Source: Deltaproteobacteria bacterium
GTDB lineage: Bacteria; Desulfobacterota; Desulfobulbia; Desulfobulbales; Desulfurivibrionaceae
NCBI GenBank assembly: GCA_026388695.1
Contig: JAPLJH010000021.1
Span: 1-48,288, forward strand
Direction of reading: 5' to 3'
DNA: 48,288 nt
The notes beneath the pieces are model-generated. The model was not told the origin of the DNA, did not search any database, and was given only the letters and a program-made list of their open reading frames with translations. The position numbers and the translations under genes were made by a program. Positions 1 through 48,288 of the stretch are shown in pieces. The stretch's first letter is position 1. The number at the start of each line of letters is the position of its first letter.

Positions 1-34
1 GCTGTCATAGATTGTCAACGTACGTACTAGCTGA

Positions 35-1468
<1,434 letters not shown>

Positions 1469-1526
1469 GGAATTGACTGACTTGCCAGTCCCCATGGCGG
1501 GATCGGCGAGGACTTGAGGATTACCC

Positions 1527-1949
1527 ATGGCTGAAAAATTAAAGTTGGAAGTGGTAACTCCCAAAGGGGCTGTAGTGAGCCAGGAGGTTGACATTGTCAC
1601 CGCTCCTGGGTACGGCGGTGAATTTGGAGTGCTCGCCAATCATGCGCCTTTTTTGAGCACGATCAAAACAGGCGTCCTGACCTTTAAGACAGGCGCCCAG
1701 GAAGAAACCCTGATGGTGAGTGGCGGGTTTTGTGAAGTGTCCAATAATAAGCTGACCTTTCTTGTTGAATCTGCGGAGCGCGGGACAGATATTGATGTCG
1801 ATCGTGCGATGCGGGCCAAGGAGCGGGCGGAGAAGCGCCTGGCTGAAGCACAGGCCCAGAAGGAAAGGTTTGATCGAACTCGGGCCGAGGCTGCCTTGCA
1901 AAGGGCCTTGAGCCGTCTTAAGGTTGCCGAGAGGAAAAAGGCTTCCTGA
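1527..1949 (+). CDS. atpC: F0F1 ATP synthase subunit epsilon
   Basis: Epsilon subunit of the central stalk, which couples gamma rotation to F1 and inhibits ATP hydrolysis. The 140-residue protein has the N-terminal beta-sandwich (conserved [16 protein letters not shown] near residues 28-43) and a charged C-terminal helical hairpin (about 90-138) rich in Arg, Lys, Ala and Glu. GAGGA at 1516-1520 precedes the ATG. It is the last gene of the atp operon: a strong intrinsic terminator begins about 28 bases after the stop. Confidence 0.97.
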
Positions 1950-1976
1950 GAAGAAGAAAAGAGAGACACTGGTAAT

Positions 1977-2010
1977 TAAAAAGCCGCTCGGTAACGAGCG
2001 GCTTTTTTTA
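1977..2010 (+). terminator. Intrinsic terminator of the atp operon
   Basis: A perfect GC-rich hairpin (GCCGCTCG, loop gtaa, CGAGCGGC) is flanked by an A-run and followed by seven T. The flanking A and T tracts make it potentially bidirectional, so it could also end the leftward cheX-like transcript. Confidence 0.93.
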
Positions 2011-2033
2011 TCTGGCAATGGGGAGGGGAACCT

Positions 2034-2507
2034 TTACTGTTTTTCGCTGAGATTTGCCTCGACAACAAAAGAACCATTCGCTGTTTCAAAGGGGATAACA
2101 ATGGTTGGCGCCTTGGAATAATAGGAGATTTCCACCCCCTTGCCCACGACCATGTTGGGGGTGGCAAGTTCGAACCTGTGATCAAGCTTGGCCAATTGGG
2201 CTTTGGCGCCGCCGCAGATCATATTGGTCAGTTCGCCGACCGCGTCAACAACCTCATCGTCAATCTTCTCTTTGGGTTCTTCCATCAGCATGTTGGCGAC
2301 GATCTTCAGGATGCATTTTTCCGTAAAACTCACGATCATGGAGCCGGTGATCTCCTCGGAGGTCATGCCGATGATGCCGGTGACCTCACCATACGAGGTG
2401 GTGCCGTCTTTCAACCGAGGTTTTTGCGGAGTTACCTGGGTTTGCGCCATCGTTTCCAAAACATTTTTGGCGGCAGTTAAAAATGGGTTTATAAATTCTG
2501 CTTTCAT
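2034..2507 (-). CDS. CheX-like CheY-P phosphatase
   Basis: Cytoplasmic chemotaxis phosphatase of the CheX/CheC/FliY fold, expected to dephosphorylate CheY-like receiver domains. The 157-residue product matches the family length. It has the E-x-x-N phosphatase signature (DAVGELTN, near residues 89-96) followed by a glycine-containing helix, a GMTSEEITGSMIVSF strand pair, and a second half ending in the typical strand TIVIPFETANGSFVVEA. It stands alone with no che genes beside it, so its partner receiver is elsewhere; the HD-GYP receiver protein at 8355 is one of several candidates. A consensus -35 (TTGACA, minus strand, 2587-2582) lies upstream, but its -10 is poor. CheX is favoured over CheC because there is only one E-x-x-N motif. 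Confidence 0.85.
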   Translation of the reverse strand: MKAEFINPFLTAAKNVLETMAQTQVTPQKPRLKDGTTSYGEVTGIIGMTSEEITGSMIVSFTEKCILKIVANMLMEEPKEKIDDEVVDAVGELTNMICGGAKAQLAKLDHRFELATPNMVVGKGVEISYYSKAPTIVIPFETANGSFVVEANLSEKQ

Positions 2508-2735
2508 GGAATATTTCGCTCGCTATTTTTCTGCTAATGAGTGCTGCCTAGTTGTTTCAGATTGCGGGATATCCCCTGAATTGTCAAGCGTATTTGGCTC
2601 GGTTTTGACCAATTTTGCAGGTATTTCTTCCGCTTGGGCAGGAAAGGGAGTGATGCAATTGGCAGGATGGTGACTTTATGCATGAAATGCTTTTAAAAAC
2701 ATATTACCTTGTATGGGTTGTAGGCTAACTCGTCG

Positions 2736-2767
2736 TTATCATGATAAATATCGGTACTTGTACCGAT
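2736..2767. promoter_or_regulatory. Paired palindromes upstream of gltA-like gene, possible operator
   Basis: Two perfect palindromes lie almost back to back: TTATCATGATAA at 2736-2747 and ATCGGTAC-TT-GTACCGAT at 2750-2767. They sit 19 bases before the ribosome binding site of the next gene and could be repressor or activator half-sites, or a leader hairpin. No regulator can be named from the sequence. Confidence 0.45.
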
Positions 2768-2797
2768 CGGGTTTAATTTTCCGGGTAGGAGGCAGTG

Positions 2798-4204
2798 ATG
2801 GAGACAAAAGAAAGGATGAACATTTCCCGTCAATTTTCACGGGAATTGCCCGTTGCCGGGCGGATCACGAATTTTGACGAGGTTGTTTCCGGCTATGAGG
2901 CCGAGGCTGCCCAGCTTGAGGCGGAGCGGTGCCTGCAATGCAAAAAACCAAAATGCCGAGAGGCCTGCCCGGTTCATAACGATATCCCCGGGTTTATTAA
3001 GCTGTTGCGGGAAGGCAAGATCGAGGAGGCATACTGGCTGGATCGGCAGACCAACTCGCTTCCCGCCATCTGTTCGCGGGTCTGCCCCCATGAGTTCCAG
3101 TGTGAGGGGCATTGCATCCGGGGAAAAAAGGGTGAGCCGGTGGCCATCGGCATGCTGGAGCGCTACATCATCGACTGGATGGTGAGCAACAACAAGAACC
3201 TGCTCCAGGCTTGCGCCCTGCCCAAGGATAAAAAGGTGGCCATTGTCGGTTCCGGCCCAGCCGGCATGTCAGTGGCCTATTATCTGGCCCATCTTGGATA
3301 CCACTGCACCATCTTCGAGAGCCTGCCGGTTTCTGGCGGCATGCTGGCCGTGGGCATCCCTGCCTACCGTCTGCCTCGGCCGGTTATTGAGGCGGAATTT
3401 GATGCCCTGCGCAACTGCGGGGTCACCATGGTCAACAATGTCACCATCGGTAAGGATAAGAGCCTACAGGATTTGAAGAACGAGGGTTTTGCCGCGATTT
3501 TTCTTGGGCCTGGGGCGCATGCCAGTCGCAAGCTCGGCGTAGAGGGCGAGGAGCTTACGGGCGTGCTCCATGGGGTCGATTATCTCCGCCGGGTCAATAT
3601 CGGCGAGAAGCTTAACCTCGGCCGCAACGTGGTGGTGGTGGGCGGCGGCAACGTGGCCATTGACTGTGCCCGCACCGCACTCCGTACCGGTTCGGATCAG
3701 GTCTTTATCCTCTACCGCCGGACAAAGGCGGAGATGCCGGCAGCCCAGGCCGAGATCCATCACCTGGAGGAGGAGGGCGTGCGCATCGAGATGCTGGCCG
3801 CCCCGGTGAAGATCCACGGTGAAAACGGACGGCTCACCAAGATCGAGTGCCTGCGGATGAAGCTTGGCGAATGTGACGCCTCGGGTCGCTGTCGGCCGGA
3901 GGTGGTCGAAGGTTCAAACTTCATGATCGAGGCGGACGCCATCATCCCGGCCATCAGTCAGGATGTGGATCCCACCGCCGGTTCCGGTCTCGATTTCACC
4001 ATGACCCGCTGGGGCACCTATGTGGTTGACGAAGTCACCATGCAGACCTCGGTTGATTGGGTCTTTGCCGCCGGCGATGCTGTGCTGGGGCCCCAGACCG
4101 TGGCCAAAGCGGTGTTTCAGGCCAAGGAGGCGGCTGAATCGATTCGACGCTACCTGGAAGGCGCGGACCTCAAGGCAGGTCGTGAGGTGGCAAAAGCAGA
4201 ATAG
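2798..4204 (+). CDS. gltA: GltA-type NADPH-dependent glutamate synthase small subunit / NfnB-like flavoprotein
   Basis: FAD- and NAD(P)H-binding iron-sulfur oxidoreductase of the homotetrameric GltA family. The 468-residue protein has an N-terminal cysteine-rich Fe-S domain (CLQCKKPKCREACPVHNDIP near 46-65 and ICSRVCPHEFQCEGHC near 91-106), an FAD Rossmann motif GSGPAG near 151, a second nucleotide-binding GGGNVAID near 283, and a C-terminal FAD-binding AAGDAVLGP. The ATG at 2798 is preferred over the GTG at 2795 because AGGAGG ends at 2792. Family members either act with a glutamate synthase large subunit or form the NfnAB/SudAB electron-bifurcating transhydrogenase. Neither a GltB nor an NfnA partner is adjacent, so the physiological acceptor cannot be decided here. 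The gene appears monocistronic with its own terminator. Confidence 0.88.
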   Translation: METKERMNISRQFSRELPVAGRITNFDEVVSGYEAEAAQLEAERCLQCKKPKCREACPVHNDIPGFIKLLREGKIEEAYWLDRQTNSLPAICSRVCPHEFQCEGHCIRGKKGEPVAIGMLERYIIDWMVSNNKNLLQACALPKDKKVAIVGSGPAGMSVAYYLAHLGYHCTIFESLPVSGGMLAVGIPAYRLPRPVIEAEFDALRNCGVTMVNNVTIGKDKSLQDLKNEGFAAIFLGPGAHASRKLGVEGEELTGVLHGVDYLRRVNIGEKLNLGRNVVVVGGGNVAIDCARTALRTGSDQVFILYRRTKAEMPAAQAEIHHLEEEGVRIEMLAAPVKIHGENGRLTKIECLRMKLGECDASGRCRPEVVEGSNFMIEADAIIPAISQDVDPTAGSGLDFTMTRWGTYVVDEVTMQTSVDWVFAAGDAVLGPQTVAKAVFQAKEAAESIRRYLEGADLKAGREVAKAE

Positions 4205-4233
4205 TCGTTCGCTTACCTCGTAGAGAAAAGTAA

Positions 4234-4270
4234 GGCCGGGCAGCAGCGATGCTGACCCGGTCTTTTTTTT
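4234..4270 (+). terminator. Intrinsic terminator after gltA
   Basis: An imperfect hairpin built from CCGGGCAGCA and TGCTGACCCGG with a GCGA loop is followed by a run of eight T, about 30 bases after the stop codon. Confidence 0.88.
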
Positions 4271-4345
4271 GTCAAAAAAGAGGGATATTGACTATATTTA
4301 ATTATTAGTAATTTCATTTCGACTAAAAGGTGCTATGTTGTCAGT

Positions 4346-5902
4346 ATGAAAGAATCATTGATCGAACTTTTTAAATCCTTTTCCGATGAATTGAATCCGC
4401 AGGCGCTGCAACGCAAGTTTTTGCGGGCTTTGCTTCGGCTGCAGAACGTGGACCGCGGCTCCGTCTGGATTCGGGAGGAAGAGGGGTTCTGTTGTCTTGA
4501 GGCGGAGGGAATAGAGAGCGAGAAGGTGAAGGGGCAATGCCTGCCGCTTGCGACGAAGAGCTTGGTGCGCTTGGTCATTGAAACGGGCAAAATGGTCCTT
4601 TCTCGGCCCGATGGTGACTCGCGTCATTTTCAACCCATTGAGGCGGATCTCAGCATCAAGAGCAGTCTTATCCTCGCTTTTCCGCTGCTGCTGAAAGACG
4701 GGAAAGTGTACGGGGCGGTGGAAGTCATCGACACCAATCCTGAACATTCCACAGTCAATCTGGAAAAGGAGTATCTTGATTTTCTGCAAGAGCTGGTGAA
4801 TATCGGCTCCGTGGCCCTTTCCAATGCCCTAGAGTACGATCGTCAGGTGGGGGTGAGCCGCCTTCTCCAGAGCGAGCTGGCGGCCCTCAAGGAGGAAGGA
4901 CTGGTAGTGGGCCAGAGCGCTGCATTTCAGCAGGTTATAGAGAAGCTCGACAGCTATGCGGCCACCAATTACCCGGTGCTCATCACCGGCGAATCAGGAA
5001 CCGGCAAGGAGCTGGTAGCCACCCGTCTGCATCGGCTCAGCTCCCGGCGCGACCAACCCCTGGTGGTGCAAAACTGTAGCGCCATCCCGGAAACACTGCT
5101 GGAGAGCGAGCTTTTCGGCTACAAAAAGGGGGCTTTTTCCGGTGCGGTCAAGGACAAGATGGGGCTTTTTGAGTCGGCCGACGGCGGCACCCTCTTCCTG
5201 GACGAGATCGGCGATATGCCCATCGAACTCCAGGCCAAGGTGCTGCGGGTGATCCAGAACAACGAGATCAAGCCGCTTGGCAGCACAAAGACGAAGCAGG
5301 TCGATGTCCGTCTTGTTGCGGCCACCAACCGAGACCTGGAGCGAAGGGTTGCGGAAAAATCATTTCGCCGCGACCTTTTTTATCGTCTCTCTGTCCTACC
5401 CATAGCCTTACCGCCCCTGCGCAATCGGCCGGAGGATATCCCGCTGCTGTTCAATCTTTTCCTCCTGCGGGAGGCGGCTAAAAACGGGGTTTTGCCGAAA
5501 CATCCGGACCGCGAGGTGCTGGCGTTGTTGTTTGCGTATCCGTGGCCGGGGAATATTCGGGAGTTGGAAAATCTGGCCAAGTATCTCACCGTGGTCTGCC
5601 GCCAGGAGGAGATAGGTCGTCTCGATCTGCCGCCGGCCTATCGGGCCTTAGTCCCGGAGATGCAGACGGAGGGACTCCTGCCGGCAAAGGCCACACCGGC
5701 GCAACCGGCTGGGGGCCTGAATTTTGGCAGCCGCACCTGGGATGAGGTCGAGCGCGAGTATTTAGCCTATCTTCTTGAGCAGCACAGCATGAACCTGACC
5801 TGGGCTGCAGAGGCAGCCCAGGTAAACCGTTCCACCTTTGTCTCCCGTCTCCGGCGGCTGAATATATCCCTGCCGCGTCGTCGTCGCTCTCCCGCCCGCT
5901 GA
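4346..5902 (+). CDS. GAF-domain sigma-54-dependent transcriptional activator
   Basis: Bacterial enhancer-binding protein that would remodel sigma-54 RNA polymerase using ATP. The 518 residues comprise an N-terminal GAF-type sensory domain (about 20-165), an AAA+ domain with Walker A GESGTGKE (215-222), the sigma-54 contact loop GAFSGA (262-267, serine instead of the usual GAFTGA threonine), Walker B GTLFLDEIGD (281-290), a sensor region near 325-350, and a C-terminal Fis-type helix-turn-helix (about 470-510) followed by a basic tail. There is no receiver domain, so activation is probably by a small ligand, redox or gas bound by GAF rather than phosphorylation. A consensus sigma-54 promoter lies 18 bases after its stop, which makes the downstream cytochrome its obvious target. 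Confidence 0.93.
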   Translation: MKESLIELFKSFSDELNPQALQRKFLRALLRLQNVDRGSVWIREEEGFCCLEAEGIESEKVKGQCLPLATKSLVRLVIETGKMVLSRPDGDSRHFQPIEADLSIKSSLILAFPLLLKDGKVYGAVEVIDTNPEHSTVNLEKEYLDFLQELVNIGSVALSNALEYDRQVGVSRLLQSELAALKEEGLVVGQSAAFQQVIEKLDSYAATNYPVLITGESGTGKELVATRLHRLSSRRDQPLVVQNCSAIPETLLESELFGYKKGAFSGAVKDKMGLFESADGGTLFLDEIGDMPIELQAKVLRVIQNNEIKPLGSTKTKQVDVRLVAATNRDLERRVAEKSFRRDLFYRLSVLPIALPPLRNRPEDIPLLFNLFLLREAAKNGVLPKHPDREVLALLFAYPWPGNIRELENLAKYLTVVCRQEEIGRLDLPPAYRALVPEMQTEGLLPAKATPAQPAGGLNFGSRTWDEVEREYLAYLLEQHSMNLTWAAEAAQVNRSTFVSRLRRLNISLPRRRRSPAR

Positions 5903-5920
5903 AATTCTTTTCGGCGTTCC

Positions 5921-5937
5921 TGGCACATCTCTTGCTT
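5921..5937 (+). promoter_or_regulatory. Sigma-54 (-24/-12) promoter of the multiheme cytochrome gene
   Basis: TGGCAC-N5-TTGCTT matches the sigma-54 consensus at every invariant position (GG and GC separated by 10 bases). Transcription would start near 5947, leaving a leader of about 100 bases before the ATG at 6047. Enhancer sites for the activator are probably within the end of the upstream gene. Confidence 0.88.
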
Positions 5938-6046
5938 AGTGGAAACCTATTGTGAGTTGATGTCGGGAACCTGCATCCCTATGATTCCGGGATGTGGGGC
6001 ACTAGCGAGAATAGAAAAATGTTGCTGTAAACAAGGAGAACCATAC

Positions 6047-8128
6047 ATGCGAAAGATTTTATTTCTTACGACCGCGGTGACGTTGCTGGCCGGGGGAGCT
6101 CATGCGGCCACTGCGCCGCCGGAGCTGCAAACAACCTGTCTGAAATGTCATTCAGACAAGAGCTCTTCTGTGAGCTGCACCAACAGTAAATGGACCGGCC
6201 ACAACGGCAGCAAGGTGACCACCGTACTCTACGATGCGGTAACTTTGTATAAAACCGGCAAGACCTGTAGCGGGGCGACTACGCCTCCGCCGACAACCAC
6301 GCCTCCGCCTACGACCACCACTGCGCCGCCGGAGTTGAAAACTACTTGCCTGAAATGTCATTCAGACAAGAGCTCCAGCGTGAGCTGCACCAACAGCAAA
6401 TGGACGGCGCATAATGGCAGCAGGGTGAGCACCGCAGTGTACGATGCGGTCACCCTGTACAAAACCGGTAAGACCTGTGGCGGGACCACAACCACTCCGC
6501 CGCCGACCACCAGCACCAGTGCGGCAGCCGCCCATGCCGCCATCACGGCCTACAACGGGCCATCCACCTGTATCGCCTGCCATCCGACCCAGGCCACGGA
6601 CATGCTGAACAGCCTGCACATGCAATGGAAAGGCACAGCATCGGAGTTGACCAATGCTCCGGGCCAGTCGTTGGGCAAGGGCGCCAAAGGTATCAACACC
6701 TTCTGCACCTACGCCATGTCCTCCGGCGGCGCCTGCTTCAACTGCCATGTGCGGGCCGACGGCAATGCCCCGCATGCGCCTTCGGTGAACGATGTGGATT
6801 GCCTGATGTGCCATAATGATACCTACAAGCGGAAAACAACCCCTGACCCGTCTACGGCCTTGCAGGTTACCGATTATCTCGGCCAGCTCAAGACCTATGT
6901 CTTCGGCCTGCGCGACGCCCAGGGCAACTACTTCACCGAGCCTGATTACGCGCTGATGCCTGCTGGCACCACCATGGTGAATCTGGCCCGCACCGTACAC
7001 AAACCCACCCGGAATTCTTGCCTGCGCTGTCACGCAAAGGCTGCTGGTTCCGATTGGGCCAAGCGCGGCGACATGGGCGTCAATACTGCGGCTCCCACCG
7101 ATGCCCAGGACGTGCATATGTCTCCGACCCGCGGCAATCTGAGCTGCTCGGCGTGTCATACCACCAGCAAGCACAAGATCGGCGGGCGCGGCATTGACCT
7201 GCGCGAGACCGAGGCGGTTGATCCGAAATGTACGGATTGCCACGGCGCCGCACCGCATAAAACCACCACGGCCAACTACGCCAAGCTGAACCGCCATGCC
7301 GCAGGCCAGGTGGGCTGTCAGACCTGTCATATCAAGACCTATGCCAAGGGTGGCGCCACCGAGATCTCCCGCGATTGGAGCAAGCCGGTTTGGAATGCGG
7401 CCTTCTGCAACGGGCAGGGCGGTTATGTCGGCGAGGAGGTCAAGGCTGCCAATCAGAAGCCGGAGTACCGCTTCTTTGACGGCACCTCCTACGTGTACAA
7501 TGTCGGCGAGAAAATCAGCAAAAACGCCGACGGCTCCTACACCATGGCCAAGGCCAACGGCACGATTTTCGACGGCAAGTCCAAGATCGTGCCGATCCGC
7601 GTTCACACCTCCGCCTTGCCCCTGCTGGCAGACGGCCGGATTGTTCCGCCTGCGATCATGTGGATGTTCATGACCGGCGATTTCAAGCAGGCCGTGACAA
7701 AAGGCATGCAGGATCAGGGCATGACCGGCAGCTACACCATGGTTCCGGTTAAGGCGGAAATGCTGATCACCCATGGAGTAGAGCCAAAGACCATGGCCCC
7801 GAAATGTGCCGAGTGCCATGGCACAATGACCGGTCACAACAACCTGATGGTGCCCTTCACCAGCCTCGGCTACCATGAGTTGCCGACCTCGGCCAAGGGC
7901 TGCACCATGTGCCACAGCAAGAAAACCGCTACCTGGGAATCGGCCCATGATACCCATCGGGGCAAGTTCAAATGCTGGGGCTGTCACAGCAAAACCCCGA
8001 AGGGCTTGAAGAGCCCGACTTCGACCCTGTGCAAGACCTGCCACAGTCTGGAGTCTGGAAGTTCCGCGAGCGTGCATGCGAGACATATTCCGAAGGGCTA
8101 CGTCTGCACGACCTGCCATGTGTTTTAG
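6047..8128 (+). CDS. Exported 14-heme c-type cytochrome, octaheme tetrathionate reductase-like
   Basis: Periplasmic or surface multiheme electron carrier or reductase. The 693-residue precursor has a signal peptide (about 1-20, ending AHA) and 14 CxxCH heme attachment motifs. The central part resembles the OTR (tetrathionate reductase family octaheme cytochrome) fold: CIACH...SLHMQWKG, CFNCH, VDCLMCHNDTYKR, CLRCH, DVHM...CSACHTTSKH, CTDCH and CQTCHI occur in that order. The N-terminus is a tandem duplication of a 55-residue one-heme module (from residues 22 and 92), joined by Thr/Pro-rich linkers. The C-terminal region adds five CxxCH motifs. An in-frame GTG at 5939 is rejected because it overlaps the -12 box; AAGGAG precedes the chosen ATG. 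Substrate is not determined: OTR relatives reduce tetrathionate, nitrite and hydroxylamine in vitro, but this protein could be a conduit cytochrome. Confidence 0.9.
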   Translation: MRKILFLTTAVTLLAGGAHAATAPPELQTTCLKCHSDKSSSVSCTNSKWTGHNGSKVTTVLYDAVTLYKTGKTCSGATTPPPTTTPPPTTTTAPPELKTTCLKCHSDKSSSVSCTNSKWTAHNGSRVSTAVYDAVTLYKTGKTCGGTTTTPPPTTSTSAAAAHAAITAYNGPSTCIACHPTQATDMLNSLHMQWKGTASELTNAPGQSLGKGAKGINTFCTYAMSSGGACFNCHVRADGNAPHAPSVNDVDCLMCHNDTYKRKTTPDPSTALQVTDYLGQLKTYVFGLRDAQGNYFTEPDYALMPAGTTMVNLARTVHKPTRNSCLRCHAKAAGSDWAKRGDMGVNTAAPTDAQDVHMSPTRGNLSCSACHTTSKHKIGGRGIDLRETEAVDPKCTDCHGAAPHKTTTANYAKLNRHAAGQVGCQTCHIKTYAKGGATEISRDWSKPVWNAAFCNGQGGYVGEEVKAANQKPEYRFFDGTSYVYNVGEKISKNADGSYTMAKANGTIFDGKSKIVPIRVHTSALPLLADGRIVPPAIMWMFMTGDFKQAVTKGMQDQGMTGSYTMVPVKAEMLITHGVEPKTMAPKCAECHGTMTGHNNLMVPFTSLGYHELPTSAKGCTMCHSKKTATWESAHDTHRGKFKCWGCHSKTPKGLKSPTSTLCKTCHSLESGSSASVHARHIPKGYVCTTCHVF
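6110..6274 (+). repeat. First copy of duplicated heme-module coding repeat
   Basis: Encodes the module starting TAPPELQTTCLKCHSDKSS. It is nearly identical at the DNA level to 6320-6484, offset by exactly 210 bases (70 codons), including a shared stretch around CTGAAATGTCATTCAGACAA, so the duplication is probably recent or maintained by recombination. Confidence 0.9.
6320..6484 (+). repeat. Second copy of duplicated heme-module coding repeat
   Basis: Partner of the repeat at 6110-6274. The intervening 45 bases encode a low-complexity Thr/Pro linker, and a similar linker follows this copy. Confidence 0.9.
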
Positions 8129-8172
8129 GGGTTAGTTCGTAGCAGTAAGCAGCGCGTAGCTGAGTAAAGAGA

Positions 8173-8216
8173 GTGGGGGAGGAATCCGACAATCGGATTT
8201 TCTCCCCCATTTTTTG
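8173..8216 (+). terminator. Intrinsic terminator after the cytochrome gene
   Basis: A long hairpin (TGGGGGAG plus an AATCCGA arm pairing with TCGGATT plus CTCCCCCA) is followed by a T-run, 45 bases past the stop. Confidence 0.9.
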
Positions 8217-8284
8217 TTCAGTCGACGGTGGCGGAGGATGCGTGATTGAGACGGAGTTGGGCGGTTGCGAGCAAGAATCAATGA

Positions 8285-8314
8285 TTGCGTTTTTGGGAAT
8301 GGATATCCTACAAT
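8285..8314 (+). promoter_or_regulatory. Candidate sigma-70 promoter for the HD-GYP regulator gene
   Basis: TTGCGT (8285-8290) and TACAAT (8309-8314) are separated by 18 bases. They lie after the cytochrome terminator and about 40 bases before the chosen ATG. Confidence 0.4.
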
Positions 8315-8354
8315 GTGAAAACGTCTGTTTTTGGAAAATCCATTGAGGGAACCC

Positions 8355-9416
8355 ATGACCGAAAATCTGATCTGCAACGTCGCCTGGAACAACAACAAAA
8401 AGGTTCTGATCGTCGAAGATGAGGCTTTGCAGCGCCATTTGCTGCACGAGGATCTTTGCCAGGCAGGCTATGAGGTGATTGAGGCGTTGGACGGCCTGGA
8501 GGCCCTGGAAAAATTAGCCGCTGACCCTGAGATCCGGCTGGTGATCACCGATCTGAAGATGCCGAGGATGGACGGCTTTGCGCTTATCACCGAGATCAGA
8601 AAAAAGCAGCTCCATTATGTGTATATCCTGGTCCAGACGTATCGCGATGACGAGGAGACCCTAGAGAAAGCCCTTTCCCTGGGCGCGGATGATTTTTTAA
8701 AAAAACCGGTGCGCCCGGTGGAGTTGTGTCTGCGGGTCGCAGGTGGATTCAGGGTGCTCAAGCTTGAAAAGTTCGAGGAGCTGATCTTTTTTCTGACCAA
8801 GCTTGCGGCCTTGCAGAGCAAGGAAACCGGCAGTCATTTGGACCGGATGTATCATTTTACCAGGGTGCTGGCCAGGGATCTTGCCGTCAATCTGCCTGAA
8901 CTGGGGCTCACCATTGCCGTGGCGGAAGAGATCGCCAAGGTCAGCCCGCTCCATGATCTGGGAAAGGTCGGCATCTCGGTGGAGCTTTTGCATAAGGCGG
9001 AAAAGTTGAACCATCAGGAGGTGTGCTCTTTGCAGGATCACGCCCTGGTGGGCGGCGGGCTCATTCAGGAGGTGTACGCGCAGACCGAATCGGAATATCT
9101 TTTTTTGGCCCAGGAGATAGCCCAGCTGCACCATGAACGCTGGGACGGCAAGGGTTATCCCCACGGCCTGGCTGGCGAGAAGATCCCGCTGTGCGCCCGG
9201 ATTGTTGCGCTGGTCGACGCCTATGACGCCATGACCAGCAAGCGAAGTTACAGTGTGGGCTTGAGCCATGAGGAGGCAAAACAGGAGATTCTGCGAAACA
9301 GCGGTAAGCAGTTCGACCCAAAGGTTGTTGCGGCCTTTCTACGGCAGGAGTCGGAGTTTGTCAGAATAAAAGAGGAATTTTTGGATATTGATTCGCCATT
9401 GTATCGACAAGGATAG
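8355..9416 (+). CDS. Response regulator with HD-GYP domain (cyclic-di-GMP phosphodiesterase)
   Basis: Two-component output protein predicted to hydrolyse cyclic di-GMP under phosphorylation control. The 353-residue product has an N-terminal receiver domain (about 15-135: acidic pair in VLIVEDE, phospho-acceptor Asp in LVITDLKMP, conserved Lys in DDFLKKPV) and a C-terminal HD-GYP domain (about 150-340) with the HDLGK metal motif, the HHERWDGKGYP signature, and DAYDAMTSKRSY. All hallmark residues are present. The ATG at 8355 is chosen for the AGGGAA just upstream; a TTG at 8331 is in frame but lacks a site. No cognate kinase is adjacent. It converges with the amidase gene with only 14 bases between them. 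Confidence 0.93.
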   Translation: MTENLICNVAWNNNKKVLIVEDEALQRHLLHEDLCQAGYEVIEALDGLEALEKLAADPEIRLVITDLKMPRMDGFALITEIRKKQLHYVYILVQTYRDDEETLEKALSLGADDFLKKPVRPVELCLRVAGGFRVLKLEKFEELIFFLTKLAALQSKETGSHLDRMYHFTRVLARDLAVNLPELGLTIAVAEEIAKVSPLHDLGKVGISVELLHKAEKLNHQEVCSLQDHALVGGGLIQEVYAQTESEYLFLAQEIAQLHHERWDGKGYPHGLAGEKIPLCARIVALVDAYDAMTSKRSYSVGLSHEEAKQEILRNSGKQFDPKVVAAFLRQESEFVRIKEEFLDIDSPLYRQG

Positions 9417-9430
9417 AGTTTGTGAATGGC

Positions 9431-11242
9431 TCAGCGGCTGGAGTCGCTGGCCAGCTTCATGCTTTCAACATATTGGGCCACGCCGCTGGAGATATGCTTG
9501 GCCACGTCGGCAAGGTAGGCATCATCTTTCAGCCGCTTTTCCTCCTCCGCATTGCTCAGGAAGGCGATTTCGGTGAGGATGGCAGGCATCTGGGCGCCGA
9601 TGAGCACCACAAAAGGCGCCTTCTTGACCCCGAGATTGGGCACATCGCTGAATTTCTTGTTCAGGCCGCTCACCATTTTTTCCTGCACCAATCCAGCAAG
9701 CTTTAGGGACTCGTTGATTTTTGAATTCTGCATGAGATCGAGTAGGATGGACTGTAGGTCGCTGATCTGCTTGGCCGAGGTGGCGTTTTCCATGGCTGCC
9801 AGTCGCATGGCGTCCTTGTTGCTGGCCAGGTCCAGGACGTAGGTTTCGACCCCCCTGGCCTCATGGTTCGGCGCGGCATTCACATGGATGGAAAGGAACA
9901 GGTCCGCCTCCTTGGCATTGGCGATGGCCGTTCGTTCCTCCAGAGGCACGAAGACATCGTGGTCCCGGGTGAGGATAACCTCGCAGCCGAGTTTTTCCTT
10001 GATGATCTTGGCGACCCTGAGGGCCACGTCGAGGACGATGTCTTTTTCCTTGAGGCCGCTTGGGCTACAGGTGCCTGGGTCTTTGCCGCCGTGCCCCGGA
10101 TCGATGACGATTCTTTTTATCCCTAAGCCCAACTGCCGCGCCAGGGTTGGGTTTTCCGCCTTGCTTGCCGCCGGGCGGCTCTCCTTGCCCTTGTCGGCGA
10201 CCTTTTCCTTGTCCCCGTGCTTTTCAGCTTTTTCAGGGGCGGCGCCGCTGCTCATCACATCGATGACCACCCGGAAAGGGTTGGCCAGGGTGAAGACCTT
10301 GTAGTCAGAGATATTGCTTTGGGTGTCCAGGACAACGCGTACGGTTTTCGGGTCAAACTGGGCGTTTCTGACCTGACGCAGCAACCCGTCCTCGATGGGG
10401 ATGGTCTTGATCGTGTCCGGGCTGAGGCGGCAGTTTTCCAGATCGATGTAAATCCGGCGCGAAGAGGCCTCGTTGCCGGTGAGGGTCTGGTGTTTGAAGG
10501 TTACCGGGCCGGTGGTCTCGACAACCAGGCGGGTGTAGCGGTTATTCGACCAATGGTGGATGGGCAGCACCGTGGCCATGCCGCTTTTTGCCGTACTCTC
10601 TTTTAGCGGCGGGTCATTGGCAATTTGCGGGGTGACGCATTTTTCCCCGATTTCTTCTTTTGCCGGGGCCGGTTCGGCCTTGGGGGCTATGTGCTTGATC
10701 TGCAGCAGTTGTTCCTGGGCGGCCGCTGCCATGTCGCCCTCGGGATAGATGGCGATGATTTTGGTGTAGGCCCGTGCTGCCTTGCCAGGGTCCTTTTTGT
10801 CGGCAAGATAGATGCCGCCCAGAATGAAAAAGGCGTCATCGGCCAGTGCATTTCCCGCATATTTTGCGCTCAGCTCTTCATAGGAGGCAATGGCTTGGTC
10901 AAGATCCTTGGCCTTGCCGGATTGCTTGTACATGGCCTGGTATATTTGCCCCAGCATGTAGAGGGCCTTCGGCGCAACCTGATGGTCGGGCGCGGCTTTG
11001 TATATGCTGCGGAAGGCGGTGACGGAGGTGAGCCAGTTGTCCCGGTTCTTGCCCTTGTCGCTGGCCAGCAGTTCCTGGTAATAGGTCTTGGCCTGTCCGT
11101 ATTGTCTGGTGATGTCGTCCTGCTCCGGGTCCGGCCCGGCCCAGGCCAAGGTGGTCAGCAGGCACAGCACGGCAAGCCAGAGCGGTAGGCAGAAAAACCG
11201 CTTGTGTTTGTGTCTGGTGTGCTGTGTAAGACTATTCCGCAT
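9431..11242 (-). CDS. N-acetylmuramoyl-L-alanine amidase (AmiC/Amidase_3 family) with TPR and AMIN domains
   Basis: Periplasmic zinc amidase that cuts the stem peptide from peptidoglycan, usually for daughter-cell separation. The 603-residue precursor has a signal peptide (about 17-35), a TPR-like helical region (about 40-180), an AMIN domain (about 215-330) that typically targets the division site, a charged linker rich in Lys/Glu, and the Amidase_3 domain (about 370-595). Zinc and catalytic residues are visible: DPGHGGKD, the Glu in LEERTAIAN, the His in SIHVNA, and the Glu in TEIAFLSN. The TPR extension makes it longer than E. coli AmiC (about 417 residues). Its ATG overlaps the mutS stop by 11 bases, which implies translational coupling. 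Confidence 0.94.
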   Translation of the reverse strand: MRNSLTQHTRHKHKRFFCLPLWLAVLCLLTTLAWAGPDPEQDDITRQYGQAKTYYQELLASDKGKNRDNWLTSVTAFRSIYKAAPDHQVAPKALYMLGQIYQAMYKQSGKAKDLDQAIASYEELSAKYAGNALADDAFFILGGIYLADKKDPGKAARAYTKIIAIYPEGDMAAAAQEQLLQIKHIAPKAEPAPAKEEIGEKCVTPQIANDPPLKESTAKSGMATVLPIHHWSNNRYTRLVVETTGPVTFKHQTLTGNEASSRRIYIDLENCRLSPDTIKTIPIEDGLLRQVRNAQFDPKTVRVVLDTQSNISDYKVFTLANPFRVVIDVMSSGAAPEKAEKHGDKEKVADKGKESRPAASKAENPTLARQLGLGIKRIVIDPGHGGKDPGTCSPSGLKEKDIVLDVALRVAKIIKEKLGCEVILTRDHDVFVPLEERTAIANAKEADLFLSIHVNAAPNHEARGVETYVLDLASNKDAMRLAAMENATSAKQISDLQSILLDLMQNSKINESLKLAGLVQEKMVSGLNKKFSDVPNLGVKKAPFVVLIGAQMPAILTEIAFLSNAEEEKRLKDDAYLADVAKHISSGVAQYVESMKLASDSSR

Positions 11243-13871
11243 CGGTCAGCCTTTTGAGTTCATAGAGCAGATCCAGGGCCTCGCGGGGCGACAGGGCATC
11301 GGGGTTGATCTCCCGCAACCTGCGCGCCGCTTTTGATTCCTCCCCGCCAAACAGAGAAAGCTGGCCGGGTTGGGCTTTCTTTTTCCTGGGCGAGGTGGCG
11401 ATGCGCGGTTCGCCCTGCCGGTTGAATTCGCCCTGCTCGATATTATGCAATAATTCCTTGGCCCTGGCAACCACCTTGGCAGGAACCCCGGCCAGGGCGG
11501 CAACCTGAATGCCGTAGCTGCGGTTGGTTCCGCCCGGCAGCAGCTTGTGCAGAAAGATGATGGTGTCGTTCCACTCCCGTACCGCGATGTTGTAGTTCTT
11601 GACCCGGCTGTTGGTGGCGGCCAGTTCGGTCAGCTCATGGTAGTGGGTGGCGAAGATGGTTTTGACGCCTTTGCCGTTTTTGTTGACCAGCTCCTCGGCC
11701 ACGGCCCAGGCAATGGAAAGGCCGTCAAAGGTGGAGGTGCCCCGGCCGATCTCATCGAGGATAACCAGGCTTCGCGGAGTGGCGTTGTTGAGGATATTGG
11801 CGGTTTCGTTCATTTCCACCATGAAGGTGGACTGGCCCCGGCGCAGGTTGTCCGAGGCCCCGACCCTGGTGAAGATGCGGTCCACCACCCCGATCTCCGC
11901 TGCGGCCGCAGGCACGAAGCCGCCCATCTGGGCCATGAGGGTGATGAGCGCGGTCTGCCGCAGCACCGTTGATTTTCCCGCCATGTTGGGCCCGGTGATG
12001 ATCAGGACCTCTTCGCCTTCTTGGTCGAGATGGACATCGTTGGGCACGAAGCGGCCCGGCGGCAGGGCGCGTTCGATCACCGGGTGCCGACCCTCGGTGA
12101 TGATAATAGCCTCGCCGGCGTTGATCACGGGCTTGGTGTAGCGGTATCGCTGGGCCACCTCGGCCAGGCAGCAGAAGAAGTCGATCTGGGCCAGCCGCGC
12201 GGCGGTGTGGAGAATCCGGGAGGAGGCCTCGGCCGCCGTGGCCCGGATCGCGGCAAAGAGCCGGTATTCCAGGTCCAGGCGTTTGTCCTGGGCACCGGTG
12301 ACCTTTTCCTCGAACTCCTTGAGCTCAGGGGTGATGAAACGCTCGGCGTTGACCAGGGTTTGCTTGCGGATGAAGTCTTCGGGTACATGGGCCAACTGGC
12401 CCCGGCTGATCTCGATGTAGTAGCCGAAGATCTTGTTGAAGCCGACCTTGAGGTTGTTGATGCCGGTGCGTTCGCGTTCGCGGGATTCAAGGCCCAGGAT
12501 CAGCGCCTTGCCGTCGCGCAGCAGGCTGACCAGTTCGTCAAGCTCCGCGTTGTAACCGGGCTTGATCAGGTTGCCCTCCCGCAGGGTCACAGGGGCGTCC
12601 TCGCGGATTCCTGCTTCCAGCAGGGCGTGCAACTCGGTCAACGCGTCCACTGTGCCGAGGTCGGCCAGCAGGCCGCTGGCTCCGGCGAGTTTTTCTTTGA
12701 GCTGGGGCAGCTGGGCCAGGGAACATTTCAGGGCCGTGAGATCGCGGGCATTGGCCGTGCCCAGCACCACCCGGCCATTGAGGCGCTCCAGGTCGTAGAC
12801 CCTGGTCAGCAACTCCCGGAGCTCCTCCCGCAGGCGGGGGGCCAGGTAGAGCTGCTCCACCGTGTCCAAGCGTTGGCGGATGGCCTCGACCTCCTGCAAG
12901 GGGAAGAGCAGATTTTTCTTGAGCAGCCGGGCTCCCATGGGGGTCTCGCAGAGATCCAGGGTGTCCAGCAGCGACCCTTCCCTGGTGCCGCCGGTGATGG
13001 TCTGGGTAAGCTCCAGATTGCGGCGGGAGGATTCGTCCATGAGCAGGACGTTGTCGAATTCGATGGGGGTGAGCCGCTCGATATGGTCTAGGGTGGCTTT
13101 CTGGGTTTCCTGGAGATAGAGGAGCAGGGCGCCTGCCGCAGCAACCCCGGCTTTCAATTCTTCGCAGCCGAACCCGGCCAGATTGACCACCCGGAAATGC
13201 TCCAGCAGTCTCTGCCGGGCGGTCTCGGGATAAAAACCAGCGGCAGGCCGTCCGGTCAGGCAGCTTTGGGGCAGATAGGCCAGCAGTTCGCCGGCCAGGC
13301 TCGACTCCCCCCCGGTCTCTTCGGGCAGCAGAATCTCCGAGGGGGACAGGCGGCCAAGTTCATCCAGTAAAGCCGGGAGATCCTCCCGTTCGCTCACCAG
13401 AAACTCGCCGGTGGAAAGATCGAGCAGGCTCAGGCCCCAAACCTTGCCCTTGTGGCAGATGGCGGCCAGATAGCGATTTTCCTTGTCATCGAGCAGCTGC
13501 TCGTCGGTGACTAGGCCCGGGGTGACCACCCGCACCACCTCGCGGCGGACCACGCCCTTGGCCTCTTTCGGGTCTTCCACCTGCTCGCAGATCGCCACTT
13601 TGAACCCGGCCTTGATCATCTTAGCCAGATAGGAAGAAATCGCGTGGTACGGGATTCCGCACAGCGGCACCCGGTTCTCGTCATCCTTGCTGTTGCGGGA
13701 GGTGAGGGTGATGCCCAGCACCTTGGAGGCGGTCACGGCATCGTCAAAGAACATCTCGTAGAAATCGCCCAGCCGGTAAAAAAGAATGGCGTCCTGATGC
13801 TGCGCCTTGATTTCAAGGTATTGCTGCATCATGGGGGTGATTTTAACGGAAGCGGGGGTGGTCTTGGTCAT
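11232..13871 (-). CDS. mutS: DNA mismatch repair protein MutS
   Basis: Mismatch-recognition ATPase that starts methyl-independent or MutL-dependent repair. The 879-residue length is normal for MutS1. The N-terminal domain starts TPMMQQYLEIKAQHQDAILF and includes the mismatch-binding Phe-x-Glu region (GDFYEMFFDDA). Core, clamp and ATPase domains follow, with Walker A GPNMAGKST, Walker B LVILDEIGRGTSTFDG, and the conserved TIFATHYHELTEL. The C-terminal part contains a linker with QLSLFGG, a beta-clamp-binding-like motif, and the terminal dimerisation helices. It is the first gene of a two-gene unit with the amidase. Confidence 0.98.
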   Translation of the reverse strand: MTKTTPASVKITPMMQQYLEIKAQHQDAILFYRLGDFYEMFFDDAVTASKVLGITLTSRNSKDDENRVPLCGIPYHAISSYLAKMIKAGFKVAICEQVEDPKEAKGVVRREVVRVVTPGLVTDEQLLDDKENRYLAAICHKGKVWGLSLLDLSTGEFLVSEREDLPALLDELGRLSPSEILLPEETGGESSLAGELLAYLPQSCLTGRPAAGFYPETARQRLLEHFRVVNLAGFGCEELKAGVAAAGALLLYLQETQKATLDHIERLTPIEFDNVLLMDESSRRNLELTQTITGGTREGSLLDTLDLCETPMGARLLKKNLLFPLQEVEAIRQRLDTVEQLYLAPRLREELRELLTRVYDLERLNGRVVLGTANARDLTALKCSLAQLPQLKEKLAGASGLLADLGTVDALTELHALLEAGIREDAPVTLREGNLIKPGYNAELDELVSLLRDGKALILGLESRERERTGINNLKVGFNKIFGYYIEISRGQLAHVPEDFIRKQTLVNAERFITPELKEFEEKVTGAQDKRLDLEYRLFAAIRATAAEASSRILHTAARLAQIDFFCCLAEVAQRYRYTKPVINAGEAIIITEGRHPVIERALPPGRFVPNDVHLDQEGEEVLIITGPNMAGKSTVLRQTALITLMAQMGGFVPAAAAEIGVVDRIFTRVGASDNLRRGQSTFMVEMNETANILNNATPRSLVILDEIGRGTSTFDGLSIAWAVAEELVNKNGKGVKTIFATHYHELTELAATNSRVKNYNIAVREWNDTIIFLHKLLPGGTNRSYGIQVAALAGVPAKVVARAKELLHNIEQGEFNRQGEPRIATSPRKKKAQPGQLSLFGGEESKAARRLREINPDALSPREALDLLYELKRLTDAE

Positions 13872-14001
13872 AGGTGCTCGAAGGGATGTTCCTTGCGCTG
13901 TGTTGTGCCCGCGAAAGCGGTTGTGCTGCCGCCCTGCAGCGATTGATAGGAGGTTTTTGCTGAAAAGTCAAGCACAGGCCGTAGATTCAGCGGCGTAAGT
14001 G

Positions 14002-14030
14002 TTGAATTTGCCGTGCTGATACGCTAGGGT
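14002..14030 (+). promoter_or_regulatory. Candidate sigma-70 promoter for the exported coiled-coil protein
   Basis: TTGAAT and TAGGGT are spaced by 17 bases, about 55 bases ahead of the start codon at 14085. The -10 keeps only the TAnnnT core. Confidence 0.4.
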
Positions 14031-14084
14031 GGTGTGTCAACCGGAAGGGCGGGAATGGATTTTTCCAAGAATTAGGAGGAAGGC

Positions 14085-15053
14085 ATGGGCTGGAAAGGAC
14101 TGTTGGTTGTGGGTGCGGTGTTGTTGCTGGGCGCAGGATATGCCTTAGCGGAGGTCATCACCATTGACAAGGAGCCGCCGCAGCTTGTGGAACTGCGCAA
14201 GGCCTATGAGGCGGAGTTGAAAACCGCAGCCACCCCGGACGATCTCGCAAAGGTGCAGGAGGAATACGAGCAGGCTAAGAAGAATCTGGCAAAGGCAGAG
14301 GGATACGGCCAGAAGCTTTCCACCCTGGAGGAGGCGAAGAAGAAAGAGATCGAAGCGATCAACGCTAAGTATCTCAAGGAGCAGGAAAAGGTGGACGTTG
14401 CAACCCGCAAGGGTGTGGATGAAAAATATGAAAAAAAGATCGTCGAGCTGAAGAATCGGAGCGTGGCAAAGGCCGGCAACAGCTATCAGGGCAAGCTGGA
14501 GAAATTGGAAAAAGAGCTTGTCGGCAAAAATGATCTGGCTGGCGCCCTGATGGTGCAGTACGAGCGGAAGAAGTTGAGCGGTGCTCCCGTATCAGCGCTT
14601 CCGGCGGCAGTTTCTCCAGCCGCTCCCGTGGTTGCGGCGGCCCCTGGTTCCGTTGCCTCCGGGACCAAGGGCAATCAGGTCCACGTGAATTCGACCCGCG
14701 GGCTTGCCGGCGCCGAGGGCAATACCTCCAATAATATCTATACTTTTACTCTGGATCGGATCGGCGGCCAGGCCAAGCTGGTTTTTTATGGGTATGGCAA
14801 CCGTTCCGGCAACACCTACGGCAGGGTGTATCTGATTGGCCCGGATGGGAATCGCACCGAGGTGGCCAGGTGGCGGCCCGATCTGCTCAAGGGGCCAAAG
14901 CTTGCGGACTTTAAGGTCTACACCGACGTGCAGGCGGTCAGTGCGGATATCTCAAATCAGGTCAAACAGCCCGGCCAATATCGGGTGGAGTTCCAGTACA
15001 CCGATGGGGATGAGGCCCTCAATATCTACCGGGTAGAGATTCAGAGCTTGTAA
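14085..15053 (+). CDS. Exported coiled-coil protein of unknown function
   Basis: Not recognised as a named family. The 322 residues show an N-terminal signal peptide (about 1-22, ending ALA), a long charged helical segment (about 35-165) rich in Glu, Lys and Ala with coiled-coil character, an Ala/Pro/Val linker (about 168-195), and a C-terminal domain (about 196-322) with beta-strand pattern and many Gly, Asn and Tyr residues (IYTFTLDRIGG, KLVFYGYGNRSG, YRVEFQYTDGDEALNIY). The C-terminal half could be a jelly-roll or carbohydrate-binding-like fold. A strong AGGAGGAAGG precedes the ATG, and the gene has its own candidate promoter and terminator. A periplasmic or envelope structural role is an inference only. 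Confidence 0.85.
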   Translation: MGWKGLLVVGAVLLLGAGYALAEVITIDKEPPQLVELRKAYEAELKTAATPDDLAKVQEEYEQAKKNLAKAEGYGQKLSTLEEAKKKEIEAINAKYLKEQEKVDVATRKGVDEKYEKKIVELKNRSVAKAGNSYQGKLEKLEKELVGKNDLAGALMVQYERKKLSGAPVSALPAAVSPAAPVVAAAPGSVASGTKGNQVHVNSTRGLAGAEGNTSNNIYTFTLDRIGGQAKLVFYGYGNRSGNTYGRVYLIGPDGNRTEVARWRPDLLKGPKLADFKVYTDVQAVSADISNQVKQPGQYRVEFQYTDGDEALNIYRVEIQSL

Positions 15054-15078
15054 TCTCCACTCCCGAAAAATAGCCTCT

Positions 15079-15118
15079 AACCCCGGCCGCGGAAGAATCG
15101 CTGATCCGGGGTTTTTTT
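15079..15118. terminator. Bidirectional terminator between convergent genes
   Basis: AACCCCGG pairs with CCGGGGTT around a 19-base loop and is followed by a T-run on the plus strand. It overlaps the last codon region of the convergent HIT gene. Confidence 0.8.
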
Positions 15119-15605
15119 ATGGGGCTTGGAACTCCGGCAGCAGTCGGGCGAAGGTGTTGTCGAGATGTTCGGGAATGGTGCGGACCTCGGCCAGCACGGT
15201 CATGAAGTTGTGGTCGCCAAGCCAACGGGGGACGATATGCCAGTGCAGATGGCTGGCAAGCCCGGCGCCCGCCACCTCCCCAAGGTTCAGGCCGAGATTG
15301 AAGCCCTCCGGCGTGAGGGTCTTGCGCAGGATCGTGGCGCAGTGCGGAAGCATGGCGGCGATGGCTGCATTTTCCGCAGGGGTGAGATCGCAGAGGTCGG
15401 CGAGATGTCGGGCCGGGGCCACCAGCAGATGGCCGTTGGCATAGGGGAAACGGTTCATGAGCACCACCAGGGTGGGGTCGCGGTATAAGATGAGATCCTT
15501 TGCCGAATGGGGCTGCCCTGGTGCTGTGCAGAAGATGCAGCCGGACTCCCTGCCGGTCTTGCCCTCGATGTATTCCATCCGCCAGGGCGTCCAGAGGGTT
15601 TTCAT
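15117..15605 (-). CDS. HIT family nucleotide hydrolase/transferase
   Basis: Histidine-triad enzyme acting on nucleotide phosphoanhydrides, of the Ap4A-phosphorylase-like branch. In the 162-residue product the catalytic triad HLHWHIVPR lies near residues 119-127, with the upstream ESGCIFC cysteine pair and the NRFPYANGHLLVAPARH core typical of the family. The ATG overlaps the stop of the phosphoesterase gene by four bases (ATGA), so the two are translationally coupled. Substrate is unknown; diadenosine polyphosphates or adenylyl conjugates are family precedents. Confidence 0.93.
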   Translation of the reverse strand: MKTLWTPWRMEYIEGKTGRESGCIFCTAPGQPHSAKDLILYRDPTLVVLMNRFPYANGHLLVAPARHLADLCDLTPAENAAIAAMLPHCATILRKTLTPEGFNLGLNLGEVAGAGLASHLHWHIVPRWLGDHNFMTVLAEVRTIPEHLDNTFARLLPEFQAP

Positions 15606-16102
15606 AGTTTGGCCTGAATCTGGTAAATTTGACCTTGCAGGGTTTCCCCGACCTCAAGGATGGCAAAGGTGCCGCCTGCCCCGGCATAACCCGTGCCGGT
15701 GAAACTGCCGGGATTGATGTAGAGAACTCCGCCCAGGCGGTGGCAGACCGGCCTGTGGGTGTGGCCGTAAACAATGCAGTCCGCCTCCGGAAAGATCTCG
15801 ATCAGGCGTTGCTCAAAATCATAGGTGTTGCCTGCGCGATGGATCAGGCCGATGGTGAAGCCGCCCACCTGGATTTCCTTGTGGGTCGGCAGATGCTGGC
15901 AGGTCAGGGCTGAGCACATATTGCCGTGCACCGCATGCACCTCCTTGCCGGGGAATACTGCCAGGATCGCCGGATCGGTAAGGTCTCCGGCATGGAGGAT
16001 CATGTCCGCGTCGTGGAAGAAGGCCTCTGCGATCTTTTTGAAGGTCTCGGTGGGGCGGGCAAGATGCGTATCGGAAAGGATGCCAATCTTCACAGGAGTC
16101 AT
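15602..16102 (-). CDS. YfcE/MJ0936-family metallophosphoesterase
   Basis: Dinuclear-metal phosphodiesterase, small single-domain type. The 166 residues show the canonical motifs: SDTH at the N-terminus, HAGDLTD, a GNM motif in VHAVHGNMCS, and the C-terminal YGHTHRP and YINPGS. The ATG at 16102 is chosen because the family starts just before VKIGILSDTH; a TTG ten codons upstream (16132) is possible. The gene is coupled to the HIT gene by an ATGA overlap. Coupling two small phosphohydrolases suggests a shared nucleotide clean-up role, which is inference. Confidence 0.92.
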   Translation of the reverse strand: MTPVKIGILSDTHLARPTETFKKIAEAFFHDADMILHAGDLTDPAILAVFPGKEVHAVHGNMCSALTCQHLPTHKEIQVGGFTIGLIHRAGNTYDFEQRLIEIFPEADCIVYGHTHRPVCHRLGGVLYINPGSFTGTGYAGAGGTFAILEVGETLQGQIYQIQAKL

Positions 16103-16147
16103 AGTCCGCGCGCTGCACAAGCTTGGAGTCAAGAACGTTAGGTGCTT

Positions 16148-16200
16148 AGGGGCCGTTACGAAATAACCATTACATTTTTTACCATTTCGTTACGGCGCCT
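16148..16200. repeat. Long imperfect inverted repeat in intergenic DNA
   Basis: Arms 16148-16164 and 16184-16200 pair at 15 of 17 positions (core GCCGTTACGAAAT against ATTTCGTTACGGC) around a 19-base AT-rich spacer. The element lies between the DUF167 and phosphoesterase genes. It could be an mRNA structure, an operator, or a small mobile repeat. Confidence 0.6.
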
Positions 16201-16261
16201 TATGCCGTGCACGACATGTCAAAGGTACAGTTTTTTTGAACGACGGCTTAGGATATCCCAG

Positions 16262-16281
16262 TGTAGCCCAGATGGGCTACA
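16262..16281. repeat. Perfect 9-bp hairpin downstream of the DUF167 gene
   Basis: TGTAGCCCA-GA-TGGGCTACA is perfectly self-complementary and lies 27 bases past the DUF167 stop. It has no adjacent U-run on the minus strand, so it is at best a weak or factor-assisted terminator. Confidence 0.5.
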
Positions 16282-16307
16282 AATCTCAAGTGGAGAAAAA
16301 AAGAGGC

Positions 16308-16658
16308 TCAGTCGGCAGGTGGCCTGGAAAAAGCCTCGGGGGTAAGGAGGGGTTGCAGTATCGCCTCGGCCTGGGTCATGGAGATGCCTGCAAGAACAAG
16401 GCGTTTGTCGCGGCTTGTCTCGCCGCTGGCAATGGTCACGGCTGCCCGCGGAATCTTGAAGAGCTTGGCGATGAACTGGATTATCGCCGCGTTTGCCTTG
16501 CCATCCACCGGGGGAGAGGCGATGCAGAGCTTGAGTGCCTCGCCGTGGAGCCCGGCGATACGGGTGCGGGATGCTTTGGGCTGCACATGGATGGACAGGC
16601 TGACCGAGGTGCCGTCAGCCTGTTCCCGCAGACAGGTCAGATCATAGGGGCGATTCAT
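16308..16658 (-). CDS. DUF167 (YggU-like) protein
   Basis: Small conserved protein of unknown function. The 116 residues carry the family hallmarks VQPKASRTRIAGLHGEALKLCIASPPVDGKANAAI... and the later SGETSRDKRLVL. The chosen start (MNRPYDL) overlaps the end of the divIVA-like gene by 17 bases; a longer frame to 16808 would run far into that gene and is rejected. Membership in a yggT-divIVA-DUF167 cluster is a recurrent arrangement and suggests a cell-envelope or division context. Confidence 0.88.
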   Translation of the reverse strand: MNRPYDLTCLREQADGTSVSLSIHVQPKASRTRIAGLHGEALKLCIASPPVDGKANAAIIQFIAKLFKIPRAAVTIASGETSRDKRLVLAGISMTQAEAILQPLLTPEAFSRPPAD

Positions 16659-17553
16659 CGGGGTTGAAACGCCCCGTTTTTTTCTTGGCGTCCGCGAGGT
16701 TTCCGGCAAAAGAAACCGACGGTTCGTGGGCTTCCAAGGGGTCTTCAAGACTGAAGGACATGTCGCCTTCAAGATCGGGGAGGATGGGGTCTGCGTCCTC
16801 GTCTTCATCCATGATCAGCATGTCTTTTCCGGCGGCAAGTGACGACGGCAGGGCAATGTCCTGGGCAGAAAAATCGTCGTCCGCTTCTGCGGCCATGCTT
16901 CCTAATCCACCGTCTGGAATGTCGATCTTGACGTAGAGATCTGTAAGGTCTGCTTCCTCGGAGGCCGCCAAATTATTGCTTCGGGGCTGCCGTCCGGTTT
17001 CCGGCGCGGTTGTGGCCTGGGCTCTGGGAGTGCCGCCAAAGATTCTATTGCGCTGGGGTTCCTGCTGGCGGGGCGAGGAGCTGAAATGTTCCGCCGCCCG
17101 CCTATTGTCGGTGGGTTCTGTGTCCAGCATGTGCAGGTAGGATTTCAGCTGTTGGCGCAGATCATCCCTGGCCTGTTCCCTGAGCGATTTCAGGTCCCCG
17201 ATTTTTCCTTTCAGTTCGGCAATTTCCTGATCGGCCTCTTCCCTGCGCAGGCGCGCTTCTTCCTCGGCTTCGGCCACGATGGCTTCCGCCTCTTCCCTGC
17301 TTTTTTCCTTCATTCCGTCGGAGACATTCTGGGCCGCGATGATGGCGCTCTGGAAGGATTTCTGCTGGTTTTGGTAGGTGGCCAGATCCTTTTCCATGGT
17401 TTCCAGGCGGCCTTTGAGCTTTTGGTTTTCTTCGAAAACCGTCTGGTACGCTGCGGAGATTTTTTCTAAAAAATCGTCCACCTCTTCGACATCGAAACCG
17501 CGAAAACGGACATGGAACTGCTGGGACTGGATGTCTTGCGCTGAGAGTATCAT
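16642..17553 (-). CDS. DivIVA domain protein
   Basis: Coiled-coil membrane-curvature or division-site scaffold. In the 303-residue product, residues 1-60 match the DivIVA N-terminus (SAQDIQSQQFHVRFRGFDVEEVDDFLEKI), followed by a long coiled coil (about 30-145) rich in Glu and Gln. An acidic, probably disordered C-terminal region (about 145-303) contains DEDEDADPILPDLEG. DivIVA is best known from Gram-positive bacteria, but such proteins occur in Desulfobacterota and Myxococcota. AAGGAG precedes the ATG. It lies 28 bases after yggT and overlaps DUF167, so all three are probably co-transcribed. Confidence 0.92.
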   Translation of the reverse strand: MILSAQDIQSQQFHVRFRGFDVEEVDDFLEKISAAYQTVFEENQKLKGRLETMEKDLATYQNQQKSFQSAIIAAQNVSDGMKEKSREEAEAIVAEAEEEARLRREEADQEIAELKGKIGDLKSLREQARDDLRQQLKSYLHMLDTEPTDNRRAAEHFSSSPRQQEPQRNRIFGGTPRAQATTAPETGRQPRSNNLAASEEADLTDLYVKIDIPDGGLGSMAAEADDDFSAQDIALPSSLAAGKDMLIMDEDEDADPILPDLEGDMSFSLEDPLEAHEPSVSFAGNLADAKKKTGRFNPDESPL

Positions 17554-17581
17554 GTCGGCTCCTTATGTGTGCATCAAAACG

Positions 17582-17887
17582 TCATGGGGTATTCAGGATT
17601 CTCACCAGGTCATGCAAGGTGGGGATCAGGAATAACTGGAGAAGCCAGATGGCCATGATGAGCAGCATGGGGGAAAGGTCGAGCCCGCCGCCAATAATCG
17701 GCACCACCCGGCGGATGCGGGAGAGTGCCGGTTCGGTGATCTCATAGAGAAAACGGACGATGGGGTTGTAGGGGTCGGCATTCACCCAAGAAATAATGGC
17801 CCGACCGATGATGACCCATATGTAGGCACTCAGTACCCACGCGAGCACATCGGCCAGGGCGCCTAAAAAATTACCGATGACAAACAT
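17582..17887 (-). CDS. yggT: YggT family membrane protein
   Basis: Small inner-membrane protein (101 residues) with two hydrophobic segments (about 5-32 and 68-92) joined by the conserved ISWVNADPYNPIVRFLYEITEPALSRIRRVVP loop. Its function is not established; homologues have been linked to osmotic or cation stress and to division (YlmG type). GAGGAG sits just upstream. Gene order yggT-divIVA resembles the ylmG-divIVA order of Gram-positive division clusters. Confidence 0.92.
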   Translation of the reverse strand: MFVIGNFLGALADVLAWVLSAYIWVIIGRAIISWVNADPYNPIVRFLYEITEPALSRIRRVVPIIGGGLDLSPMLLIMAIWLLQLFLIPTLHDLVRILNTP

Positions 17888-17959
17888 AACACTCCTCTTT
17901 TGGTGAACAAAAAAATATGTAACCGGGGATTGCGGTGCACCACAAAAAGCCCGGTCAGG

Positions 17960-18718
17960 TTACAGGTTCATGATGCGCTCCGCCACGGCGACAATCTCCA
18001 GGCTGGCCTTACTCTCCGGTGCGCCAAGCAAAAAGGGCCTCTGTTGGCGGATGGCCATGGAGACGCTTTTATCCTGGGGCATGGCGCCCAAAGTCAGGGG
18101 GGTGATTTTCAAGAACCGCTCCAGCACCATGCTCATATTGGCGAAGACATCCTGGCCTTCTTTTTTGGATTGTACACTGTTTATCAGCAGGTGAAAGTGC
18201 TTTCTGTCATGGCGGGTATGGAGCACCTTGATCAGGGCGTAGGCGTCGGTGAGCGAGGTCGGGTCCGGGGTCAGGATGACGATGTTTACCTGGCTCCAGG
18301 TGTTGAACCAGAGCACCGAATCTCCGATGCCGGCTGCGGTGTCGATGAGGACAAAATCGAAGCGGTCGATGATCTCTTCCAGACTGCTGGTGAGCAGGGC
18401 CTGTTCCTCGTACGAGAGGTTGGCCATTTCCGGCACGCCCGAACTGGCAGGGAGGACATGAAACCTCGGGTTGATCTCCACCAGGGAGCTTGACAGGTCG
18501 CGCCCCTCTTCGATGGTTTCCCGGATGGTGTGGCGGACATTAAGCCCCAGCACCACATCGACGTTGGCCAGCCCCAGGTCACCGTCGATGAGCAGGACGG
18601 CTTTGCCTTTCTGGGAAAGGGCGGTGGCCACGTTCACCGAAAAGGAGGTCTTGCCGACCCCGCCTTTGCCGCTGCTGATACAGATGATTTTCGGAGAGCG
18701 CTTGGTTTTCGCGGTCAT
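17960..18718 (-). CDS. MinD/FlhG-family ParA-like ATPase
   Basis: Deviant-Walker ATPase used for spatial positioning. The 252 residues contain the P-loop SSGKGGVGKTS (about 16-26), LLIDGDLGLANVDVVLGL (A' and switch region), DFVLIDTAAG (Walker B), and the FlhG-like DPTSLTDAYALIKVL segment. The protein lacks the obvious MinD C-terminal amphipathic helix. No flhF, minC or minE is adjacent, so flagellar-number, pilus-positioning and division roles all remain open. It is downstream of the degenerate GGDEF gene by 78 bases. Confidence 0.9.
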   Translation of the reverse strand: MTAKTKRSPKIICISSGKGGVGKTSFSVNVATALSQKGKAVLLIDGDLGLANVDVVLGLNVRHTIRETIEEGRDLSSSLVEINPRFHVLPASSGVPEMANLSYEEQALLTSSLEEIIDRFDFVLIDTAAGIGDSVLWFNTWSQVNIVILTPDPTSLTDAYALIKVLHTRHDRKHFHLLINSVQSKKEGQDVFANMSMVLERFLKITPLTLGAMPQDKSVSMAIRQQRPFLLGAPESKASLEIVAVAERIMNL

Positions 18719-18796
18719 GGACGATTTTCCTCTGCAAAAAGCTGTAAAAGTGACGGACGTCTCAAAGGGATGTCCGTTAAAGTAGTAGGCAACAAA

Positions 18797-19570
18797 TTAC
18801 GCCGCTATCCCCGCTGCCCGTGCGGCCTTTCGGGGTTGCATCCAAAGCTGGGCGCGTTCCTCCACCGTCACCTGGCAGGAATCCTCGGAGCGGACGGCGG
18901 CGCTTTGGCAGATGGCGTCGTTTCCTATCTTGGCGGCGCGGGCCAGCTCGGCTTCGGCTAGAGTCAGAAGCTGATCTGCCGGGATTGTCTCGTAGGCATG
19001 GCAGACGGCGATACCCAGGGCCAGGGTGGGGGTAACCCCGGTGGTCCCCTTGGTGAAAGCGGTGTTGCGCAGGGCGGCCCGAATCTCTTCCGCCCGTTTT
19101 CTCGCCTTGCCCACTGCGGCGCCCGGCATGATCAGGGCCAGGCCGTTTTTGTGATAGCCGGAGAGCAGATCCACCGGATGCAGGCAGGGTGTAAGGGCTG
19201 TTGCCGCCTGTCCGGCCAGGGCGCTGGCCCCGGTATCTTGCCCGGAAAGCGTGAGCAGGAGAAGGGCGCAGGGCAATTTGCTCTGCTGGACCTGGGTAAG
19301 CTCCATTGCCAGTTGCTGGCGGAGCCAGGCGAGGTCCGGCAATTTCCCCTCTGTCTGGCCGACCGGTGTCGGGCGGGTTTGGTCGGTAAAACGCAGTCCG
19401 GCCAGGATTGGAGCCAGCTCCGAAGCGGAAACAGCAGCATTGATGAGCAGCAGACCCAGAGGCTCAGACCCTTTGCCAGTAAGCCTGATGGTGCGGACAG
19501 GGTGCTGGCCGGCCTGTTCTTCCAGGCTGCGATAGAGCAGGGCCGTATCCGAGGGGGCCTTCCGGTTCAT
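18797..19570 (-). CDS. Protein with degenerate GGDEF-like domain
   Basis: The 257-residue protein has an N-terminal poorly recognisable half (about 1-90) and a C-terminal half (about 90-240) that follows the diguanylate cyclase pattern: LPCALLLLTLSG, HPVDLLSGYHKNGLALIMPGA, and GVTPTLALGIAVCHAYE...LLTLAEAELARAAKIGNDAI. The position of the catalytic GG(D/E)EF reads YHKNGLALI, so the cyclase signature is lost and no I-site is visible. It is therefore probably a non-catalytic sensor or effector. The ATG overlaps the metG stop by four bases (ATGA), which implies coupled translation with methionyl-tRNA synthetase. Confidence 0.75.
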   Translation of the reverse strand: MNRKAPSDTALLYRSLEEQAGQHPVRTIRLTGKGSEPLGLLLINAAVSASELAPILAGLRFTDQTRPTPVGQTEGKLPDLAWLRQQLAMELTQVQQSKLPCALLLLTLSGQDTGASALAGQAATALTPCLHPVDLLSGYHKNGLALIMPGAAVGKARKRAEEIRAALRNTAFTKGTTGVTPTLALGIAVCHAYETIPADQLLTLAEAELARAAKIGNDAICQSAAVRSEDSCQVTVEERAQLWMQPRKAARAAGIAA

Positions 19571-21504
19571 GCTACTCTGCTGCCGTTGGCGACCGGGCCG
19601 GAAACTGCGGAAAGCACCAGGCGATCCCCGTCCTTGGCGGCCAATACCATGCCGTGGGAGGCCACGCCCATCAATTTGGCGGGTTTGAGGTTGGCGACGA
19701 TGATCACCTGGCGGCCCACCAGCTCTTCCGGCTGGTAATGCTGGGCAATGCCCGCCACTATGGTGCGCTCCTCCGGGGCCTTGACCGTCAGCTTGAGGAG
19801 GCGGTCGGATTTGGCGATCTTTTCGGCGGCGACGATCTCCGCCACCCGCAATTCCAGATTTTGGAAGGCGTCAAAGGAGATGAGGCCCTCGGCCTCCGCT
19901 GCGGGCTCCGGGCTTGGGGTCTTTTCGCTGGCTGGTTCTTTCATGGCTTTGCTTTTCTGCGGTTGTGGTTGGTCTTTTGTTTCTTGCTGTAGCCGGGGGA
20001 AAAGCTGCGCCCCAGGGGTGATAGCCCTGCCCGGCACGAGTCGGCCCCAGACCCCACAGTCGTTGAGGCTGGTCTCGCCTGGTACACCGAGGGCCTCGGC
20101 CATCTTGGCGGCGGTTTCCGGCATGATGGGATGCAGGGTCAGGGTGATGAGCCTCAGCGTCTCCAACAGGGTATAGAGCACGGTGCCGAGTTGGGCGGTC
20201 TGTTGCGGATCTTTGACCAGTTCCCAAGGTTGGGTGCTGACGATGTATTTGTTGGCCCGGCTGATCACCTCCCACACCGAAGCCAGGGCCCGGTGGAAGG
20301 CGAAATTATCCAGGTGTTCGCGGTAGTGGCCCAGCATGGCCAGGGCCGCTTCGGCCAATTCCCGATCTTGGGCCGAGGGCATACTCGGCTGCGGCACCAC
20401 GCTTGCCGCGAAGTTCTTCACCATGGTCAGCGAGCGGGAAAAGAGGTTGCCCAGGTCGTTGGTCAGGTCGGAGTTGTGCCGGGCCATCAGGGCTTCTTTG
20501 GAAAATCCGGCGTCCAGGCCAAAGGACATCTCGCGGAGCAGGAAGTAACGCACCGAATCCGCGCCGAATTCCGCCACCAATTCGCCGGGCCGCACCACGT
20601 TGCCCAAGCTCTTGGACATCTTGGTCTCGTTCATGTTCCAGTAGCCGTGGACATGCAGCCGCTGGTAGGGCTCAAGCCCCATGGCTTTCAACATGGTGGG
20701 CCAGTAGATGGCGTGGGGTTTGAGGATGTCCTTGGCGATGACATGCTCGGCCACCGGCCAGTAGCGGGCAAAATCATCCCCCCCCGGATAGTTGAGGCCG
20801 GAAAGGTAGTTGATCAGGGCGTCGAACCAGACATAGGTGACAAAGCGGTTGTCAAACGGGAGCGGAATGCCCCAGGTGAGCCGGGTGGTGGGCCGGGAGA
20901 TACAGAGATCCTCCAGGGGCTCCTTAAGAAAGGAGAGCACCTCGTTGCGGTAGCGCTCCGGGGTGATGAATTCCGGGTGCTTGTTGATGTGGTCGATGAG
21001 CCATTCCTGGTACTTGCTCATCCGGAAAAAATAATTCTGTTCGCTGATTTTTGTCGGTTCGGTGAGATGATCCGGGCACTTGCCGTCCACCAGCTCCTTT
21101 TCGGTGAGGAACTGCTCGCAGCCCTTGCAGTAAAGGCCGGTGTACTCGCTGAAATAGATGTCGCCCTGGTCGTACACCTGCTGGAGAATGCCCTGCACCA
21201 CTGCCATGTGGGCCGGGTCGGTGGTGCGGACAAAGGTGTCCGGCGCGATGGCAAGCGGCGGCCAGGCGGCCCGGAACAAGGCGCTGATCGTGTCCACATA
21301 CTCCTTGACGGAAACCTCGGCGTCTTCGGCGGCATGGACGATCTTGTCGCCGTGTTCGTCGGTGCCGGTCTGGAAGCGGACATCCTTGCCCAACAGCCGC
21401 TGGTAACGGCAGACGGCATCGGCCACCACGGTGGAATAGGCGTGGCCCAGATGGGGCTGGGCGTTGACGTAAAAAATCGGGGTGGTGAGGTAATACGCGG
21501 TCAT
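19567..21504 (-). CDS. metG: Methionyl-tRNA synthetase
   Basis: Charges tRNA-Met in the cytosol. The 645-residue protein contains the class I HIGH-like motif (PHLGHAYSTVVAD, residues 17-29), a zinc-knuckle pair (CKGC, and only a later single Cys in DGKCPDH), the KMSKS loop in TKMSKSLGN (about 306), an anticodon-binding helical domain, a charged linker, and a C-terminal tRNA-binding OB domain (about 540-645; DAFQNLELRVAEIVAAEKI). Overlaps of four bases at both ends couple it to the ricT-like gene upstream and the degenerate GGDEF gene downstream. Confidence 0.98.
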   Translation of the reverse strand: MTAYYLTTPIFYVNAQPHLGHAYSTVVADAVCRYQRLLGKDVRFQTGTDEHGDKIVHAAEDAEVSVKEYVDTISALFRAAWPPLAIAPDTFVRTTDPAHMAVVQGILQQVYDQGDIYFSEYTGLYCKGCEQFLTEKELVDGKCPDHLTEPTKISEQNYFFRMSKYQEWLIDHINKHPEFITPERYRNEVLSFLKEPLEDLCISRPTTRLTWGIPLPFDNRFVTYVWFDALINYLSGLNYPGGDDFARYWPVAEHVIAKDILKPHAIYWPTMLKAMGLEPYQRLHVHGYWNMNETKMSKSLGNVVRPGELVAEFGADSVRYFLLREMSFGLDAGFSKEALMARHNSDLTNDLGNLFSRSLTMVKNFAASVVPQPSMPSAQDRELAEAALAMLGHYREHLDNFAFHRALASVWEVISRANKYIVSTQPWELVKDPQQTAQLGTVLYTLLETLRLITLTLHPIMPETAAKMAEALGVPGETSLNDCGVWGRLVPGRAITPGAQLFPRLQQETKDQPQPQKSKAMKEPASEKTPSPEPAAEAEGLISFDAFQNLELRVAEIVAAEKIAKSDRLLKLTVKAPEERTIVAGIAQHYQPEELVGRQVIIVANLKPAKLMGVASHGMVLAAKDGDRLVLSAVSGPVANGSRVA

Positions 21505-22511
21505 TGGGCAGACCCTTCGGGGGCTTTGTGATGTTTGGGTCTTTTTCTTCTGGGTGGGGCTTCCGCCTCAGTTGCCTGAGCTTGGGCCTGGGCCTGGGGC
21601 GGGGCGGCCTGGCCTTGGACGGGTTGCGTCGCTCTGGCCTGGCTCCATTCCTCCTTGGTGAGAATGATATTTCTTTCGTGGCCGTCCACCCAGGCAACTT
21701 CGAGGGTTTCCTCCAGGGGGTTTACCTTGATAATTTTGTAATTCTTCTCCCCCACGGTGATGGCCTTGCCCGGTTTGGGCATCGTCTTGCGGATGGCGTG
21801 GTAGGTGTCGTACTCGTAGGTGAGGCAGCAGAGCAGCCGGTTGCAGATGCCGGAGATCTTGGCCGGGTTGAGCGGCAGGCCCTGTTCCTTGGCCATTTTG
21901 ATGGAAACCGGGGCAAAGTTTTTGAGATACGACGAGCAGCAGAGCTCCCGTCCGCAGCAGCCCAGGCCGCCGATCATCTTGGTTTCGTGGCGGACCCCGA
22001 CCTGGCGGATTTCTACCCTGGTGCGGAATTCCTGGACCAGATCTTTGACCAGCTCACGAAAATCAACCCTGGTGTCGGCGGTGAAATAGAAGATGATCTT
22101 GCTGCCGTTTAAAAAACGCTCCACCTTGATGAGTTTCATGGGCAACCCATGGGTGCCGATGAAGCGGGTGCAGACGGCAAAGGCCTCCTTTTCGCGTTCC
22201 AGGAGACGGGCGAATTTTTCTGTTTCGTCACGGGTTCCCCTCCGGACGATGAGGTGACTGCCCAATCCTTCCGGTGTGGTTTTTCCAGGGCAGGGCAGGG
22301 TCCGGGTATGGACCGTGGCTGGCTCTATGCCGTGTTCGGTCTGGGCCATGACCAGTTCATTGACCTTGAGGTTCTGGATGCGGGAGACAGCGGAAAAAAA
22401 TTGGTCCCCTGGCCGAAATTGAATGGTGTAGCAGGTTTCCGGTGCGTTGTGCTGGTCTTCATGCACCAGCTCTTCAGGGGGTGTAGGGGGTGTTTCTAGA
22501 ATTTCGTTCAT
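21501..22511 (-). CDS. PSP1/RicT-like iron-sulfur regulatory protein
   Basis: The 336-residue protein contains the PSP1 domain (about 55-270). In Bacillus, RicT (YaaT) is part of the Y-complex that carries Fe-S clusters and affects RNA processing and phosphorelay. Here the cysteine signatures are well kept: GGLGCCGRELCCSSYL and GICNRLLCCLTYEYDTY, with the VDFRELVKDLVQEFRTRVE helix before them. The C-terminal 50 residues are low-complexity (Gln/Ala, then Arg/Lys-rich). It sits between holB and metG, an order also typical of Firmicutes (holB-yaaT). The Fe-S role is inferred from family knowledge. Confidence 0.9.
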   Translation of the reverse strand: MNEILETPPTPPEELVHEDQHNAPETCYTIQFRPGDQFFSAVSRIQNLKVNELVMAQTEHGIEPATVHTRTLPCPGKTTPEGLGSHLIVRRGTRDETEKFARLLEREKEAFAVCTRFIGTHGLPMKLIKVERFLNGSKIIFYFTADTRVDFRELVKDLVQEFRTRVEIRQVGVRHETKMIGGLGCCGRELCCSSYLKNFAPVSIKMAKEQGLPLNPAKISGICNRLLCCLTYEYDTYHAIRKTMPKPGKAITVGEKNYKIIKVNPLEETLEVAWVDGHERNIILTKEEWSQARATQPVQGQAAPPQAQAQAQATEAEAPPRRKRPKHHKAPEGSAQ

Positions 22512-22719
22512 GTATTGCGCTCAAACAGCCCGGAGGCTGCAAAATAGTAATGTTTACGGAGTGCAGATGCAAATGCTTCGCAGCGCCGCTTCGCTGCTGC
22601 CACATCTGCGCGAAAGAGGTCTGCGAAGTGTGCTGTTGCACACGAGCAGGCCGATGACAGCAGCGCAGCGGCGAAGCAGATGTGGTGCTACGGAACATTT
22701 ACAAAAGGCGATCATACCA
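22512..22719. repeat. Hairpin-rich intergenic element between holB and the ricT-like gene
   Basis: The 208-base gap contains several self-complementary segments: GCAGCG-6-CGCTGC (about 22580-22597), GTGTGC-TGTT-GCACAC (22627-22642), and CCACATCTGC (near 22600) with its complement GCAGATGTGG (near 22675). The outer borders are also imperfectly inverted (taatgtttacgg against the complement of cggaacattta). No credible reading frame was found. It could be a structured RNA, a REP/MITE-like insertion, or an internal processing site of the holB-metG transcript. Confidence 0.55.
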
Positions 22720-23727
22720 TTAAAGCAGACCAAAGAAAAGTACTTCGCACACCGCAGTGGGGTTGCAGTTGCGGGCCAGTTGTTTCCGGGCTGTGTCCAG
22801 TAAGCGCAGCTTATCTGCGAGCTGGCCACTGGACCAGCGGCGGCAGGCTGTCGGGAAAGTGGGGCTCATATCATGGTTGATGATCGAACCTGGCGCGCCA
22901 TGGTCGAAGAGGAGCAGATCGTGGAGCCAGGTGGTGAGCAGCTCCAGGAGTTCGCCTAAATCCTCCTTGAGCTTGGCTGCTGATTCTGCGAGGTCGCCCA
23001 AGGCCTGAATCGTGGCCGGGGTGTTCGGCTCAAGCCGCAGCAAATGGTCGACAATTTCTCTCCGCAACCCCAATAGGTCCTTGGTCAGGATGACTCTGGC
23101 TCGGCCCAGGCTGCCTTCGGCCATGGCCGCCAGGGTGGCCGCACTTTCCAGATCTATGCCTGCTTCCAGCGCCAGGATTTTCGCCACCTTTGCCTGGGGG
23201 AGCGGGAAAAAAGGTACGGTCTGGCAGCGGGAGAGGATGGTGGGCAGAATCCCGCCCGCCTCGTCGGCGGTGAGGATGAGCATGGTCTGGCTGGGCGGTT
23301 CCTCCAGGGTTTTGAGCAGGCTGTTGGCCGCCTCCCGCCGCATGGTGTGGATATCGCAGAGCAGTGCCACCCGGATCTTGGCCTCAAAGGGAGGGAAGGC
23401 CAGGGTTTTTTTGAGCTCGCGCACCTGATTGATCTTGATCGCCGCACCCTCCGGCTCGATGACGATGAAGTCCGGGTGGCTGCCGGAACGTAACTTGACG
23501 CACGATGGGCACTGGCCGCAGGGTTCGTGGCTCTGAGGGTTTTGGCAGTTGAGGGCGGCGGCAAAGGTTTTGGCCAAGGTCTTTTTGCCAACCCCCATGG
23601 GGCCTTTGAAGAGCAAGGCATGGGCCAGCCGATCTTGCTCTACGGCGCGGTGCAGCAGTTTTTTAGCCTTGTCCTGGCCGATGATCCCGGCAAAAGAAAG
23701 GGGTATGTTTTCCTGGGGCTGTTTCAT
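22720..23727 (-). CDS. holB: DNA polymerase III subunit delta'
   Basis: Clamp-loader subunit of the replicative polymerase. The 335 residues show the AAA+ clamp-loader layout: the IIGQDKAKKLLHRAVEQDRLAHALLF N-terminus, P-loop GPMGVGKKT, zinc-binding cysteines (CGQCPSCVKL), a DEAD-like region replaced by CDIHTMRREAANSLLKTLEEPP, and the sensor segment LSRCQTVPFFPL (the SRC motif). The C-terminal collar domain is present. It begins a leftward gene train leading to ricT-like and metG. Confidence 0.93.
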   Translation of the reverse strand: MKQPQENIPLSFAGIIGQDKAKKLLHRAVEQDRLAHALLFKGPMGVGKKTLAKTFAAALNCQNPQSHEPCGQCPSCVKLRSGSHPDFIVIEPEGAAIKINQVRELKKTLAFPPFEAKIRVALLCDIHTMRREAANSLLKTLEEPPSQTMLILTADEAGGILPTILSRCQTVPFFPLPQAKVAKILALEAGIDLESAATLAAMAEGSLGRARVILTKDLLGLRREIVDHLLRLEPNTPATIQALGDLAESAAKLKEDLGELLELLTTWLHDLLLFDHGAPGSIINHDMSPTFPTACRRWSSGQLADKLRLLDTARKQLARNCNPTAVCEVLFFGLL

Positions 23728-23813
23728 GCCCGTATCATACCCGATGCGGCAGGGATGAAAAAGGCAAAAGGCGCAAAAAGCATTGAAGCGAGAGGGGGAA
23801 GGACCGGCGCATT

Positions 23814-25160
23814 TCAGGCGTCCGGGGCAGGGCGATTCCTGATGACCTGCTGGACTGCCTCGATGATCTCGGAAGATTCCGGGCCTTTGCGGATCACCAG
23901 ATCAGCGCCGGCAGCCAGGGCCTCTTGCTGGACCTCCGGCCGCTCGTCCGCGGTAAACAGCAGGAGCTTCACTTCGGCGCAATCCGGGTGGCGGCGGATT
24001 TCCTTGCAGATTTCAATGCCGGAAAGAAGCGGCAGGATGTAATCGATCACCGCTACCGCTGGTTTTTCGGCGAGGATCAGGGCCAAGCCTTCCTGGCCGT
24101 TGGTTGCGGGAAGGGGGATGAACCCGGCTTTTTGTAGCAGACGGCTGTAAAGCCTTAAAATAACCGGGTTGTCATCGACGATCACGACCTTGTGCGGGGC
24201 AACGGCCTCGCCGGCGGTTTGTGGTTCGCCTAAATCCTGGAGAATCAGGAGCTGATCCCCTTGGCGCAGAGAGAGTTCCGGTCCAGGAAAGATGGTGTCC
24301 TGGTCGGCCCGACGCAAGCCGAAGATCCGGGTGCCCATCTGCCGGGAAACCTCTTCGATGGTGGCCTTGGCCATGCTCGATCCTTCTTGTACCTCAATCC
24401 ACTGGCTGGTAAGGGATTCCTTGCCAGCCTGCCTGCCGGTGGCGATGAGAAGGGCTTCGGCAATTCTTATCCCGGCCGAGGCAAAGGGGGAGATGACGTT
24501 GTCGGCGCCGGCCCGGAGAATCTTGTGCTCCGAGGAAAGGTCTTCGGCCCGTGAGATGATGTGCAGGGTGGGGTTGAGTTCCCGTGCGGACAAGACAATA
24601 AAGAGGTTGTCCGGGTCTTTGTTGAGCAGGGCGATCAGGCCGGTGGCCGATTTGATCCCGGCTGCCCGCAGTGTCTCCTCGTGGGTGGCGTCGCCGTGGA
24701 TGTGGAGATGGCCCTGTTCGGCAATGTGCTGGCAGTGTTCTACCGAATGTTCAATGATTACGAAATCAACCTGGTTGGCCTTGAAATGTTCCGCCGCCGC
24801 CGCGCCCACCCGCCCATAGCCGCAGAGGATGAAATGTGACTTGAGCTGGGCAATCTTCTTGTTCATTTTTTTTCTCTCCTTCCCCCCGGTCCAGACCGTT
24901 TCCATGATTGAACCGACCAGGGCGTGGCTGGCAAAGGCCAGGCCGCTGAAGCCCATGACAATGTAGCCGATGGTGAAAAGCCGCCCGGTGTCGGAAAGCG
25001 GGTGTACCTCGCCGAAACCAACCGAGGTCAGGGTTATGACCGACATGTACAGGGCCTCGATAAAGGTGAAGCCTTCAATCCCCATATAGCCCAAAATGCC
25101 TACCAGGATAAGGGCGATAATGGCTGCCAGGGTCCAGATGATCCGATGGGGTTTTTTCAC
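23814..25160 (-). CDS. Two-TM potassium channel with RCK domains fused to a C-terminal receiver domain
   Basis: The 448-residue inner-membrane protein has TM1 at about 7-28, a pore loop with filter TLTSVGFGE (43-51, a variant of TVGYG/TVGFG), TM2 at about 61-85, an RCK_N (TrkA-N) Rossmann domain from about 107 (FILCGYGRVG), an RCK_C domain (about 240-310), and then a complete receiver domain (about 323-443). The receiver has the acidic pair D329/D330, a phospho-acceptor at D373 in VIDYILP, Thr403 and Lys425. MthK-like channels normally end after RCK_C, so phosphorylation could gate the channel or the channel could serve as sensor. The start is GTG with a weak ribosome site. No kinase gene adjoins. 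Confidence 0.9.
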   Translation of the reverse strand: MKKPHRIIWTLAAIIALILVGILGYMGIEGFTFIEALYMSVITLTSVGFGEVHPLSDTGRLFTIGYIVMGFSGLAFASHALVGSIMETVWTGGKERKKMNKKIAQLKSHFILCGYGRVGAAAAEHFKANQVDFVIIEHSVEHCQHIAEQGHLHIHGDATHEETLRAAGIKSATGLIALLNKDPDNLFIVLSARELNPTLHIISRAEDLSSEHKILRAGADNVISPFASAGIRIAEALLIATGRQAGKESLTSQWIEVQEGSSMAKATIEEVSRQMGTRIFGLRRADQDTIFPGPELSLRQGDQLLILQDLGEPQTAGEAVAPHKVVIVDDNPVILRLYSRLLQKAGFIPLPATNGQEGLALILAEKPAVAVIDYILPLLSGIEICKEIRRHPDCAEVKLLLFTADERPEVQQEALAAGADLVIRKGPESSEIIEAVQQVIRNRPAPDA

Positions 25161-25395
25161 GGGCGGAATCTGGGGGGAAGGATGATCCCCGCTGGAGCAG
25201 GGCCGGGCAGTGCTGTCAATGGGGCAGTCAGTTTCATGGAATTCTTGTACCGTGCCTTGTCAGGTTCGTCAAGCAACAGCAGGAGTTTTATGGAAAAAGG
25301 GCCTTTTTGTCGGGGCAACGCAATTTCCTGCGGAAAAAAGTGTGGTTTAATGATAGGTTGGGGCTTGTTTATTTTCGTCGCTACTTGTGCATAAC

Positions 25396-25554
25396 ATGAG
25401 CCTGTTGCAAAAATAGAAAAACACCCTTCGACAGGCTCAGGGCGAACGGTAGCCATCTTGAATCATTATAGTTTCTTCCGTTCATGCTGAGCCCTTCGAC
25501 ATTGCTCAGGAGAGCCCTGTCGAAGCACAATAAAGCATTTTGCAAGAGTCTCAC
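25396..25554. mobile_element. MITE/REP-like palindromic element
   Basis: The 159-base non-coding element has imperfect terminal inverted repeats (ATGAGCCTGTTGCAAAA at the left against GTGAGACTCTTGCAAAA read inward from the right; 13 of 17 identical) and internal REP-like palindromes built on CCTTCGACAGGCTCAGGGCG (near 25425), GCTGAGCCCTTCGAC (25486-25500) and GAGCCCTGTCGAAGCA (near 25512-25527). It lies directly upstream of purL, between divergent genes. The remaining bases of this 412-base gap (25161-25395) show nothing clear beyond a low-complexity stretch. Confidence 0.65.
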
Positions 25555-25572
25555 ACTTTTTAGGATAAGACC

Positions 25573-28500
25573 ATGGGAACGACAGTCCGCCAGTTATACC
25601 GCGCCATTGATGGCAACCGTGAATACTGTTTCAACATCGAAAGCACCGCCCCCCTGACCGGACAGGAGTTGAACAACCTCAAGCTGCTCTTGGCGGACGG
25701 CTTTTTGGCCGAAACGGTCACCGCCCCCCCCAATCTCGCCGGAGAGCGGGTGGTGGAGTTGGGACCTCGGCTTAATTTCGCCACGGCCTGGTCGTCGAAC
25801 CTGGTCTCCATCTGCCGGGCCATCGGCCTGGACTCGGTGACCCGGGTGGAACGCTCCCGCCGCTTTCTGGTGCCTGCGGGTGACGATCTTGCGGCCTTTG
25901 TCGCGGCCAACCACGACCGGATGACCGAGTGCCAATATCTGGCGGCCCTCACCACCTTTGAAACCGGGGTCACTCCCGAGCCGGTGTATGCAATCGACCT
26001 CATCAGCCAGGGGCCGGACGGGTTGCTGGCCATCCCCGGCATCTCCATGGACGAATGGGACCGGAATTTCTACTACGACTACTTTGTCACCAAGCATAAG
26101 CGCAACCCTACCATCGTCGAGATCATGGACCTCAACAACGCCAATTCCGAGCATTCCAGGCACGGATTTTTTCGGGGCAAGCAGATCATCGACGGCGTGG
26201 AGCAGAAGGCAAATCTGTTCCAGTTGGTCACCGACACCCTCACCGCCCACCCCAAGGGCAGCGTCATCGCCTTTAAAGATAACTCCAGCGCCGTGGAGGG
26301 CCACCGGATCACCACCCTCCTCCCGAATCAGCCAGGCGCGCCCTCCCCACTCTCCGCCCAGGAGGTGGTCTACCATGTGCTGCTCACCGCCGAGACCCAT
26401 AACTTCCCCACCGGGGTTGCCCCGTTCCCCGGGGCCGAGACCGGCACCGGCGGCCGGATCCGCGACGTGCAGGGCACCGGCAAGGGCGGCTTTGTCATGG
26501 CCGGAACCGCGGGCTACTGCGTGGCCAATCTCCATATCCCCGGCTACGACCTGCCCTGGGAGAACCGCTACGAGTGTCCGGACAACCTGGCCAGCGCGCT
26601 TACCATTGAGATCGAGGCATCCAACGGCGCCTCGGACTACGGCAACAAATTCGGCGAGCCCCTGGTCTTGGGCTTCACCCGCTCCTTTGACCTGCGCCTG
26701 GACGATGGCGAGCGGTGGGGCTTTCTCAAGCCGATCATGTTCACCGCCGGGGTGGGCCAGATCGATGCCCGGCACACCGCCAAGGCCAAGGAGGAAAAAG
26801 GCATGCTCATCGTCCAGGTGGGCGGCCCGGCCTACCGGGTGGGTTTTGGCGGCGGGGCCGCCTCCAGCATGCTCCAGGGCGAGAATGTCAGCGAGCTTGA
26901 TTTCGACGCGGTGCAGCGCGGCGACGCCGAGATGGAGCAGAAGATGAACCGGGTGATTCGGGCCTGTAACGAGATGGGCGACAAGACCCTGATCGACGTG
27001 ATCCACGACCAGGGTGCAGGCGGCCCGGCCAATGTCTTAAAAGAGCTGGTGGAAAAATCCGGCGGCCGCATCGAGATCCGCAACATCCGGGTGGGCGACC
27101 CCACCATGAGCGTGCTGGAGATTTACGTGGCCGAGTACCAGGAGCGCAACGGCTTTCTGATCCGGCCCGAAAATATCGTGAAATTCCAGGCCATCTGTGA
27201 GCGGGAAAAGGTGGCCTGCGAGGTGCTGGGCGAGGTGACCGGCGATCTGCGCTTCGTGGTGCATGACGCGCAGGATGGCTCTACGCCGGTGGATATCGAA
27301 TTGAACGAGCTGTTGGGTAATGTGCCGATCAAGACTTTTACGGATAACCGGCGCGAGCCGGGGTTAAAGCCTCTGGTGGTGCAGGATCTCAGCGTGAAGG
27401 ATGCCCTGCACAATGTCCTGCGGCTGGTTTCCGTGGGCTCCAAGCGCTTTCTCACCAACAAGGTGGATCGGGCCGTGACCGGCCTCATTGTGCGGCAGCA
27501 ATGCTGCGGCCCGTTACAGCTGCCGGTGAGCGACGTGGCGGTTTTGGCGCAAAGCCATTTCGCCAAGTCCGGGGTGGCCACGGCCATCGGCGAGCAGCCC
27601 ATCAAGATGCTGGTCAACCCCGCAGCCGGGGCGCGGATGGCTGTGGGCGAGGCCCTGACCAATCTGGTCTGGGCCAAGGTGGTAGAGCTTGAGCAGGTCA
27701 AATGCTCGGCAAACTGGATGTGGGCTCCCAAGCTGGAAGGCGAGGGCGCGGCCATGTACGACGCGGCCCTGGCCATGCGCGAGGCCATGCTCGGGGTGGG
27801 TATTGCCGTGGACGGCGGCAAGGACAGCCTGTCCATGGCCACCAAGGTGGGCAAGGAAACGGTTAAGTCGCCCCGGGAGCTGGTGATTTCGGTCTACGGA
27901 GCGGTGGCGGATATTGGCAAGGTGGTGAGCCCGGACATCAAACAACCCGGCAGCAGTTTGCTTCTGGTCGACTTGGGCGGCGGCAAAAACCGGCTCGGTG
28001 GCACGGCCCTGGCCCAGACCCTGGGCCAACTCGGCAACGAGTCGCCGGATATGGACAACCCGGTCCAGGTCAAACAGGCCTTTTGTGCTGTGCAGGAGCT
28101 GATCGACAAGGGGATGATCGCGGCAGGTCACGACCGTAGCGACGGAGGGCTGGTCACCACTGTGCTGGAGATGGCCTTTGCTGGCAACTGCGGCCTGGAC
28201 CTGCCCCTGACCGGCACGGCCACCGCCATTGAGGCCCTTTTCAGCGAAGAGTTGGGGCTGGTGTTGGAATGTGTGGTTGGGCAGGAACAGGCAGTGCAAG
28301 ATATTCTCGGCAAGGGTGGAGTCCCTTGCGTGTTGCTCGGCGCAACCACTTCCACCAAGGATATTCGGATCAGCTATAACGGGGCAATGGTCCTTGCCGA
28401 AGACATGCGGCTTTTGCGCCAATGGTGGGAGGAAACCAGCTACCAGTTGGAGCGGCTCCAGATCAAGCCTGCCTGCGCCGATGCGGAAAAGAAAAATATC

Positions 28501-29373
28501 TATGACCGTAAGGGGCCGACCTACCGCTTAAGTTTTACCCCGGAAAAAACCGCAGCCGAAGTGCTGGCGAAAACGAACAAACCAAAGGTCGCTATCCTGC
28601 GCGACGAGGGCTCCAATTCCGACCGGGAGATGAGTTCCGCCTTTTACGCCGCAGGGTTTGAGCCCTGGGACGTTACCATGACCGACCTGCTGACCGGGCG
28701 CATTACCTTGGACGGCTTCCGGGGTCTGGCTGCGGTGGGCGGTTTTTCTTACGCCGACGTGCCCGAGTCCGCTAAGGGTTGGGCCGCCACCATCCTTTTC
28801 AATGACCGGCTCAAGGCCATGTTCCAGGCCTTTTACGACCGGCCCGACACCTTCACCCTGGGCATCTGCAACGGCTGCCAGCTCTTTGGTCTGTTGGGCC
28901 TGGTGCCTTGGCAGGGGCGGCTTCCGGCTGAGCAGCAGCCCCGCTTCATCCACAATCTCTCAGGCCGGTTCGAGTCGCGCTGGGTCACGGTCAAGGTGCT
29001 GAAAAGTCCGGCCATGATGCTCAAGGGCATGGAGGATCTGACCTTCGGCATCCATGTGGACCATGGCGAGGGCTTCCTCCATTTCCCCGACCCGGCCATC
29101 AAAGCAGAGGTGCTGGCAAGCAATCTTGCCACCCTGGCCTATGTGGACGACGCAGGCCAGCCCACCGAGGCCTATCCCTTCAACCCCAACGGCTCACCCG
29201 GGGGCCTCACCGGTCTCTGCTCGCCCGACGGCAGGCACTTGGCCATGATGCCGCATCCGGAACGGGCCTTTTTGCCCTGGCAGTGCCACTGGCTACCCGA
29301 GGAGATGAAGCCGCTGCCTGTCTCGCCCTGGCTGAGGATGTTTCAGAATGCCTACGAGTGGTGCCTGAAGTAG
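25573..29373 (+). CDS. purL: Phosphoribosylformylglycinamidine synthase, full-length PurL with glutaminase domain
   Basis: Catalyses the fourth step of purine synthesis (FGAR plus glutamine plus ATP to FGAM). At 1266 residues it is the large single-chain type. It has an N-terminal PurS-like domain (about 1-150), a linker with LNNANSEHSRHGFFRG, two AIRS-type synthetase halves (ETHNFPTGVAPFPGAETGTGGRIRD and later DGGKDSLSMATK), and a C-terminal class I glutaminase (about 995-1266) with catalytic Cys in GICNGCQ and the His/Glu pair in MMPHPERAF. The ATG lies 19 bases after the MITE-like element, so its promoter may be partly inside that element. Large PurL is typical of Gammaproteobacteria and eukaryotes and also occurs in some Desulfobacterota. 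Confidence 0.97.
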   Translation: MGTTVRQLYRAIDGNREYCFNIESTAPLTGQELNNLKLLLADGFLAETVTAPPNLAGERVVELGPRLNFATAWSSNLVSICRAIGLDSVTRVERSRRFLVPAGDDLAAFVAANHDRMTECQYLAALTTFETGVTPEPVYAIDLISQGPDGLLAIPGISMDEWDRNFYYDYFVTKHKRNPTIVEIMDLNNANSEHSRHGFFRGKQIIDGVEQKANLFQLVTDTLTAHPKGSVIAFKDNSSAVEGHRITTLLPNQPGAPSPLSAQEVVYHVLLTAETHNFPTGVAPFPGAETGTGGRIRDVQGTGKGGFVMAGTAGYCVANLHIPGYDLPWENRYECPDNLASALTIEIEASNGASDYGNKFGEPLVLGFTRSFDLRLDDGERWGFLKPIMFTAGVGQIDARHTAKAKEEKGMLIVQVGGPAYRVGFGGGAASSMLQGENVSELDFDAVQRGDAEMEQKMNRVIRACNEMGDKTLIDVIHDQGAGGPANVLKELVEKSGGRIEIRNIRVGDPTMSVLEIYVAEYQERNGFLIRPENIVKFQAICEREKVACEVLGEVTGDLRFVVHDAQDGSTPVDIELNELLGNVPIKTFTDNRREPGLKPLVVQDLSVKDALHNVLRLVSVGSKRFLTNKVDRAVTGLIVRQQCCGPLQLPVSDVAVLAQSHFAKSGVATAIGEQPIKMLVNPAAGARMAVGEALTNLVWAKVVELEQVKCSANWMWAPKLEGEGAAMYDAALAMREAMLGVGIAVDGGKDSLSMATKVGKETVKSPRELVISVYGAVADIGKVVSPDIKQPGSSLLLVDLGGGKNRLGGTALAQTLGQLGNESPDMDNPVQVKQAFCAVQELIDKGMIAAGHDRSDGGLVTTVLEMAFAGNCGLDLPLTGTATAIEALFSEELGLVLECVVGQEQAVQDILGKGGVPCVLLGATTSTKDIRISYNGAMVLAEDMRLLRQWWEETSYQLERLQIKPACADAEKKNIYDRKGPTYRLSFTPEKTAAEVLAKTNKPKVAILRDEGSNSDREMSSAFYAAGFEPWDVTMTDLLTGRITLDGFRGLAAVGGFSYADVPESAKGWAATILFNDRLKAMFQAFYDRPDTFTLGICNGCQLFGLLGLVPWQGRLPAEQQPRFIHNLSGRFESRWVTVKVLKSPAMMLKGMEDLTFGIHVDHGEGFLHFPDPAIKAEVLASNLATLAYVDDAGQPTEAYPFNPNGSPGGLTGLCSPDGRHLAMMPHPERAFLPWQCHWLPEEMKPLPVSPWLRMFQNAYEWCLK

Positions 29374-29486
29374 CAGAGAATGGCGATTTGTTCGCATGTG
29401 TATCAGGTGTTTGTTGCGAGACTTCGATTGTAAAAAAATATAAAAGTGTTACATTAAATAGCTATGCGATTGAGGGTGCTTGCAGC

Positions 29487-29514
29487 TTGATAGGGCAAGC
29501 GATTCCCCTATAAT
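29487..29514 (+). promoter_or_regulatory. Sigma-70 promoter for the glycine-zipper protein gene
   Basis: TTGATA and the perfect -10 TATAAT are separated by 16 bases; transcription would begin near 29521, leaving a very short leader before the ATG at 29537. Confidence 0.7.
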
Positions 29515-29536
29515 CATTTGTTAGTGAGACCAGATT

Positions 29537-29863
29537 ATGATGAAACGAGTGGGAATTTTGGCGTTTTGTGTGATTTCCAGTATCTCTACCTCGGCATTGG
29601 CTGCTGGCGTGAATGGCGATGCGGTAATTGGCGGAGCCCTCGGTGGTGCTGCCGGTGCTGCGGTTGGTTCCGCTATTGGCGGGCGTGATGGCGCCATGAT
29701 CGGCGCCGGTTTAGGCGGCGTGGCTGGGGTCGCGGTTGCCACCTCCGATAACAACGCGCGGGCAAGGGGTAGGGGAAACGTGGGGTATGCCCAAGATAAT
29801 GGTCGTCATCGGGGCCATCATAAACATCATAGGCGTCATAAGGGACATGGGCATTATGATTGA
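29537..29863 (+). CDS. Small exported glycine-zipper protein with His-rich tail
   Basis: The 108 residues comprise a signal peptide (about 1-23, ending ALA), a glycine-zipper segment (about 25-68) with repeated GxxxG/GAxxG spacing (IGGALGGAAGAAVGSAIGG and a second similar run), and a basic, histidine-rich tail (HRGHHKHHRRHKGHGHYD). Glycine zippers of this type form membrane-embedded helical hairpins in the envelope (Rick_17kDa/OmpA-like group). The tail could bind metal ions, which is inference. The start may be the second ATG (29540). It is a single gene with its own promoter and terminator. Confidence 0.82.
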   Translation: MMKRVGILAFCVISSISTSALAAGVNGDAVIGGALGGAAGAAVGSAIGGRDGAMIGAGLGGVAGVAVATSDNNARARGRGNVGYAQDNGRHRGHHKHHRRHKGHGHYD

Positions 29864-29888
29864 TAGGCAATAGCTGAGGGCTGTGGAT

Positions 29889-29926
29889 AAAAAAAAGGGG
29901 CGTCTCGTTGAGATGCCCCTTTTTTG
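29889..29926. terminator. Bidirectional terminator between convergent genes
   Basis: A stem of GGGGCGTCTC and GAGATGCCCC with a GTTG loop is flanked by an A-run on the left and a T-run on the right, so it can serve both the glycine-zipper gene and the convergent OB-HD gene. Confidence 0.88.
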
Positions 29927-29975
29927 TTGCGTGTTTGGAATGAGGTTGGGAACAGTGTGCTCGGCGTGTCCCCGT

Positions 29976-30875
29976 CTACAGGCCAAACAGCGTCCGTTGG
30001 CGCGGGTCCACCCCGTTATCCTGCCCCTGGTCCAGAGATGCCGCCGAGCCATCATCGGCCCGATGCCCTTTGACAAAGAGAAACCGTTCCAGGTTGCGCT
30101 GGAACTCCGTCCACTGATAGCCTTCGCCCTTTACCTGCCCGGCCAAACGATCCAGGTAATTGATCTTGGCGTCCAGGTCGTCGAGAAAGTTCAGAGCAAA
30201 GGCCTCCTGCATCATGGGCAGTGAGGGTGAGCCGAACTCATGGCGCCCGTGGTGGCTTAAGATGAGGTGCTTGATCCGGTCGCCCAGCTCTTCCGGGAAG
30301 CCGGAGGAGCGGTCCAGATTCGGGTAGAGGGTGCTGATACTGTCTGCCAACCGGGCCACAGCCAGAGTGTGCTCCAGCAACCCGCCCACATAGGCGTGAT
30401 GCATCACCTTGGCGGCGGGCGCTTTTTTAAAGGCCTGCATGAGTCGGCGTTCCCCGAACAGGGCCAGGAGCAGTTCCTTGAGAAAGGGGTTCTCCACGCT
30501 GCCCGCCAGTTTGAGCAACTCTTTGGCCATGAGACCCACGTTGCCCTGGACGCTGGGGACAAACAGGGCCAGATCTACCTCGCTCTCTGCAATTCGGGAG
30601 AGGTTGTCGACCCGGAGCTGGAGGATGCCCTTATAGGCTTGGGCCTGACCGGTCACGGAAACAATGGCCCCGGTCGGACATTCGCCCATGAGTTGCTCGG
30701 CATTCTCCCAGACCCGCCCGGAGATTTCCCCGCTGGCGTCCATCAGGACAAGGCTCAGATAGGGTTTGCCAGCCTTGGTCTCGCCGCGGCTCATCTCGCG
30801 AACCAGAAAAAGGTCGTGGATTGCCTGGCCGTCTGTAATTTCTTTTATCTGGATGGTTTTGTTGGCTGTTGTCAT
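29976..30875 (-). CDS. YhaM-like OB-fold/HD protein lacking the HD core
   Basis: Homologue of the YhaM-type 3'-5' exoribonuclease (OB-fold plus HD domain). The 299 residues show an OB-fold (about 15-95), a helical linker, HHAYVGGLLEHT (159-170), and then SHHGRHEFGSP (207-217) and LDDLDAKINYLDRL (231-244). Between LDR (189) and GFPEEL (192) the family normally has about 50 residues including LLHDIGK and the GHI histidine; these are absent while the frame is kept. Metal ligands supplied by the HD pair are therefore missing, so nuclease activity is doubtful. The C-terminal tail (about 270-299) is unconserved. It could be an RNA-binding remnant or a regulatory paralogue. Confidence 0.85.
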   Translation of the reverse strand: MTTANKTIQIKEITDGQAIHDLFLVREMSRGETKAGKPYLSLVLMDASGEISGRVWENAEQLMGECPTGAIVSVTGQAQAYKGILQLRVDNLSRIAESEVDLALFVPSVQGNVGLMAKELLKLAGSVENPFLKELLLALFGERRLMQAFKKAPAAKVMHHAYVGGLLEHTLAVARLADSISTLYPNLDRSSGFPEELGDRIKHLILSHHGRHEFGSPSLPMMQEAFALNFLDDLDAKINYLDRLAGQVKGEGYQWTEFQRNLERFLFVKGHRADDGSAASLDQGQDNGVDPRQRTLFGL

Positions 30876-30954
30876 GGACTTGGGAATAGGGGTGGATGAT
30901 TTTGGGGAGAACCAGCAATATTTTGGTGATTATTGTACCCAGTTTTTCAGGCGT

Positions 30955-31002
30955 GGACCATCAATCTTTTAGTATTAGCACCCCGTTGAATAATGATGGT
31001 CC
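30955..31002. repeat. Inverted repeat in the gap between the TPR gene and the OB-HD gene
   Basis: Perfect 9-base arms GGACCATCA and TGATGGTCC enclose 30 bases. The arms lie in the 263-base region downstream of the leftward TPR gene and upstream of the OB-HD gene. No U-run follows, so a protein-binding site or stabilising hairpin is as likely as termination. The rest of the gap shows no gene. Confidence 0.45.
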
Positions 31003-31138
31003 TATTGTTGGCGCTTGTATCGGTGTAAGGGGCCTACAATGCATTAAGCAGAGCCAGGTGGAAATGGGATGGGAGTTGGTGAAGCAATAAATAAGTAAAA
31101 AGAGCGCAGGTAAGGTGAGATATTGGGAGTGTGAGTGA

Positions 31139-32038
31139 TTATCTACTGATCTTGCTGGGGGTGGAATTCCGGCATTCTGGGTTATCAAAGAAAACTGCAC
31201 CGTGTTTATCAATACAGTAAGGCATCTTGTTGTAAGAATTTTCAGGGACAGCGGCCAAAATTCCTGTTTTCACCAAGAGCTCGACATTTTCTGGAGGGAC
31301 GCCAAACCTCTGCGTGTAGACGACAACAGCTCTTTCCACAATCAAAACCCCCTGTAAATCACGGAGCCGTAACTCGATAGCCTTCCTTTGCATTTCGCTG
31401 TTTTCCTGTCGCAATAGACCGATGAGATAGGCCATGGCAATCTCGGTTTTTCCGGCCTTTTGTAGAAGCTTCGCCGAAAGAGTGGCAAGAGTGATACTGC
31501 CCGTCCCGCCTGGACGGGAATACGCCTCTTGTAGGTAGTGGCTCGCCTGAACTTTGTCATCCAGGAAATAGAAGTAATCAAACCCTATAAAAAAAGCCAG
31601 CTCCCAATCCCAGGTGCGTGCTTCCAGTCCTTTCTTCAAAAAAAATATTGCCTGTTGCGGACGTTGAGCTTCCCAAGCGAAAAATGGCTGTACCAGCCGG
31701 TAGTTGTCGCTGAAGTATGGGTCCAGCATCTGAGAAGTTTCGAGAATTTCATAGATGACATCCCATGCCTGGGGAGGCAGGTCTCTCATTCTGACCCCGG
31801 GTTGCATAAGATAGCGCCCAATGGCGCTGGCAGCTTCAATGGTCATGAAATCCGCCATGACCCCCTTGAACTCTCCTGCCGTCAAGCGGGCCAGGGCCGG
31901 CGGCATTACCGGTTTGATCTGTTGTAGGCGCCCGGCCAGCGCGTCGTGAACTCTGGCGTTTTCCATGCGCATAAATGTCAGCACATGACTCGTAGCCAAC
32001 AAAAAAAATAGGGTGAAGAATCCAACCCTGCGAATCAC
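31139..32038 (-). CDS. TPR-like accessory protein of the pilin-linked ABC system (PilG-like position)
   Basis: The 299 residues start with a single hydrophobic anchor or signal (about 4-22), followed by a helical-repeat region (about 60-235) with TPR-like pairs (WDVIYEILETSQMLDPYF, ELAFFIGFDYFYFLDDKVQASHYLQEA). A C-terminal segment has PYCIDKHGAVFFDNPEC with two cysteines. The ATG overlaps the permease stop by four bases, so it is the last gene of a coupled ABC operon. Its position matches the pilGHI set that Myxococcus needs for pilus biogenesis, where one member is an accessory protein of unknown function. Identity with PilG is inferred from context, not sequence. Confidence 0.72.
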   Translation of the reverse strand: MIRRVGFFTLFFLLATSHVLTFMRMENARVHDALAGRLQQIKPVMPPALARLTAGEFKGVMADFMTIEAASAIGRYLMQPGVRMRDLPPQAWDVIYEILETSQMLDPYFSDNYRLVQPFFAWEAQRPQQAIFFLKKGLEARTWDWELAFFIGFDYFYFLDDKVQASHYLQEAYSRPGGTGSITLATLSAKLLQKAGKTEIAMAYLIGLLRQENSEMQRKAIELRLRDLQGVLIVERAVVVYTQRFGVPPENVELLVKTGILAAVPENSYNKMPYCIDKHGAVFFDNPECRNSTPSKISR

Positions 32039-32841
32039 GAGAGTTCCCTTCTGTTAAAAAAGAATATCGTGCAGAGCAGGAGGAGCGTGGTGTAGAAAAA
32101 CCAGTATGCAAAGGTCAACGCTAGTGTTTCGTGATGGACGGGAAGTCCGTAAGCTGCAAGGGTCTTGAGGTCAAAGGCGGAGAGGTTGGGGAATATCCAT
32201 TTGATCCATTGCATCAGGGCAGAAAGGCCCGCAGAAGTTTTAATTTCTTTGGCGGCCAGAGCAAGTTGTACCGACTCGATGCCTGTGCCGATCAGGTAGA
32301 TGCTGCCGCTCAGGATCAGGGCTATGTAAAAGGAGGAACAGAAACTCATGAAAAAGAAAACAACCGAGGCGATTAGGACAAGCTCAAGGAACAGGAATAG
32401 CTGAGCGTAGAGCAAGGTTGTCCAAGAAAAATTGGCGATTACATTATGTGGCAAGGTGGCATTAAGGACGCACACTGTCACAAAAAGTAAGCAGGAGAGA
32501 AACAGGAAAGAGGCCAGCAGTAGCAGGCAAACCCCCAGAAACTTTCCCAGGATGTATTGGGCGCGTGAGGTTGAAGTTGCTAGCACCATGTAGATAGTCT
32601 TCTTGTCCAAATCCTTGCCAATAATGTTGATTGCCAGAAAAAAGATAATCAGCATGCCGGACATGGTAATAGTCGAGAGCCCGATGTCGATGGCCACCTT
32701 GCCAAGATCGTACATGAACAGGGAGGGAATAAGTGTACTCGCCCCAGTCATTAGCAAAGCGAGTATCGCAATTCCATGGAGCATCCGGTGACGGAGTCCT
32801 TCCTTGAGGGTGAGAATGGCAAGCGGGAATATAGTATTCAT
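32035..32841 (-). CDS. ABC-2-type membrane permease of the pilin-linked ABC system (PilI-like)
   Basis: The 268-residue protein has about six transmembrane segments (around residues 17-40, 53-75, 100-122, 139-165, 170-190 and 240-262), typical of ABC-2 permeases. The ATG at 32841 overlaps the ATPase stop by ATGA; an upstream extension to 32970 runs inside the ATPase gene and is rejected. It is expected to pair with the ATPase upstream as an exporter or envelope-remodelling transporter needed for pilus assembly. The substrate is unknown. Confidence 0.83.
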   Translation of the reverse strand: MNTIFPLAILTLKEGLRHRMLHGIAILALLMTGASTLIPSLFMYDLGKVAIDIGLSTITMSGMLIIFFLAINIIGKDLDKKTIYMVLATSTSRAQYILGKFLGVCLLLLASFLFLSCLLFVTVCVLNATLPHNVIANFSWTTLLYAQLFLFLELVLIASVVFFFMSFCSSFYIALILSGSIYLIGTGIESVQLALAAKEIKTSAGLSALMQWIKWIFPNLSAFDLKTLAAYGLPVHHETLALTFAYWFFYTTLLLLCTIFFFNRRELS

Positions 32842-33572
32842 TGAGAAAGATCGTCGTTGGTGATCATGGTGACAAAGGCCTCTTCCAGGGTGGAGGTGCC
32901 GCCGGTGCATGTGGCAAGACTGTCGCAGAATAGCAGCCTGCCGCAGTTGAGGATAGCAACGGAGTCGCACAACCTCTCGATGTCATTGAGAATGTGTGAG
33001 CTGAAGAAGATAGTTTTTCCTGCCTGTTTCAATTCCATGAGCAGGTTGATGATCATGTGGCGGCCGATGGGGTCAAGACCGCTCAACGGTTCGTCAAGGA
33101 TGAGCAGGTCCGGGTCGTGGAGCAAGGCTGCGGCGAATCCGGCTCGTTGCTGCATGCCCTTGGAGTATGTGCGCAGGAGTTTGTCGGCTGCATCGGCCAG
33201 TTGCAGTCGCTCCAGCAGCGCATCACCGCGACTGCGGATGAGGCTGGTCGGCATGTCTGCGGTCTTGCCCAGAAAATCAAGCAGTTCTCGGGCGGTAAGG
33301 TTGTCGTAATAATAGGGATGTTCGGGCAGGAAACCGACCCGTTTGCGGGCCAACGGCTCGCGATGGCTCTGGCCGCAGATGTGGATTTTTCCCGTATCCG
33401 GGCGGATAAAATCCATGATCATCTTTATGGTCGTGGATTTCCCCGCACCATTGGGCCCAAGAAATCCGAACACCGTCTTTTCCGGAACGTTGAAGCTCAT
33501 GGAGTGAACTGCGATTTTACGACGGGTTAACCCGATGGAAAAAGATTTTGTTACAAGATCAAGACTTAACAT
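32838..33572 (-). CDS. pilH: ABC transporter ATPase of the pilin-linked ABC system (PilH-like)
   Basis: The 244-residue nucleotide-binding subunit shows Walker A GPNGAGKST (about 39-47), a Q-loop equivalent in VGFLPEHPYYYDNLT, the signature YSKGMQQR, Walker B LLILDEPLSGLD, and a switch histidine in FFSSHILNDIE. The start is the ATG at 33572; a longer frame would begin inside the pilin gene. The ribosome site is weak, so translation may depend on the transcript reading through from the pilin hairpin. Assignment to PilH rests on the adjacent pilin, permease and TPR gene; a generic ABC-2 exporter is the alternative. Confidence 0.85.
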   Translation of the reverse strand: MLSLDLVTKSFSIGLTRRKIAVHSMSFNVPEKTVFGFLGPNGAGKSTTIKMIMDFIRPDTGKIHICGQSHREPLARKRVGFLPEHPYYYDNLTARELLDFLGKTADMPTSLIRSRGDALLERLQLADAADKLLRTYSKGMQQRAGFAAALLHDPDLLILDEPLSGLDPIGRHMIINLLMELKQAGKTIFFSSHILNDIERLCDSVAILNCGRLLFCDSLATCTGGTSTLEEAFVTMITNDDLSQ

Positions 33573-33614
33573 ATGTGGTGGCTGGGGATGGGGGAGGATT
33601 TTTGTATTCAATAA

Positions 33615-33654
33615 GCACAGCATTGCAGGGGGAAATATCCCTGTAATGCTGTGC
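33615..33654 (-). terminator. Long hairpin between pilin and ABC genes, probable attenuator
   Basis: Arms 33615-33630 and 33639-33654 pair at 15 of 16 positions around an 8-base loop. Only a weak U-rich tract follows on the minus strand, so it would allow partial readthrough from the highly expressed pilin gene into the ABC genes and could protect the pilin mRNA 3' end. Confidence 0.7.
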
Positions 33655-33669
33655 TGCGGAGAGATGAAG

Positions 33670-34326
33670 TTACTTGACGCCCCAGTTTGGGGAAGGTGCG
33701 CCGCCCGCACCAATACCGTTCAGGTCATTGACACCCGGTACGGATAAAGGTGGAACTGTGCATTCAATTGCACCGGTGGCTGCGGTCCAATTATCGTTGG
33801 TAGCTGTATACATGGTGTTGGGCGCGTCAGAGTCCAAAGCCCAGGCTGCGTTGCCTTGTTCGTGTTGGGAAACTATGATATAGGAAGTGTGGTTCACGCC
33901 TGCTTCGGTCCCCACGTTGAGGTGAACATTGGCGCCTAGGCCAACCCCCATGCCGCCGATCCTGAGGTTAGCAGGGTCGGCGCTGTTGGTGCTGGTGATC
34001 ATAAGGCCGGGGATGCCTGCTTGGGCAGGCGGCGCCGCCGCCATGGACCCTACAAGAGCTCGGGCGCTTACAATACCGCCGGCTACATCACCAGGGGCGG
34101 CGGCCAGGGTGCCGATGGCTGGGACACCATAAACGCCTATGTCACTCATCAGTGTTTCCATGGAATTCAAGGTCTGATGCGAATCGCCAGCCGCCGCAGT
34201 ATTTCTGGCCCGGGTCTGGTAGGCTGCGAATTGTGGGATGGCGATGGCCGCCAGGATGCCAATGATCGCGACAACGATCATCAACTCGACCAGGGTAAAA
34301 CCTTTTTGATTCTTCATCTTTTTCAT
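33670..34326 (-). CDS. pilA: Type IV major pilin (PilA-like)
   Basis: Structural subunit of the type IV pilus. The 218-residue prepilin has a short basic leader (MKKMKNQKG) cleaved before F in GFTLVELMIVVAIIGILAAIAIP, with the conserved Glu at position +5 and the hydrophobic N-terminal helix. The globular part is Ala/Gly/Asn-rich and has one cysteine, so the usual C-terminal disulfide loop is absent. GAGGAGA precedes the ATG at 34326; upstream in-frame ATGs are rejected. It is a full-length pilin, not the roughly 60-residue form of Geobacter PilA. The divergent PilS/PilR-like pair is its likely regulator. Confidence 0.93.
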   Translation of the reverse strand: MKKMKNQKGFTLVELMIVVAIIGILAAIAIPQFAAYQTRARNTAAAGDSHQTLNSMETLMSDIGVYGVPAIGTLAAAPGDVAGGIVSARALVGSMAAAPPAQAGIPGLMITSTNSADPANLRIGGMGVGLGANVHLNVGTEAGVNHTSYIIVSQHEQGNAAWALDSDAPNTMYTATNDNWTAATGAIECTVPPLSVPGVNDLNGIGAGGAPSPNWGVK

Positions 34327-34413
34327 GGTGTGTCTCCTCATGGTGGTTGTGTCCGATGAACGTGAATTATGCAGGTCCATCTGGTTATATGGCCCAGTCA
34401 CGACCTAGGGCAA

Positions 34414-34430
34414 CTTCAATTTTCATGCCA
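34414..34430 (-). promoter_or_regulatory. Candidate degenerate sigma-54 promoter of the pilin gene
   Basis: On the minus strand TGGCAT-N5-TTGAAG has a full -24 box, but the -12 box has GA where GC is expected. It lies about 90 bases before the pilin start. The flanking 407-base gap between pilin and pilS-like genes (34327-34733) otherwise shows no gene and no clearer promoter. Confidence 0.35.
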
Positions 34431-34733
34431 GGGGGAGATGTGTTTCCGAAATTTGAATTTGTGTTTTGATTTTGGGCTGTTGTCGGGACACACAAAAGAG
34501 AGGAACGAGTCGAGGCTGACATGGTGACATGTTTTGTCAGTTGCCGGTGGCGATATGTGTCAATGGTGACGAACGTATGGAGTTTTTATTCTAAGAAAAG
34601 AGCATAGCGTGTATTTTAGGTAGTTGTAGGGAAAGCATTTTTTTTGCTTAATCAGTTAGCATTTCCATATGGCCTGTCCGGAGTGCCAGATTTTCCTTGT
34701 TTGCAAAACTGTGATGAACCCAGGAGGCGATGC

Positions 34734-36296
34734 ATGCGGGTTTGGAATTTGAAGGCGCAGACGATTTTAACTTTTTTCCTGATTCTAGGGGTTGGCATGC
34801 TGCTGGTAAACGTCGTGTCCATGCAACTTTGGAAGCGGCAGGCTTTGCGTGCCGATTTAGATCATACTCGTAGCCTGCTTTCGGTCATGGCCAGGTATAG
34901 GTTCGAGGGTGGCAGCGAGGGGCGGTTCGGGGATGAAATTAAACAAATATTGCGATCAGATGATGCGATTTTGTGCTTCGGTTCTGTAGCCGCACAGGGA
35001 GAAATCATCAATATCTCCTCCGGATGTGAGGCTTTTGCAAAAGTTTTGGAGATTTCTCTGGCGAATATCACGCACTCTGGCACCGAAGACACTCGCTTCC
35101 TCCCTTATTCTCCATCGGACAGCGGATTAGCGAGAAATAATGTGCTGCTTGTTGCGCAGCCTTATCTATCTCCAGATGGAGCAAGGGGCGCCGTGGCCAT
35201 GGTCCGTTCCGCCCAGCCGATTGATGTACTGTTATGGGAAAATGAAAAGATAATTCTGGGCTATATGCTTGCCAATGCGGTGGTGCTTGCGGTTGTCGGC
35301 TTTTTCCGTATGGTCAAGCTTGTTGTCCGCCCCTTGGAACGCCTTGCCGAACAGGCGGATACCTATTCTCTGAAGCATGATTTTTTGCCTTTTGCTGGGC
35401 GAGCGGGAAATGAGTTTGGGCGTCTCTCCTCAAGCTTGAATCGAATGATGGTGCAACTAGAAGAGGATCGGAAATCGCTTCTTCAGAAGGTGGACTCTCT
35501 GCGGCTTGCCAATGAGGAACTGGAACGGAATCGGCGAGAGATGGTCAGAGCGGAGAAGATGGCGTCCATAGGCAGGTTGGCCGCAGGTCTTGCCCATGAG
35601 ATCGGCAATCCGCTGGGGGTTGTGCTGGGATACCTGGATCTTCTCGGGCAAGGTGTGGAAGCTCCCGAGGAAAGGAAAGAGTTCGCAAGGCGTGCGGAGC
35701 AGGAGGTGGCGCGGGTGGGCAGGTTGATCAGGCAATTGCTGGATTATGCCCGGCCGGTTGGCGGGGGATTAGCCCCGCTGCATGTGGGAGCGCTTTTGGC
35801 CGAATGCCTGGAGCTGCTTCGCCATGGAACTGTTTCTAGCCACATAGAGTTTTCTCTCAGCTCAGCGACCGAGGACGACTTGGTGCTGGCCGATGCTGAC
35901 GGTCTGCGCCAGATTTTCGTGAATTGTTTCATGAATGCAGTTGATGCCGTTGGTCTGCTTCCTGAAGGGGAGGTAACCACGCGGTGTTTTAACGAACTTG
36001 AGAATGGGCGGCGTTATCTCCGGGTTGTTATCGAGGATAACGGTCCGGGAATTGCAGAAGAACATCTGGAGGCTGTGTTCGAGCCTTTCTTCACAACCAA
36101 GGAACCGGGCAAAGGCACGGGCCTGGGGTTGGCGGTGTCCTGTTCGCTTGTCGAGAAATGGGGCGGGCGGATGTGGGCTGAAAGCGGTCGGGATGACCGT
36201 GGCGGGGGAGCTGCCATCTGGATTTCTCTGCCCTTGGCCGCGTCCGCAGGTGGGGAAAATGGTATGGCCAGTGTGACAGGAGATGTGCATGGGTGA
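34734..36296 (+). CDS. pilS: PilS-like sensor histidine kinase
   Basis: Membrane sensor kinase expected to phosphorylate the PilR-like regulator encoded next. The 520 residues comprise TM1 (about 8-30), a periplasmic sensing domain (about 35-175), TM2 (about 180-200), a HAMP-like segment (about 200-255), a coiled coil, a HisKA domain with phospho-acceptor H288 in LAHEIGNPLG, and an HATPase domain with VNCFMNAVDAV (N box), EDNGPGI (G1), and GKGTGLGLAV (G2). The start is the ATG at 34734, where AGGAGG sits 7 bases upstream. Classical PilS has six TM segments and a PAS domain, so this two-TM form with an external domain is PilS by context. Confidence 0.87.
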   Translation: MRVWNLKAQTILTFFLILGVGMLLVNVVSMQLWKRQALRADLDHTRSLLSVMARYRFEGGSEGRFGDEIKQILRSDDAILCFGSVAAQGEIINISSGCEAFAKVLEISLANITHSGTEDTRFLPYSPSDSGLARNNVLLVAQPYLSPDGARGAVAMVRSAQPIDVLLWENEKIILGYMLANAVVLAVVGFFRMVKLVVRPLERLAEQADTYSLKHDFLPFAGRAGNEFGRLSSSLNRMMVQLEEDRKSLLQKVDSLRLANEELERNRREMVRAEKMASIGRLAAGLAHEIGNPLGVVLGYLDLLGQGVEAPEERKEFARRAEQEVARVGRLIRQLLDYARPVGGGLAPLHVGALLAECLELLRHGTVSSHIEFSLSSATEDDLVLADADGLRQIFVNCFMNAVDAVGLLPEGEVTTRCFNELENGRRYLRVVIEDNGPGIAEEHLEAVFEPFFTTKEPGKGTGLGLAVSCSLVEKWGGRMWAESGRDDRGGGAAIWISLPLAASAGGENGMASVTGDVHG

Positions 36297-37668
36297 CGCC
36301 GGGCGGTTGCTTATAGTCGATGATGAGGAAAGCATGTTGCAGATGCTTTCCGTTGTCGCCTCCAAGGCCGGATATTCGGTAACCCTGGCTCGTAACGGCG
36401 AGGAGGGGCTTGCCGTTTTGGCAAAAGGGCCTTTCGACCTTATCCTCTGTGATCTGAAGATGCCGCGTCTTAATGGTCATGAATTTCTCAATAAAATAAG
36501 AGAGTTGGGCGTTGAGGCGCCGGTTGTCATGATGTCGGCATACGCAGCCATCGAAGACGCGGTGACTGCCATGAAGGCCGGTGCCTATGATTTCATCACC
36601 AAACCATTCAAGGCGGACGAGGTGCTCCTCACCTTGGAGCGGGCAGGCGAGCACCTGCGCCTGCGGCGGGAAAATCAGCGGTTGCGTCAACAGCTCGACG
36701 ATCTTCAGCGCGAGCAGGGGCTTGAGGACATGGTTGGCAAGAGCAGCGTCATGGTCTCCTTTTTGAAAACAATAGTCAAGGTGGCGCAATACGACACCAC
36801 GGTGCTCATCACCGGTGAATCCGGCACCGGCAAGGAACTGGTGGCGAGAGGGATTCACCAAAAAAGCGGCCGGGCCAGCAAGCTTTTTCTGGCCGTCAAT
36901 TGCGGGGGGATGCCTGCAAGCCTGTTGGAAAGCGAGCTGTTCGGCTACGTGAAAGGCGCTTTTACCGGGGCGGAAAAAGACCGCAACGGCATCTTCCAGG
37001 AAGCGAATGGCGGCACTCTTTTTTTGGATGAGATCGGCGAACTCCCCCCGGAAGCTCAGGTGAAGTTGTTGCGGGTTTTGCAGGAGCGGGAGGTTCGACC
37101 TGTCGGTGGGGTGCGGGCGGTGCGCGTCGATGTGCGGGTTCTTGCCGCCACTGCTCGCAAGTTGGAAGAGGAGGTGGCGGCGGGCCGGTTTCGGGAGGAC
37201 CTGTTTTATCGGCTTAATGTGATCCGGTTGCATGTCCCGCCGTTGCGTGAACGCATGGAGGATCTTCCCCTGCTCTGTACCCGTCTGTTCGACCGGATCG
37301 CGGCCAAACTCGACAGACAGCCCCCGGAGCTGCCTCCGGCCACCCTGGCAGTGCTGCTCCGCCACCGTTGGCCCGGCAATGTCCGGGAGCTGGAAAACGC
37401 CCTGGAGCGGGCGATGGTGCTGGCAGAGGGAAAAGTGATCCTACCGGAGCATCTGCCGGAAAATATGGTGGGTGGGTCAGAGCCGTGCAGGATGGGCATC
37501 GAGAATATCCTGGGCACCTACTCCCTGAAAAAAGGACAACGGGAAATGGAGCGCGCCCTTATCGCCCAAGCCCTGGCAGTCACTGGTGGCAATAAGAGCA
37601 AGGCGGGCCTGCTGCTTGAGATCAGTTATCCTTCCCTGCTGAGCAAGATGAAGGATTACGGGTTATGA
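36289..37668 (+). CDS. pilR: PilR-like NtrC-family sigma-54 response regulator
   Basis: The 459-residue activator has a receiver domain (about 5-120, phospho-acceptor D55 in CDLKMP), an AAA+ domain with Walker A GESGTGKE (about 176), the GAFTGA loop, Walker B GTLFLDEIGE, and a C-terminal Fis-type helix-turn-helix (about 415-455). Its ATG at 36289 overlaps the kinase stop by eight bases, with AGGAG at 36278-36282. By position it should act on the pilin promoter and on the sigma-54 promoter of the minor-pilin operon. It is distinct from the GAF-type activator at 4346. Confidence 0.9.
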   Translation: MGDAGRLLIVDDEESMLQMLSVVASKAGYSVTLARNGEEGLAVLAKGPFDLILCDLKMPRLNGHEFLNKIRELGVEAPVVMMSAYAAIEDAVTAMKAGAYDFITKPFKADEVLLTLERAGEHLRLRRENQRLRQQLDDLQREQGLEDMVGKSSVMVSFLKTIVKVAQYDTTVLITGESGTGKELVARGIHQKSGRASKLFLAVNCGGMPASLLESELFGYVKGAFTGAEKDRNGIFQEANGGTLFLDEIGELPPEAQVKLLRVLQEREVRPVGGVRAVRVDVRVLAATARKLEEEVAAGRFREDLFYRLNVIRLHVPPLRERMEDLPLLCTRLFDRIAAKLDRQPPELPPATLAVLLRHRWPGNVRELENALERAMVLAEGKVILPEHLPENMVGGSEPCRMGIENILGTYSLKKGQREMERALIAQALAVTGGNKSKAGLLLEISYPSLLSKMKDYGL

Positions 37669-37847
37669 CAGAGAATGCTCATGTTGAGCGGACTTGTGAT
37701 TGGGGACAGCCCAAGCTTATGGATACGGTGGGACTGGCGTCGAGGTGAGACATGCTCGGTAGTCTGGCTCGCCGGGTATCCACCTGTAATTGTGAGCAAG
37801 GAGGTCGAGTATTCCAAGGAAGGTAAGTCTCAACCAGAATATTTTTC

Positions 37848-38552
37848 TCAGTAAGCGTATAGCGATGATAATGTGGCACTTTCCTGCGTGGCCCCCAGGT
37901 TTCTGGCCTGGATTACAGTATGATACATATACGGGATGTGTTGAGGAGGAACCGGGCCGCTACTGTTGTTGACGACCCCTCCCCCCACCAGGACGTTTGA
38001 AGATGTGCCGCTGTTGCCGCGGGTTGTGGTCGATATGGTAGCGTTCATGGTTACAGTGGGGGTTGGCGCCAGAAATGTCAACGTTAAGATTGCATCCGGG
38101 TTATCGGCAGGATAACCGCCAATGCCAACACTGCCAGGCGTCGTGAGTTTTGCGGTGAAATTCGCGTCGCTAATGAGAGGGGTCAACACTCCGCCGTACG
38201 TTCCCATGGTGCTCAGGAGAGTGCCTTCCACACCTTTTTGGATGATTTCCCTCGCAAAAAAAGTCATACCGCCATACGCGGCTTCCAGCGCTGTTTGATA
38301 GCGGGCTTTTGATCCGGTCGTCCAAAGGGCCGTTCCCGCCATATAGAGAAGAGATCCTATCATGAGCATGCCAACAAGGCCCAAAATCAAAGCCATGACC
38401 AACGCTACTCCTCTTTCACTTCCAAGTATTGCTGCCGTTACAGGCAAGCGAAGCGAAGCCTGGCCGCCGAAAAGTCGCACCGCTGTCGCGGGCCTTGGGA
38501 TGTTTTTATTTTCTATGGGGGGGGCATGTAATTTCTGGTTAATTAGCCGCAT
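37848..38552 (-). CDS. PilX-like minor pilin with an unusually long leader
   Basis: The 234-residue protein has a hydrophobic segment (about 48-75) introduced by SERGVALVMALILGLVGML, which resembles the PilX class of minor pilins, then a helical region and a Gly/Thr/Ser-rich C-terminal half. GGAGGA lies 7 bases before the ATG at 38552. The expected leader (MRL... directly before ERGVALV) is interrupted by about 40 residues (residues 4-45), including RPATAVRLFGGQASLRLPV. This places the hydrophobic helix far from the start and may impair prepilin peptidase processing. The +5 Glu found in major pilins is not visible. It is the last gene of the minor-pilin operon. Confidence 0.78.
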   Translation of the reverse strand: MRLINQKLHAPPIENKNIPRPATAVRLFGGQASLRLPVTAAILGSERGVALVMALILGLVGMLMIGSLLYMAGTALWTTGSKARYQTALEAAYGGMTFFAREIIQKGVEGTLLSTMGTYGGVLTPLISDANFTAKLTTPGSVGIGGYPADNPDAILTLTFLAPTPTVTMNATISTTTRGNSGTSSNVLVGGGVVNNSSGPVPPQHIPYMYHTVIQARNLGATQESATLSSLYAY

Positions 38553-38573
38553 ACGGCGTTCCTCCATAAATGG

Positions 38574-39770
38574 TCATTTTAAATTTTTGGGTGCCACCGA
38601 TAGGCTGTATACCTTCCAGCGATAGTTGGCCCAGAATCCCGGCGCTAATGGATTTAGGACGATGTTAGGTAAAAGGGTAAGGTTAAGTGCCCGACCAGCA
38701 TTAGCCTGCAAGGTTATACCGTCCGCTGCTACTTCGCCAACATTGATGATGGGGGTTGGATGCGTGTAGGTGCGATCCACGCCGCCTTCGTGGGTGAGCA
38801 CATAACACCTTATGGACTTCACCTGATCGCGGATTTGCTCGGCTGTCAAGCCGTTAAGGCCATTGGCATCGGCTCTTGTATCCCATCCCCCGTCACCATT
38901 GGTATCCAGATAATAGACCACCTGAAAGTCGGCCACGCAGTCCACGATGGGCAAGATCGTAAAATTGTCATCGGCCTGGTTCAGCGTAGCCTTGACCAGG
39001 GTTCCCGTGCCTGGCGCACAGTGAGCCGACGACACGCCAGCGGTGCTGATATAGTAGTCGGTGCGGTTGAATGGCCTTCGTGGGTCGATGTTGTCAAGCC
39101 CGTAGACAAGATAGCGCTCACCGTTGGGGTCGAAGGCTGCTTCGGGGGGGGCAAAGGGCGTCAAATCGGCTACTGTTGGACGCGCAAAATAATTCGCTCC
39201 ATCCAGGACAAGCTGGCGGGTTTCTCCTGGGCTAACTTCGGGGCGGATGACGATTACCCTGTCCGTGTTAACGAAAGCCTCGGCACTCAAGGATTGAATA
39301 GAGGCGAGGTGTGCGGCATCCCGGGCCAGCAAACCCCATTTTTGACTGGAAACTCCCCGCACCACATTTAAGGCCTTGATTGCAAGATAATCGGAGGAGT
39401 TCATGCTCATGGAAAGGGGGGAAAGATCTCTACTGATCAGCGCCCGTGGAACATTGGGTGCATCGGCAAGTGCAGCAAGCTCAGCAGGCACAGTAGGCTC
39501 AAAATAAGGATTGAGTACTGCCCCTGTCGGGAATCGGTATGGCAGGCCAAAGCCGGCACTTTCAAGGTCGGACCGCAACAAATCCAGGCCGAGCCCTGTT
39601 TCAATCTTTGTTTCCGCAACACGCCATTGTCGGGAGCCTGTTCTCATCGCCGGGGTGAAGCTTTTAAACATCATGGCCATCAGGATTCCTAAAAGAGCCA
39701 TATAGATCATCAGCTCTACCAGGGAGAAGCCGTAGTCTTTCCGGCGTAAAGTTTTACCGTGCTGTGCCAT
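38574..39770 (-). CDS. PilW-like minor pilin
   Basis: The 398-residue prepilin-like protein carries a short leader (MAQHGKTLRRKDYG) and the cleavage motif G/FSLVELMIYMALLGIL with the +5 Glu. The large periplasmic part includes a calcium-type loop DTNGDGGWDTRAD, as in PilW proteins that link to PilY1. An AGAGG site precedes the ATG. It is part of the operon running from 45396 to 37848; a 174-base gap with small hairpins separates it from the PilV-like gene. Confidence 0.88.
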   Translation of the reverse strand: MAQHGKTLRRKDYGFSLVELMIYMALLGILMAMMFKSFTPAMRTGSRQWRVAETKIETGLGLDLLRSDLESAGFGLPYRFPTGAVLNPYFEPTVPAELAALADAPNVPRALISRDLSPLSMSMNSSDYLAIKALNVVRGVSSQKWGLLARDAAHLASIQSLSAEAFVNTDRVIVIRPEVSPGETRQLVLDGANYFARPTVADLTPFAPPEAAFDPNGERYLVYGLDNIDPRRPFNRTDYYISTAGVSSAHCAPGTGTLVKATLNQADDNFTILPIVDCVADFQVVYYLDTNGDGGWDTRADANGLNGLTAEQIRDQVKSIRCYVLTHEGGVDRTYTHPTPIINVGEVAADGITLQANAGRALNLTLLPNIVLNPLAPGFWANYRWKVYSLSVAPKNLK

Positions 39771-39944
39771 ATCTGCCTCTTAATAATAGCATCGTAATAC
39801 CTTGAGAAATGTGACAGCCTGTCATAACTATGAAACCTGGAGGTGACGGAGCGGAGCAAGACTCCCGACCCAGTGTTTAAGATGGTTATAGTTAAGACTG
39901 AACCCCTGTTTTCACTGGGGTGACAATTCATTGCTAGGTTAGCA

Positions 39945-40421
39945 CTAATCAGTGCGCACGATTATTGTGCTTAAGGTCACCTGGCGAGTCCTATTAGTGG
40001 GTGCCCGGACAGGTCCCCCTGCGCCGCCGACATCGTTCCAGCCCACGGCCACATCGATGCGCTTAAACGCGGTGCCGGAAGTCGCCATGTCGGTGATTTG
40101 TGACAATCTTTGAAAAGGGACGTTAGTCCCGCGGATATTGACTTGGACTGGAGTTGGGGCGGCGACCGGGGCAATCCAGGCTGTTGCAGTCAGGTTAGGC
40201 GCGCCAAAGGTGGAAAATTGTTGTCCCTTCAGCCGAGTCAATTCATCTTCCGCCAGCCTGAGAGCCTCGTCACGTGTCACGTTTCCCTTGTTGGCCTTGA
40301 GGGCCTGAATAATCCCGCCAGCCACGCCCATCATGACCACAGAGAAGACAAGCATGGCAACCATGATTTCCACCAGAGTAAAACCATGCTGCCCGCGTGA
40401 TTGCCGTTTATTGTTGGACAC
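39945..40421 (-). CDS. PilV-like minor pilin
   Basis: The 158-residue prepilin has the leader ending HG before FTLVEIMVAMLVFSVVMMGVAGGI, which is the PilV pattern, and the +5 Glu. The rest is a small globular region with no cysteines. The start is GTG at 40421 with AGGAGGGGC just upstream; it overlaps the FimT/GspH-like gene by 14 bases, which indicates coupling. Confidence 0.87.
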   Translation of the reverse strand: MSNNKRQSRGQHGFTLVEIMVAMLVFSVVMMGVAGGIIQALKANKGNVTRDEALRLAEDELTRLKGQQFSTFGAPNLTATAWIAPVAAPTPVQVNIRGTNVPFQRLSQITDMATSGTAFKRIDVAVGWNDVGGAGGPVRAPTNRTRQVTLSTIIVRTD

Positions 40422-40905
40422 AAGCCCCTCCTCGCATTACGCCCATATTAATGCGGCTTACAGCTATTACGATACAATCCGCGCCAGGCGAGGCCTGCGT
40501 GGAATATCCAGTAATGTTTATGGTTTGGATGTTGCTGGTCAGACCCCTTCGGTCGAAAATAATTGTCGTGGGAAGCCCCCCCCCTATATTTGAGTTCAGG
40601 ACAAAATTTGAAAAATGAATGGGGCCGGGAGTGGGGTCGACCCCGATGTTGGCGACACCATTGTTGTTGACATCCTGCCAAGTTTGCACTTGGTTGGCCG
40701 CCAACGTGGCCAGAGTCTGGATGTTGGTGTTTGCCGCATCGTTTCTGGCCCTCATCAAAATGGAGTGCAGCTTTTTAATGTCTGATTCCACGGCATATTT
40801 ATCATTCCATGATTTGGCAACCATAAGAGTACCGACCGAAAGCATTCCGATTATGGCAATAACAATCATAAGTTCGACCAATGTGAAGCCCGATTTGGCC
40901 TTCAT
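40408..40905 (-). CDS. FimT/GspH-like minor pilin
   Basis: The 165-residue prepilin starts MKAKSG/FTLVELMIVIAIIGMLSVGTLMVAKSW; the GspH/FimT group shares this short form with the +5 Glu. The globular part includes DVNNNGVANIGVDPTPG and ends in two Cys residues in the last 30 positions. The ATG at 40905 with AGGCGGG upstream is chosen over the longer frame to 41022. It lies 122 bases after the PilY1 stop. Confidence 0.85.
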   Translation of the reverse strand: MKAKSGFTLVELMIVIAIIGMLSVGTLMVAKSWNDKYAVESDIKKLHSILMRARNDAANTNIQTLATLAANQVQTWQDVNNNGVANIGVDPTPGPIHFSNFVLNSNIGGGLPTTIIFDRRGLTSNIQTINITGYSTQASPGADCIVIAVSRINMGVMRGGACVQQ

Positions 40906-41027
40906 AGCGTCCCGCCTCGAATCGAAATGGGGCTTTCGCCCGTTTGCGTTGTTGCGCCAGGGGGTGTCTCCCGGGGAACTCTTCCCAGAGTTGGTGTGGA
41001 CGCTAATCTGTTTTGTCGCCACCTTTT

Positions 41028-44000
41028 TTATCGCTCCTGCACATGCATGAAACTTTTTATGGGGGTTGGATTGGTGACTACCACCAGGCCTTGGCCTGTC
41101 GGCGGAATACCCTTAAACTCGACAGATTTACGACCTTCCTTCAGGGTGAGTGCATCGGACAGGTTGAGCTCTTTGATTTCACCGGTGGATACCTGTATGA
41201 GCGCTTTCCCTTGCATGATAAAAGTCACTCGGCCACCGGTTTTGTAGTCCAGCGCCCAGAGATATGAGCTGCCGCCAAAGTTGCAGATGTCGCTGGTCGG
41301 GGCAAAAGACAGGAAGTAAATGGCGCCAAGGTTATCTGGCGTGGGGTTTGAAATAACGCGCTCCGCACTTATTGATGCCCCAGCTGCGTCCATATTGATA
41401 TACCAGCCTTCTTGCGTAGCCGTTAATGTGGTGCTTGGCGATGTTGTCTGATCTTTTAGGTCGGTGGCCAAGGCCAACGTGCTTGTGCAGGAGGGAGATA
41501 TGCTGTTGCTCGCCGCATTAAAGCAGGGTTCCTGGATGCCGAACAGCTTACGTTGCGTGGCGGGGTCATCCTGTTTGTAAAAAAATCGGCCTTCAGCGAA
41601 ATACAGCCAGAGCTTTCCGTTTTTCCGGTCAAGAAGATTTGCCACAGAGGTGGTGACCGGTCCGATATTATCTATTACCTTGCTTACTGTCCAGTTGGCG
41701 GGGTTGATATCGTCATTGATGACGAGCCGCAGCACCCCGCCGGTGGTGGTGTCCTTGACATATCCGATATACACGGCATCGTCCTGGTAGTTGCCGCTAT
41801 TGCTGGGGCTATCCTTTTCCAGATCGATTACGTTGCTGGAGATGGAGCCTGCAAAGGCATTGGTGATGCCGGTGTCTATGGTGCGCAGCAGCGCGCCTGT
41901 CTTGAGATCGAGCACAAAGAGTCTCAAATTCTTGTCCGAGGTGCCCTTGAATTCCATGTTGGAAATAGGCCCGGTTGACCCTGAAGCCAGGATGGCGAAC
42001 CATCTGCCGTTTGTATTGACGCAGGTGCCTGTCCCGCAATCAGCGGCGGTTGAACAGGTGGTGGCGTTGTTGTTGGTGCATCGTTTTGTATTGCCTCCAA
42101 CCTTGACAATCGCCGGGCCGATGTTGGTAACACCCAGATTGGCATTGCTGAACTCCCACAATAGTTGTGGAGTCGCCTGATCAGTTACGTCAAGGGCAAA
42201 GTATGATGACCAGCCAACGGGATTACCCGATACCGAAAGTGGTGTACTGATTCGATCAGTATCGGGGGCGGCGGCGTCGCAGGTGGCACCGCCTATTCCC
42301 ATGCTACCGATCAGGACGGCGCGCCAGCTTGTTTCCGCGAAATTCACCTTGTCGCTGTTTGGAGCGGGTTGCATCGTGGTGAGCTTCGGACAGTCCCAGT
42401 AATCAGTGAGCGTGCAGGTCGACGGCTTATTTATAGAGGCGTCTGTTATCGCTGTCGGGCCATCCACCATATAGATGTGGCAGTAATCCTCATCGTGAAG
42501 GTATTGCAGATAAGGAAGGGCATTTTTAGGTATAAAGGCATAGCTTTCAGAGCCAATCCCTCCCGCGCCAGTGCCACCTTCCTGCTTGGCTGCCTCATAC
42601 CAGTGTTTTCCCGTCCAATTCTGGAGCAACTTGCCGAGTTTGAAGGCATGCAGCATTCCATCGTTGGAACCCACAAAGGCGAGCTGTCTGTCTTTGTAGT
42701 CGTCACTTTTGATAAAATCATTATAGGTTTGGTCGTTGTAGCCAACGGGGGAAGGGATATTGAAATTGTTCAAATGCCCTGGTCCCATGATGCGTGGGGT
42801 GGAAGAAATAACGTCGCCCAATTTCCAGACATGTGTTTCCTGGGCGCAGGTTTCTCCGCCAGGACAATCGGCCGCGCTGTTGCATGGAGTTTTTCTCGAA
42901 GAACAGACTCCAGTGGTTACAGTCCTGTCTCTTCCTATCTTGGTGCAATTGGCTGTTCCGCATACGCAGGCCGCGCCTGCGGCATCAACGCAATCATAGC
43001 CGCGAACATAATTGATGGTTGCTTTGGCGGCTGCGGCGCTTGCGGTTTGTCCCAAATAATCATCGAGCGTGGAGTAGTTTGTCGTGTTGAATTGTATCAG
43101 GGTTGAGCCGTCCACCGAGGTGTACATGTTCCTGGCGGTTGGCTCTGTCCACCAGAGATTGAAACCAGCGCGCCAGATGGGAAGGGTATCTTCTATTGCC
43201 ACAGTGCCCATGTCTGTGATAACGGTGCCTGTGCCAGTTGTATCCCACCAACGATGCGCCAATGTTTTATTTTGGCTGGAATCGTACGCGAAGTTTGTTA
43301 TGTAGTCCTGCTTAAGGTCGAGCAATGTATACGTATTAGTCCCTTCCCTTTTGGTATCTTCGCGAATCTGCGAGGATGCAAAGAACGGATCCATGTAATA
43401 CCAATAATTCATCAAATCGCTTGTCCAGGAGACGTCCGTGCCGGCACCGAATGAGCGTTTCGGATAAAAAAGGGCCTGCATGAGGTTGGCGCCACTGCCC
43501 TCGCTGGAGCTCAATACCGATACGGCTGTGCCGGAGGAGGCCTTCCGCATGATATCGAAGATAATGGTCATTATTTTTTCTTTTATCTCGGAGGCATCAG
43601 ACGCACCGAAGAAGGTATCGGGAATGCCGTTGCCATCCTTGTCCCAATCCGCGGAGGAAGGCGGCAAGGCGGTGCATGGGCTGCCCTTGGTCGTGCCGCT
43701 ACAATCAGCGGCGGCACAGCCGGAAACCTTTGGGTAATCCGTCATATTTCCCGGCCAGGTCTTGGATGTATCAAAACTGCCGTACATGGCCACATTTTTC
43801 AAAGACAGCTCGCCAGAGCCTCCCAGCCACAACCCGACGGTGTATAGGGATTCCACTTTGGATGTTATTAGGGGGGAGGTTGCTTGATTGGTAAAACCCT
43901 TTTTGTGCAGCCAATAGGCCGCGACCACGGGATCGGCGGAGGACCCTTCGTAGCCGGTGTCGATGCTACAGGTCGATGTGACTGAGCCCGAGGCGCCCCC

Positions 44001-45092
44001 CCTGTTCCACTGGCCATCGGTGAGCAGGATCATGAAATTTTTGGCGCAGGGAACCAGGGCAAACTCATTGCCCTGGCAGTTGCCATCGTTGTTGGTGTCA
44101 AAGCATTGATACATGGGGTTTTTGAATGGATTCCCGTGGGCGTTGGTGTCTGGTGTTGGGCTACCAAAAACGGAGGCATTCTGGGCAAAGTAGGCATAGG
44201 CGGCCCACAAGGCCGGGCCTATTGGGGTGCTGCCGCCAGGCGCTTGAGTATTGAGCGTGGCAATGGTGTTTTTGTAAGGATTGACGCCATCGATACTGGC
44301 GGAGCCGGTAAAATCGCCAATAAGAACAGTTTGGTTTACTCCATCAGTATCGAAATACATGCTCCCCATGCGTGGCTGCACAGGCAGATTTTTGAGCTGA
44401 TAGAGCAACCCCCCATCATCGCCCGTGATGCGATTCCAGAGGGCCTTCACTTTAACGCCGCCATCGGTCACCAGGGTGCATCCTGCGGCATCGCAAGCTA
44501 ATTGGGCGTTTGGGTAAGAAGCCCCTGGATCGCATTTCTGGATAGTGCCGGCACAGCCGTCCGGTTTGCCGCCGGTCACCGCCCACCGCAGCAGGTCAAC
44601 CCGTGCCATGTTTTTATAATTCAGATAGTTGCCGCTATCGGTTGAGGTGCAGGCAACGGCAGTCCAGTGGCTACAGCAGGCCCACCTGCTACTGCTACAG
44701 CCATTCGTTCCTTTTGGATCGCACCCCCCAGGGTTTGTGCCGCCAGATGTACATGTAAGCGTGCCAGTGCATGTTTTTCCACACGTGCCTCCCACCGCTT
44801 CTTGATAAACGCTATTGCTGTCTAGAACGTAATTCTTCAGCGGATCGAAATAGCCTTCATAGACCTTGTTGGCATCATAGTGATCCAGTACGCCATTGTG
44901 GTTGGCGTCAGTATCTCCATAGGAGTATGCCATCCACCCCATGCTGCCGCTGGTATCGATCATCAGCAGGACATTTGGGGCGGGCGCAGCACTGATAAAA
45001 GGCGGGGACTGGCAGTACGAAGTCATGGCGGCGTAACCTGGGACAGCCATCAGGCAGATTGCCATAGCAGTAAATACTATAAGTTTTCGCAT
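41028..45092 (-). CDS. pilY1: PilY1-like pilus tip adhesin/assembly protein
   Basis: The 1354-residue exported protein is predicted to sit at the pilus tip and to control pilus extension and adhesion. It has a signal peptide (about 1-21), a von Willebrand A domain starting at VLLMIDTSGSMG (MIDAS DxSxS, about 41-52), and a C-terminal PilY1/PilC beta-propeller (about 770-1200) including YFALDVTDQATPQLLWEF and WFAILASGSTGP. Three calcium-type loops are visible (DTDANHNGVLDHYD, DTNNDGNCQGNE, DKDGNGIPDTF). The N-terminal third is Cys-rich (CGKTCTGTLTC and others). It follows the 99-residue exported protein after four bases and precedes the minor pilins. Confidence 0.93.
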   Translation of the reverse strand: MRKLIVFTAMAICLMAVPGYAAMTSYCQSPPFISAAPAPNVLLMIDTSGSMGWMAYSYGDTDANHNGVLDHYDANKVYEGYFDPLKNYVLDSNSVYQEAVGGTCGKTCTGTLTCTSGGTNPGGCDPKGTNGCSSSRWACCSHWTAVACTSTDSGNYLNYKNMARVDLLRWAVTGGKPDGCAGTIQKCDPGASYPNAQLACDAAGCTLVTDGGVKVKALWNRITGDDGGLLYQLKNLPVQPRMGSMYFDTDGVNQTVLIGDFTGSASIDGVNPYKNTIATLNTQAPGGSTPIGPALWAAYAYFAQNASVFGSPTPDTNAHGNPFKNPMYQCFDTNNDGNCQGNEFALVPCAKNFMILLTDGQWNRGGASGSVTSTCSIDTGYEGSSADPVVAAYWLHKKGFTNQATSPLITSKVESLYTVGLWLGGSGELSLKNVAMYGSFDTSKTWPGNMTDYPKVSGCAAADCSGTTKGSPCTALPPSSADWDKDGNGIPDTFFGASDASEIKEKIMTIIFDIMRKASSGTAVSVLSSSEGSGANLMQALFYPKRSFGAGTDVSWTSDLMNYWYYMDPFFASSQIREDTKREGTNTYTLLDLKQDYITNFAYDSSQNKTLAHRWWDTTGTGTVITDMGTVAIEDTLPIWRAGFNLWWTEPTARNMYTSVDGSTLIQFNTTNYSTLDDYLGQTASAAAAKATINYVRGYDCVDAAGAACVCGTANCTKIGRDRTVTTGVCSSRKTPCNSAADCPGGETCAQETHVWKLGDVISSTPRIMGPGHLNNFNIPSPVGYNDQTYNDFIKSDDYKDRQLAFVGSNDGMLHAFKLGKLLQNWTGKHWYEAAKQEGGTGAGGIGSESYAFIPKNALPYLQYLHDEDYCHIYMVDGPTAITDASINKPSTCTLTDYWDCPKLTTMQPAPNSDKVNFAETSWRAVLIGSMGIGGATCDAAAPDTDRISTPLSVSGNPVGWSSYFALDVTDQATPQLLWEFSNANLGVTNIGPAIVKVGGNTKRCTNNNATTCSTAADCGTGTCVNTNGRWFAILASGSTGPISNMEFKGTSDKNLRLFVLDLKTGALLRTIDTGITNAFAGSISSNVIDLEKDSPSNSGNYQDDAVYIGYVKDTTTGGVLRLVINDDINPANWTVSKVIDNIGPVTTSVANLLDRKNGKLWLYFAEGRFFYKQDDPATQRKLFGIQEPCFNAASNSISPSCTSTLALATDLKDQTTSPSTTLTATQEGWYINMDAAGASISAERVISNPTPDNLGAIYFLSFAPTSDICNFGGSSYLWALDYKTGGRVTFIMQGKALIQVSTGEIKELNLSDALTLKEGRKSVEFKGIPPTGQGLVVVTNPTPIKSFMHVQER

Positions 45093-45096
45093 GACC

Positions 45097-45396
45097 TCAC
45101 TCCGCCGTGGTTTTGGTTATGGTATGGATATAGCCCGCCTTGCAACGGTTGCTGTCTATAAAAAAACATTTTCGGGCATTCACACTAAAAGCTGTCCGGT
45201 CCCTGGTCGCGGGCAGCTTGAACGTTCTAGTCCCGCGACAGTTGTCAGATGCGATATCAACAGTGACCTGAGCGGCCTGGAGATTGACTCCCTGGACAAC
45301 TCCGCACAGAAGCAGCTCGTCCACCGCGAAGGCCTGAGTGCAAAACAAAATGCCAGGAAGCATAACGGCACAGGTTAGTATCCCTTTCCATTTCAT
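45097..45396 (-). CDS. Small exported Cys-containing protein, first gene of the pilY1 operon
   Basis: The 99 residues begin with a signal peptide (about 1-24, ending AFA). The mature 75-residue part has four cysteines (in LLCGVV, DNCRG, RKCFF and NRCKAG) that could form two disulfides, and a beta-rich pattern. No family is recognised. Its stop is four bases from the pilY1 start and it is the first gene after the sigma-54 promoter, so a role in pilus tip assembly or PilY1 export is suggested by context. GGAGGA is present upstream of the ATG. Confidence 0.82.
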   Translation of the reverse strand: MKWKGILTCAVMLPGILFCTQAFAVDELLLCGVVQGVNLQAAQVTVDIASDNCRGTRTFKLPATRDRTAFSVNARKCFFIDSNRCKAGYIHTITKTTAE

Positions 45397-45565
45397 TGTC
45401 CTCCTCCCCCTTCATCTATTAAATTTTTTTACACAAAATATTTCGTGGCTGATATGTGAAAATCGCTACATTGCATCAATGTAATTGATTTAACGGCACT
45501 AGTGCTTGTCGGCCCGGTTTTTGCGTGGGTGGAGAAATAATTTTTTGAGATTCCGGCTAGATTTA

Positions 45566-45582
45566 ATGCACATTCAGTGCCA
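45566..45582 (-). promoter_or_regulatory. Sigma-54 promoter of the pilY1/minor-pilin operon
   Basis: On the minus strand TGGCAC-N5-GTGCAT has both invariant dinucleotides (GG and GC, ten bases apart) and matches the consensus in all but one core position. Transcription would start near 45555, about 160 bases before the 45396 start codon. The remainder of the 364-base divergent gap is AT-rich and holds no gene. Confidence 0.75.
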
Positions 45583-45616
45583 AGGAGAGGTGAATGTTTT
45601 AACCAAAACAATAATA

Positions 45617-45644
45617 TTTCAAATAGTAGTAAATATACTATATT
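45617..45644 (+). promoter_or_regulatory. Candidate sigma-70 promoter of the pilB-like gene
   Basis: TTTCAA and TATATT are spaced 16 bases apart in an AT-rich stretch that also contains an ATAGTA/TACTAT inverted repeat. The site lies about 115 bases before the start codon; the match is modest. Confidence 0.3.
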
Positions 45645-45760
45645 AATCAAAGGCAGCCCAAGCAGACTTTGCTCTGGCCGGCTTGTCGTCTTCTGGAAAC
45701 CGAGACATTTGCAAAAGCAGGGCTGCAACCAAGAAATCACGACCAAGGGAATCCATCACC

Positions 45761-47566
45761 ATGCAGCTTCTTAGCGATGAAAAATACATCCTCGACCTGT
45801 TGGCCCGCGATCGGCTGATTACTCCGGCGCAGCGGAAATTTATCTCAGACCACAAGGCGCAGCAGCGGCAAATCTTGCTCCGGCAACACGCCGACCACCA
45901 CAAGAACAAGGCTGGGCGCACAAGCGACGCCGTCTTGACCCTGGTGGACACCATCGTCTCCATGAATCTGGAGCTCAGTGACAAAAAAGGGCAACTGCTT
46001 ACGGAAGAATTGATCTTCAGAGCCATTGCCGAGGATCGCGGGCTGCCCTTTGTCAAGCTTGATCCGTTGCAACTCGATCTTAAGGTGGTCACCAAGACCA
46101 TCCCCCGCACCTTTGCCTTTCGTCATCTGTTGCTGCCCTTTTCTTTTGCCAACGGCATTTTGGAGGTGGCGGTCTGCGACCCGGACAACAGCGCAGTGCT
46201 GGCCGAGATCGAGCGGGCCAATCAGCTTACCGTAAAGCCCTATCTCACCACCAAGAGCGACATCCGCAAGCTGCTGGCCGAGTTTTATGGCTTTCAGTCC
46301 TCGATCACCGCAGCGGAAAGCCATCTGGCCCGGCCCCTGGTGGACCTGGGCAACCTTGAGCAGTATGTGCGTATTTCCTCCACCGAGGAGGCGGCTTCGT
46401 CGGACCAGCATGTGACCTCGGCGGTGGACCATATGTTCAACTATGCCTTTGAGCAGCGGGCCAGTGATATCCACATAGAGCCGAAACGGGAGCAGGCCCA
46501 GGTTCGCCTGCGGATCGACGGGGTGCTGCACACCATCTACAAGCTGCCCAAGGTGGTCCATGCCGCAGTGATCTCCCGGATTAAATCCCTGGCTCGGATG
46601 GACATTGCCGAGAAACGGCGGCCCCAGGACGGCAGGATCAAGGTGGATCGCGGTGGTCAGGAGGCGGAGATTCGGGTCTCTACCGTGCCGGTGGCCTTTG
46701 GTGAAAAGGCGGTGCTGCGAATCCTGGACCCGGAGATTCTTTTTCAGGATGTGGGTAATATCGGCTTTTCCGCGCGCGATCTTGCGGTGTACCAGGGTTT
46801 TATGGCCGCACCCCATGGGATTTTTCTTGTCACCGGGCCAACGGGCAGCGGTAAATCCACCACCCTTTATTCGACCCTCAAGCAGATCGCCACCCCGGAA
46901 AAAAATGTGGTCACCGTGGAAGATCCGGTGGAGATGGTGCATGAGGAATTCAACCAGATTCCGGTGCAGCCGCAGTTGGATGTGACCTTCTCCACCATCC
47001 TGCGCAATATCCTGCGCCAGGACCCGGACATCATCATGATCGGCGAGATCCGCGATCTGGATACGGCGGTGAATGCCGTGCAGGCGGCGCTCACCGGGCA
47101 TCTTGTTTTTTCAACCTTGCATACCAACGACGCCGTGGCTTCCATCAGCCGGTTGCTCGATCTAGGGGTGCAGCCCTTCATGGTTGGCTCGACCCTGTTG
47201 GGGGCCATGGCCCAGCGTCTGGTGCGGCGGATCTGCCCCCATTGCAGCGAAACCTTCCGTATGTCAGCCGACGAGCTGCGCGGCTTCGGCTTGCCGGTGA
47301 TCGAGGACGGCGAATTCGAGCTGCGGCGGGGCAAGGGGTGCCAGCAATGCCGGGGTACCGGCTACCTTGGCCGCTGCGGGATTTTTGAGATTTTTGCCAT
47401 GAGCGACAAGATACGTAAGCAGATCAGCGGGGGAAGTGCCGAAACGGAGCTCAGGCAGACCGCCAGGGAGGAAGGCATGACCACGCTCAAGGAGGATGCC
47501 TGGTGCAAGGTGAAAAGCGGAATCACCACCCCGGAGGAGGCCTTGCGTGTAACCGGTGCGGATTAG
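45761..47566 (+). CDS. pilB: PilB/GspE-family assembly ATPase
   Basis: Hexameric cytosolic motor for pilus extension or type II secretion. The 601 residues show an N-terminal MshEN-like domain (about 60-200), a linker, the core ATPase with Walker A GPTGSGKS (359-366), the Asp box VTVEDPVEM, Walker B IIMIGEIRD, the His box TGHLVFSTLHTND, and a zinc-binding tetracysteine set (CPHC and CQQC). The ATG at 45761 is used; AGGG lies about 11 bases upstream, and the longer frame to 45683 adds a basic, implausible N-terminus. Proximity to the minor-pilin operon favours PilB, but GspE cannot be excluded by sequence alone. Confidence 0.9.
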   Translation: MQLLSDEKYILDLLARDRLITPAQRKFISDHKAQQRQILLRQHADHHKNKAGRTSDAVLTLVDTIVSMNLELSDKKGQLLTEELIFRAIAEDRGLPFVKLDPLQLDLKVVTKTIPRTFAFRHLLLPFSFANGILEVAVCDPDNSAVLAEIERANQLTVKPYLTTKSDIRKLLAEFYGFQSSITAAESHLARPLVDLGNLEQYVRISSTEEAASSDQHVTSAVDHMFNYAFEQRASDIHIEPKREQAQVRLRIDGVLHTIYKLPKVVHAAVISRIKSLARMDIAEKRRPQDGRIKVDRGGQEAEIRVSTVPVAFGEKAVLRILDPEILFQDVGNIGFSARDLAVYQGFMAAPHGIFLVTGPTGSGKSTTLYSTLKQIATPEKNVVTVEDPVEMVHEEFNQIPVQPQLDVTFSTILRNILRQDPDIIMIGEIRDLDTAVNAVQAALTGHLVFSTLHTNDAVASISRLLDLGVQPFMVGSTLLGAMAQRLVRRICPHCSETFRMSADELRGFGLPVIEDGEFELRRGKGCQQCRGTGYLGRCGIFEIFAMSDKIRKQISGGSAETELRQTAREEGMTTLKEDAWCKVKSGITTPEEALRVTGAD

Positions 47567-47617
47567 CCGCGCACCTCGCTTTTTCAGCCAAGATGTATTA
47601 TAGTGTCGCCATGATCC

Positions 47618-47647
47618 CCTTGTTCCCCCGGAGCAAGGGTTTTTTTC
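47618..47647 (+). terminator. Intrinsic terminator after the pilB-like gene
   Basis: CCCTTGTTC pairs with GAGCAAGGG (one G-T pair) and is followed by a run of seven T, about 50 bases past the stop. Confidence 0.88.
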
Positions 47648-47681
47648 TTGGCGTTTGGCTATGACCCTGTGGGTGAGTAAT

Positions 47682-48137
47682 GTGGCTGTGAAGGTTGTGT
47701 GCACCAATAAAAAAGCCTATCACGACTATACCATTGAGTCGGAGATCGAGGCAGGCCTCATGTTATTGGGCTCGGAGGTGAAATCCCTCAGGGCTGGCAA
47801 GGCCAATCTGCGTGACGGGTTTGCCAAGATCAAAAACAACGAGGTTTTTATCCAGCGGGTGCATATTTCGCCCTACAGCCACGCCACCTACGATGCGCCG
47901 GACCCTGTGCGGGAGCGTAAGGTGCTGCTCAAGAAGCGCGAGATCCTCAAGCTCGTTGGTAAGATTCAGGAAAAAGGGTACTCTCTGATTCCCCTCAAGA
48001 TGTATTTCAACGAGCGGGGGTTGGCCAAGGTGGTTCTTGGTCTGGCCAAGGGCAAGAAGCTCTACGACAAGCGGGAATCACTGAAGAAGAAAGATACGGA
48101 CCGCGAGATTGATCGGGCCATGCTAAAATACAGATAG
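47682..48137 (+). CDS. smpB: SsrA-binding protein SmpB
   Basis: Binds tmRNA and delivers it to stalled ribosomes for trans-translation. The 151-residue product has the typical N-terminus VKVVCTNKKAYHDYTIESEIEAGL, the SEVKSLRAGKANLRDGFA core, the HISPYSHA segment, and the basic C-terminal tail KKKDTDREIDRAMLKYR. The GTG at 47682 is chosen because family members begin at this point and GGTGA lies just upstream; an in-frame ATG (47661) would add seven residues that are not family-like. The tmRNA gene follows by about 38 bases, the usual pairing. Confidence 0.95.
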   Translation: MAVKVVCTNKKAYHDYTIESEIEAGLMLLGSEVKSLRAGKANLRDGFAKIKNNEVFIQRVHISPYSHATYDAPDPVRERKVLLKKREILKLVGKIQEKGYSLIPLKMYFNERGLAKVVLGLAKGKKLYDKRESLKKKDTDREIDRAMLKYR

Positions 48138-48175
48138 ATTTTTCAGGGGTCGTTGTTAACTTTTCATTCAAACAT

Positions 48176-48288
48176 GGGGGCGAAACGGATTCGACGGGGA
48201 TATGTAAGCTCAGGTTGCATGCCGAGGTTTCTACCAACCTCGTAAAATAGGTAGAGCAAAATATAGTCGCAGACGACTATTCTTACGC
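48176..48288 (+). ncRNA. ssrA: Transfer-messenger RNA (tmRNA), 5' part, cut by the window end
   Basis: The sequence starts with the conserved GGGGGCGAAACGGATTCGAC, the 5' half of the tRNA-like domain. A resume region follows, and the tag reading frame begins GCA GAC GAC TAT TCT TAC GC, giving the start of the proteolysis tag as ADDYSYA. The remainder, including the 3' tRNA-like arm, lies outside the window. The position immediately after smpB supports the call. Confidence 0.93.

Follow-up and report, generated by a model that had tools for sequence, protein, structure and literature searches.

A gene for a probable Kch/MthK-type potassium channel of the Desulfurivibrionaceae encodes a complete, conserved receiver domain in the same chain

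MthK, a Ca2+-gated K+ channel (PDB 1lnq and others), consists of a two-transmembrane (2TM) pore followed by RCK_N and RCK_C, with a methionine at the junction that precedes the RCK domains. GsuK, a K+ channel from Geobacter solved with NAD or ADP (PDB 4gx0, 4gx2), has two tandem RCK units per subunit. Neither carries a receiver domain. Receivers, to our knowledge, nearly always act through DNA binding, enzymes or protein contacts; for VicR, ArlR, KdpE and CheY, which are single-domain or OmpR-type receivers, the output is DNA binding or the motor. The nearest functional precedent that we found, by analogy, for control of K+ transport by the phosphorylation state of a signaling protein is E. 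coli YcgO, a K+/H+ antiporter with a putative RCK domain that is inhibited by unphosphorylated PtsN (PMC11808508). In that system, however, transporter and regulator are separate proteins, the modification is a PTS histidine phosphorylation, and the target is an antiporter rather than a channel.

We analyzed a stretch of 48,288 nucleotides (the window) in which one gene combines a 2TM pore, both RCK domains and a receiver. The original prediction had the coordinates of this open reading frame exactly, 23814-25160, and left its strand unstated; the gene lies on the minus strand as a single uninterrupted frame of 448 codons with a GTG start. The order that had been proposed for its domains was borne out, each scoring above its curated Pfam cut-off, and our alignment of 28 diverse members (mean column identity 43%) agrees with the positions given for the filter TSVGFGE and for D329, D330, D373 and K425. 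The receiver had also been called complete, and a fifth receiver residue, T403, is present as well. The features of the gene are as follows.

23814-25160, minus strand: channel-RCK-receiver fusion gene, 448 amino acids, GTG start (open frame and orthologues).
24918-25121, minus strand: 2TM pore domain, Ion_trans_2, residues 14-81 (Pfam, 51.9 bits; AlphaFold helices 4-29, 33-45 and 57-90).
25008-25034, minus strand: selectivity filter TLTSVGFGE, residues 43-51 (V47, G48 and E51 invariant; G50 in 25/28).
24486-24833, minus strand: RCK_N, TrkA_N, residues 110-225, with a GYGRVG nucleotide-binding loop and the acidic residue E137 (Pfam, alignment).
24240-24401, minus strand: RCK_C, TrkA_C, residues 254-307 (a marginal Pfam match, 28.4 bits against a cut-off of 27; matched by 23/28 members at E <= 0.001).
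24195-24233, minus strand: variable flexible linker, residues 310-322 (pLDDT <50 for 310-320; dN/dS 0.41).
23850-24188, minus strand: receiver domain, Response_reg, residues 325-437 (Pfam, 73.6 bits; Z 22, rmsd 1.3 A; dN/dS 0.096).
24171-24176, minus strand: acidic pair D329-D330 (invariant, 28/28).
24042-24044, minus strand: predicted phospho-acceptor D373, codon GAT (invariant, 28/28).
23952-23954, minus strand: switch threonine T403 (invariant, 28/28).
23886-23888, minus strand: K425 (invariant, 28/28).

RCK_N and RCK_C both lie C-terminal to the pore, which satisfies the K+ filter pattern T-x-x-x-VG[FY]G, and phmmer aligns residues 11-314 with MthK (E 4e-28). We take E210 and E212 to be the Ca2+-site residues of MthK; MthK-like Ca2+ gating is unlikely here because an invariant arginine (R204, 28/28) stands at the place of E210, while position 206, the equivalent of E212, is E in 19/28 members and A, G, V, D or Q in the others. 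The window's genome contains only one fusion, together with two receiver-less Kch-type channels on contig 49. The receiver-less Kch-type paralogue G000:C49:60362 (L002) has the same pore-RCK_N-RCK_C core at 37% identity, with a junction methionine and an internal Shine-Dalgarno (SD) site; channels of this kind differ from the fusion in that they terminate after RCK_C.

Structure prediction agrees with this layout domain by domain. The AlphaFold model, made with 28 sequences (mean pLDDT 81.5, pTM 0.42), predicts the individual domains well, but not their mutual placement, including that of the receiver on the ring. Foldseek gives MthK and then GsuK as the best fold matches of the channel-RCK part. 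The VIA-align matches listed cover the receiver domain only; among them, solved receivers, including that of the K+ regulator KdpE, match the predicted one with Z about 20-22 and rmsd 1.1-1.9 A, 8fk2 among them (Z 22.1, rmsd 1.3 A, 121 residues). VicR, ArlR, KdpE and CheY have this fold and the D-D-D-T-K set in common with the fusion, whose output would instead be a membrane channel. We found no single PDB chain with the pore-RCK-receiver combination. The original prediction knew of no well-characterised example, and we likewise found no characterised channel-receiver fusion in the open-access literature, which is weak evidence as most subscription papers lie outside it.

A comparison of five congeneric orthologues shows strong purifying selection on the receiver, with a dN/dS of 0.096; RCK_N stands at 0.049, the pore and RCK_C both at 0.136, and the linker that precedes the receiver at 0.41. 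Besides the five catalytic residues and the filter positions listed above, the GxGRVG loop of RCK_N and Met99 are invariant in all 28 members. This conserved architecture with its complete receiver favors the idea that the channel is regulated by phosphorylation. Two positions depart from the usual receiver pattern: the one that corresponds to the aromatic switch Y106 of CheY is V in 26/28 members, and S or G replaces the usual P directly after K425. The output face is therefore probably specialised for the gating ring, and signaling within the receiver may be unusual.

The fusion was matched in 47/258 genomes of the class at a threshold of E 1e-75, spread over 15/69 genera and seven families (f1, f2, f3, f5, f7, f11 and f12). 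Nearly all of these 47 matches extend through the receiver; two are cut by masked sequence and one lacks the first 74 residues. Orthologues from dozens of species share 43-97% identity, always with the catalytic residues of the receiver. Among 297 genomes sampled across the phylum, the sole member outside the order comes from another class (G313), and the Bacteroidota contribute one in 247 genomes, on a metagenome-assembled contig of 7660 bases (L104). Because the neighbors on that contig look Bacteroidota-like to us (a DEAD-box helicase, lipoprotein-like genes), horizontal transfer is more likely for this member than bin contamination. At the thresholds used, which shorter or rearranged fusions would escape, no fusion was found in 398 genomes of the Thalassomonas phylum (Pseudomonadota) or in 235 Myxococcota genomes. 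In a tree of the channel part, one clade with support of 100 unites every fusion protein and leaves out the eight receiver-less channels; the receiver tree for the most part recovers the families as well. This pattern of single origin fits one fusion event that was then inherited, lost in some lineages and sometimes transferred. Giant open reading frames of 2919 and 3092 amino acids in two relatives were considered as larger fusions and rejected, as they are masked N runs.

A second product may come from the same gene, starting at the pore-RCK junction.

24876-24881, minus strand: AAGGAG, internal SD-like site (sequence; recoding statistics).
24864-24866, minus strand: ATG of the invariant Met99 (28/28; SD strength against other internal Met codons, p = 1e-6), where translation of a soluble RCK-receiver product, 350 amino acids long, is proposed to begin.

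The AAGGAG lies nine bases 5' of the ATG. Across the 28 genes, the SD energy before Met99, compared with synonymous recodings, has a mean z of -1.07, and 225 further internal Met codons average 0.007 (Mann-Whitney p 1e-6). Taken family by family, the means also depart from zero (p 9e-4); f12 and the Bacteroidota member show only a weak signal. MthK obtains its soluble RCK subunit from an internal start, to which Met99 is presumably close (one residue apart in the MthK alignment). Since a strong SD precedes an invariant Met99, the sequence suggests that the gene also yields a putative soluble RCK-receiver subunit comparable to that of MthK. Most receiver-less kin that we examined have an internal SD before the junction methionine too (in the Kch-type channels L002:1495-2478, L050 and L051 it is a strong GGGGAGG or GGGAGA), and channels of this group may generally have such a start. 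The pairing of this SD with an invariant methionine is new here; the original prediction had missed the likely soluble product, as it had the relative with an HPt domain and the operon link to c-di-AMP, both described below.

The full-length GTG start in the window has no clear SD. Its surroundings are defined by the following features.

25244-25272, minus strand: promoter-like pair TTGACG (25267-25272), 17 nucleotides, TACAAG (25244-25249), conserved in congeners.
22720-23727, minus strand: holB (DNA polymerase III delta'), the downstream neighbor, on one side of the fixed site.
25573-29373, plus strand: the divergent neighbor on the other side of the fixed site, which we take to be purL (orthologues by tblastn).

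Both hexamers are identical in all five congeneric orthologues, within an otherwise variable region; a consensus promoter scan did not list the pair. A few bases after TACAAG begins an out-of-frame reading frame of 26 codons (25157-25237, minus strand; MKLTAPLTALPGPAPAGIILPPRFRP), whose TGA overlaps the GTG of the channel gene; congeners have similar short frames, and translational coupling between the two is possible. Farther upstream, the intergenic segment 25410-25540 contains, by eye, two TTCGACAGGCTCAGG-like stretches that have diverged and face opposite ways; they may be a REP-type element, and no pair was listed there by the repeat finder. Within the window's genus the fusion gene sits between purL and holB, and in ten congeners that lack it these two genes adjoin with only a short gap. 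Because of these ten, the comparison indicates that gain or loss of the gene happens at a single fixed site and that the gene is non-essential. No operon partner conserved across more than one bacterial family was seen, and PADLOC returned no defence match.

We favor, with some reserve, a Kch/MthK-type K+ channel in which phosphorylation of D373 adjusts the gating ring. Four 2TM subunits would form the pore and conduct K+; the RCK domains, probably together with separately translated RCK-receiver subunits from Met99, would build a cytosolic, nucleotide-binding gating ring; and a flexible linker would tether a receiver to each RCK_C. D373 would take its phosphate from a histidine kinase or an HPt protein whose gene lies elsewhere; the receiver would then change its surface and pack differently on the ring, which would shift the open probability of the pore in a direction that the model leaves free. 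The outcome would be fast, transcription-independent two-component control of K+ flux and membrane potential.

The window contains no dedicated kinase gene adjacent to the channel. The nearest kinase recognised among the genes scanned is a histidine kinase with an NtrC-type response regulator at 34644-37668, about 9.5 kb away. A conserved adjacent histidine kinase was sought in 27 neighborhoods and rejected, with kinase-like genes in only three and none conserved, which counts against the model. In one of the 28 aligned members (G313; L100:7945-9786, 614 amino acids), the receiver is followed by an extra C-terminal Hpt domain above the Pfam cut-off. This channel-receiver-HPt chain points to a phosphorelay, as it makes most sense if phosphate does pass through the receiver.

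A second possible input is c-di-AMP. Family f12 has the fusion gene directly upstream of cdaA-ybbR-glmM, on the same strand, in 19/26 genomes by coordinate count, a contig end cutting the neighborhood in two further genomes; the Pfam domains DAC, CdaA_N, YbbR and PGM_PMM were verified for one such neighborhood. The adjacency could be synteny inertia, since the DUF748 gene that flanks it divergently on the far side is conserved within f12 too. A diadenylate cyclase is encoded in 47/48 fusion genomes, that of the window's genome on another contig. We take R169, N175 and P191 to be the c-di-AMP contact residues in the RCK_C of KtrA; the alignment columns for R169 and N175 vary among the 28 members. 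The best match, to 4XTT, is weak (E 0.09). c-di-AMP acts through RCK_C on several K+ transport proteins (PMC8517857), and its contact residues are poorly conserved even in a proven binder (PMC12453120). An input of c-di-AMP to this channel is possible, and the residues speak neither for nor against binding. A tentative elaboration, which we would not put ahead of the simpler model, is an octameric ring of full-length and soluble subunits with up to eight receivers, phospho-gated and, in this one family, integrating c-di-AMP from the adjacent cdaA operon.

Other readings shift the weight between the parts of the protein. Signals might run the opposite way, the channel or RCK part sensing K+, a nucleotide or the membrane state and changing phosphate uptake by the receiver, which would then serve as a regulated sink or relay reporting K+ status to the kinase network. 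The receiver and HPt at the C-terminus of one member are the arrangement expected for handing phosphate on, and the likely soluble RCK-receiver product agrees with such a role; the HPt was, however, found in only that one of the 28 aligned members, and the pore has been conserved along with the receiver in the members compared. We hold this reversal to be unlikely. A shade less likely again is a receiver that works independently of phosphorylation, as a module for dimerisation or protein contacts that makes the ring more stable or brings a partner to it: V at the switch position and S or G after K425 would give it a non-canonical output surface, yet five catalytic residues kept without exception in 28 diverse members would be unexpected were the chemistry lost.

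The soluble protein from Met99 could also be the main product, a gating-ring subunit for other K+ channels or for Trk-type transporters, with the pore secondary. A strong internal AAGGAG beside a GTG start that lacks a clear SD would suit this, as would the two additional Kch-type channels in the genome. Such an arrangement seems distinctly improbable to us: the pore is itself under purifying selection with its filter kept, a conserved promoter-like pair precedes the full-length start, and the internal SD is shared by most receiver-less channels examined. That the fusion is an artefact of a frameshift, an assembly error or the chance joining of two neighboring genes we discount almost entirely; we found no support for it, and orthologues refute it, the continuous frame having the same layout in many independent assemblies.

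If phosphorylation of D373 does tune the ring, a sensor kinase could alter membrane potential and K+ within seconds and without transcription, and bacterial electrical signaling would have a defined molecular switch. Besides having a compact gene, the system offers natural variants for comparison: an HPt-bearing member, members with an altered filter, and congeners without the gene. In the altered-filter subgroup, three f3 members (L086, L087 and L089) read VGYSE, VGFSE and VGFAE in the filter columns in place of VGFGE, with the receiver intact; these proteins, in which another residue stands in for the second filter glycine, may have a different selectivity or conduction. Elsewhere in the window, positions 5939-8128 encode a multihaem cytochrome-like protein of 729 amino acids that weakly matches the outer-membrane cytochrome domain of MtrC/MtrF.
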